Origin: a virus
Reading direction: 5' to 3' (one strand)
IMG/VR virus record: IMGVR_UViG_3300021168_000069
Span: 1 to 32,049 of that record
DNA: 32,049 nt
Below the pieces are notes generated by a model, which was not told the origin of the DNA, did not search any database, and was given only the letters and a program-made list of their open reading frames with translations. A program made the position numbers and the translations under genes. Shown piece after piece: positions 1 to 32,049 of the stretch. Every line of letters begins with the position of its first letter. The stretch's first letter is position 1.

Positions 1-2
1 AG

Positions 3-440
3 ACGGCTTTCAATACAAGGTGTAATGAGGCTGCGAATAGGGGGGCGAGCAAGTATCCGGATTGGCAGGTTAAGTTGAGTGGGCTGACCCAGCTGGTGGA
101 CCAGACGGACGCCCGGAGTCTGCAGCAGTATAATCTGTTCTTGGAGGCCGCATTGGAGACGGGGGATGCTGAGGCAATTATTTATAAGCTGGGAGGTGAT
201 TTGAATGCGGCGTCGAGGGTGCTGGGGATGAGCCCGATGAAGATGGCTATGGAGGTTGGGAAGTTGGCGGAGGGGAAGACAACGGACCCGAGTAAGGCTC
301 CTAAGCCGATTAGGCCAATTGGGAGCACAAGCCCGGTGACGACGACGAAGCCGGATGATCCAGAGAGGGGGGCTGAGATGAAGATTGACGACTGGATGAA
401 TGCGCGGAACAAACAGGCGGCTGAGAGGAGGATTAGGTGA
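3..440 (+). CDS. Scaffold-like protein, 3' part (5' end outside window)
   Basis: The frame is open from base 3 with no stop before 438-440, so the start lies upstream; the TTG at 75 is probably internal. The visible part reads NEAANRGASKYPDWQ, then a helix-rich segment with a YKLGGDLNAASRVLGMSP stretch, then a Pro/Thr-rich linker and a basic end (AAERRIR). The order of YxLG..., '(A)SRVxGMSP' and low-complexity tail, placed directly upstream of a P22-type coat gene, matches phage capsid scaffold proteins that assist procapsid assembly and leave before DNA packaging. The family call is from recall of sequence pattern and gene order; no search was run. It overlaps the next gene as TGATG. Confidence 0.6.
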   Translation, partial: TAFNTRCNEAANRGASKYPDWQVKLSGLTQLVDQTDARSLQQYNLFLEAALETGDAEAIIYKLGGDLNAASRVLGMSPMKMAMEVGKLAEGKTTDPSKAPKPIRPIGSTSPVTTTKPDDPERGAEMKIDDWMNARNKQAAERRIR

Positions 441-679
441 TGGAGCAGGAACGGGAGTTGACTTTTGGTCAGAAGGCTGTTGGTCTGACCTTTAACCCGA
501 GCGGTGATCCGCTTGTGAGTGAACTGAAAGCGCTCTATGCACGGATTATCGATATCTGCGATGAATATCGGAATAGTCCTGATGCGAGTGGCGAGAAGAA
601 GCGGCTCTGGTCGGTTGCAATTACCGAGGCGCAGGGAGCGCAAATGTGGGCCGTGAAGGCGGCGACTTGGAAAGACTGA
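440..679 (+). CDS. Acb2/Tad1-like small protein (putative anti-CBASS/Thoeris sponge)
   Basis: A 79-residue helical protein. The N-terminal half carries LTFNPSGDPLVSELKALYA followed by IIDICDEY; the end reads ITEAQGAQMWAVKAATW. I recognise this NPSG...(A)xIID...AITEAQxAxMWAVKA pattern from the small phage proteins grouped as the Acb2/Tad1 hairpin domain (formerly a DUF). Characterised members sequester cyclic (oligo)nucleotide signals of CBASS or Thoeris immunity. Binding by this member is inferred. The ATG at 440 is preferred over the GTG at 437: AGGAGG (426-431) is 8 nt away and the start overlaps the scaffold stop as TGATG. Its site between scaffold and coat is a usual position for this family, so late expression with the head genes is expected. 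Confidence 0.6.
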   Translation: MEQERELTFGQKAVGLTFNPSGDPLVSELKALYARIIDICDEYRNSPDASGEKKRLWSVAITEAQGAQMWAVKAATWKD

Positions 680-759
680 AGTTTCTGGACCGGAAGGTCC
701 TGTCGGAGAGACCATGGCTCCTGCCTCCTGGTCAGTCCCTGGGAACTGTGATCCCTGTG

Positions 760-786
760 ACAGGGTTTAGCAAAGCGAAACCCTGT
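760..786 (+). repeat. Hairpin, GC-AAA-GC apex, 11 bp with one mismatch
   Basis: Arms 760-768 and 778-786 pair perfectly. After an A/G mismatch (769/777) GC pairs with GC around an AAA loop (772-774). It lies in the non-coding coat leader and has no following T-run. Confidence 0.85.
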
Positions 787-826
787 AGAGCTATCTGGTA
801 GTCGCTCTACTGCCGTTACTGGCTGC

Positions 827-850
827 TCCTTCGAGCCTCCGGCCGAAGGA
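827..850 (+). repeat. Hairpin before the coat Shine-Dalgarno
   Basis: 827-833 pairs with 844-850; inside, GCC/GGC pair around a TCC loop with one bulged A (834). It ends 1 nt before the GGAGG used by the coat gene. Confidence 0.8.
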
Positions 851-861
851 CGGAGGCTATG

Positions 862-2085
862 ATGGCTAATACCCTACTCACTATTAATCTGATCACAAGA
901 GAGGCGGTCAGACTCTGGAAGAATAGCAATGCGTTTCTGCAGAACGTGGATATGCAGTATGATGACTCCTTTGCGGTGGCGGGGGCCAAGATCGGCAATA
1001 CGCTGAGGATCAGGCTCCCGAACGACTATATTGTGACGACGGGGCCTGCGCTGAGTGTGCAGGATACTGCGGAGCAGAATACGACGCTTACTATGGCGAC
1101 GCAGAAGCACGTGGATGTGCAGTTCACGACACAGGAGCGGACTCTCAGCTTGGATGACTTCTCCCGGAGGATTTTGGCTCCGGCGGTGAATAACCTGGCT
1201 GGGTCAGTTGCGGCGGATCTTATGTCGGGGGCTGAGGGCGGGATCTGCAATTTTGTGGCCAATCAGGACGCGAGCAACAACGTTCTGAGCCCCATTGCAG
1301 CCACCTATCTGCTTGCGGGTGCCAACCTGGATAACAACTCGGGGCCGATTGAGAACCGGAAGGTGGTTAATAATCCGGTCACTGAGGCCAGAATGGTTGC
1401 CACGCTGGCTGGACTGCTCAATCCGGCGCCGGAGATCGGACGGCAGTATGTGACTGGGCGGATGTATGATGCGCTCGGTTTCATCTGGATGAAGGACCAG
1501 ACCGTCATCACCCATACGTCTGGGACCATGGCGCAAGGTTCGCTCACGGTCAATGGAGCCAATCAGACTGGACTGGCGATTACGGTTACGGCGGCTGCGA
1601 GCACGCTGGCGGTGGGCGACATTGTCACTATTGCTGGTGTGTTTAAGGTGAATAGGATCACCAAGCAGACGACTGGGCAGCTGGAGCAGTTTGTCGTGAC
1701 GGCTCCGCTCGCAGTTGGCGGGACTACGCTGAATGTGTATCCGGCTGTTGTGCCTCCAAGTGGTGGGCTGCCGGTGCAGTATCAGACGGTGACGGCAAGC
1801 CCGGCGAATGGAGCGGCTGTCAATCCGACCAATGGACTGGCACCGTCCTCTGTCTATCGGAAGAATTTTGTGTTCGCTCCGGAGGCAGTGACGCTGGCGA
1901 CTGCGGATCTGGAGACTCCAGAGGGCGTGCATGCGGTTGCGCGTGAGCAGTTTGATGGCGTGTCCATGAGGATGATTACGGATTACTTCATCGGCACTGA
2001 TCAGCTGATTACCCGGCTTGACGTGCTGTATGGGTATCTGTGGATCAGGCCGGAATGGGCCGTCGTGGTTGCAGACGTGATATGA
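862..2085 (+). CDS. P22-type major coat protein
   Basis: The 407-residue product (from the second ATG) matches P22 gp5-family coat proteins (430 aa in P22). The N-terminus MANTLLTxxLITREAxRLW is characteristic of the family. The middle (about residues 245-320) carries the telokin/Ig-like insertion-domain signature: 'VGDIVTIAGVFKVN' followed by 'KQTTGQLEQFVVT'. Many copies would form the icosahedral HK97-fold shell. The tandem ATGs at 859 and 862 are resolved in favour of 862 because GGAGG (852-856) is only 2 nt from the first. The stop overlaps the downstream ATG at 2082 (ATGA). Confidence 0.9.
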   Translation: MANTLLTINLITREAVRLWKNSNAFLQNVDMQYDDSFAVAGAKIGNTLRIRLPNDYIVTTGPALSVQDTAEQNTTLTMATQKHVDVQFTTQERTLSLDDFSRRILAPAVNNLAGSVAADLMSGAEGGICNFVANQDASNNVLSPIAATYLLAGANLDNNSGPIENRKVVNNPVTEARMVATLAGLLNPAPEIGRQYVTGRMYDALGFIWMKDQTVITHTSGTMAQGSLTVNGANQTGLAITVTAAASTLAVGDIVTIAGVFKVNRITKQTTGQLEQFVVTAPLAVGGTTLNVYPAVVPPSGGLPVQYQTVTASPANGAAVNPTNGLAPSSVYRKNFVFAPEAVTLATADLETPEGVHAVAREQFDGVSMRMITDYFIGTDQLITRLDVLYGYLWIRPEWAVVVADVI

Positions 2086-2597
2086 AGATACAGGCACCTC
2101 GTCCTGGTTCGGAAAGTCAGGACGAGTGGCTGCGTCTTCTGGAAGAGATGGGAGGCCAATTCTGGCCTCCCAAGGAAGAGGAGGAGGACATGCCGGAAGT
2201 TGGCGCAAAGTATCCGATGATGCTCTATGATGGGAATAGGGAGTGTATTGTGTTTGATGCGGAGGAAAGGGCTGAAGCGACGAGGAATGGCTTCAGGCCG
2301 CATCCTAGCATGGAGCGGGATCAGCCGCCTGGAATTGTGGACCCGCCTAAGCCGCCTGGGATTTTAGATCCGCCCAAGCCGCCTCAGAGGCCGGATCAGG
2401 GGGGTCCAGAAGGACCGAGTCAAGAGCTGCCGTCGAGGGGTATGCCGCCACCCATCAAGAGACAGGAGTCTGCTCCGGAGCCGAAGCCGGAGACAAAGAC
2501 TACGACGACGGCGACGGTGAGTGTGCAGAAGTCTGTGGAGGTGAAGAAGCCTGCTACTCCTGCTCCGCCGCCGAAGGCTCCGCCGACGAGGAGGTAG
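2082..2597 (+). CDS. Hypothetical protein with YPMMLY module and Pro-rich tail
   Basis: The 171-residue ORF starts in an ATGA overlap with the coat stop. Parts: a short acidic N-terminus; a compact module YPMMLYDGNRE...VFDAEERAEATRNGF; then a long Pro/Lys/Thr-rich, presumably disordered tail with two DPPKPPG-like repeats. The YPxMLY module recurs in the gene at 2788, so the two are related by domain. Start choice is uncertain: an ATG at 2190 (135 aa) has a strong purine-rich SD (GAGGAGGA, 2181-2188) and follows a hairpin (2149-2172), as several other starts here do. The 2082 start has no SD and would need coupling to coat translation. Function unknown; head-assembly accessory role suggested by position only. 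Confidence 0.65.
   Translation: MKIQAPRPGSESQDEWLRLLEEMGGQFWPPKEEEEDMPEVGAKYPMMLYDGNRECIVFDAEERAEATRNGFRPHPSMERDQPPGIVDPPKPPGILDPPKPPQRPDQGGPEGPSQELPSRGMPPPIKRQESAPEPKPETKTTTTATVSVQKSVEVKKPATPAPPPKAPPTRR
2149..2172 (+). repeat. Perfect 10-bp hairpin, ATTC loop
   Basis: Arms 2149-2158 and 2163-2172, loop 2159-2162. It lies 17 nt before the alternative ATG at 2190, or encodes residues 23-31 if translation starts at 2082. Confidence 0.85.
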
Positions 2598-2599
2598 AG

Positions 2600-2788
2600 A
2601 TGCCCAAGATTTTGGAGGACGCTGTTAAGGCGATCAAGAAGAGCAGTCCGGGAGTTAATCCATGGGCTGTGGCGACCAGCACGCTGCAGAAAGCTGGAGA
2701 GCTGAAGAAGGGAACGAATAAGGCTACGGCGAAGGGCGTGAAGAGAGGGGAGATGACCAGGGCTGAAAGACACAAGGAGAAGAAGTAA
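2600..2788 (+). CDS. Small basic protein
   Basis: A 62-residue Lys-rich protein: MPKILEDAVKAIKKS, then NPWAVATSTLQKAGELKKG and a basic end (GEMTRAERHKEKK). The 'NPWAVATSxLQKAG' core recurs in small proteins of many phages, where it is of unknown function; nucleic-acid binding is possible from charge alone. An SD (GAGGAGG just upstream) supports the ATG at 2600. The stop overlaps the next start as TAATG, implying coupled translation. Confidence 0.75.
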   Translation: MPKILEDAVKAIKKSSPGVNPWAVATSTLQKAGELKKGTNKATAKGVKRGEMTRAERHKEKK

Positions 2789-3294
2789 TGGCAAGGAACC
2801 GGATGAATAAAGTCTACTCCATCTATCATTCGATGGAGGATAGAGGACTGTTTGAGACGAACAAGGCTAATGTCCAGGCAATCAATAATGATGGGCTCTC
2901 CATTTATGAGGGGCCGGTGCAGTATCCGAAGATGCTGTATCATCCCAAGGGGGAGCTGCATTGCATTAACCAGGGTATTCTGGTTACGGACCGGGATAGT
3001 CGGCCGGTCTTTGATGAGACAGGGAAGCCGAAATATGCGGGAGCGGTGTGGGGGGTGAAGAATATCATTGTGGAGAGTGAGGCTCAGGAAGCTGAGATGG
3101 TAGCACAGGGCTGGCATTTTACAGAGGCGCAAGCGCTGAGGGCCAATCCTGAGACTCATCTGAAGGCGCCACCCAAGACTCACGCGGAGCTTCAGCAAGA
3201 GCGGATTGCCGAGCTGGAGAAGAAACTGGCTGAGGCAACAGCTCCGCAGGCCCAGCCTGCCAAGGCTGGGCCTGCACCAGGGAAGGCTGCGTAA
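2788..3294 (+). CDS. Hypothetical protein with YPKMLY module and coiled tail
   Basis: The 168-residue product has an N-terminal stretch (about 1-45), a module YPKMLYHPKGELHCINQG...NIIVESEAQEAEMVAQGW (about 46-111) and a C-terminal helix 'ELQQERIAELEKKLAEA' ending in a Pro/Ala tail. The YPxMLY...Gw module is shared with the gene at 2082, consistent with a duplicated small fold. AAGGAG lies 8 nt upstream of the ATG. The tail contains a hairpin (3246-3275). It sits between coat and tail-adaptor genes, so a head-completion role is possible but not shown. Confidence 0.7.
   Translation: MARNRMNKVYSIYHSMEDRGLFETNKANVQAINNDGLSIYEGPVQYPKMLYHPKGELHCINQGILVTDRDSRPVFDETGKPKYAGAVWGVKNIIVESEAQEAEMVAQGWHFTEAQALRANPETHLKAPPKTHAELQQERIAELEKKLAEATAPQAQPAKAGPAPGKAA
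3246..3275 (+). repeat. Perfect 13-bp coding hairpin, GCCA loop
   Basis: Arms 3246-3258 and 3263-3275. It encodes residues 153-163 of the 168-aa gene at 2788, in its low-complexity Pro/Ala tail. Confidence 0.9.
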
Positions 3295-4146
3295 ATGTCC
3301 CAGCTAACTCCTCTCGCGACTTCGGTCAATGACATTTGTATGGCTGCGCTGAAGGAGTGCGGTGCAGTCGGGCAGGGTCAGAGTCCGACGGGAGAGGAGA
3401 TTGCGGACGCTTGGGCGAGGCTGCAGTGGATGTTGCAGGAGTGGGGGGAAGACACTTTTATAGTCTGGAGGACAAGGACTATAACAGTGCCGCAGGTGAA
3501 TACTGCACTGCTGCCAACTGATCCAGATATGGGGACGCCGAGTCACCCAGTCTACTATTTTCCAATTGGGCCGGGAGCAGGGACGCTGGGAGGGTTTGAG
3601 ACTGGACCAGACAATACGACCGTGACACCGACGCAATCTAAATCAGTAGCTCCACGAAGGTTGAAGGCTGCCTTTTTAAGGCAGCCTTCAACCGGGGGAG
3701 GAATTCCGATTGACTATCCGCTGTATGCGCTGGATGCGATGCAGGACTATTCTAGGATTGCGCTTAAGGGGATGGTGAGTTTTCCAGGAGCGTATTACTA
3801 TGATCCGGCTTGGCCGCTTGGCAGAATTTTTCTGTATCCTTTGCCTACTAATTCTATTTATGGTGTTGGTGTGGTTGTTAGGGATCAGCTTCCACTTCAG
3901 TTTGTGACGACGCAGGATTTGATTGAGCTGCCGTTCATTTACTTTAATGCTTTTTATCTGAATTTGGCTGTACGGCTGAGGCCGCATTATGGGATGAGGA
4001 CGTTTCCTGGAGATCAGCTGCCGGATCTTGCGAAGGGTGCGAGAGCGGCGATCAAGAATACTTCTGTGCAGATTGCTCAACTTAGCCTGCCACAGGAGTT
4101 GAGTAGGCCGGGAATATATAACATATTCTCGGATAGGTCTTACTGA
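3295..4146 (+). CDS. P22 gp4-like tail accessory factor / head-completion protein
   Basis: The first ~70 residues match the gp4 fold family: 'VNDICMAALKECGAVGQGQSP', then 'ADAWARLQWMLQEWG'. The second half has the usual conserved run 'PGAYYYDPAWPLGRIFLYPLP' and a terminal 'LPQELSRPGIYNIFSDR'. In P22, gp4 binds the portal ring after packaging and seals the head for tail assembly. P22 gp4 is much shorter (166 aa); longer versions like this 283-aa one are common in related podoviruses. The start directly follows the previous stop, with GGAAGG about 8 nt upstream. A 16-bp coding palindrome occurs at residues 122-133, between the two conserved blocks. Confidence 0.8.
   Translation: MSQLTPLATSVNDICMAALKECGAVGQGQSPTGEEIADAWARLQWMLQEWGEDTFIVWRTRTITVPQVNTALLPTDPDMGTPSHPVYYFPIGPGAGTLGGFETGPDNTTVTPTQSKSVAPRRLKAAFLRQPSTGGGIPIDYPLYALDAMQDYSRIALKGMVSFPGAYYYDPAWPLGRIFLYPLPTNSIYGVGVVVRDQLPLQFVTTQDLIELPFIYFNAFYLNLAVRLRPHYGMRTFPGDQLPDLAKGARAAIKNTSVQIAQLSLPQELSRPGIYNIFSDRSY
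3659..3693 (+). repeat. Perfect 16-bp coding hairpin, TTT loop
   Basis: Arms 3659-3674 and 3678-3693, loop TTT (3675-3677). It is in frame inside the gp4-like gene, encoding residues 122-133 (RRLKAAFLRQPS), just where the two conserved blocks join. It is too long and perfect to be chance and is not a terminator in mid-gene. Confidence 0.95.
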
Positions 4147-4159
4147 GAGAGGAACTGAG

Positions 4160-4546
4160 ATGTCAGTCTATACGCTTCCGAATAACCCAGTCACGAATGG
4201 CATTGTGGCGCTGGCTGGTGGTGCGCTCACTCCGCTCACGCCGTTGCTGTCAACGGGAATGAATGAGGTGAATACGGTGGTTACGACGGGTGACTCCGTT
4301 GTGATGCCGCCTGCTGTGATGGGGAGCAGTGTTTATGTGAATGCACAGAACACGGCGGCTGGGCTGTCCATGAAGATTGTGGCGCAGGCCAATCCGTTCA
4401 ACAATAATGCGCTGGATCAGTTTGTGGCGCATGGGTCGGTGGCGCTGGTTGCGGGTGCGACTGGGTTGGTGCTGCTGAATGGGCATGTGAGCCTGTTCAT
4501 TTGCACCACACAGGGTATCTGGAAGCAGGTCGCCGACAACGCATAA
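4160..4546 (+). CDS. Beta-rich virion-type protein, first of two tandem paralogues
   Basis: The 128-residue Val/Ala/Gly-rich product has 'NGIVALAGGALTPLTPL', 'EVNTVV..GDSVVMPPAV', 'ALDQFVAHGSVALVAG' and a C-terminus 'SLFICTTQGIWKQVADNA'. The next gene repeats this plan with about 40% identity by eye, including an almost identical last 12 residues. No signal peptide. The composition and position among tail genes suggest a decoration or fibre-associated protein, but I do not recognise a characterised family. AGAGAGGAA lies before the ATG. Confidence 0.65.
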   Translation: MSVYTLPNNPVTNGIVALAGGALTPLTPLLSTGMNEVNTVVTTGDSVVMPPAVMGSSVYVNAQNTAAGLSMKIVAQANPFNNNALDQFVAHGSVALVAGATGLVLLNGHVSLFICTTQGIWKQVADNA

Positions 4547-4582
4547 AATGTTTACGGGCTGGCCGATGAGATGTCTCTTAGG

Positions 4583-4611
4583 CATTCTCCTCGGCGAAGC
4601 CGAGGAGAATG
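4583..4611 (+). repeat. Perfect 13-bp hairpin, GC-GAA-GC apex, burying an SD
   Basis: Arms 4583-4595 and 4599-4611, loop GAA. The apex is GCGAAGC, a sequence known to form unusually stable DNA mini-hairpins. The 3' arm contains GAGGAG, the only Shine-Dalgarno for the ATG at 4616. It is intergenic. Confidence 0.93.
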
Positions 4612-4615
4612 ACTA

Positions 4616-5068
4616 ATGGCAAGGTCTCATCTGGCTTATTTGCCCTCTCTTCAGACGGGGAGAGGGTCGGGGTTGATAGATGCGACAGAGATGTCGAAGT
4701 TCTTCAACATGGTGCTGGGCTGCGTGAATGGTATTGTGGCTCATGCGGGCGGTGGAGTCGCTGCTGCGACTCCGCTCAATCTGGGGTTTAATGAGGTAGA
4801 TGTCTGCGCTACGGCGGCGGACTCCGTGGTGCTGCCACCGGCCATTATAAATGCCTGGAGCTGGGTTTATAATGGTGGTGCGGCAAGTATGAATGTGTTC
4901 AATCTGCAGAGCAATTCGCAGAATAACTCGCTGACGGATGTGATTATCCCGCACGGAGTTACGACACCGAATGCGGGGACGGCTGCTGTTGCGCTGGCTG
5001 CGGGGCATACGTCCCTGTTTGTGTGTATGACTGTGGGTGTGTGGAAGCAGGTCGCCGACTTCGCCTGA
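4616..5068 (+). CDS. Beta-rich virion-type protein, second tandem paralogue
   Basis: 150 residues. From about residue 38 it parallels the preceding gene: 'NGIVAHAGGGVAAATPL', 'EVDVCATAADSVVLPPAI', 'SLFVCMTVGVWKQVADFA'. An extra ~35-residue N-terminus contains 'TEMSKFFNMV'. The ATG at 4616 is chosen because GAGGAG ends 8 nt upstream, though that SD sits in the 3' arm of the hairpin at 4583-4611, so translation may be restrained until the hairpin opens. An internal ATG at 4691 is possible but has a weak SD. Function unknown; probably structural. Confidence 0.65.
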   Translation: MARSHLAYLPSLQTGRGSGLIDATEMSKFFNMVLGCVNGIVAHAGGGVAAATPLNLGFNEVDVCATAADSVVLPPAIINAWSWVYNGGAASMNVFNLQSNSQNNSLTDVIIPHGVTTPNAGTAAVALAAGHTSLFVCMTVGVWKQVADFA

Positions 5069-5077
5069 GGCACGAGA

Positions 5078-6010
5078 ATGAGTTCGACTGGGAAGTACCC
5101 TAGCTTCAATACTAGTTTTGGTCGGCTTATGCCAACCGGCCAAGATCTGCAGCAGCTGGTGCAGGATATGCTTCAAGGAGGGGGCGGGATACCGGACGCC
5201 CCCTCCAATGGGAACTTGTATGGGAGGCAGAATGCTAGCTGGGTAGTTGTGCCGTCGAGTAATTTGGTTTCGAGTGTGGCAGGGAAGACGGGGATTGTCA
5301 CGCTCAATCATGGGGATTTGACGGATTGGGCTGCTGCGACTGCGACCTTCTTGACGGGTAATCAGGTTATTACGCTGGGTGGTGATTTGACTGGGTTGGG
5401 GACCACAAATATTACGGCGACACTGGCCAATGTGAATGTGAATGTGGGAACTTTTCAGGGAATTACGGTCAACGCGAAGGGGTTAGTAACTGGGGCCTCT
5501 AATATGAATTATGCCCCGCTCAATAGTCCGCCATTGACGGGGAACCCGACTGCGCCGACTCCACTGTTGGGGGATAATTCAAGTAGTATTGCGACGACTG
5601 CTTTTGTTTTGGCCAATGCGGTTACAGGGGCTATTACGTATGCGATGCTGCCAGCTGAAGTGCAGAGTGTTCCGATCAGTTTTGCGTTTCCGGGCGTCCC
5701 GGCGAATGGGGCGATGGTTAACGCTCCGGCGGCGATGGCTCTGACAGTTGCGGCTGCGCTGGCGGGGACAGTTGTTTATGACGCTACGCAGGCGACTGCT
5801 AATGCAACTTTCACGTTGAATAAAATTTCGGCTGGAGTGACGACTGCGCTAGGGACAATCACTATTACTCCTGCATCGCATACGTCTGCAACATTGGCTG
5901 GGGCTGGTGGCAGTATAGCGGTGGGTGATGTGCTATCACTCGTCGCTCCGTCGACGAGTGATAGCACGCTGGCGGATGTGGGAATTACCATTTTGGCGAA
6001 GAGGGTATAG
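5078..6010 (+). CDS. Tail fibre protein with shared N-terminal anchor
   Basis: 310 residues. Residues 1-60 ('[25 protein letters not shown]' split around residue 20, then 'NGNLYGRQNASWVVV') match the N-terminus of the collagen-like fibre at 8139, so both probably dock to the same site of the virion. The central part has fibre motifs 'QGITVNAKGLVTGA' and 'SPPLTGNPTAPTPLLGDNSS', followed by 'IATTAFV', found in many tail fibres. The C-terminal ~120 residues are beta-rich ('ATFTLNKISAG', 'GTITITPAS'). Two coding hairpins occur (residues 34-43 and 285-297). GAGG precedes the ATG by about 8 nt. Confidence 0.75.
   Translation: MSSTGKYPSFNTSFGRLMPTGQDLQQLVQDMLQGGGGIPDAPSNGNLYGRQNASWVVVPSSNLVSSVAGKTGIVTLNHGDLTDWAAATATFLTGNQVITLGGDLTGLGTTNITATLANVNVNVGTFQGITVNAKGLVTGASNMNYAPLNSPPLTGNPTAPTPLLGDNSSSIATTAFVLANAVTGAITYAMLPAEVQSVPISFAFPGVPANGAMVNAPAAMALTVAAALAGTVVYDATQATANATFTLNKISAGVTTALGTITITPASHTSATLAGAGGSIAVGDVLSLVAPSTSDSTLADVGITILAKRV
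5177..5206 (+). repeat. Perfect 10-bp coding hairpin, 10-nt loop
   Basis: Arms 5177-5186 and 5197-5206. It encodes residues 34-43 of the fibre at 5078, in the Gly-rich link after the anchor motif. Confidence 0.75.
5930..5967 (+). repeat. Perfect 16-bp coding hairpin, 6-nt loop
   Basis: Arms 5930-5945 and 5952-5967, loop CTCCGT. In frame near the C-terminus (residues 285-297 of 310) of the fibre gene; encodes a Ser/Thr-rich stretch. Confidence 0.93.
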
Positions 6011-6033
6011 GAATGTATTCTGATAATATCTTT

Positions 6034-6066
6034 GAGCTACCGTCCTCCAAAGGAGGACGATAGCTC
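6034..6066 (+). repeat. 14-bp hairpin with one mismatch, AAA loop, burying an SD
   Basis: 6034-6039 pairs with 6061-6066 and 6041-6048 with 6052-6059, with a C/A mismatch (6040/6060) and loop AAA. AGGAGG (6051-6056), the SD for the GTG start at 6067, lies in the loop base and 3' arm. The hairpin ends exactly at the start codon. Confidence 0.92.
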
Positions 6067-8106
6067 GTGGCTCCTGTTTCTCATGAAACGTTCAATTTCA
6101 GCGCAACTAACACGCCTGCTGTTTCGTTTAGTGGTATTTCAACGACGCAGACAGATTATATTCTTCTTTTGGCCATCTATAATGAACATGCTGGATCGGC
6201 AGCGGCAACGGTTACTTCTGTTGTTGGTACTGGCGCTGGCTCTGGACTGACTTGGGCATTGCGCAAGAGGTCTAATAGTAGTGTAACTGGTGGTTTGGAG
6301 TTATGGTGGGCACATGCTACATTGGCATCTACAACTTACGGTGTTACTGTGAATTTTTCTGGAGCGTATGATGATTGTGCATGTTGCATAGCTGTCATTT
6401 CTGGTTGTGGGAGTGCGATTGCACCGTTCGATACCAATGCTGGTCTTCCGGCAGCTCAATCTGCGCCGACTCCAACGTGGACGCCTTCATTCACTGGGGT
6501 TAATACAAGTACAGGTAATGATTTACTACTGTTTCTTACAGGGACGGTGAGTGGTGGCGGTACACCAGCGGTTGGTTTTACGAATATAGCGACTGGTTCT
6601 ACTGGAGGTGGTTCATGGGCTGCAGCCTGTCGCATGGATGCACAGGCTGTTGTGCCTATTCAGAGTGGTGCAACTTTCACTTATGGAGCAGCACTAACTA
6701 ATACATTTGGAGCAGCTGCTGGCGAGGCAATTTTCGATGCACTCGCATCTACTGTTATTGCTTCTGGAATGAATTGGGACCCAGTTACTGTTGCGGCGGT
6801 TAACCTCTCGAATGGCAATCTGACTGCGACTAATACTGGGACGACTTCGACTAATCAGGGGGCGCATGTTGCTTTTGCGAATGCGATTTCTGCTGGGAAG
6901 CTTTATTTTGAGGTTACACTTAATACTTTTACGGGAGGGGCTGGAGTTGGAGTGGGGATTGGTAGCACGGCGGCGACTTATGCAGGGATAAGTACGGCTG
7001 CTACGAGTGGTTCTATGTGTATGGCTGTAGGTCATACTGGGACAGGTACTATTATGGCGGGGCCTGGAGGGAATACTGGATACTCGATTGGGGCAAGGAC
7101 TTCAGGGAATGTGATTGGTGTTGCAGTAGATTTTACGGATCAGTTGTGCTGGTTTCGTCTGTGCCCGTCGGGGCTCTGGAACGGCACTTCTAATCACAAT
7201 CCAGCTGTCCCTGGCCCTGGTGGGATACCGATGACGAGTGGGGGAAATGTGCCGTTTGTCACGTTTGGAAATGGGCTGGCTGGACAGGCTGGTGTGGCGG
7301 GGAACGTGTGGACTGCTAACTTTTCTGGACCGTTCGTTGGTGCAATCCCAGCTGGTTTTACAGCATGGGGATCGGTTGCGTCGTCTAGTCCAGTTACGCA
7401 TGAGGTTTATGGCGCAGCTGGGACAAACCTCGCCTCTTTCTCATTTACTGGTGTTTCTACAACACAAACAGATTATATTGCTCTGATAGCGATTTATAAT
7501 GAAAATGCTGGTTCGTCAGCAGCTACTGTGTCTTCTATTACTAGTGCCGGTATGACTTGGAGGCTGCGCAAAAGGTCGAAAGGTACCGCAACAGGTGATT
7601 TGGAGTTGTGGTGGGCACATGGTACTGGTGCTCTGTCTGGGTATTCTATTACTGTGAATATGGCTGGTACATATGATGATGTTGCTGCTTGTTTAGTCTT
7701 TGTTTCTGGTTGTGGAAGTCCGACCGCGCCATTTGATGCCAATGCCAGTCTTCCAGCAGCGCAGTCGGCACCAACTCCAACTTGGACGCCATCATTCACT
7801 GGTATTAGTACGTCTAGTCCGAATGACCTCTTATTGTTTTTAGTTGGGACGGTGGCTGGTGGAGGCACTCCACCTACAGGCTTTAGTTTTATTACCAATT
7901 TTGGGACTTCAGGCGGGGCTTGGGCAGCTAACACTTGGGTAGCTGGAATGAGTGTCAGCGTGCTTCAAAATAATGCTACATTCATAAATGGAAATGCAAC
8001 AAGTACAATTGGTGGTGGGACTTCAAACGAGGCAATTTTTGATGCACTCACGAATAATGTTCCGACGGTGCCATCAGCTAAGGCAAGTGTTATGGTCTTT
8101 GCTTAA
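6067..8106 (+). CDS. Large adhesin: duplicated domain flanking a SPRY-like domain
   Basis: 679 residues from a GTG start. Residues about 6-230 and 442-660 are two copies of one domain; shared landmarks are 'STTQTDYI', 'LELWWAH', 'SGCGS.xAPFD', 'LPAAQSAPTPTWTPSFTG', 'NDLLLFL' and 'EAIFDAL'. Between them (about 235-440) is a SPRY/B30.2-like unit beginning 'MNWDPVTVAAVNLSNGNLTA', with 'GKLYFEVTL', 'LCWFRLCPSGLWNG' and 'IPAGFTAWG', features I know from phage SPRY-domain tail proteins. Such domains bind ligands, so receptor binding is the likely role. The gene is visibly richer in A/T and in T-ending codons than its neighbours, suggesting later acquisition. The SD is held inside the hairpin at 6034-6066. 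Confidence 0.75.
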   Translation: MAPVSHETFNFSATNTPAVSFSGISTTQTDYILLLAIYNEHAGSAAATVTSVVGTGAGSGLTWALRKRSNSSVTGGLELWWAHATLASTTYGVTVNFSGAYDDCACCIAVISGCGSAIAPFDTNAGLPAAQSAPTPTWTPSFTGVNTSTGNDLLLFLTGTVSGGGTPAVGFTNIATGSTGGGSWAAACRMDAQAVVPIQSGATFTYGAALTNTFGAAAGEAIFDALASTVIASGMNWDPVTVAAVNLSNGNLTATNTGTTSTNQGAHVAFANAISAGKLYFEVTLNTFTGGAGVGVGIGSTAATYAGISTAATSGSMCMAVGHTGTGTIMAGPGGNTGYSIGARTSGNVIGVAVDFTDQLCWFRLCPSGLWNGTSNHNPAVPGPGGIPMTSGGNVPFVTFGNGLAGQAGVAGNVWTANFSGPFVGAIPAGFTAWGSVASSSPVTHEVYGAAGTNLASFSFTGVSTTQTDYIALIAIYNENAGSSAATVSSITSAGMTWRLRKRSKGTATGDLELWWAHGTGALSGYSITVNMAGTYDDVAACLVFVSGCGSPTAPFDANASLPAAQSAPTPTWTPSFTGISTSSPNDLLLFLVGTVAGGGTPPTGFSFITNFGTSGGAWAANTWVAGMSVSVLQNNATFINGNATSTIGGGTSNEAIFDALTNNVPTVPSAKASVMVFA

Positions 8107-8126
8107 TTGATTGATCAATTAAGCAA
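8099..8126 (+). repeat. Perfect 12-bp hairpin at a gene junction, TTGA loop
   Basis: Arms 8099-8110 and 8115-8126. It contains the stop codon (8104-8106) of the adhesin gene and ends directly before the free SD GAGGAGG (8127-8133) of the next gene. Confidence 0.92.
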
Positions 8127-8138
8127 GAGGAGGCTAAG

Positions 8139-9746
8139 ATGACAGTTACTGGGAAGTATCCGAGCTTCAACGTCTCTACTGGGCCGGTGATGCCGACCGG
8201 ACTGGATTTACAAACGCTGGCTGCTGAGGCTGATAGTCATCCGGTGACTGCGCCTGTGGATGGGCAGGTCTATGGGATGCAGAGTGGCGACTGGGTTGTG
8301 TTGGACGAAAGTCAGGGAGGTGTTGGGCCTCCAGGCCCGCAGGGACCGGTTGGGCCGAGTGGGCCTCCAGGGAATACGGGGCCTCAAGGACCGGCTGGAC
8401 CGAAGGGAGACCAGGGAAATCCTGGCATGACTGGGTTGCAGGGACCATCAGGAGCGCCTGGGACAATTGGGCCTGCTGGTCCGGCTGGGGCGCAGGGAAC
8501 ACCTGGGTCGGCTGGAGTGGCGGGACCGCCTGGTCCCGCCGGGCAAGATGGCGGAGTGGGAGCTGCTGGGCCACAGGGCCCAGCAGGTCCTAAGGGAGAT
8601 GTTGGACTGACGGGAGCGCAAGGCCCGGCTGGACAGCAGGGACCGCCTGGGAATACTGGGCTGACTGGGGCGCAGGGTCCGCAGGGTCCGATTGGACAGC
8701 AAGGACCGCAGGGACTGGCTGGGCCGACTGGGAATACGGGGAATACGGGAGCACAGGGACCGGCTGGACCGCAAGGTCCAGCCGGACCCAGTGCGGTGAG
8801 TACGGATACGGGGAATACGGCTGTTCTGGGGACTGATACGCGTATTTTTGTACCAGCTCCCATTGTTCCGGCTGGGTCGAATACGGTGCCTGCACCGGAT
8901 GGGGCTGGGTCGGCAGGGACATCGGCAGTTTATTCGAGGGGGGACCATCAGCATCCGTCGGATCCGAGTAAGCTGTCGAAGTCTGGCGATACGATGGGAG
9001 GGCCGCTGACGCTCAATGGTAATCCGACGACAGCGTTGATGGCGACTCCGAGGCAGTATGTGGATGCTGCTGTGCCGGGGCCTTCCACTACTGTTCCGCT
9101 GATGGCGGGGACAGCAGCGGTTGGGACGGGGATCACGTGGGCCAGAGCGGATCATGTGCATCCAGCGGACGGCAATAAGGTGTCGAAGTCTGGCGACATC
9201 ATGTCCGGGCTTCTGACGCTGTCCGGCGATCCGACTGCGCCGCTCGGCGCTGTCACCAAACAGTATTCGGATACGAAGGTGCCGCAGGCTGGCGGCGTGA
9301 ATATGACGGGGGTGCTGAACCTGCTGGGATCGGTAGCGGGAGATAATCCTCCGGCTGGGTGTGTGGGAGAGGTGCTGTTTGCGTCGGTGACAGTTGGAGT
9401 AGGTATTACGAGCGGAACGCCGACCAATATTGCTACGCTGGCACTGACAGCGGGTGATTGGGACGTGTCTGGCGTGGTCTATTTTACTGCGCAGAATGGT
9501 CCATCGCAGGTGATTGTGGGGGTAAGTAATACGAGTGCTGCATTGCCGACTACGGCTAATGTGTTGAATGGGACTGCAGCAATGTTTCAGAGTCAAGGTG
9601 GATTGCAGTCTGGAGCATTCTTTATACCGACTGGAAGGTGTAGGGTCAATACGAATGCCTCCAAGAGTGTTTTTCTGATTGCGCAGGTTACTGGTGGAGG
9701 AACGACGGCGGGTATGGGATATATTGGGGCCAGACGTATGCGGTGA
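8139..9746 (+). CDS. Collagen-like tail fibre
   Basis: 535 residues. Residues 1-55 repeat the anchor of the fibre at 5078 (TGKYPSFN, then 'MPTGLDLQ', '[13 protein letters not shown]'). Residues 63-218 are 52 uninterrupted Gly-X-Y triplets, a collagen-like triple-helical rod. Then come two 'SKSGDxMxGxLTLxGxPTxxL' repeats (about 280 and 350), each preceded by an 'RxDHxHPxD' motif. The last ~100 residues are a knob-like beta domain starting '[12 protein letters not shown]' and ending 'GYIGARRMR', typical of podovirus fibres. A trimer projecting from the tail for host attachment is expected. Three hairpins lie in the rod-coding part. GAGGAGG is 5 nt before the ATG. Confidence 0.85.
8519..8540 (+). 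repeat. Perfect 9-bp coding hairpin, GCCT loop
   Basis: Arms 8519-8527 and 8532-8540, in the collagen rod (residues 127-134). Gly/Pro codon repetition makes chance pairing more likely here than elsewhere. Confidence 0.65.
8563..8586 (+). repeat. Perfect 10-bp coding hairpin, ACAG loop
   Basis: Arms 8563-8572 and 8577-8586, in the collagen rod (residues 142-150). The same caution about repetitive codons applies. Confidence 0.65.
8760..8785 (+). repeat. Perfect 11-bp coding hairpin, GCAA tetraloop
   Basis: Arms 8760-8770 and 8775-8785 around a GNRA-type GCAA loop, encoding the last triplets of the collagen rod (residues 208-216). Confidence 0.75.
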
Positions 9747-9803
9747 GAATAGGAATTTTTTTCTGGAGATTTTCAATTCACATGAAAGGTTGGTTGGACT
9801 GAT

Positions 9804-11369
9804 ATGAGGATGCCGTTAGTCGGAGGCGCTTACTCGGCACGCTCCAATATTGCGAGCTGCACGAGGGCGATTAATCTCTATCCGGAGATTAACCCGAAGG
9901 AGTTTGCGCTCGTCCCGATGACCCATTACCAGCGGCCTGGATTGCAATTCATAACGAATGACCCGGCCAATCTGACGCAGGTGCGAGGGATCTGGAGTCG
10001 GACGGACTCCAATGGGGCGTATGTGGTCATTGGCGCGACAGTCTATTATCTGGATAATGGGATGAATTTGAGTGCAATTGGGACTATTGGCTCTATTAGT
10101 GGACCGGTGATTATGACGGATAATGGCGTGACGTGTATGCTTGTGGATGGGACGGCGAATGGATATTTTATTCAGTTGATGGGGAATGTATTCTCGGTGA
10201 TTAATGATACGACTGGGATCTTTACGGGGGCGACCTCAGTTGACACGCTGGACACGTTCATTGTTTGGGGATTTCTGAACTCCAATTTCTTTGGATCTAC
10301 GCTGGCTGGGAGTACGTCGTTCGATGGGCTCTATTTTGCTGCCAAGGCAGCTTTCCCAGATCCGCTGGAGAGGTTGATTGTTAATAAGAGGGAGATTTTG
10401 CTGCTGGGGGCGAAGAGGAGTGAGATCTGGTACAATACAGGGGGTGCTCAGTTTCCATTTGCGCTGCTGCCAGGCATCTATATTCAGCAGGGGATATTGG
10501 CGCCATATAGCGCGGCATTCCAGAATATTGAAGTTTATTGGCTGTCGACTAATGAGCAGGGACAGGGTGTGGTGATGATGCAGCGGGGGTATGAGACGAG
10601 ACGGATTTCTAACCATGCGCTGGAATATCAGATTAGGCAGATGGCGAGCCAGGGGACTGTGCAGGATGCGGTTGGGTTCACAACGCAGTTTGATGGGCAT
10701 ATATTTTATGTGCTGACGTTTCCGAGTGGGGATCAGACGTGGGTCTATGATGCGTCCACTACGGATGCGAATGATGCGTGGCATCAGTGGGCCTGGACAG
10801 ACCATGAGGGTGGGCTGCATAAGTCGAGGGCCTACTGTGGAGCGTTTATGAAGGACGCGGTATGGGGGAGTCAGAATGGGGTGTTTGTGTGTGGGGATTG
10901 GCAGAATGGGAGTCTGTATTTTCTTAATCCGAACTATTTTTATGATGACGCATTAGAGGATAAGGCGCTGGCACCGGGATATCCGCCTACGCATAAGCCG
11001 GGGCCAATTAGCTGGATTAGGACGTTTCATCATATTGGGAGGGCGAGGGCGCAGGGGACGATGCAGGAGGGGACGACTGACGGGAGGAGGGTTAAGTTTA
11101 ACTCGGTGTATGCGGACATTGATGCTGGGCAGGTGCCGCTGGATGCGGATGGTAATCCGCTGATGACGCTGAGGTGGAGTGATGATAGGGGCAATACGTG
11201 GAAGAATGGGATACTTCAGCCGTATGGACCGCAAGGGAAGTATGATACCTGGCCGACATGGAGGGGATTGGGGATGGCAAGGGATCGGATCTTTGAGCTG
11301 AGTTTTTCGTCGGCGGGGGAAACGGCGCTGAATGGAGCGTGGATTGATGCTGAGATTCTGGATAGCTGA
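9804..11369 (+). CDS. P22 gp10-like packaged-DNA stabilisation protein
   Basis: The 521-residue product starts 'MPLVGGAYSARSNIASC' (from the second Met at 9810) followed by 'INLYPEINPKE', the hallmark opening of gp10-family tail hub proteins (472 aa in P22). Later blocks 'FDGLYFAAKAAFPDPLERL', 'LLGAKRSEIWYNTGG' and 'AWHQWAW' fit the beta-propeller-like core. In P22, gp10 stacks under gp4 and closes the DNA exit channel. The 57-nt gap before it holds an AT-rich stretch and no good SD for either ATG (9804 or 9810). It overlaps the next gene as TGATG. Confidence 0.85.
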   Translation: MRMPLVGGAYSARSNIASCTRAINLYPEINPKEFALVPMTHYQRPGLQFITNDPANLTQVRGIWSRTDSNGAYVVIGATVYYLDNGMNLSAIGTIGSISGPVIMTDNGVTCMLVDGTANGYFIQLMGNVFSVINDTTGIFTGATSVDTLDTFIVWGFLNSNFFGSTLAGSTSFDGLYFAAKAAFPDPLERLIVNKREILLLGAKRSEIWYNTGGAQFPFALLPGIYIQQGILAPYSAAFQNIEVYWLSTNEQGQGVVMMQRGYETRRISNHALEYQIRQMASQGTVQDAVGFTTQFDGHIFYVLTFPSGDQTWVYDASTTDANDAWHQWAWTDHEGGLHKSRAYCGAFMKDAVWGSQNGVFVCGDWQNGSLYFLNPNYFYDDALEDKALAPGYPPTHKPGPISWIRTFHHIGRARAQGTMQEGTTDGRRVKFNSVYADIDAGQVPLDADGNPLMTLRWSDDRGNTWKNGILQPYGPQGKYDTWPTWRGLGMARDRIFELSFSSAGETALNGAWIDAEILDS

Positions 11370-11836
11370 TGGGCGTTAACCCCTACCAGTTCTCGTCGTC
11401 TTTTCCGAAAGACTTCCAGATTGTGGATGGCTTCGGACAGCTCACGCCTGCGTGGCAATATTTCTTTCAGGCGCTGTGGGCCAAGACGGGTGGCGGGACA
11501 ACAAATATTCAAAACTCCTATGTGGTCATTGAGACGCCAGCTGGGCCAGTCATTTCAGGACCAGGACCGAGCAATGGGACACCGATCGGGGGAGGACCAG
11601 TTGCTAAATCGGCTCCTGTCGTTCAAACACTGGTAAGTTCGCCGTGGCCCTTTAGGGCCACGGAGAACGGGTTCATGGCACTGTCAGGCGGGGAAGTGGA
11701 TTACTCGAGGGATGGGGTCAACTTTTATAAGGCGTCTATGCTGGGTGGGCAGATCGTTATGGTGGAGGGCGATCACATAAACGTGATCTGGTATGGACCT
11801 GCGCCGTCGGCTGTTTGGTTTCCTGGAGGCTTCTGA
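11369..11836 (+). CDS. Small tail-structural protein
   Basis: 155 residues. An early motif 'DGFGQLTPAWQYFFQALWAKTGGG' (split at residue 40) is a recurring signature of podovirus tail proteins that follow gp10-like genes, often with a flexible Gly/Pro linker next ('PGPSNGTPIGGGP'). The C-terminal part 'NGFMALSGGEVDYSRDGVNFY' is beta-rich. A tail-needle or fibre-joining role is possible by position; no stronger evidence. The start overlaps the previous stop (TGATG) and the stop overlaps the next start in the same way. A 10-bp hairpin sits at residues 92-99. Confidence 0.65.
   Translation: MGVNPYQFSSSFPKDFQIVDGFGQLTPAWQYFFQALWAKTGGGTTNIQNSYVVIETPAGPVISGPGPSNGTPIGGGPVAKSAPVVQTLVSSPWPFRATENGFMALSGGEVDYSRDGVNFYKASMLGGQIVMVEGDHINVIWYGPAPSAVWFPGGF
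11642..11663 (+). repeat. 10-bp coding palindrome, 2-nt centre
   Basis: Arms 11642-11651 and 11654-11663 (9 bp with a 4-nt loop if the inner pair opens). It encodes residues 92-99 of the gene at 11369. Confidence 0.85.
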
Positions 11837-12414
11837 TGCATGAGCCATTCATCATCTTTGCTCTGCCGCGCAGTCGGACTGCATGGTTGAGCCATTGGCT
11901 CTCCTATATTGAGAATGGGAGCCGGGTGAAGTCGGTTGGGCACGACGCATTTAGTAGATGCTCGAATGTTGCGGAATGTCTTTCTCTCTTTTATGCGCCG
12001 GGAGGGGGGTTAGATGGGACTGTGGAGACTGGAGCTGCCTTTGCTTATCCGATGCTTCGGGATAAGATACCAAAGGCGAAGATGCTGGTGGTACAGAGGG
12101 AGCCGATGGACTGCCTTCATAGTTTGATGAAGAAGGGGATTACTGTTGACCCGGATGACTGGAGCCAGAGGGTCAGGGATCTGTGGACGGTTAGTGCGAG
12201 TGGGGTAAGGACGGTTGCTTATAATGATTTAGATCTGGAGAGCTGTGCGAGGTGGATTTGGGAGTATTGTTTGGACGTTCCATGGAATTTCCAATGGTGG
12301 GCTCAATGGACTCCTATGAATGTTCAAGTTGATATGCAGAAAAGGGTTGAGGAGCTGCGAAGGAATGCGGACAACATTGTGAAGCTGAAGCTGGAGATTG
12401 CAAATGTTAGCTGA
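11836..12414 (+). CDS. Sulfotransferase-like protein
   Basis: 192 residues from the ATG at 11836 (TGATG overlap, GGAGG about 7 nt upstream). The N-terminus 'FIIFALPRSRTAWLSHWLSY' is a PAPS-binding 5'-phosphosulfate loop of the sulfotransferase type, with a hydrophobic strand before a PRSRTxWL turn. 'MLVVQREPMDCLHSLMKK' fits the 3'-phosphate-binding region (strand, R-x-P, helix). Members move sulfate from PAPS to hydroxyl or amino groups of glycans or other acceptors. The acceptor is unknown; position between tail and ejection genes with a GNAT-like gene next suggests modification of surface glycan or a virion component. It is shorter than typical sulfotransferases (about 250-300 aa). Confidence 0.65.
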   Translation: MHEPFIIFALPRSRTAWLSHWLSYIENGSRVKSVGHDAFSRCSNVAECLSLFYAPGGGLDGTVETGAAFAYPMLRDKIPKAKMLVVQREPMDCLHSLMKKGITVDPDDWSQRVRDLWTVSASGVRTVAYNDLDLESCARWIWEYCLDVPWNFQWWAQWTPMNVQVDMQKRVEELRRNADNIVKLKLEIANVS

Positions 12415-12919
12415 GGCTGTTCCGCATAGATTTGTCCGGGTTCAGAGGGAGCCGTTTGAGGCTATTTGGCCTGCGATCAGAGATCTGACGAGGGCTCATG
12501 CTAAGGAGGTTGAGCCAGAAGGGAGTCCGAGACCGTTTAAGCTGGATGTGGCGCGGATCATTCAGGCGGACAGGCTGGGATTTATTAGGTGGTTTACGTT
12601 GAGAGTGGATGGTGAGATTTATGGATATTGTTCATGGAATGTAAACTGGGATTTGGAGAGTGAGGGGCTGCCCATTGCAACGCAAGGAGCGTGGTATGTG
12701 GGGGAGGGTGCTCCGTGGGGAGGGGCCGCCAAGCTGTTCATGGTCAGTTTGGATGAGCTGAAGAAGATCGGCGTACAGTGTGTGTTTCCGCATCATAGAC
12801 TCCAAGGCAGGGGAGTGAGATTGGGACGGTTCTTCCAAAGTCTGGGAGCTGTTCCTATTCAACAGACTTACATGCTTTGGGTGGGGGAGCGAAGCTCCCC
12901 CACCCAGGAGGAGGCTTAG
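12404..12919 (+). CDS. GNAT-like N-acetyltransferase
   Basis: 171 residues from the ATG at 12404 (GGAG at 12393-12396); a TTG at 12398 is less likely. Features: an N-terminal helix 'PIRDLTRAHAKEV'-like segment ('AIRDLTRAHAKEVEPEG'), 'FTLRVDGEIYGYCSWNV' (central strands), 'GAWYVGEGAPWGGAAKLFMVSLDELKKIGVQ' spanning strand 4, pyrophosphate loop and helix, and a final 'FQSLGAVPIQQTYMLWV'. This resembles phage GNAT-fold proteins near tail genes; the acetyl-CoA loop R/Q-x-x-G-x-G/A is poorly preserved, so catalysis is uncertain. It overlaps the sulfotransferase gene by 11 bases. A 13-bp hairpin encodes its C-terminal tail. Confidence 0.6.
   Translation: MLAEAVPHRFVRVQREPFEAIWPAIRDLTRAHAKEVEPEGSPRPFKLDVARIIQADRLGFIRWFTLRVDGEIYGYCSWNVNWDLESEGLPIATQGAWYVGEGAPWGGAAKLFMVSLDELKKIGVQCVFPHHRLQGRGVRLGRFFQSLGAVPIQQTYMLWVGERSSPTQEEA
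12878..12906 (+). repeat. Perfect 13-bp hairpin, GC-GAA-GC apex
   Basis: Arms 12878-12890 and 12894-12906, loop GAA (GCGAAGC apex as at 4583). It encodes residues 159-168 of the GNAT-like gene and is followed by the free SD (AGGAGGAGG) of the next gene. Confidence 0.93.
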
Positions 12920-13708
12920 ATGCCATCAATCGGACTTGCTGGCGCTGCAGCTATTGGAGGAGCAGGCTCTATCGCTGGAGGGCTTATCTCGGCGGGTGGA
13001 GCGAAGAGCGCGGCCGATGCGCAGCTGCAAGGAATTAATGAGGGCCTTGTTTTTCAGCAGACGCAGAAGAATTTGCTGCAGGGAATGCTCCAGCCGTATA
13101 TGACCCAGGGACAGGCTGGCCTTGATCAGCTGAATGCTAACATTGGAACTCTGACGAAGCCGTTCAATCCGACCATGGCTGATTTGGCCGCTACACCGGG
13201 CTACCAGTTTACGCTCAATCAGGGTGAGCAAGGGGTGGCTAACGCGTACTCGGGGCAGGGACTGGGGGCGGGTGTGACGGGTGGTGCCACTGCGATGACG
13301 CCCTCGGGGCCTGGGATAAAGGGCGCGACCACTTATGCGGAGAATTTAGCCTCCACGACCTACCAACAGCAATTCCAGAATTATTTGGGGCAGAATTCGC
13401 AACTGTTCCAGATGATGATGGGCCAGGCGGGGCTTGGTGAGCAGGCGGCGGGGACGTTTGGCGGAGTGAGCCAGAGTGCAACTAATGCGATGTCCGGGCT
13501 GGCAAGTGCGGGTGGTGCTGCCACAGGCGCTGGGATACAGAGTGGAGCGAATGCGATTGGGCAAGGGATTACAGGAGCGACATCAGGTTTGAGCAATTTT
13601 GCGCTGCTCAACTCGTTGGGTGGTGGTAGCCTGTTTGGGGGCGGAGGCGGTGGAGGGGTGACTGACTCGACATTCAACGGACTGACTGACTCGATGATTA
13701 TGGGCTAA
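12920..13708 (+). CDS. Ejection (DNA-transfer) protein, gp7-like
   Basis: 262 residues, rich in Gly, Ala, Gln and Ser. A glycine-zipper-like hydrophobic N-terminus ('AGAAAIGGAGSIAGGLISAGG') precedes a helical part and the block 'TPGYQFTLNQGEQGVANAYSG', with 'YAENLASTTYQQQFQNYL' after it. This is the pattern of phage internal proteins that leave the head with the DNA and help it cross the cell envelope (P22 gp7 group). The C-terminus is Gly-rich and disordered. A strong SD (AGGAGGAGG) precedes the ATG. Confidence 0.7.
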   Translation: MPSIGLAGAAAIGGAGSIAGGLISAGGAKSAADAQLQGINEGLVFQQTQKNLLQGMLQPYMTQGQAGLDQLNANIGTLTKPFNPTMADLAATPGYQFTLNQGEQGVANAYSGQGLGAGVTGGATAMTPSGPGIKGATTYAENLASTTYQQQFQNYLGQNSQLFQMMMGQAGLGEQAAGTFGGVSQSATNAMSGLASAGGAATGAGIQSGANAIGQGITGATSGLSNFALLNSLGGGSLFGGGGGGGVTDSTFNGLTDSMIMG

Positions 13709-13718
13709 GGAGGTTAGA

Positions 13719-14357
13719 ATGCCTAATGGGAATGCAATGGCCCCAGGTGTGATGCCGGGTGGAATGCCTCCTGGCATTCCGATGGGTGGTCCTCCGAATG
13801 CGCTGGCGAAACCTCAGCCGCCGGGGCAAAGTCCGGGCAATTTTAGCGTGGAGCAGCACGTTGAACAGAATTGGCAACAGGCGCAAGCGCAGCATAAGCA
13901 GTTGCAAGCTTCTGTGAAGAGGATGAATGTTGCAAGGAGTATGTTGGACTCGCTGAAGAAGAAAGGGGATCAGATCCAGGTGGAGGATGTGATCGAAGGG
14001 GCTGGGACGATGGTGGGAGCCGGGTTTAGTCCGACAGCGCTGGCGCAGATGCTGGCGCAGATGCCGACCACTGGAGGGGAGGCGCTCCAAGCGTGGGTTG
14101 AACAGCAAGATCAGAGAGCGCAGCAGATGGATCAAATGCTGCAACAGAAATTTAAGGCGTCCGCTGTCCATAGGGCCATTACTGGTATGGCCTCTCTCCA
14201 TGTCCACTCAATCAAACAGCGACATATGGCTGCACAAGGAGCCATGCCAGGAGCGCCGCAAGGCGGCGCTCCAATGGGAGGAGCATTAGCTCCTGGTGGA
14301 ATGGGGACTCCTTCGCCGCAAGGCGAAGGTGGCCCCGGGGAAGAAGAGGAGGAGTAA
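13719..14357 (+). CDS. Gln-rich internal virion protein
   Basis: 212 residues. A Met/Pro/Gly-rich N-terminus (1-40), a helical Gln-rich centre ('EQNWQQAQAQHKQLQASVKRMN', split here at residue 70), 'MVGAGFSPTALAQMLAQMP', a coiled segment 'EQQDQRAQQMDQMLQQKFKA', and a Gly/Pro tail ending in Glu repeats. The tail is coded by three hairpins in a row. A near-ideal SD (AAGGAGGT) precedes the ATG. Its place between ejection proteins suggests a chaperone or ejection role, not recognised by family. Confidence 0.6.
   Translation: MPNGNAMAPGVMPGGMPPGIPMGGPPNALAKPQPPGQSPGNFSVEQHVEQNWQQAQAQHKQLQASVKRMNVARSMLDSLKKKGDQIQVEDVIEGAGTMVGAGFSPTALAQMLAQMPTTGGEALQAWVEQQDQRAQQMDQMLQQKFKASAVHRAITGMASLHVHSIKQRHMAAQGAMPGAPQGGAPMGGALAPGGMGTPSPQGEGGPGEEEEE
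13761..13780 (+). repeat. Perfect 8-bp coding hairpin, TCCT loop
   Basis: Arms 13761-13768 and 13773-13780; encodes residues 15-21 of the 13719 gene, in its low-complexity N-terminus. Confidence 0.75.
14250..14272 (+). repeat. Perfect 10-bp coding hairpin, AAG loop
   Basis: Arms 14250-14259 and 14263-14272; first of three neighbouring hairpins in the low-complexity tail of the 13719 gene (residues 178-185). Confidence 0.88.
14279..14294 (+). repeat. 6-bp coding hairpin, ATTA loop
   Basis: Arms 14279-14284 and 14289-14294; weak alone, listed because it lies between two stronger ones. Confidence 0.5.
14310..14329 (+). repeat. Perfect 8-bp coding hairpin, GCAA tetraloop
   Basis: Arms 14310-14317 and 14322-14329 with a GNRA-type loop; third hairpin of the tail (residues 198-204). 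Confidence 0.82.
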
Positions 14358-15986
14358 ATGCCTGGACTGATACCTGAAGCGACTGGACAACCTGGTGGAG
14401 CAGGGTTTGGTGATCCGATTGGGATGGCTAACTCCCTAATGGATTTCCAGAATAAGTCCAATGCGAATAGGAAGTTCCAGGCGGAGTTTATGGCCAACCA
14501 GGCATTGGGGGAGGCTATGGCTCATGCTCCGACTATGGAGGAGGGGCTTGCTCAGGCTAGACAAAATCCGCTGATTGCAGGGTTTGCTCAAGAGGGATTG
14601 AATACTGCGACAGAGATGATTGCGAGGCAGGCTCAGACGAAGATGATTGGAATGAGTACGGCGGCTGCAAAGACGAAGCTGGGGCAGGACTCGTTTCTTA
14701 ATGTGGCTACGGCTGGTTTGCAGGCTGCGGATGACCCCCAAAATTGGAATAAGTATATTGATGGTGCGATGAGTGGAGTTGCTCCAGAAGCGATGGATTT
14801 TGTCAAACCGCGGGTTGATGCAATGAAGGCGGGGATTGCAGCCAAAATTCAAGGACTGAATATGAATGATCCAGCGCAGGCTGCACAGGCAAGGAAGGCC
14901 ATTCAAAGTTTGATAGCTGGTGGGTATGTGAGCGCAGGTGGTGATCGTGACCGCCTAGCAGCAGTTCTGCCTAGCACTGTGGTTGGTCCTGATCAGGTTC
15001 CAAGGTATGTGCCCTCTACGCTTGAGGCAGGGCGTGGTGGATTTACAAGTCCCATCTCTGGAACTTTGCCGCCCACGCAGGCTCCGACGGAAGCTACAAC
15101 ATTCACTAACTCAGCAACTGGAGCTAGTGCTCCGATTGATGTGTCGGGAGTCACTCCTTATCTGGTGAGAGATAGGCAGGGAAATCCGGTCGTCACTACG
15201 GAGGGGAGAAATATTATTGATAAAGATAAGTTTGGGGAGATGGACAAAAATCTTAAAGAGCAGCATAGTGGACCAGAACTGACAGCTTATAATGGTGATA
15301 GAGGAATGCTCAATAGCCTTGGTCAGATGCAATCAGCTGCCGATGATTTGACAGCTCGAGGTGGCTTTACAGTGCCTGGCTTGTTTGGTACGGCTAGAGG
15401 AGCCATCTCGAATGCAATGGAAACTGCTGAGAATGTATTGGGCACGAAATTTACTGGTGATGCAGCACTGCCTGCTAAAGATGCAGATGCTCAGGTTATT
15501 AACAAGTGGGCTCATGCCTTGCCATTTGCTCTGAAAAATGCGCTTGATGGAACGAACGGACGAGGGTTAGGTGTGCTGATGGAGGCTGCTGCGGCCGTGC
15601 CAAGTATGGAAAATACTCCATTGGCTTTTAAGGTATTGACTGCGGGACTGAAGGCGTTAGCTAATTGGGATATTGGAAAGTATGAATTTAAGGAGAAATA
15701 TATAGCGCATCCTGGAAATAGCAGTGGGTCGCTGCTTGGATCGGATGTAGCCTACAATAAGATTGCAACGCCGCTCGCCGAGGCTCAAAAGGAGTTGGCG
15801 AAAGAAGGGATTGTGTTGGATGGAAGTCACATAAAATTTACTGATGACACGCATCTGACGCAGGCTTATCAAAGGGGATTGTTTGGTAAGCCGAAAGATA
15901 ACCCAGATGATCCGGATGGACCAGCGGAAAAAGCAATGGATGACATGTACGACACTATGCATCCAGATCTGAAGCCTAAGAAATAG
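14358..15986 (+). CDS. Large internal virion / ejection protein
   Basis: 542 residues, largely helical and polar, without signal peptide. Early repeats of 'FQNKSNANRKFQAEFMANQALGEA' type (residues 30-55) and 'TEMIARQAQTKMIGM' suggest coiled structure. The centre has a low-complexity linker around residues 215-260 and a conserved-looking 'GLFGTARGAISNAMETAENVLG'. Being between two other ejection-type genes, it probably fills the P22 gp20/gp16 role of forming the DNA-transfer channel; the identity is by position and composition. From about 15000 the gene is more AT-rich than the head genes. Confidence 0.55.
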   Translation: MPGLIPEATGQPGGAGFGDPIGMANSLMDFQNKSNANRKFQAEFMANQALGEAMAHAPTMEEGLAQARQNPLIAGFAQEGLNTATEMIARQAQTKMIGMSTAAAKTKLGQDSFLNVATAGLQAADDPQNWNKYIDGAMSGVAPEAMDFVKPRVDAMKAGIAAKIQGLNMNDPAQAAQARKAIQSLIAGGYVSAGGDRDRLAAVLPSTVVGPDQVPRYVPSTLEAGRGGFTSPISGTLPPTQAPTEATTFTNSATGASAPIDVSGVTPYLVRDRQGNPVVTTEGRNIIDKDKFGEMDKNLKEQHSGPELTAYNGDRGMLNSLGQMQSAADDLTARGGFTVPGLFGTARGAISNAMETAENVLGTKFTGDAALPAKDADAQVINKWAHALPFALKNALDGTNGRGLGVLMEAAAAVPSMENTPLAFKVLTAGLKALANWDIGKYEFKEKYIAHPGNSSGSLLGSDVAYNKIATPLAEAQKELAKEGIVLDGSHIKFTDDTHLTQAYQRGLFGKPKDNPDDPDGPAEKAMDDMYDTMHPDLKPKK

Positions 15987-15993
15987 GTGAGTT

Positions 15994-18297
15994 ATGGCTG
16001 ATAACCAACCACCACTGACTGGGGCAGCCGCATTACGTGCCCAGCTTAAACCACAGGTGCAAGCACCGACACCAGAAGAGCCGCTACAAGGTACTGTTCC
16101 AGGGAGTGCTCCGGCTCCCTTGACTGGAGGGGCAGCATTGCGGGCTGCTGCACCTCCGTTGCCAGGGGCTGCTGTACCGCAAGGTGGCAGTGCTACGCCT
16201 CGAACTTGGGGAGATGTTATAGCGGGTACGCCACATCAGCTTTATCAGGGGGCGATTGAGGGTGGAGCTGGGATGCTAGGACTGCCCGCCATAGCAGAAC
16301 ATGCAATAGGTTCTGGGCTTTCTAAGCTTGGAGTTAATATTCCGGATAATGCGCTGACAAGGTTCCTCGCGCCTCATACGGCGAGCGAGATGCTGGGGGA
16401 GGCGCAGAAAAATATTGGGTATGACCCGACTCAGCCGAAAGATCTTAGTAGCCAGATAATAAGGGGAGCTGGACAAGCGACTGCCACGTTGCCGATGGGC
16501 GAAGCGATGGGAATGACTAGAGCAGCTAATTTAGGTTACACTTATATACCATCGGCTATTGGCGACCTGTGGCACCACTATACTAACACAAGTCCGCTGT
16601 GGGCAAGTTTGCCAGCTGCACTCACTGGAACTGGTTTCATGCGGCTGTGGGGAGAGTCAAGTGCGAGGCAGGCGGCAACTCAGGCTGCAGAGCAGGCGGC
16701 CAAAGAGCAGGCTGAAGCCACTGCGGCTAGACAAGCTCACGACATTGCAGCACCTGATGAACAGCAGTTGCAGAAGGCACAGACTCAGGGAGCGCAGGAA
16801 GTAGCGAAACAATTCAAGAAGGGTTCGCAGACAGATATTGACAAGGCGCACGACATTCAGACTACAGCGGCTGATACACAACTGCAGACTGAGCATACGG
16901 GAGCGGATGCGGACCGAGAGGCTGCTGCGGCTAAGTTGGGGACGTCGAAGACGCTGGAAGAGGGTACGGGGAAGATGCAAGATCAGGCCCGGCAATGGTT
17001 GGGGAGTGAGTTTAAGCCAGCGCTAAACAAGGCTGAAGAGGGGATGTTTTATAAAAATCCTGTAGATCATAGTCAGGGTACGCTGGTTCCGCAGGATGCG
17101 CTTGGCGATGCAACTCATCTTAAAAGCTCTATAGAGCACTCTTATGTGACGGGAGCGGGAATAGAAGGTGAGCCGATCGCGGCAATGTTTAGAAGCAGGC
17201 TGCCAGAAGCAGTTAATGCTAAGCTGGATATGCTGGCTCAAAAGCAGGGATTGCCAGCCGGGCAAGCTCCTCAGTTTACGTTTGCGGATCTGAGGAATAT
17301 TAGGTCGGCCATTGGGGATGCGTTAGGCGACCCGTCAGTGATCTCTGGGATTGGGGTGAAGAAGCTGAATGAGATGTATAGAGGGGTGAATGATGATATA
17401 AGGGCGGCTGTTAGTAAGAGTGCGGGGCAAGAAGGGCTGGATGCGTTCGACAAATTCAATAAGGAGGCGACTCGTCTGTTTGGTGTGGCAGGGACTGTAG
17501 GAGATAATATTGTTACGACGACGAATGTGGGGAAAGAGACTATCACTCCTAAGATGCTGGCGGATAATAAGGGGCTGTGGAATGACAGCACGAAGATAAG
17601 TCAGCTGCGATCGGAGCCGACGCTGGATAAAGGGGTCAATGAGGTGGCAGCGTCCAAACTGAGGGCGGGTGGCAGGGAAGCTGAGACGGCTTATGATAAG
17701 CTGCCAGAGGCTAAGGCGGCGATGTTCGGGCCACATGCGCCAGCTCTGGATGCTATCACGGCTAAGAGAGCGGCGGCTGAGAGTGCGGCTGCTGATGCGA
17801 AGGCGGCTGCCGATGCACAACATCAACAGATGACTGATGCGGCCAAGGAGGGTAAACAGCAAATTATTTCACATGGAGCTAGACTGAGGGACGTGGACAT
17901 TAATGTAAGGGCAAAGACTAAGATTGGATTAAGTCAGGCGGAGGAGAATGCTAAGGCGAAGACACAGCAGTTGACGGCTTGGGCCAAAGAGCTGCAGAGA
18001 AGGGCTACGTCAGTTGGCGGAAGGGAGTTTCCGTTCTGGATTAGGAATATGCCCTCGCTGGCGAGCGGCTATTTGGGAGGACAGCATTTACTGAATGAGT
18101 TTGGAATGCAAATGCCAGACTGGGGTCAGCAGTTAATGAGTGGTGCTGCTGGCCTTGGTATGTATGGAATGACACAGGGAGCGAAAGAACTTTACCAAAA
18201 TCCTCATGCAGTGAGAAATTTGCTTCAAGCCGGGACTGCTTCTGCACCTCCACCAGAGCCTAACAAGCTGGGCTTTGGGGTTGGGCAAAATAAATGA
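15994..18297 (+). CDS. Large Ala-rich ejection protein, gp16-like position
   Basis: 767 residues, the longest product in the window. Two 'PLTGxAALRA' repeats open it (residues 7-50). A Gly/hydrophobic region (70-190, 'YQGAIEGGAGMLGLPAIAEH') is followed by a long Ala/Gln/Lys coiled segment (215-320) and a globular part with 'FTFADLRNIRSAIGDALGD'. A second coil (590-670) precedes a C-terminal hydrophobic stretch 'LASGYLGGQHLLNEFG' / 'GAAGLGMYGM' that could insert in a membrane. This fits a protein ejected with DNA. No peptidoglycan hydrolase motif was found. Its stop overlaps the next start (ATGA). Confidence 0.55.
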   Translation: MADNQPPLTGAAALRAQLKPQVQAPTPEEPLQGTVPGSAPAPLTGGAALRAAAPPLPGAAVPQGGSATPRTWGDVIAGTPHQLYQGAIEGGAGMLGLPAIAEHAIGSGLSKLGVNIPDNALTRFLAPHTASEMLGEAQKNIGYDPTQPKDLSSQIIRGAGQATATLPMGEAMGMTRAANLGYTYIPSAIGDLWHHYTNTSPLWASLPAALTGTGFMRLWGESSARQAATQAAEQAAKEQAEATAARQAHDIAAPDEQQLQKAQTQGAQEVAKQFKKGSQTDIDKAHDIQTTAADTQLQTEHTGADADREAAAAKLGTSKTLEEGTGKMQDQARQWLGSEFKPALNKAEEGMFYKNPVDHSQGTLVPQDALGDATHLKSSIEHSYVTGAGIEGEPIAAMFRSRLPEAVNAKLDMLAQKQGLPAGQAPQFTFADLRNIRSAIGDALGDPSVISGIGVKKLNEMYRGVNDDIRAAVSKSAGQEGLDAFDKFNKEATRLFGVAGTVGDNIVTTTNVGKETITPKMLADNKGLWNDSTKISQLRSEPTLDKGVNEVAASKLRAGGREAETAYDKLPEAKAAMFGPHAPALDAITAKRAAAESAAADAKAAADAQHQQMTDAAKEGKQQIISHGARLRDVDINVRAKTKIGLSQAEENAKAKTQQLTAWAKELQRRATSVGGREFPFWIRNMPSLASGYLGGQHLLNEFGMQMPDWGQQLMSGAAGLGMYGMTQGAKELYQNPHAVRNLLQAGTASAPPPEPNKLGFGVGQNK

Positions 18298-18545
18298 GGC
18301 ACGAGCTTTCGGGCAGGGAACGTGAATGTCTGCTGTGGATTGCACGCGGGAAGACTTATGCAGAGACAGGTGTTATTATTGGGCTTACGTTCCCCTCAGT
18401 CAAGACTTATTTGGATCGTGTCAGATTAAAACTGAATGCAGTTAATTTGCCGCAGGCGGTGGCCATTGCAGTGGCCACAGGTATTCTGCAATATAATGAG
18501 CTTCAGATTGAAGAACATGAGGCGGATCTATCCGAGGTCGGTTAG
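18294..18545 (+). CDS. Solo LuxR-type HTH DNA-binding protein
   Basis: 83 residues consisting almost only of a GerE/LuxR C-terminal helix-turn-helix: 'LSGRERECLLWIARGKTYAE' is the classic L-x-x-R-E-x-x-x-L-x-x-x-A-x-G opening, then 'IGLTFPSVKTYLDRVRLKLNA' is the recognition helix (usual S-x-x-T-V-x-x-H replaced by T-F-P-S-V-K-T-Y), and 'LPQAVAIAVATGIL' the dimer helix. No sensor or receiver domain, so it is probably constitutive or regulated by level. It starts in an ATGA overlap with the last ejection gene, hence is late-expressed, and ends 18 bases inside the convergent DUF3987 gene. It could set late transcription or act on host LuxR-type promoters. Confidence 0.85.
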   Translation: MRHELSGRERECLLWIARGKTYAETGVIIGLTFPSVKTYLDRVRLKLNAVNLPQAVAIAVATGILQYNELQIEEHEADLSEVG

Positions 18546-19715
18546 AGTCTTGCCTGTGACACGCCAAGTCTTATCGTCTTTCTGGACGATGATTTCACGC
18601 ACCACCAAATTCTGGATTATGTAGGGGATGACCTGAGGCTTGACCCTCTCGCTCAGCCAGGTGTGGAGGAAGGCAGTCGTTATAGGCTGACCGGCGCTCA
18701 TTTTGACGAGGATGGCGGCGTGAAGCTTTCTGATGACGCGGATCTCTGACTCGCCCTTGGCGCTGTTGAAGGCGTTGGGCATCACATCCTCGACCTCCAG
18801 CAGCCATTGGAGGGCGCGCTCTACATGAGAAAGCTGAATTGACATGGATGGACTCTCACTCATTGATGCTATCATGGACAGTTTCATTACAAATTGGCTG
18901 CGCGACGTATTATAGTTTTTTAAGTCCTCGTGAAGGGGACGAGGCGGCCCGCCAGCAAGATGCCACTTGGTCAGATAATCTTTGGCTCCTTGGGACCACT
19001 CCATCTCCCCGCAAATCAGACTGATTTCGCTGAGACGTTCGCATATCTCCGCCTGAAGAGCCATGTTGATTGTGGGTGAGTTGAAGGGGGAAATTCTGTC
19101 AGCTACCTCGTTCCATACAAGGATGGAGCGTCGAAGGAAACCCTGGTCCTGAGCATCCTTCATCAGGATTTTCTCTAAAAGGGCGGGCTGGTAGCCGAAG
19201 AGGGCTGTTATGAGAGGATAGTCAATTCTTGTCTCCCCACTCTTTCGCCGCCACTCTTTGAAGTGCGGAGGGGCATCATAGATTGTGGTGAGGAATGCGA
19301 GGATGTCAGCCTCGAACTTTGAGAAAGAGTTAGAGAACTCCTCGATGGGAAGCAGCAGACAGTGATATTTGAATTGGGTTAGGGTATGGATTTGGGAGGC
19401 GTTGTTGAGTGCGTCGAAGAGGGCTGCCTTCGTGGAGTCGTTCGCCCCGGAATAGAAGGCGGGTGCGCCAAGCTCGTTGCGGGTCATGTCCCACAGGTCG
19501 CGGACTACGTTGATTACGCTCTTACCGCTGCCGGGAGGGCCGACTAACATCACGTAGAGATTTGCATAGTTAGTGTCTCGACCTGAGATTGCTTTGATGC
19601 GGCGCTCCATTGCACCGGCGACCATAGTGATGGCGCACCACTTACGATAAAGAGTGCATGATTGCATACCTTCAGTGTATGCCATAAATTGATTGACCAA
19701 GTCCCCAGATGGCAC
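18528..19715 (-). CDS. DUF3987-type P-loop ATPase (putative replicative helicase/primase-associated)
   Basis: 395 residues from a GTG start. Walker A is 'VGPPGSGKS' (58-66); a Walker B-like strand is LLLPIEEF (120-127); 'GYQPALLEKIL' and 'QGFLRRSILVWNE' follow in the order known for DUF3987 ATPases. These proteins occur in phage replication modules, often fused to primase-polymerase domains; here no primase domain is present. An unwinding role next to the polymerase is inferred. The start is 6 nt past the polymerase stop; AGG lies about 10 nt upstream. It is the last gene of the left-going operon and its 3' end overlaps the LuxR-type gene. Confidence 0.7.
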   Translation of the reverse strand: MPSGDLVNQFMAYTEGMQSCTLYRKWCAITMVAGAMERRIKAISGRDTNYANLYVMLVGPPGSGKSVINVVRDLWDMTRNELGAPAFYSGANDSTKAALFDALNNASQIHTLTQFKYHCLLLPIEEFSNSFSKFEADILAFLTTIYDAPPHFKEWRRKSGETRIDYPLITALFGYQPALLEKILMKDAQDQGFLRRSILVWNEVADRISPFNSPTINMALQAEICERLSEISLICGEMEWSQGAKDYLTKWHLAGGPPRPLHEDLKNYNTSRSQFVMKLSMIASMSESPSMSIQLSHVERALQWLLEVEDVMPNAFNSAKGESEIRVIRKLHAAILVKMSAGQPITTAFLHTWLSERVKPQVIPYIIQNLVVREIIVQKDDKTWRVTGKTLTDLG

Positions 19716-19721
19716 GACAAC

Positions 19722-21260
19722 TCATCCTCCCATCAGTCGCTCCAGGCCTTTCGGCCTGGAGCGCCTGTCTTGTGTTCCCCTCCTCCACTTCATTAGTCCG
19801 GCCGGATTGTTTTCCGACTCAGGTGCCCAATTCCATCCTACTTTAGCAGCCCCCGGCGCCATATAAGCTCGTAGACTCTTCGAGTCTACGAGCTTAATGT
19901 CGCCTAACAAATCTAAGACGATAGTGACTATTTCGTCAATGTCGTCGTCTTCGCGAAACTGGAATGTGATGGAGTCGTGTGTCTGTGCCAATAGCTGGAT
20001 ACGGTTTTGGAGAGTTGCCCATACCTTCCAGAGCCACAAATTAGTCCTGTCGGCAGTCATTGATTGGGGAACGAATGCGATCGCCTCCCGCAGGGTCGCA
20101 TCGCTCCGCTGATCTCCGAAGAAGTCACGCTGTCTTCCAAACGGAGTTGTTATAGAGCCTTTTGTCTGGAGCCGGTCAGCTATCCAGTTCCAGTATTGGC
20201 GAAGTGCGGGATAGGCTGGCCTGATATTGTCGTGGCTACTGCCACGACAATATCTAGCCTGGAACTCCGCACATACCTTGATGGGGAGCTTTAGCACGCG
20301 GCTCATTGTCCAGGCGGTGCCGTTGTAGTTGGTGAGATGGCCTCCTCGCTTGGCCAAATCCCGCATAGTCCAGTCGCGGTAGACGGGGATGCGTTCAGCC
20401 AGCTGACGGCAACCAGCGGGATCGGCTGGCCAAGGCTGATCTGGCCATATAAGTCTGCAGTTGTTGGTGTGGAAGTCCCCCGACTCGCAAGAATCCAGGA
20501 GAGACCAATCCCCAAACAGGCAACCACAGATGAAACCCACGTCACGCGCCTCAACCTGTTCGAGGTCAATTGAGCAGAGCTTCCAGCCTGGATCTGAGAT
20601 AAAGACCCGTCTAAGTTCAGGAGCAATATTCTGAGCGTTGCCTCCCGTTCCGAGGACGGAAGTTGACGAAGATAATCGACCAGTCTCCGTACCGCCAATA
20701 TTGTAGCTCGTTCGGTGTCGTCCATCTTCGTCTATCTCCTCCGTCAAAACATCCAACTGCTTGTAGAAGTCGCGGCATGAAAGGATAAGAGAGACCAGCG
20801 GACGAGCATACATATACTCATCTATCTTCTCCAGGGCCTCCCGATTAACCGACAGCCGTCTTTCGCCTTTGAAGGAGAGCCAGATCTCTGGGATTTTCAT
20901 AGTCTTATAGAAGAACTCGGACAGCTGGGTGTGAGAGCGGGGGTTGAGACTCTTGCCCCAGATAGGCTGAGCTAGCTCGTCCAGCACCATGCGGGACTCT
21001 TGCACCTTCTTTTTAACTTGAAGCTCCATACGGTGCCGATCCAGTCCATCGACGAGGAAGCCGTGAAGAGCCATCTCCAGGAGAGGAGCTTGAAGCGCCC
21101 GCTCAAAGGAGTAGATGGGCTCTGCTCCGCCCGGATGCTCCCGATTAATATTCTCAAGGATCTCCAGGGTGAGCATGGAGTCGAGCGCACAATAGGTCTG
21201 ATGCTGCTCCTCAATATTCAGTTTGCCAGGTTCTATTGCGGCTGTCTGGATAATTGGCAT
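19722..21260 (-). CDS. Family A DNA polymerase, polymerase-domain half of a split gene
   Basis: 512 residues. Residues 23-27 (YCALD) are exonuclease motif III (YxxxD); motifs I and II are on the ORF upstream (21650-22816). Polymerase motifs: 'TETGRLSSS' (191-199), motif A 'CSIDLEQVEARD' with catalytic D232, motif B R300...K304...Y312, motif C HDS (428-430). Odd points: HDS where Pol I has HDE, Y-N-G instead of Y-G in motif B, and His at the E. coli F762 position. The ATG at 21260 follows the DUF1937 stop by 7 nt with no good SD, so translation is probably coupled. With the upstream ORF it would rebuild one exonuclease-polymerase. Three coding hairpins fall in loops or the tail. Confidence 0.88.
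   Translation of the reverse strand: MPIIQTAAIEPGKLNIEEQHQTYCALDSMLTLEILENINREHPGGAEPIYSFERALQAPLLEMALHGFLVDGLDRHRMELQVKKKVQESRMVLDELAQPIWGKSLNPRSHTQLSEFFYKTMKIPEIWLSFKGERRLSVNREALEKIDEYMYARPLVSLILSCRDFYKQLDVLTEEIDEDGRHRTSYNIGGTETGRLSSSTSVLGTGGNAQNIAPELRRVFISDPGWKLCSIDLEQVEARDVGFICGCLFGDWSLLDSCESGDFHTNNCRLIWPDQPWPADPAGCRQLAERIPVYRDWTMRDLAKRGGHLTNYNGTAWTMSRVLKLPIKVCAEFQARYCRGSSHDNIRPAYPALRQYWNWIADRLQTKGSITTPFGRQRDFFGDQRSDATLREAIAFVPQSMTADRTNLWLWKVWATLQNRIQLLAQTHDSITFQFREDDDIDEIVTIVLDLLGDIKLVDSKSLRAYMAPGAAKVGWNWAPESENNPAGLMKWRRGTQDRRSRPKGLERLMGG
19738..19763 (-). repeat. Perfect 11-bp coding hairpin, GAAA loop on the sense strand
   Basis: Arms 19738-19748 and 19753-19763. It encodes residues 500-508 of the polymerase, its C-terminal tail. 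The sense-strand loop is a GNRA-type GAAA. Confidence 0.9.
19864..19896 (-). repeat. Perfect 15-bp coding hairpin, GAA loop on the sense strand
   Basis: Arms 19864-19878 and 19882-19896; polymerase residues 455-466, after motif C. Confidence 0.95.
20223..20254 (-). repeat. Perfect 14-bp coding hairpin, 4-nt loop
   Basis: Arms 20223-20236 and 20241-20254 (loop TACT on +). It encodes polymerase residues 336-346, between motifs B and C; outer bases 20213-20217 and 20256-20260 could extend the pairing. Confidence 0.93.
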
Positions 21261-21267
21261 TAAAATC

Positions 21268-21657
21268 TCAGATCATGCGAGTCCATACGAGGTTTACTTC
21301 AGTCCCTTGATAGATTGGCGGATCGAGTGCCCAGACAGGGACTCCTTTGTCTCTGCTAAAATTAAGCTCGCTCCTGACTCCTTTTGAGTCAGCCCAATTT
21401 GTAAGACATAGGAGAATTACTCCTCTAGATGGGAGTATCATATTGTAGTTATGTTCATTCCAGAAGGCTGCATTAGTTGGCATATTAAACACTTGGGCTA
21501 CCATATGATAATGGACTATTGGAGAGTATATGGTGAGCTTGGCTCGCGTCAAAACAGAGACAGCATTCAAGTGTTGCTGGTAACGCTCCTCTATGTTGTC
21601 GGAGTATGGACCGGCCATATACCAGTAGCCATCTCCGGGTGTTGGCTGATCATTCAT
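21268..21657 (-). CDS. DUF1937 protein nested between the two polymerase halves
   Basis: 129 residues. 'YMAGPYSDNIEERYQQHLNA' has the AGPYS-x(n)-R-x-x-x-x-N opening of the DUF1937 group, followed by 'IYSPIVHYH', 'FWNEHNYNMI' and 'GVRSELNFSRDKGVPVWAL'. These proteins resemble nucleoside 2-deoxyribosyltransferases, which make or break N-glycosidic bonds of nucleosides; the activity of DUF1937 itself is not established to my knowledge. Its SD (AAAGGAG) and ATG lie inside the last codons of the UDG-exonuclease ORF (8-base overlap), and its stop is 7 nt before the polymerase ATG. It thus interrupts the polymerase between exonuclease motifs II and III. Confidence 0.75.
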   Translation of the reverse strand: MNDQPTPGDGYWYMAGPYSDNIEERYQQHLNAVSVLTRAKLTIYSPIVHYHMVAQVFNMPTNAAFWNEHNYNMILPSRGVILLCLTNWADSKGVRSELNFSRDKGVPVWALDPPIYQGTEVNLVWTRMI

Positions 21658-22816
21658 CTAATTTTTCTCCTTTGACTTTGGTTGTGCGGTGTCGGCCAAG
21701 CAGTTTCCAGCTGGCCTCATTGGTGTAGATGGAGCCAAGGAAACCGAGACTCTTCTGCACTTCGGGGTAGAGGGAATGGTGCAGGAGCATAGTGTCTTCG
21801 CGCGCATTGCGCAGGTTGAAGCCCATGCGGATTAGATACTGCATGTCATACATACCGTTCTGGAAGAGGAGTGGGCGGCCACCCGTTAAGAGTTCATGGA
21901 CATAGAACCAGGCAGTCATTTCTTCTTCTATTGTTGGCCAGTAGTTGCGGGTACCGTCTTTAGATCGGAAAGGGATTGTGAGGGCGGAGGTAGGTGAGTC
22001 TGCGAAACTGATACAGGTGATTAAAGGGCCTGCTGTTTCACAATCCACTCCAAGCATGGCTGTTAAGCTGTTTTTAGATTGGAGGTACCACTCTCTTATC
22101 TCTGAGATGGTGGGGTTGATAAGGACTTGTCGAGTAGGCCGGACAACGTCAGGCCGCTCGGACTCTCGCCAAGCCTTGATGAAGTCGGCCATGCAGATAA
22201 TGCGCCACTCTCGTCTCCCTCTCCCAGGTAAGACGGCGGAGGGGTGATAGGTAGGGAGAACTTTCACTCCCGGAGCAACCCCTCCTGACGAACCCACTGT
22301 CGCAGTGCCACGGACATTGCTAATGTCAGTTCTTCCAAGGAGGGCCCAGGTCGCGATAGCTCCAGCCGCCACGATACAGACTGGTCTGGCTTGTTCAATT
22401 TCGGCTCGGAGACGGTCAAGCTCACCCAGATACTGCGGCTTGAGGTAGGCAAGCCTCCCTCTTCCGAGTGGGGGAATTGCAGGATAGTCATCTGGAAGCT
22501 CCTTCTTTGAACAGAGGAGGAAGTCAAAGTCGTTGTTTGGCGGACGGAGGGCGGCCACGTTGGTAAAGGCAATCCCGGCCTCTTTGGCCCACACGTTCCG
22601 CATCTGGTGCCATCCAGAGCGCCCAAGTGCAAAGCGGAAGTCAGCCGTATAACGGTTATTCGGGATGGTCTCGATCAGGATGCGGGATAGCTCGGCTCCG
22701 GCTACCCCGCAGAATGGGATGCCGCCGGATTGCTCCTCGGACTCACCCCACGCCTCGCCAACCACGACAAGTCGTGGTTGGCGAGAACCAGCCCATCCGA
22801 CAAACGGAGGCCTCAT
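21650..22816 (-). CDS. UDG-like domain fused to 3'-5' exonuclease motifs I-II of the split polymerase
   Basis: 388 residues. Residues 16-210 are a uracil-DNA glycosylase superfamily domain of the family 4/5 type: 'VVVGEAWGE' and 'GGIPFCGVAG' (motif 1), 'FTNVAALRPP' (85-93), and 'TYHPSAVL' (189-196, motif 3). The N-terminal CxxC pair of family 4 Fe-S enzymes is absent. From about 230 begins a DnaQ-like exonuclease: motif I D258-C-E260, motif II N320...D324. The frame stops at 388, before motif III, which is on the polymerase ORF. UDG-like N-termini are known on some phage family A polymerases, e.g. SPO1. The ATG lies inside the 19-bp hairpin at 22813-22853 and lacks a clear SD. Confidence 0.82.
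   Translation of the reverse strand: MRPPFVGWAGSRQPRLVVVGEAWGESEEQSGGIPFCGVAGAELSRILIETIPNNRYTADFRFALGRSGWHQMRNVWAKEAGIAFTNVAALRPPNNDFDFLLCSKKELPDDYPAIPPLGRGRLAYLKPQYLGELDRLRAEIEQARPVCIVAAGAIATWALLGRTDISNVRGTATVGSSGGVAPGVKVLPTYHPSAVLPGRGRREWRIICMADFIKAWRESERPDVVRPTRQVLINPTISEIREWYLQSKNSLTAMLGVDCETAGPLITCISFADSPTSALTIPFRSKDGTRNYWPTIEEEMTAWFYVHELLTGGRPLLFQNGMYDMQYLIRMGFNLRNAREDTMLLHHSLYPEVQKSLGFLGSIYTNEASWKLLGRHRTTKVKGEKLDE
22754..22785 (-). repeat. Perfect 14-bp coding hairpin, 4-nt loop
   Basis: Arms 22754-22767 and 22772-22785 (loop CAAG on +). It encodes residues 11-21 of the UDG-exonuclease protein, at the entry of its first strand. Confidence 0.94.
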
Positions 22817-22853
22817 GAGTCAAGTTCCCGCAAAGCGGGAACTTGACTCATGA
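22813..22853 (-). repeat. Perfect 19-bp hairpin spanning a stop and a start codon
   Basis: Arms 22813-22831 and 22835-22853, loop AAA on + (TTT on sense), GC-NNN-GC apex. It encodes the last 11 residues and stop of the ParB-methyltransferase and contains the ATG of the UDG-exonuclease gene. No T-run follows on either strand. Confidence 0.96.
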
Positions 22854-24241
22854 TGGGAGAGCGACTCCATTACACGGGAGTTGAGAAGGGCTTCGCGGGC
22901 AACAGACACGAAGCGCTCCTCAATTTCTAAGCCGAGGACGTTCTGTGGGAGAGCGCCAAGACTTTCGGCTGCGCGGAGGGAGGAGGCGGCTCCGCAGGTG
23001 GGGTCTAGGAAACGGGTGTTTCCATCAACGAGGGCTGCGAAAAAATGGCGAAGCATAGGCTCTGGTTTACATGACGGATGCAGCTTGCGGTCGCCGGGAC
23101 CAGAGTAGGAGTCAGCAACAGTCCGAATGAGGGGACGGCGACCTCGGTAAGCCAGAAGGGCTGCTTCATAGGTGTGGCGGGGCCACCGTTGGCTGTCGCC
23201 AACGATACCTGAATTGTCGGATTTGTGCCAAATGAGTGGATATGGATAGAACTCAATGGAGGGGCCTTCCTGCTCAAAGAGTCGCATTGTTTTCAGAAGG
23301 ACTTCTGGCTTAGGACTGAGCCAGAACATTAGATGACCAAGTGGAGACAGCAGATGATCCAGATTTTTGACTAGGCACTCCGTGAGAGTCCAGTAGTCGG
23401 CGGCTTGGTCTGAATAGGCGCCTTCTTGATCTTCTGGTTTGAACTGGCCGGCTCCGTCGAAGACGTTTGCCCCATACGGGAAGTCGCAGTGGATCAGATT
23501 GAAAGAGATGCCTGTGTAGGTTGGTGCCCATTCGAGAAAATTCTCCTGCCTGATTGAGCGCTCCACGGCTGCTCGTGACCAGACAGGCGAGACAAGCTCG
23601 CCTGTCTGGTCAAGCACATGCACCTGAGTCTGCTGAGGGGTTACTACTCCTTGTAGGGGGGACGACTCGTCTGGCTTAGGTTGTGTTTGCACGATCATTG
23701 ATCGTGCAAACACAGCCATATCATTTATTTCTGTTTCGTCCTCGCGCTCTTTGCGCCGCCTTATCAGGTTGCGAGCCTCATTGATGTTAGTCGCCTTATT
23801 CACTCGCGGCTCTTTGAGATGGGCCGCCACAAGGAGGATGGTGGAGATGTAGCCTGCATCGATTGAGAGAGCCTCCGCTGTCATGCGCTGGTTCCAGGAG
23901 GGGTCGGCCTTCCCATAGAGGTAGTGGAGTTCGGCAATGGCTCGGGCGGAGTCCTGCCATGGGAGGTCTTTCCGCTTAACATTCTCTTCAAGCTCAATGA
24001 CTTTCAACTCGTCAGTGTTTAGGTCATCTACCCAGCGGACTGGAATGGTTGGAAGGTTAAGCGCCTTGAATGCTTCCCACCTGCGCTCACCCGCAATCAG
24101 CTGGTAGTCCTTAGTCACAATTATCGGGTTGATGAGGCCCACCCTCTTAATGCTGGCCTGGAGAGCGGGGTCCGGCTCTAGCTTCCGTCTTTGACGAGAG
24201 TCTCTTTTAACCCAGATGAGGGATAGTGCAATGTCAGGCAT
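22820..24241 (-). CDS. ParB-like domain fused to DNA methyltransferase
   Basis: 473 residues. Residues 1-160 are ParB/Srx-like: 'LIAGERRWEAF' (48-58, GERR box), 'VIELEENVKRKDLPW', then an HTH-like region. Residues 170-225 are a linker. Residues 240-450 are an adenine/cytosine-N methyltransferase of permuted order: motif IV D253-F-P-Y (variant of DPPY), then 'FLDPTCGAASSL' (motif I, SAM binding) and 'GLEIEERF'. It would methylate phage DNA, probably against host restriction, with the ParB part giving DNA contact or CTP-dependent loading (inferred). Two hairpins flank the linker and a third encodes the C-terminus. Only a weak SD (GAAGAG) precedes the ATG. Confidence 0.85.
   Translation of the reverse strand: MPDIALSLIWVKRDSRQRRKLEPDPALQASIKRVGLINPIIVTKDYQLIAGERRWEAFKALNLPTIPVRWVDDLNTDELKVIELEENVKRKDLPWQDSARAIAELHYLYGKADPSWNQRMTAEALSIDAGYISTILLVAAHLKEPRVNKATNINEARNLIRRRKEREDETEINDMAVFARSMIVQTQPKPDESSPLQGVVTPQQTQVHVLDQTGELVSPVWSRAAVERSIRQENFLEWAPTYTGISFNLIHCDFPYGANVFDGAGQFKPEDQEGAYSDQAADYWTLTECLVKNLDHLLSPLGHLMFWLSPKPEVLLKTMRLFEQEGPSIEFYPYPLIWHKSDNSGIVGDSQRWPRHTYEAALLAYRGRRPLIRTVADSYSGPGDRKLHPSCKPEPMLRHFFAALVDGNTRFLDPTCGAASSLRAAESLGALPQNVLGLEIEERFVSVAREALLNSRVMESLSHHESSSRFAGT
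23576..23612 (-). repeat. Perfect 16-bp coding hairpin, 5-nt loop
   Basis: Arms 23576-23591 and 23597-23612 (loop ACAAG on +). It encodes residues 210-222, the methyltransferase side of the linker in the ParB-methyltransferase. Confidence 0.95.
23682..23714 (-). repeat. Perfect 15-bp coding hairpin, ATT loop
   Basis: Arms 23682-23696 and 23700-23714. It encodes residues 176-187, the ParB side of the same linker. Confidence 0.95.
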
Positions 24242-24243
24242 GA

Positions 24244-24489
24244 TCAGCTCTTCATTTTGGGGTCGATGTGGACTTTGGTATCTGGACCGATGAAGGAGCT
24301 TACCATCTCCATCAGCTTCATTTCGGTCTCGCCAGAGAATAATAGGATATCAAATGGAAGGTTCATTTCCTTGCCATCTATTCTGATGTACGTTTCGCCA
24401 GGCTCTGCGCGAAACTTGTCGAGGTTGCCGAAGCTCAGGCCAAGCATGACCACAGTACGGCCATCCATCTCTGCTGTCGCTTTAATCAT
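24244..24489 (-). CDS. Small hypothetical protein of the replication operon
   Basis: 81 residues from the ATG at 24489, chosen because the longer in-frame opening would overlap the preceding gene and has no better start. The sequence 'MIKATAEMDGRTVVMLGLSF', 'DKFRAEPGETYIRIDGKEMN', 'LPFDILLFSGETEMKLMEMV' looks like a compact alpha/beta protein. 'ETEMKLMEMVSSFIGPDT' is helical. I do not recognise it. A weak GGGGAC lies about 7 nt upstream. The stop is 2 nt before the ParB-methyltransferase start, suggesting coupled translation. Confidence 0.7.
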   Translation of the reverse strand: MIKATAEMDGRTVVMLGLSFGNLDKFRAEPGETYIRIDGKEMNLPFDILLFSGETEMKLMEMVSSFIGPDTKVHIDPKMKS

Positions 24490-24509
24490 ACCAAGTCCCC
24501 GAAGATTTA

Positions 24510-24533
24510 GGGGGAGGCTCGCTCTCCTCCCCC
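24510..24533 (-). repeat. 7-bp inverted repeat in a gene gap
   Basis: 24510-24516 pairs with 24527-24533 (10-nt loop), 21 nt before the ATG at 24489. Purine-rich strand composition makes alternative pairings possible. Confidence 0.5.
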
Positions 24534-24562
24534 AAGGACCGTAGCCCTCCCACGGCCCTATC

Positions 24563-24591
24563 GGATCAATCGAGCTTTGCTCGATTGATCC
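24563..24591 (-). repeat. Perfect 13-bp hairpin, GC-NNN-GC apex, after a stop codon
   Basis: Arms 24563-24575 and 24579-24591, loop TTT on + (AAA on sense). It begins at the last base of the 24591-25022 gene's stop codon, with no T-run after it. Confidence 0.94.
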
Positions 24592-25022
24592 TATTCCGTT
24601 CCGATCAGGGCCTGGGCGACGGCCCAGACTTCGCCAGTCTTCTTGCTGATCTGGTGTTTTACGGTAGCGAGGACGTGTTTGCCGACCAACTCGTAGTTGG
24701 TTTGCTCGGAGATTTCTCCGGTGATCCCGCACTGCTGACAGAGGCGGCCATACCGATAATCAAGTGGCAGCCAGTAGTCACAGTTGACGGAGCGCTGGGC
24801 AATGTTCTCAATGAGGGCCTTCTGCGACTCCTCAATGGAGTCGTCTTGCGGCCAATCGAGGATGCGGGCCGTAAACCGCAGGATGGGAGTCTGCTCCGCA
24901 TTGCGGGCTGTTGTCAGCTCGAACTTGGAGATGACTGCTGGGTAATCTCCAATCGGGAGGGTTGGTGGACCCTTCACTAAGTCTTCGACGCGTCCTTTCA
25001 TCAGTTCTGCTAGATTTGCCAT
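24591..25022 (-). CDS. Putative single-stranded DNA-binding protein
   Basis: 143 residues. 'PIGDYPAVISKFELTTARN' followed by 'PILRFTARILDWP' resembles the opening strands of phage ssDNA-binding proteins (DUF669-like OB folds), and 'GKHVLATVKHQISKKTGE' near the end resembles their last strands. A Cys pair (CQQC, about 94-97) is extra. It is encoded in the same operon as a RecA-like ATPase and a polymerase, the usual setting for such a protein. The assignment is from pattern, not search. AAGGAG is 8 nt upstream of the ATG, the clearest SD of this operon section. Confidence 0.5.
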   Translation of the reverse strand: MANLAELMKGRVEDLVKGPPTLPIGDYPAVISKFELTTARNAEQTPILRFTARILDWPQDDSIEESQKALIENIAQRSVNCDYWLPLDYRYGRLCQQCGITGEISEQTNYELVGKHVLATVKHQISKKTGEVWAVAQALIGTE

Positions 25023-25105
25023 TTACTCACTCCTTGGGCATCTGCCCTGCTTACATCACTCCCAGATTTTTTTCCTCTGGAAATGAATTTACAAAACTCT
25101 TCTAT
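25023..25105 (-). other. AT-rich gap upstream of the ssDNA-binding-type gene
   Basis: About 80 bases, AT-rich. It holds a weak promoter-like pair on the - strand (TTGTAA, 17 nt, AAAAAT) and a short 5-bp hairpin. The promoter is only a possibility; each box matches consensus at four of six positions. Confidence 0.3.
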
Positions 25106-25434
25106 GAATCTGATTCAACGCTTTGCGTTGAATCAGATTCAATTGGAAGTCCAAGATCCAGCTCTCGAAGCATGGATGGGCTATTTAAAAGCTCCCATAG
25201 CCATGGCGGAATGTCAAGTAGAGTGACTGTCCGGTATGTGCGCCAGGCGAGAGTTTTTTCTTTCTGGTTGAAGTACTCTTCCTCGATTTTAAGCTCGATT
25301 TTGTCAACATGGAGGTCTTTGACGTCTGGTCCGTCATGTTTGCTCGTGTATGGCACCTCGATGCGATAGTCGTAAATTGCCTTGATGCGGTAGGGGCCGA
25401 ACTTGGCGATTGTCACTGTATCTTGCAGTCTCAT
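25102..25434 (-). CDS. Hypothetical protein
   Basis: 110 residues from the ATG at 25434, which overlaps the previous stop as ATGA and has AAGGAG 8 nt upstream; this beats the longer in-frame start. 'VTIAKFGPYRIKAIYDYRIEVPY' and 'LHVDKIELKIEEEYF' suggest beta strands, and 'LAWRTYRTVTLLDIPPWLWELL' a strand plus helix. The last 13 residues, Ser/Asp/Glu-rich, are encoded by the 17-bp hairpin at 25106-25142. No family recognised; an operon partner of the RecA-like and ssDNA-binding-type genes. Confidence 0.7.
   Translation of the reverse strand: MRLQDTVTIAKFGPYRIKAIYDYRIEVPYTSKHDGPDVKDLHVDKIELKIEEEYFNQKEKTLAWRTYRTVTLLDIPPWLWELLNSPSMLRELDLGLPIESDSTQSVESDS
25106..25142 (-). repeat. Perfect 17-bp coding hairpin, GC-NNN-GC apex
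   Basis: Arms 25106-25122 and 25126-25142, loop TTT on + (AAA on sense). It encodes the last 13 residues of the 25102 gene. Confidence 0.96.
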
Positions 25435-26096
25435 TGCTTTGCTCCTTCTGGTAGTAACTTCCATGCGGCTTCGCGCATACGTTCAAGCTCGTGAACTGCC
25501 TCAGGTCCCTCCTCCTTCGCCATTTTATATAGGAGCGGATAACCAGTGGTAATTGACAGTTCTATTTCTGCTCGGGTGGCGCGCCGACCCGAGCTATACC
25601 AGTCTATTCGGTCTGGTAGACCAAGATTGAACAGGTAGCCATCTCCAGCCCTGAAAGCCTTCACTGTGCTGGTCTCATAGAGACAGACTGCGCCGGGGTT
25701 GCGGTCGATGTGGTTCCCCGCTATGAAAGTCTCCTCTGGCATATCTTTCTTGTCGCGCTTCTGCCTGGGCCGTGTGAGGAATGGGCAGGCCATGGCGGAG
25801 AACTCAGCACACTCCCTGTGGGAGGGCGGCTCACTCGTGACTCGGTTGATGACGCACATGGGGCCAATCACATAGACTTTGTGCTGGCCGAGCGGATCGC
25901 CACAGACCCAGCAGCGATGGCGGGTGTAGGCTGTCCAGAGTTTGCCGGGTCCGATGATGCGGAAGTCTGGTTCGCCTTGGCCGGGAGGACACGGCTCGCC
26001 TGCATACATCCAGGCGACGAACCACGGCACTGGATAGCCCCGCTCATCTTTGGGGAGCCTTGCAATGCGCTTAGGGAGTGCTGGCAGGTCGATCAT
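25431..26096 (-). CDS. Conserved-type phage protein with Cys/His metal site
   Basis: 221 residues. 'YPVPWFVAWMYAGEPCPPGQG', split by a Cys, opens it; then 'CWVCGDPLG' and, about 25-40 residues on, a His/Cys stretch 'PPSHRECAEFSAMACPFL', a plausible zinc-binding arrangement. The C-terminal 60 residues are helical ('EIELSITTGYPLLYKMAKEE'). I recall proteins with this plan in many phages, all of unknown role. It is tied to both neighbours by ATGA overlaps. An 8-bp hairpin (25570-25594) occurs at residues 168-176, before the C-terminal helices. Confidence 0.7.
   Translation of the reverse strand: MIDLPALPKRIARLPKDERGYPVPWFVAWMYAGEPCPPGQGEPDFRIIGPGKLWTAYTRHRCWVCGDPLGQHKVYVIGPMCVINRVTSEPPSHRECAEFSAMACPFLTRPRQKRDKKDMPEETFIAGNHIDRNPGAVCLYETSTVKAFRAGDGYLFNLGLPDRIDWYSSGRRATRAEIELSITTGYPLLYKMAKEEGPEAVHELERMREAAWKLLPEGAKQ
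25570..25594 (-). repeat. 8-bp coding hairpin, 9-nt loop
   Basis: Arms 25570-25577 and 25587-25594; the loop could add a GG/CC pairing with a bulged base. Confidence 0.7.
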
Positions 26097-26956
26097 TGGG
26101 GGCTCCGCACGGCTGCGAAGTAGTCGGCTAGGCCGGTCTCGATTGGATAGGTCTGTTTGATCTTACCAGGAGCCGCAGACTTTAGCTCCACTACACCGTC
26201 CGACTGGGTGACAATAGAATGTTTGCTTCCGATGGTGGCTGCCCGGATGGTGTGGTTAAAGTAGGTGCCGATCTCTCGGTTAAGGGCACGACCTGGCCCA
26301 GCTGGGAGACCGTGAAGGATTTCGTTCTGGTCGGTGTCGTAGGCGATGTGAGCGCAAACAATAACGTTACACTTGATTGAGGCGTCGAAGAAGGTTGAGA
26401 GGACGTCGAGGATCATTCCCTGCACAGTGCCCCACTCGGGCTGGGTGGGGTTCTGACCGAGGCGGTTGTTGATTGCAAGAATGAAGTTCAGCGCTGTGCG
26501 CCAAGCGTGGGTGAGGGAGTCGAAGACGAGGATGTCCTGGCATGTCCAACTGTAGACGTTTCCAAATGACTTGTCGCCATCCTTCCAATCTGTACAGATT
26601 AGGTCTACGGCTTTTTGCCAGGCTTCTGCCTTAACAGGAATGGCACTGACTTTGTATCCGCGAATATTCTGCCCCTCCATGACTGGAATTTTTTTAGCAA
26701 GGCGTCGATCTTGAAGGGGAATTATAGAGCAGGTTGCATACTGCTCAGGTGTGAGGAGATTGCGCAGAATTTCTGTTCCGTTGTCGAAGTCCATAATGCG
26801 GAGGTTGTAGCCAGCCTTAACGAGGGAGGCCAGACTCCCTGTTTTTCCGCTACCAGGGTCGCCCAGTAGGAGAATTTTCACTGGAGAGTGTTTTTGGACA
26901 GGCTCAGGCTCTGTCTGAGCCTGTCCAAATAGATCTTTTTTGACTTCCTCGTTCAT
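26093..26956 (-). CDS. RecA-like ATPase (Sak4/AAA_24 type)
   Basis: 287 residues. Walker A 'LGDPGSGKTG' (31-40), an early 'LRIMDFDNG' strand (52-60), Walker B ILVFDS (142-147) and 'NVIVCAHIAYD' (sensor strand) follow the order of phage RecA-fold recombinases of the Sak4/AAA_24 type, which help anneal or exchange single strands. It travels here with a PD-(D/E)XK nuclease and a putative ssDNA-binding protein, a typical recombination set. The first ~22 residues are non-conserved and encoded by a 15-bp hairpin. Start and stop overlap neighbours as ATGA. Confidence 0.75.
   Translation of the reverse strand: MNEEVKKDLFGQAQTEPEPVQKHSPVKILLLGDPGSGKTGSLASLVKAGYNLRIMDFDNGTEILRNLLTPEQYATCSIIPLQDRRLAKKIPVMEGQNIRGYKVSAIPVKAEAWQKAVDLICTDWKDGDKSFGNVYSWTCQDILVFDSLTHAWRTALNFILAINNRLGQNPTQPEWGTVQGMILDVLSTFFDASIKCNVIVCAHIAYDTDQNEILHGLPAGPGRALNREIGTYFNHTIRAATIGSKHSIVTQSDGVVELKSAAPGKIKQTYPIETGLADYFAAVRSPQ
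26893..26929 (-). repeat. Perfect 15-bp coding hairpin, 7-nt loop
   Basis: Arms 26893-26907 and 26915-26929. It encodes residues 10-22 of the RecA-like protein, its Gln/Pro/Glu-rich N-terminal tail before the first strand. Confidence 0.94.
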
Positions 26957-27165
26957 TTGGTTTGTCCCTGGCTGTCTTTCTCTGCTGTTTTTCTTCTTAT
27001 TTCATATTCGCTGAGTTCGACTTCACGGCAGGCGTCTTCGCAAGCGGTCTGAATGATGCCTGCAAGCTCCCAAATGTCGTCTTCTGTCACGCCTGGGATT
27101 TCACTAAGAAAATGTTCTGCCAAGTCGTATGACATGGGATCTACTGATGGGCGTTCTTTTTTCAT
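26953..27165 (-). CDS. Small acidic hypothetical protein
   Basis: 70 residues from the ATG at 27165 (ATGA overlap; AAGGAA about 9 nt upstream). The longer in-frame opening would run far into the previous gene. 'DLAEHFLSEIPGVTEDDIWE' and 'LAGIIQTACEDACREVELSE' are amphipathic helices, and the end is charged. Not recognised. It sits between a small unknown gene and the RecA-like ATPase. Confidence 0.7.
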   Translation of the reverse strand: MKKERPSVDPMSYDLAEHFLSEIPGVTEDDIWELAGIIQTACEDACREVELSEYEIRRKTAEKDSQGQTK

Positions 27166-27404
27166 TTGGACGTTTCCTTGCTTTCTTCTTCTTCTGGAAG
27201 CTGGTAATGGCAGGTTATGGGGATGCAGTGGAGGCCGTTCTGTTTGGCTTCCATAATCTCTCCAGCAGTGGGCCATCCGAGATAAATCTGCCAGCATTGC
27301 GGAATGCCCTCATAGAGGCCAATGTGGACAAGAGCGCATTGACGAGTACTGTAAATCCCGTAGGGCTGTCTCATGCGGACAAATTCCTTGCTATATTCGA
27401 TCAT
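27162..27404 (-). CDS. Small hypothetical protein
   Basis: 80 residues starting in an ATGA overlap with the nuclease gene; GGGGAG lies about 5 nt upstream. 'YGIYSTRQCALVHIGLYEG' and 'PQCWQIYLGWPTAGEIMEAK' suggest a small alpha/beta domain with three Cys residues; the end is Glu/Lys-rich (EEEESKETSK). Not recognised. Confidence 0.65.
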   Translation of the reverse strand: MIEYSKEFVRMRQPYGIYSTRQCALVHIGLYEGIPQCWQIYLGWPTAGEIMEAKQNGLHCIPITCHYQLPEEEESKETSK

Positions 27405-28369
27405 CTTGGCTCCCCGGCTGGGTCCCAGCGCCTAATCTGGAAGGTGGCGTCCATAATCGGCTTACGCGCCATCGGGCTGCGCCCGCAGATCTCGCGGAAT
27501 TGACAGCCGCCGTATAGGCCGCAGGCTTTATCATTCTGGGGGTAAGCTTTTTCGGGGTTAGGCTCTTTCTCGGCTACTATGGCGCAGCTTTCCATAAGAG
27601 ATGTCCAGTATGGGAGGGCTTGGAGCCACTCATCCAGGACTGGTTGGGGGCGGTAGACGGGAAAGCGCTGGAAACGGACGAAATTGACGCCGATCTGTGC
27701 GGCGTCCAAAAGAACGCCTCGGGCAGGCACGCCTAAGGCTACGCGGCCTGCAATAGTGTAGAGGGTGAATTGGTTGTCAGGGGTGAAGCGCTCTGCGTAC
27801 TTGGAGCCGATCTGCTCGTAGGTTGTCTTGAGGTCGGCTATATAGATGTCTGAGTTGAACTCGACGAGGCGGTCTATGTGCCCGCACAGGAGGATTGTTT
27901 CGTCGGTCATGGAGCGAAAGCCAGCGTCGAAAAGGAAGGTCAGTTCGACTGCTGGCTTACCGTTGTCCAGCTGGAGGGTTTTGAGGGGGGAGCCCTGCTT
28001 CTCATAATGGTCTAGGTATTCGACAGCAAATCTTATGAGAGATAGCCGGTTTTTCTGAGGATCATCAAACGCAGGAGTGTTAGCTTCGTAGTTCCAAGTG
28101 CCGGATAGGGCTTTGACGATTGTGGCTTCCAAGGCTGCTTCGTGCTCGATCCCTTGGGATCGAGCACGTTGATAGTTCTCAGAAACATGATGGGCTGCTG
28201 AACCGAAGTCCAGATTGATCTGGACGCCGATTTTTGTGTAACCACAGATAATTGAATAGTAGTAGTAGCGGGCGCATTGTTTGAACGCGCCCAGGCTGGT
28301 CGAGTCGATTGCCGTCTGAAAGCGTGGGAGCTTCTGTGAGAAGCTTTTATTATTCTCCCAATTTTGCAC
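27401..28369 (-). CDS. PD-(D/E)XK nuclease with four-Cys cluster (Cas4/AddB-like)
   Basis: 322 residues from a GTG at 28369 that overlaps the preceding stop as TAGTG. Catalytic pattern: 'GSAAHHVSENY' (56-66), E142, D166 in 'GHIDRL', D179-L-K181 in 'IADLKTTYE', and the Q200...Y204 motif. C32 ('KQCARYYYY') and C283, C289, C295 ('CGLYGGCQFREIC') match the one-plus-three Cys arrangement that binds an Fe-S cluster in Cas4/AddB-type nucleases. It probably resects DNA ends for recombination with the RecA-like ATPase. The start follows a GGGGGAAG SD. Hairpins occur at residues 9-14 and 68-77. Confidence 0.82.
   Translation of the reverse strand: MQNWENNKSFSQKLPRFQTAIDSTSLGAFKQCARYYYYSIICGYTKIGVQINLDFGSAAHHVSENYQRARSQGIEHEAALEATIVKALSGTWNYEANTPAFDDPQKNRLSLIRFAVEYLDHYEKQGSPLKTLQLDNGKPAVELTFLFDAGFRSMTDETILLCGHIDRLVEFNSDIYIADLKTTYEQIGSKYAERFTPDNQFTLYTIAGRVALGVPARGVLLDAAQIGVNFVRFQRFPVYRPQPVLDEWLQALPYWTSLMESCAIVAEKEPNPEKAYPQNDKACGLYGGCQFREICGRSPMARKPIMDATFQIRRWDPAGEPR
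28141..28168 (-). repeat. Perfect 12-bp coding hairpin (13 with a 2-nt loop)
   Basis: Arms 28141-28152 and 28157-28168 (loop CTTG on +). It encodes residues 68-77 of the nuclease, between its first motif and the next helix. Confidence 0.92.
28329..28345 (-). repeat. 7-bp coding hairpin, 3-nt loop
   Basis: Arms 28329-28335 and 28339-28345; three further G-T pairs are possible outward. It encodes residues 9-14 of the nuclease. Confidence 0.65.
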
Positions 28370-28536
28370 TACTTCCCCCACTTCTCTTTTGTTGGTGCGT
28401 AATGTTTCACTGCGCCGCATGTGCGACATTTCCAGCCTGTCCAGAGGGTGCCGTCATGCCAGCCGGAGACGACGTCTCCGCCACACCAGCCCCAACGGCA
28501 TTTAAGGGCTCGGAAGAATGTCCAAACAGCCATCAT
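28369..28536 (-). CDS. Tiny Trp-rich zinc-ribbon-like protein
   Basis: 55 residues, found by reading the gap between the 28550 and 27401 genes. The product opens MMAVWTFFRALKC, continues 'WGWCGGDVVSGWHDG' and ends 'WKCRTCGAVKHYAP' plus a basic tail. Four Cys (13, 18, 37, 40) with a final CxxC suggest one zinc ribbon. AGAAGGGA is about 7 nt before the tandem ATGs (28536, 28533), and its TAG stop overlaps the nuclease GTG start, so it belongs to the operon. A 7-bp hairpin lies at residues 19-25. Function unknown. Confidence 0.75.
   Translation of the reverse strand: MMAVWTFFRALKCRWGWCGGDVVSGWHDGTLWTGWKCRTCGAVKHYAPTKEKWGK
28464..28480 (-). repeat. 7-bp coding hairpin, 3-nt loop
   Basis: Arms 28464-28470 and 28474-28480, in the tiny zinc-ribbon gene between its two Cys pairs. 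Confidence 0.65.
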
Positions 28537-28549
28537 TAATTTTCCCTTC

Positions 28550-28747
28550 TTATAGGTTTGAGCTCTGGCTCAAACCTATTTGCTCGATTGCGAATGTGAT
28601 AACGATCCGGCCAGTGTTAGGATCATGAGCGATCAGAAAATCGCCTCCTACAATGATCAGACCATGTTTTTCGATATGAGCGCTGATAGGTGCATACAGC
28701 GTTTTGGCGAACTGCTTAGTCGAGATCACTAACTCTTCGATGTCCAC
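28550..28747 (-). CDS. Small hypothetical protein
   Basis: 65 residues from a GTG start with GGGG 7 nt upstream; it overlaps the preceding gene by 19 bases. 'MDIEELVISTKQFAKTLYAP', 'IEKHGLIIVGGDFLIAHDP' and 'GRIVITFAIEQ' suggest a helix followed by a beta sheet. The C-terminal 9 residues are encoded by the 12-bp hairpin at 28552-28579. Not recognised. Confidence 0.65.
   Translation of the reverse strand: MDIEELVISTKQFAKTLYAPISAHIEKHGLIIVGGDFLIAHDPNTGRIVITFAIEQIGLSQSSNL
28552..28579 (-). repeat. Perfect 12-bp coding hairpin, TCTG loop
   Basis: Arms 28552-28563 and 28568-28579. It encodes the C-terminus of the 28550 gene and lies just before the SD of the tiny zinc-ribbon gene. Confidence 0.92.
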
Positions 28748-28914
28748 GTAGTTGCCCCTTGGTTTTTGAGATATTCGGCCAGTTCTTTTTCAGCGGCTAA
28801 ACGCCATCGTTCATGATAGTCATGTTTCACTGGATTATTCCAATACTTGTGCATCATCTCGCGGTGATGACGTATCTGCCGATCCAGTCTGGCTACGAGC
28901 GGCGGCTTAGCCAT
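28729..28914 (-). CDS. Small basic hypothetical protein
   Basis: 61 residues: 'LVARLDRQIRHHREMMHKYW' and 'HDYHERWRLAAEKELAEYL' are charged amphipathic helices rich in His, Arg and Trp. Its ATG overlaps the previous stop as TAATG. Not recognised; nucleic-acid or protein binding is possible. Confidence 0.65.
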   Translation of the reverse strand: MAKPPLVARLDRQIRHHREMMHKYWNNPVKHDYHERWRLAAEKELAEYLKNQGATTWTSKS

Positions 28915-29318
28915 TAGTTACCCCAATCTGTGCCGTCAGGATAGATTATTATGACTTTCTTGCTCTGTTTCTTTGCGTAGCGGATGGTTGCCCATGTGCC
29001 TGAACGTAACTGCTCTTCGTACTCTCCGGGAGCTGCGAGAAGGAGATCAGTGCGGTCTACTATGGCGCGGTTGCGATCCAAATAGTCGAGAGGAGACAAA
29101 ACTGTGTCAGCGTTTGGACACCAAGCCCTCTTATAGGAGTTTAGGGGCGGGTGGATGACAATACGACAAGAGCCATTTGATTTGGCAAGGTTGTGGGCTT
29201 GCTCATCGGCTCCTATGCAGTCACCATGATGCAGTTCTATGTGGTGGAAATAGCTGCCTATTATGGAAGCCTGCGTGCGGGGCATCCCGCGCTGCGTTCC
29301 AGTGAAGCCGATTTTCAC
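28914..29318 (-). CDS. SLOG-type Rossmann-fold protein
   Basis: 134 residues from a GTG start (GTGA overlap). 'MKIGFTGTQRGMPRTQ' (strand, GTQ loop), 'ELHHGDCIGADEQAHNLA' (the H-G-x-C/A-x-G-A-D motif), 'IVIHPPLNS', 'YLDRNRAIVDRTDLLLAAP' and 'RSGTWATIRYAKKQSKKVI' are the ordered signatures of SLOG/DprA-related phage proteins (DUF2493-like). This fold binds nucleotides or modified nucleosides; some relatives serve cyclic-nucleotide-linked conflict systems, but the ligand here is unknown. It is an accessory gene of the operon, upstream of the recombination genes. Confidence 0.72.
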   Translation of the reverse strand: MKIGFTGTQRGMPRTQASIIGSYFHHIELHHGDCIGADEQAHNLAKSNGSCRIVIHPPLNSYKRAWCPNADTVLSPLDYLDRNRAIVDRTDLLLAAPGEYEEQLRSGTWATIRYAKKQSKKVIIIYPDGTDWGN

Positions 29319-29587
29319 TTATCATCTCCGAAGAGCAGCTCTTCGGCGGTGAGGAGGGTCTTCACTGGGAGGGCGTCGGCCATTTTGGCTGCGCGGGGGA
29401 TGCGCTTGCCAGCTTCCTCGGCGGCCCGGTTGCGCTCGGCCTGGGCGCGCAACTCCAGGATGAGGCGCTTAAACTGTTCGGGATGCTGCTGGTAGAGGGC
29501 GAGCGGCTCCCTGTTGAAGAGTTCGGCCATTGACCACTCGGGGTCCGCCGTGGTCAGGAGAGAAGATTGGGGAAGCTCGTCAGTCAT
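29315..29587 (-). CDS. Small hypothetical protein
   Basis: 90 residues from the ATG at 29587 (overlap ATGACTGA with the ATPase stop); a TTG at 29602 is an alternative. 'MTDELPQSSLLTTADPEWSM', 'ALYQQHPEQFKRLILELRAQ' and 'AERNRAAEEAGKRIPRA' are polar and helical; the end is 'LLTAEELLFGDDK'. Not recognised. An 8-bp hairpin encodes residues 81-87. Confidence 0.65.
   Translation of the reverse strand: MTDELPQSSLLTTADPEWSMAELFNREPLALYQQHPEQFKRLILELRAQAERNRAAEEAGKRIPRAAKMADALPVKTLLTAEELLFGDDK
29328..29346 (-). repeat. Perfect 8-bp coding hairpin, CAG loop
   Basis: Arms 29328-29335 and 29339-29346, encoding the C-terminal tail of the 29315 gene. Confidence 0.8.
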
Positions 29588-29981
29588 TGAACCACTCGCC
29601 AACCGGGATATATTTGAACTCTCTTCTTAGTATTTTAGGATTGAATTTTACATTTGTTGTAACAATAAATGTAACTCCGGAATTTATAGGATTTTTTGCA
29701 AGTTGTAATATTTTTTCCTGCTGCTCTTTGCTTTTTACAACAGAAAAAAATTCGGAAATTTCTGCGAATTGCCATCCACTGAAGTTTTCATCCCCATATA
29801 TTTTATCCATTGCTGATTTTTCAATGTATCTTTGATGTCCTGCCAAAGATTTTATCCAGTGTGTTTTGCCACATCCTGGCGGACCACAAAGTACAGGTAC
29901 AAGGCCATCCTCAATGATACTAAGGACAGCACTGTGAGTTGGAAACTTGGACATCATTCTCGCAAACTTCTCCTCGAACAT
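29580..29981 (-). CDS. Short AAA-like P-loop ATPase of low GC
   Basis: 133 residues from the ATG at 29981, which has AAAGGGG 7 nt upstream; an ATG at 30005 that overlaps the previous stop is also possible (141 aa). Walker A is 'CGPPGCGKTHW'; 'GWQFAEISEFF' may hold a degenerate Walker B; 'SGVTFIVTTNVKFNPKILRR' is a sensor-1-like strand followed by a possible Arg finger. It is half the length of usual AAA modules and stops soon after sensor 1. Base composition is clearly more AT-rich than both neighbours, with codons such as AAA, ATT and TTT favoured, suggesting a separate origin. Function unknown. Confidence 0.65.
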   Translation of the reverse strand: MFEEKFARMMSKFPTHSAVLSIIEDGLVPVLCGPPGCGKTHWIKSLAGHQRYIEKSAMDKIYGDENFSGWQFAEISEFFSVVKSKEQQEKILQLAKNPINSGVTFIVTTNVKFNPKILRREFKYIPVGEWFND

Positions 29982-29997
29982 TTCTATTCCCCTTTCG

Positions 29998-30270
29998 TCA
30001 GTCATTTTTGAGTATCTCCATGAGCATTTTTCTCAGTCTCAGACCTTCCATCATGGAGATGAGGTCTGGATCGCCTGCTATGTCGATCATCTCTTCGTCA
30101 GTTAGGTTGCGCACTTGCATGTCGTCTGCATAAGCGCCGAGATGATGGCAGCCCATGCATATGGCGATGTCGCCTGGCTGAGGAGGGCGTTCATTGTCTG
30201 GCGTGGCACCAGCATTCAACAGCTGGTTGCAGTTGGGACAATGGGACTCTCTGTAGCGGTGGATGTCCAT
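29998..30270 (-). CDS. Zinc-ribbon-like small protein
   Basis: 90 residues. 'HCPNCNQLL' and, about 25 residues on, 'AICMGCHHLG' form two CxxC knuckles of a zinc ribbon; the rest is helical ('LTDEEMIDIAGDPDLISMME', 'LRLRKMLMEIL'). Proteins of this type recur in phage operons without known role. Its ATG overlaps the preceding stop (TAATG). Confidence 0.7.
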   Translation of the reverse strand: MDIHRYRESHCPNCNQLLNAGATPDNERPPQPGDIAICMGCHHLGAYADDMQVRNLTDEEMIDIAGDPDLISMMEGLRLRKMLMEILKND

Positions 30271-30527
30271 TATGGAAGCTCATCCTCATGAGTCGGAACA
30301 AGCTTTGCTTGTTCCGACTCAACGTGCTCCCACAGCTTCGCCGCGGTCTCACTCTGGAGGTAACGCTCCTCGCGGAGCTGGAGGACTATGCGGTGGAGCA
30401 TTTCGCGCACCCAGGAGCCGGGAGGCAAGCGGGTGCGCGATGCTACATGATTTATGACAAAATCCCAGTCCTCATCGTAGAGCCATAAATGTCTACGAGA
30501 CTGCGGTCTTATAACTCTACGCACCAT
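30270..30527 (-). CDS. Small hypothetical protein, SD inside a 20-bp hairpin
   Basis: 85 residues. 'RRHLWLYDEDWDFVINHVAS' and 'GSWVREMLHRIVLQLREERY' suggest a strand followed by helices; the 'LYDEDWDFVINH...GSWVREML' arrangement is reminiscent of ribbon-helix-helix proteins but not convincing. The ATG at 30527 is preceded by AAGGAG 6 nt upstream, and this SD is the end of the 3' arm of the hairpin at 30534-30576. The C-terminal tail (residues 69-80) is encoded by another 15-bp hairpin. Confidence 0.65.
   Translation of the reverse strand: MVRRVIRPQSRRHLWLYDEDWDFVINHVASRTRLPPGSWVREMLHRIVLQLREERYLQSETAAKLWEHVESEQAKLVPTHEDELP
30289..30321 (-). repeat. Perfect 15-bp coding hairpin, GC-NNN-GC apex
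   Basis: Arms 30289-30303 and 30307-30321, loop TTT on + (AAA on sense). It encodes the Glu/Gln/Lys-rich tail of the 30270 gene. Confidence 0.95.
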
Positions 30528-30533
30528 CGGCTA

Positions 30534-30784
30534 CTCCTTTGCCATCCCCGCCCAATGGGCGGGGATGGCAAAGGAGGGCCGAGTCCTAGAGGTTGCGGCC
30601 ATGAGGACTCGGCCCTGGCTTGGCCTTGCGGCCAAGCCCCTTAATCAGGTCGGCGAACTTGTTTCGCCGACCTGACCCGTCGCAGTCCCAACCGGGGGGA
30701 TCGTGGGCTGCGACTATGAGGTGTGGCTTGACGATCACACCTCAATCTTGAAGTTTGATCGAGCATTGCTCGATCAAACTTCAA
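30534..30784 (-). repeat. Array of seven consecutive hairpins in a non-coding gap
   Basis: In order: 30534-30576 (20 bp, loop AAT), 30575-30616 (13 bp, 16-nt loop, sharing 2 bases), 30617-30638 (9 bp, TTGC), 30645-30675 (13 bp, CTTGT), 30679-30714 (11 bp with a bulge, 13-nt loop), 30717-30744 (9 bp, 10-nt loop), 30748-30784 (17 bp, loop ATT, GC-NNN-GC apex). Almost every base is in a stem or loop. The last one contains the stop of the 30781 ORF and the first holds the SD of the 30270 gene in its sense 3' arm. No tRNA fold or gene was seen. Confidence 0.92.
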
Positions 30785-31011
30785 ACCTCAATCACAAAGA
30801 CGCGCCACAGTCCGATGAGGGTGAAGATATGACCTGGAACTGATAAGATGTCATAGGCCAAACCATTCTGGAGGATGTGGCGCGCAAACAACGCTAAGAG
30901 AAGAGCAGCTGCGCCGATGGTTAGAAAATCGAACGTAGACCAGCTGCGGAACGGCCTCGATAGAAGGCGGCAAGCCCCATTAAGCCAAACCCAGTGAGGA
31001 GCATTGCCCAT
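30781..31011 (-). CDS. Possible small membrane protein overlapping the PEP-CTERM gene
   Basis: 76 residues in another frame, sharing 91 bases with the 3' end of the PEP-CTERM gene. The overlapped part is basic and Trp-rich; beyond it 'FLTIGAAALLLALFARHIL' is a clear membrane helix, and 'GHIFTLIGLWRVFVIEV' a weaker second one. GGAG stands 8 nt before the ATG at 31011. The free part past 30921 is protein-like, which supports reality, but such overlap is unusual for this operon, and a late alternative start cannot be excluded. Function unknown. Confidence 0.45.
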   Translation of the reverse strand: MGNAPHWVWLNGACRLLSRPFRSWSTFDFLTIGAAALLLALFARHILQNGLAYDILSVPGHIFTLIGLWRVFVIEV

Positions 31012-31577
31012 GTAGAAGGCTCCGGAACGTTGGTCGTCAATTGGGCCGAACCTCCGAACGACTGACGAGCTGCCGTAAAGTCCACAGCGAACTGGATCTC
31101 GTCTGAAGTGAACGGACCAGTTGCCGCCGAGACGGGTCCGAAAGAGCCGTCAAGCAGCGCTACTGGGAAGGTATGGGTGGCGAGGAGCCCTCCGTTGGCG
31201 AACGTGCTCTCAGTGGTTGGGCCGGGATCGTTGGTCAGCCCATTAACCGTGAAGGTTGACAGGGTATTGCCGAGTCCGGTGATAGCGCTTTGCAGAATGT
31301 CCACTGTTAGGGTGTGTGAGCCGGTGAAGCCTGCCGAGGCCGTAGCGTCCAGAGTGACGCTGGAGAGGTCGGCGTTCGGTAGGATCGGCGAGCCCTGGGC
31401 GGCGATGGTGATGTTAGCGAAGTTCGCGTCATTGGCTGTCAGCGAGGCTGCGCCGGTTGTGATCCCCGAGATGTTATCGATCAAAGTCCCATTGTCGAAG
31501 ACTTCGATCTGAAGAGTTGCCACGGCGGGGGCAAGTCCCGCTGCAAGGAAGGTTGAGGCTAGTAGGAGTTTTCTCAT
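30921..31577 (-). CDS. Secreted PEP-CTERM protein (phage cargo)
   Basis: 218 residues. A Sec signal peptide 'MRKLLLASTFLAAGLAPAVA' (1-20) leads a Thr/Ala/Asn-rich beta domain. The end has the full PEP-CTERM tripartite signal: P185-E-P187 in VPEPSTW, a hydrophobic segment 'AMLLTGFGLMGLAAF' and basic YRGR, plus a 9-residue extra tail. In bacteria with exosortase/EPS systems such proteins are exported and processed at the outer surface. The WAMLLxGF form is typical of alphaproteobacteria. Here it would need the host exosortase. It has its own sigma70-like promoter (31617-31652) and an RHH gene upstream. Lysogenic or surface-altering expression is inferred, not shown. Confidence 0.82.
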   Translation of the reverse strand: MRKLLLASTFLAAGLAPAVATLQIEVFDNGTLIDNISGITTGAASLTANDANFANITIAAQGSPILPNADLSSVTLDATASAGFTGSHTLTVDILQSAITGLGNTLSTFTVNGLTNDPGPTTESTFANGGLLATHTFPVALLDGSFGPVSAATGPFTSDEIQFAVDFTAARQSFGGSAQLTTNVPEPSTWAMLLTGFGLMGLAAFYRGRSAAGLRSIF

Positions 31578-31616
31578 AAGACTGTCCGCCTGTTTTCGTT
31601 GAGACTGGTATTGTCC

Positions 31617-31652
31617 CGCCTTAATTTTGTCATATTCGGTGGGTCATGTCAA
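31617..31652 (-). promoter_or_regulatory. Sigma70-like promoter for the PEP-CTERM gene
   Basis: On the - strand, -35 TTGACA (31652-31647) is a perfect consensus, followed by 17 nt and CAAAAT (31629-31624; four of six matches). Transcription would start near 31617, giving a leader of about 40 nt before the ATG at 31577. The promoter lies just after the RHH gene stop (31665). Confidence 0.65.
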
Positions 31653-31664
31653 TGGGTTGATACA

Positions 31665-31856
31665 TTAACTTTTCGTAATGTACCGTTGGCGTTTGGTGTT
31701 TATGGCAGTCGGGCATTCTAAGTGGCGCTCGATTGCTACGATGATCTCCGTGTTGAGTGAACGTCCGCTGACTTGGGCGCGGAGCCTGATACGCTCGCGC
31801 AATCCAGCGGGTAGATGCAGCATGTATTGGTCGTCACCTCTGCTCGCCATGCTCAT
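31665..31856 (-). CDS. Arc-type ribbon-helix-helix DNA-binding protein
   Basis: 63 residues from the ATG at 31856, which overlaps the preceding stop (ATGA); the longer in-frame opening is not used. 'DDQYMLHLPAGLRERIRLRA' gives the DNA-contacting strand (QYMLHLP) and helix 1, then 'GRSLNTEIIVAIERHLE' the N-S/L-x-x-E-I-I turn and helix 2 of Arc/Mnt-like repressors (S-x-N-x-E-I-x-x-x-L/I). The end is basic. Arc-like proteins bind as dimers of dimers; being next to the PEP-CTERM promoter, it is the natural candidate regulator of it. Confidence 0.82.
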   Translation of the reverse strand: MSMASRGDDQYMLHLPAGLRERIRLRAQVSGRSLNTEIIVAIERHLECPTAINTKRQRYITKS

Positions 31857-32047
31857 TTGACTGTCCTTAGGAAGTAACGCCAGGCATCTGCTTCGTAGTT
31901 CCAATCCACTCGCTTAGTCTTGTGGTGTTCCAAGGAGTAGGGCGGTTCATCAGGAGACGAACTCTGTTCGTCTCCTGATGACCCACCATTGGAATTTCCA
32001 TCACATGCCAATTCATGCTGCTTGTGCGGCGGGCAGATGATAGTGCA
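31853..32047 (-). CDS. Small hypothetical protein, 5' part outside window
   Basis: Open frame from the window edge (last full codon at 32047) to a TGA at 31853-31855, 64 residues visible. 'CTIICPPHKQHELACDG' is followed by a Ser/Asp/Glu-rich linker and then 'VDWNYEADAWRYFLRTVK', a Trp/Tyr-rich helix. The linker residues 23-34 are encoded by the hairpin at 31947-31981. The stop overlaps the RHH start as ATGA, which supports the frame. Not recognised. Confidence 0.6.
   Translation of the reverse strand, partial: CTIICPPHKQHELACDGNSNGGSSGDEQSSSPDEPPYSLEHHKTKRVDWNYEADAWRYFLRTVK
31947..31981 (-). repeat. Perfect 16-bp coding hairpin, TCT loop
   Basis: Arms 31947-31962 and 31966-31981. It encodes a Ser/Asp/Glu-rich linker of the partial gene, showing that the hairpin family continues to the window edge. 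Confidence 0.94.
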
Positions 32048-32049
32048 TT

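Follow-up and report, generated by a model that had tools for sequence, protein, structure and literature searches.

What makes seven hairpins follow one another in a single intergenic gap of a phage genome, and what keeps them there? The gap lies at 30534-30784 of the window, by which we mean the whole 32,049-nt stretch of viral DNA analysed (IMG/VR record IMGVR_UViG_3300021168_000069; W in comparisons). The seven successive hairpins (H1 to H7) noted in a preliminary description of the sequence are confirmed, with 237 of the 251 bases inside hairpins and two bases common to H1 and H2. RNA folding of the array is more stable than that of every shuffled sequence on either strand (z = -13.2 on the + strand and -14.5 on the - strand), and the gap holds no large ORF, that is, it is non-coding. 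It does, as described, separate the PEP-CTERM/ribbon-helix-helix section from ORF 30270-30527, all on the - strand (Table 1). The same hairpins recur in strains of the window species assembled from other samples (A2, A3, L185 and L187), as do those of relative B (in L189 and L190), so that an assembly or amplification artefact is unlikely.

The array, its neighbours and its conservation

Table 1 Features of the window, in order of position (B, C and D, relatives of the window species; SD, Shine-Dalgarno).
Feature	Position	Strand	Remarks
Late-region start-codon hairpin	4578..4616	+	TTAG, G.A mismatch, GAA loop; GGAG in 3' arm; foot at ATG
15-bp hairpin within DNA polymerase A gene	19864..19896	-	Kept in B and D, with paired changes
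14-bp hairpin within DNA polymerase A gene	20223..20254	-	
19-bp hairpin	22813..22853	-	Across stop/start junction of two genes
ORF, 85 aa	30270..30527	-	Initiation region buried in H1; no family match
SD AAAGGAG	30534..30540	-	6 nt before ATG 30525-30527; paired in H1
H1, perfect 21-bp hairpin	30534..30576	-	3' arm (mRNA sense) holds SD AAAGGAG of ORF 30270-30527
H2, 12-13-bp hairpin	30575..30616	-	GGGCCGAGTCCT..AGGACTCGGCCC, CCGCAACCTC in loop; kept in B and C
H3, 9-bp hairpin	30617..30638	-	~24-nt insertion found in window only
H4, 13-bp hairpin	30645..30675	-	ACAAG loop
H5, hairpin with 10-bp arms	30679..30714	-	GTCGCAG..CTGCGAC, one bulge; kept in B and C
H6, 9-bp hairpin	30717..30744	-	Window-only segment
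Direct repeat GATTGAGGT	30739..30747	-	After H7 in mRNA sense
H7, perfect 18-bp hairpin	30748..30784	-	Window only; between perfect 9-bp direct repeats
Direct repeat GATTGAGGT	30785..30793	-	Before H7 in mRNA sense
PEP-CTERM protein gene	30921..31577	-	PF07589; upstream of array
Sigma-70-like promoter	31624..31652	-	TTGACA-17-CAAAAT, extended -10; before PEP-CTERM gene
Ribbon-helix-helix (Arc-like) gene	31665..31904	-	

To find relatives, we used the ParB-N/methyltransferase-like protein, DNA polymerase, PEP-CTERM protein, capsid and 85-aa ORF. Homologues of the 85-aa ORF were found in the window species, B and C only. The PEP-CTERM protein has relatives of 80-90% identity in dozens of otherwise different viral contigs with a G+C content from ~39% to 65%, and its gene has the look of phage cargo that is exchanged widely; at the same place B has a different PEP-CTERM allele, and a sequence similar to the sigma-70-like promoter is also present there. 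A search for promoters of the sigma-70 type found none inside the array.

Conservation of the array was read from a sense alignment of W, B and C, the latter being the two relatives in which the site exists. Structural conservation next to the same flanking genes is partial: H1, H2 and H5 are kept in both relatives and H4 in one, and H3, H6 and H7 in neither, the number of hairpins ranging from ~3 in C to 7 in the window. The outer CTCCTTT..AAAGGAG of H1 is retained in B and C, and its inner stem differs in all three species. H2 has one G.U pair in B, and its apex shares TGGCCGCAA with H3. At the site of H4, B has a hairpin with a TCAGG/CCTGA foot and another inner stem; C has no hairpin there. 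H5 shows four G.U cells and two two-sided changes across the alignment, and in B and C the PEP-CTERM stop codon lies inside or adjoins its 5' arm. A structured RNA, one of the functions first proposed, is supported by this kept core, by the wobble and paired changes of H5, and by the clustering of the wider set at gene starts described below.

Among the other early proposals, a transcription barrier or a replication or packaging site would suit the dense structure of a non-coding gap adjoining a transcription unit with a promoter-like site of its own, and yet we consider them highly improbable. A barrier in the form of a terminator is unsupported: there is no U-tract, and a search of 30200-32049 for intrinsic terminators (a GC-rich stem followed by a U-tract) returned no match. 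A dedicated origin or packaging site is unlikely given that the hairpin number varies among relatives and that hairpins of the same kind occur throughout the genome.

The phage-wide set and its distribution

The array had also been described as the densest cluster of a phage-wide family, and this is borne out in number and form, with the qualification that the family is one of structures and has no common sequence: apart from loose sub-families, stems are unrelated between hairpins. A looser scan of the window (arm score of at least 9) finds 41 hairpins versus 1-4 in shuffled sequences, and stricter limits leave 26 near-perfect hairpins versus 0.1 expected. Relative B (43,311 bp), whose methyltransferase-like protein is 84% identical to that of the window, has 54 versus 0.2 expected. 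Counts are 6 and 7 in C and D, two contigs of one species at a distance similar to that of B, 9 in E, in which the methyltransferase-like protein is 60% identical, and 6 per 12 kb in L193. The protein at 22820-24241 of the window combines a ParB N-terminal domain with a DNA-methylase-like C-terminal part.

The median hairpin density is 0 across 181 viral loci of 8 kb or longer, and density is high in the W/B/C clade only. Isolates of similar size have none (Caulobacter phage Kuura) or one (Rhodoferax phage P26218); hence, the trait is confined to a small clade, whose members are uncultivated phages from soil. By DNA, the window has no match in the phage collection searched, and by DNA polymerase its closest known phage is Kuura, at 36% identity. 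An origin of the trait in host genomes was considered and rejected: hairpins number 0.38 per 10 kb in genome contigs that match the PEP-CTERM protein, most of them alphaproteobacterial, and the trait is therefore no general feature of PEP-CTERM-bearing genomes.

Position, perfection and turnover

In ten contigs, 60 of 121 hairpins lie outside genes or across gene ends, in DNA that is 90% coding, and 61 lie entirely within genes. Genes were called with a simple caller of our own, which scores Shine-Dalgarno motifs and ignores hairpins. Relative to the 238 called genes, 15 hairpins have their 3' foot at -3..+2 of the start codon (1.1 expected), and another 15 have it 12-16 nt upstream (+12..+16), directly before the Shine-Dalgarno sequence (1.0 expected). 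A smaller excess is seen at +17..+22 (6 versus 1.1 expected), and the remaining distances are close to chance. When the foot is at the start codon, the Shine-Dalgarno sequence is usually within the 3' arm, and when it is at +12..+16 the hairpin often fills the space from the upstream stop codon to the Shine-Dalgarno sequence. H1 holds the Shine-Dalgarno sequence AAAGGAG in a stable helix, as expected of a hairpin that sequesters a ribosome-binding site, and 16 start-codon hairpins are listed in all. Hairpins at orthologous starts show no significant sharing between W and B (present in both at 4 starts, in one of the two at 3 and 8, and in neither at 12; p = 0.66). The hairpin at 22813-22853 has a related one in B and none in C or D.

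Within genes, pairing phases 1, 2 and 3 are represented by 30, 8 and 23 of the 61 hairpins, with no depletion of phase 3, which constrains the protein most, and some of these hairpins sit in variable tails and linkers. The DNA polymerase, which contains two of them, appears to be split in the window (19722-22816) into a gene for the N-terminal part, with a uracil-DNA-glycosylase domain, and a PolA gene for the C-terminal part; the small gene between the two halves is weakly similar to nucleoside 2-deoxyribosyltransferases. The undepleted phase 3, the use of variable tails and linkers, the insertions in gaps and the occurrence of perfect, dynamic hairpins both in and outside genes would all fit a by-product without function, in which an error-prone replication peculiar to the clade makes palindromes everywhere and these persist only where they are harmless, in gene tails, gaps and linkers, which is also the suspicion for nematomorph mitochondria. 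We nevertheless regard such a by-product as unlikely, because foot positions peak sharply twice at start codons, because the H1/H2/H5 core is kept in three species, and because paired changes preserve the PolA hairpin.

The stems are close to perfect. The 137 hairpins compared contain 1917 Watson-Crick pairs and 26 exceptions, and G.U is exactly as frequent as A.C (4 each), a comparison that outweighs the total pair count, since detection favours perfect stems. Stems with one exception number 15 when G.U is allowed and 16 in the mirror control with A.C; those with at least three exceptions number 14 versus 5, a weak sign in the opposite direction. Tolerance of G.U would be expected under RNA-level selection alone, and maintenance at the RNA level, as judged by wobble tolerance, is thus unsupported, given no excess of G.U over the A.C control. 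The pair asymmetry that template switching predicts is weakly present (1006 versus 911, p = 0.03).

Loops and some internal features recur. GAA, AAA, AGA, TAAA, CTTGT/ACAAG and TAC recur as loops, those of junction hairpins are mostly purine-rich on the mRNA strand (~38:8, a tally from the hairpin list), and some hairpins have RGTTTG..CAAACY arms in common. One sub-family, of the late-gene type, retains a G.A or A.G mismatch and a GAA loop; in another, found in A2, C and possibly B, an A.G mismatch and a GCG/CGC clamp come together with a UC/UC internal loop and a UAC loop. At A2 14223 (L178/L179), C 2538 and 2872 (L177) and B 38401 (L173) there are long hairpins in two parts, whose internal loops are alike and whose outer and inner stems vary, three of them with an apical UAC loop; from their sequences, they may represent an undescribed RNA motif. 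The recurrent loops and internal-loop sub-families suggest recognition by something, beyond a mutation process alone. A possible account, although not one we would expect to prevail, is therefore that the hairpins are selected RNA operators, that is, sites at which an RNA-binding protein or RNase of phage or host binds or processes the RNA and so controls its translation or stability. Recognition would be limited to the shape, the loop and a few bases of internal loops, so that stems can vary, and strong selection alone would produce the perfect stems and paired changes. The precise foot positions and the PolA hairpin kept with paired changes in W, B and D agree with selected operators, as do sub-families with conserved internal features and variable stems. 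Against selected operators stand G.U in no excess over A.C, the location of half of the hairpins (61/121) wholly within genes, and rapid gain and loss, with poor sharing of sites between W and B.

Turnover is visible between close relatives. At the 4578 junction, strains that are 99% identical elsewhere have different stems; the difference lies inside a recombination tract (4189-4615 of the window, in ~99% identical strains), in which the junction hairpin was swapped as an allele. In one hairpin of L192 and L193 the flanks are identical and a core of 7 bases is swapped; the central seven bases (L193 5504-5536 and L192 4760-4792) are CCAAGGG versus GGTTCCC, base-by-base complements that are not reversed, one in each contig. 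The hairpin at L193 8364 has a new 5' arm; its 3' arm, with the Shine-Dalgarno sequence, is for the most part also present in L192 and L196, where there is no hairpin. Of the arms of the W 20223 hairpin, one is identical to D at 13/14 positions and the other at 9/14, and C 9978 is a perfect 19-bp version of a palindrome that is mismatched in B. In a few clear cases, as read from these alignments, one arm is ancestral and the other a new reverse-complement copy. Many hairpins, though, are whole insertions with no source for either arm in the relative, and simple arm copying fails to cover them; several in-gene hairpins, such as those at W 22754 and 5930, are changed in both arms. With respect to the known marks of template-switch palindromes of the nematomorph type, the hairpins have perfect Watson-Crick arms and are gained, lost and replaced between close relatives, and a new arm copied from a pre-existing one is clear at L193 8364 and W 20223 but not in the whole insertions; the depletion of phase 3 in genes is missing.

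Insertion is also what mobile palindromic elements (REP-, RPE- or MITE-like) would bring, with duplication of the target and subsequent drift. H7 is bordered by a perfect direct repeat, in B two copies of ATGCGTAGA enclose a hairpin inserted close to the H1 start codon (L173 11754-11788), flanking repeats of at least 6 bp occur at 3 of 137 hairpins versus 0.6 expected, and the RGTTTG..CAAACY arms are common to some. Such elements are nevertheless very unlikely as a general source: they are copies of a common sequence, which is absent here, most hairpins have no flanking repeats, and no transposase was seen among the scanned proteins.

Origin, retention and comparison with known systems

We infer, with a probability of roughly one half, that the palindromes are made and kept perfect by template switching during replication and are retained at translation-initiation regions. 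During replication of the phage DNA, the nascent strand would change template within a short inverted repeat and copy the nearby arm as its reverse complement, by which a hairpin would be created or an imperfect one perfected or renewed. In a single step, template switching would account for stems that are perfect and unrelated, for paired changes and for turnover. Palindromes would survive chiefly where proteins stay undamaged and at the translation-initiation regions of polycistronic mRNA, in one of two positions. In the first, the 3' arm would contain the Shine-Dalgarno sequence and the foot would lie at the start codon; in the second, the hairpin would lie in the stretch from the upstream stop codon to the Shine-Dalgarno sequence. 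The array would then be the densest part of a genome-wide, fast-turning set in which each palindrome is written at the DNA level, with H5, H2 and H1 as the kept core between the PEP-CTERM gene and ORF 30270-30527 and H3, H4, H6 and H7 as extra palindromes of presumably recent origin.

At the array itself, the Shine-Dalgarno core of ORF 30270-30527 has a pairing probability of ~1 in the folded full leader, and RNA entering from the PEP-CTERM gene is predicted as likely to present a locked Shine-Dalgarno sequence to the ribosome. Read-through RNA from the PEP-CTERM promoter should therefore be poorly translated downstream, given that H1 pairs this sequence. In folding of an RNA that starts in the loop of H1 and lacks its 5' arm, the Shine-Dalgarno sequence is still largely paired, so that a simple release switch like that of T4 is unsupported, and no upstream reading frame through H1 was found. 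The start-codon positions and the kept core of the array nonetheless argue that part of the set may be functional at the mRNA level. A bolder version, which we hold to be rather doubtful, is that an active palindrome-writing process continually sets hairpins at gene starts, whatever their sequence, and renews them. Translation would then be gated genome-wide by structure alone, in a form rewritten within short evolutionary times, with a small set of loop motifs possibly read by a dedicated factor.

The question whether regulatory RNA structure can arise faster by template switching than by point mutation has so far been argued mainly on isolated events in RNA genes. In this clade perfect hairpins occur at about one per kilobase and turn over among close relatives, and the trait is absent from the known isolates compared; the clade offers a dense natural data set and a system open to testing. 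The pattern also suggests that phage translational control may take a form that keeps position and pairing rather than sequence.

Several known elements do not match the hairpins. Rfam gave no match at the gathering score and, in a relaxed search, only sub-threshold matches to generic hairpins, and no tRNA was found. A phage-encoded RNA polymerase, as hairpin promoters of the N4-like virion type would need, was not seen in a non-exhaustive scan of the proteins. Cluster K mycobacteriophages have ESAS inverted repeats directly upstream of Shine-Dalgarno-bearing sequence at many genes, with unknown function (PMC3203893), and the likeness lies in this position and in the restriction to one phage cluster. 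The arms of ESAS, however, follow a shared 17-bp consensus and accompany the 13-bp SAS GGGATAGGAGCCC, whereas the stems here have no consensus and SAS has no match with up to two mismatches. Rickettsia palindromic elements likewise lie in and between genes, but they are insertion elements that lose arm identity over time (PMC6649704), and the stems here are unrelated and stay perfect.

The dynamics are closest to those of nematomorph mitochondria, in which numerous perfect inverted repeats, also within genes and with almost no imperfect forms, are quickly gained and lost and template switching is suspected (PMC6649704). Here, by contrast, the genomes are those of phages, arms are 9-23 bp, half of the hairpins lie outside genes or across their ends, start codons are favoured and phase 3 is undepleted. 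That template switching creates and perfects RNA stems by reverse-complement copying is documented (PMC8794818), with the same perfecting of stems and paired changes without G.U intermediates; those events concern rRNA and microRNA genes, whereas the pattern here spans whole genomes. The combination of putative template-switch palindromes with start-codon placement was not found in the open-access literature searched. In function, the hairpins are probably most like the ribosome-binding-site hairpins of phage T4 genes e, soc, 49 and I-TevI (PMC3014915), in which, as in H1 and the other start-codon hairpins, the Shine-Dalgarno sequence is paired just before the start codon. The T4 hairpins are few, are not generated genome-wide and are escaped by late transcripts that lack the 5' strand; those of the present clade number in the dozens and are perfect.
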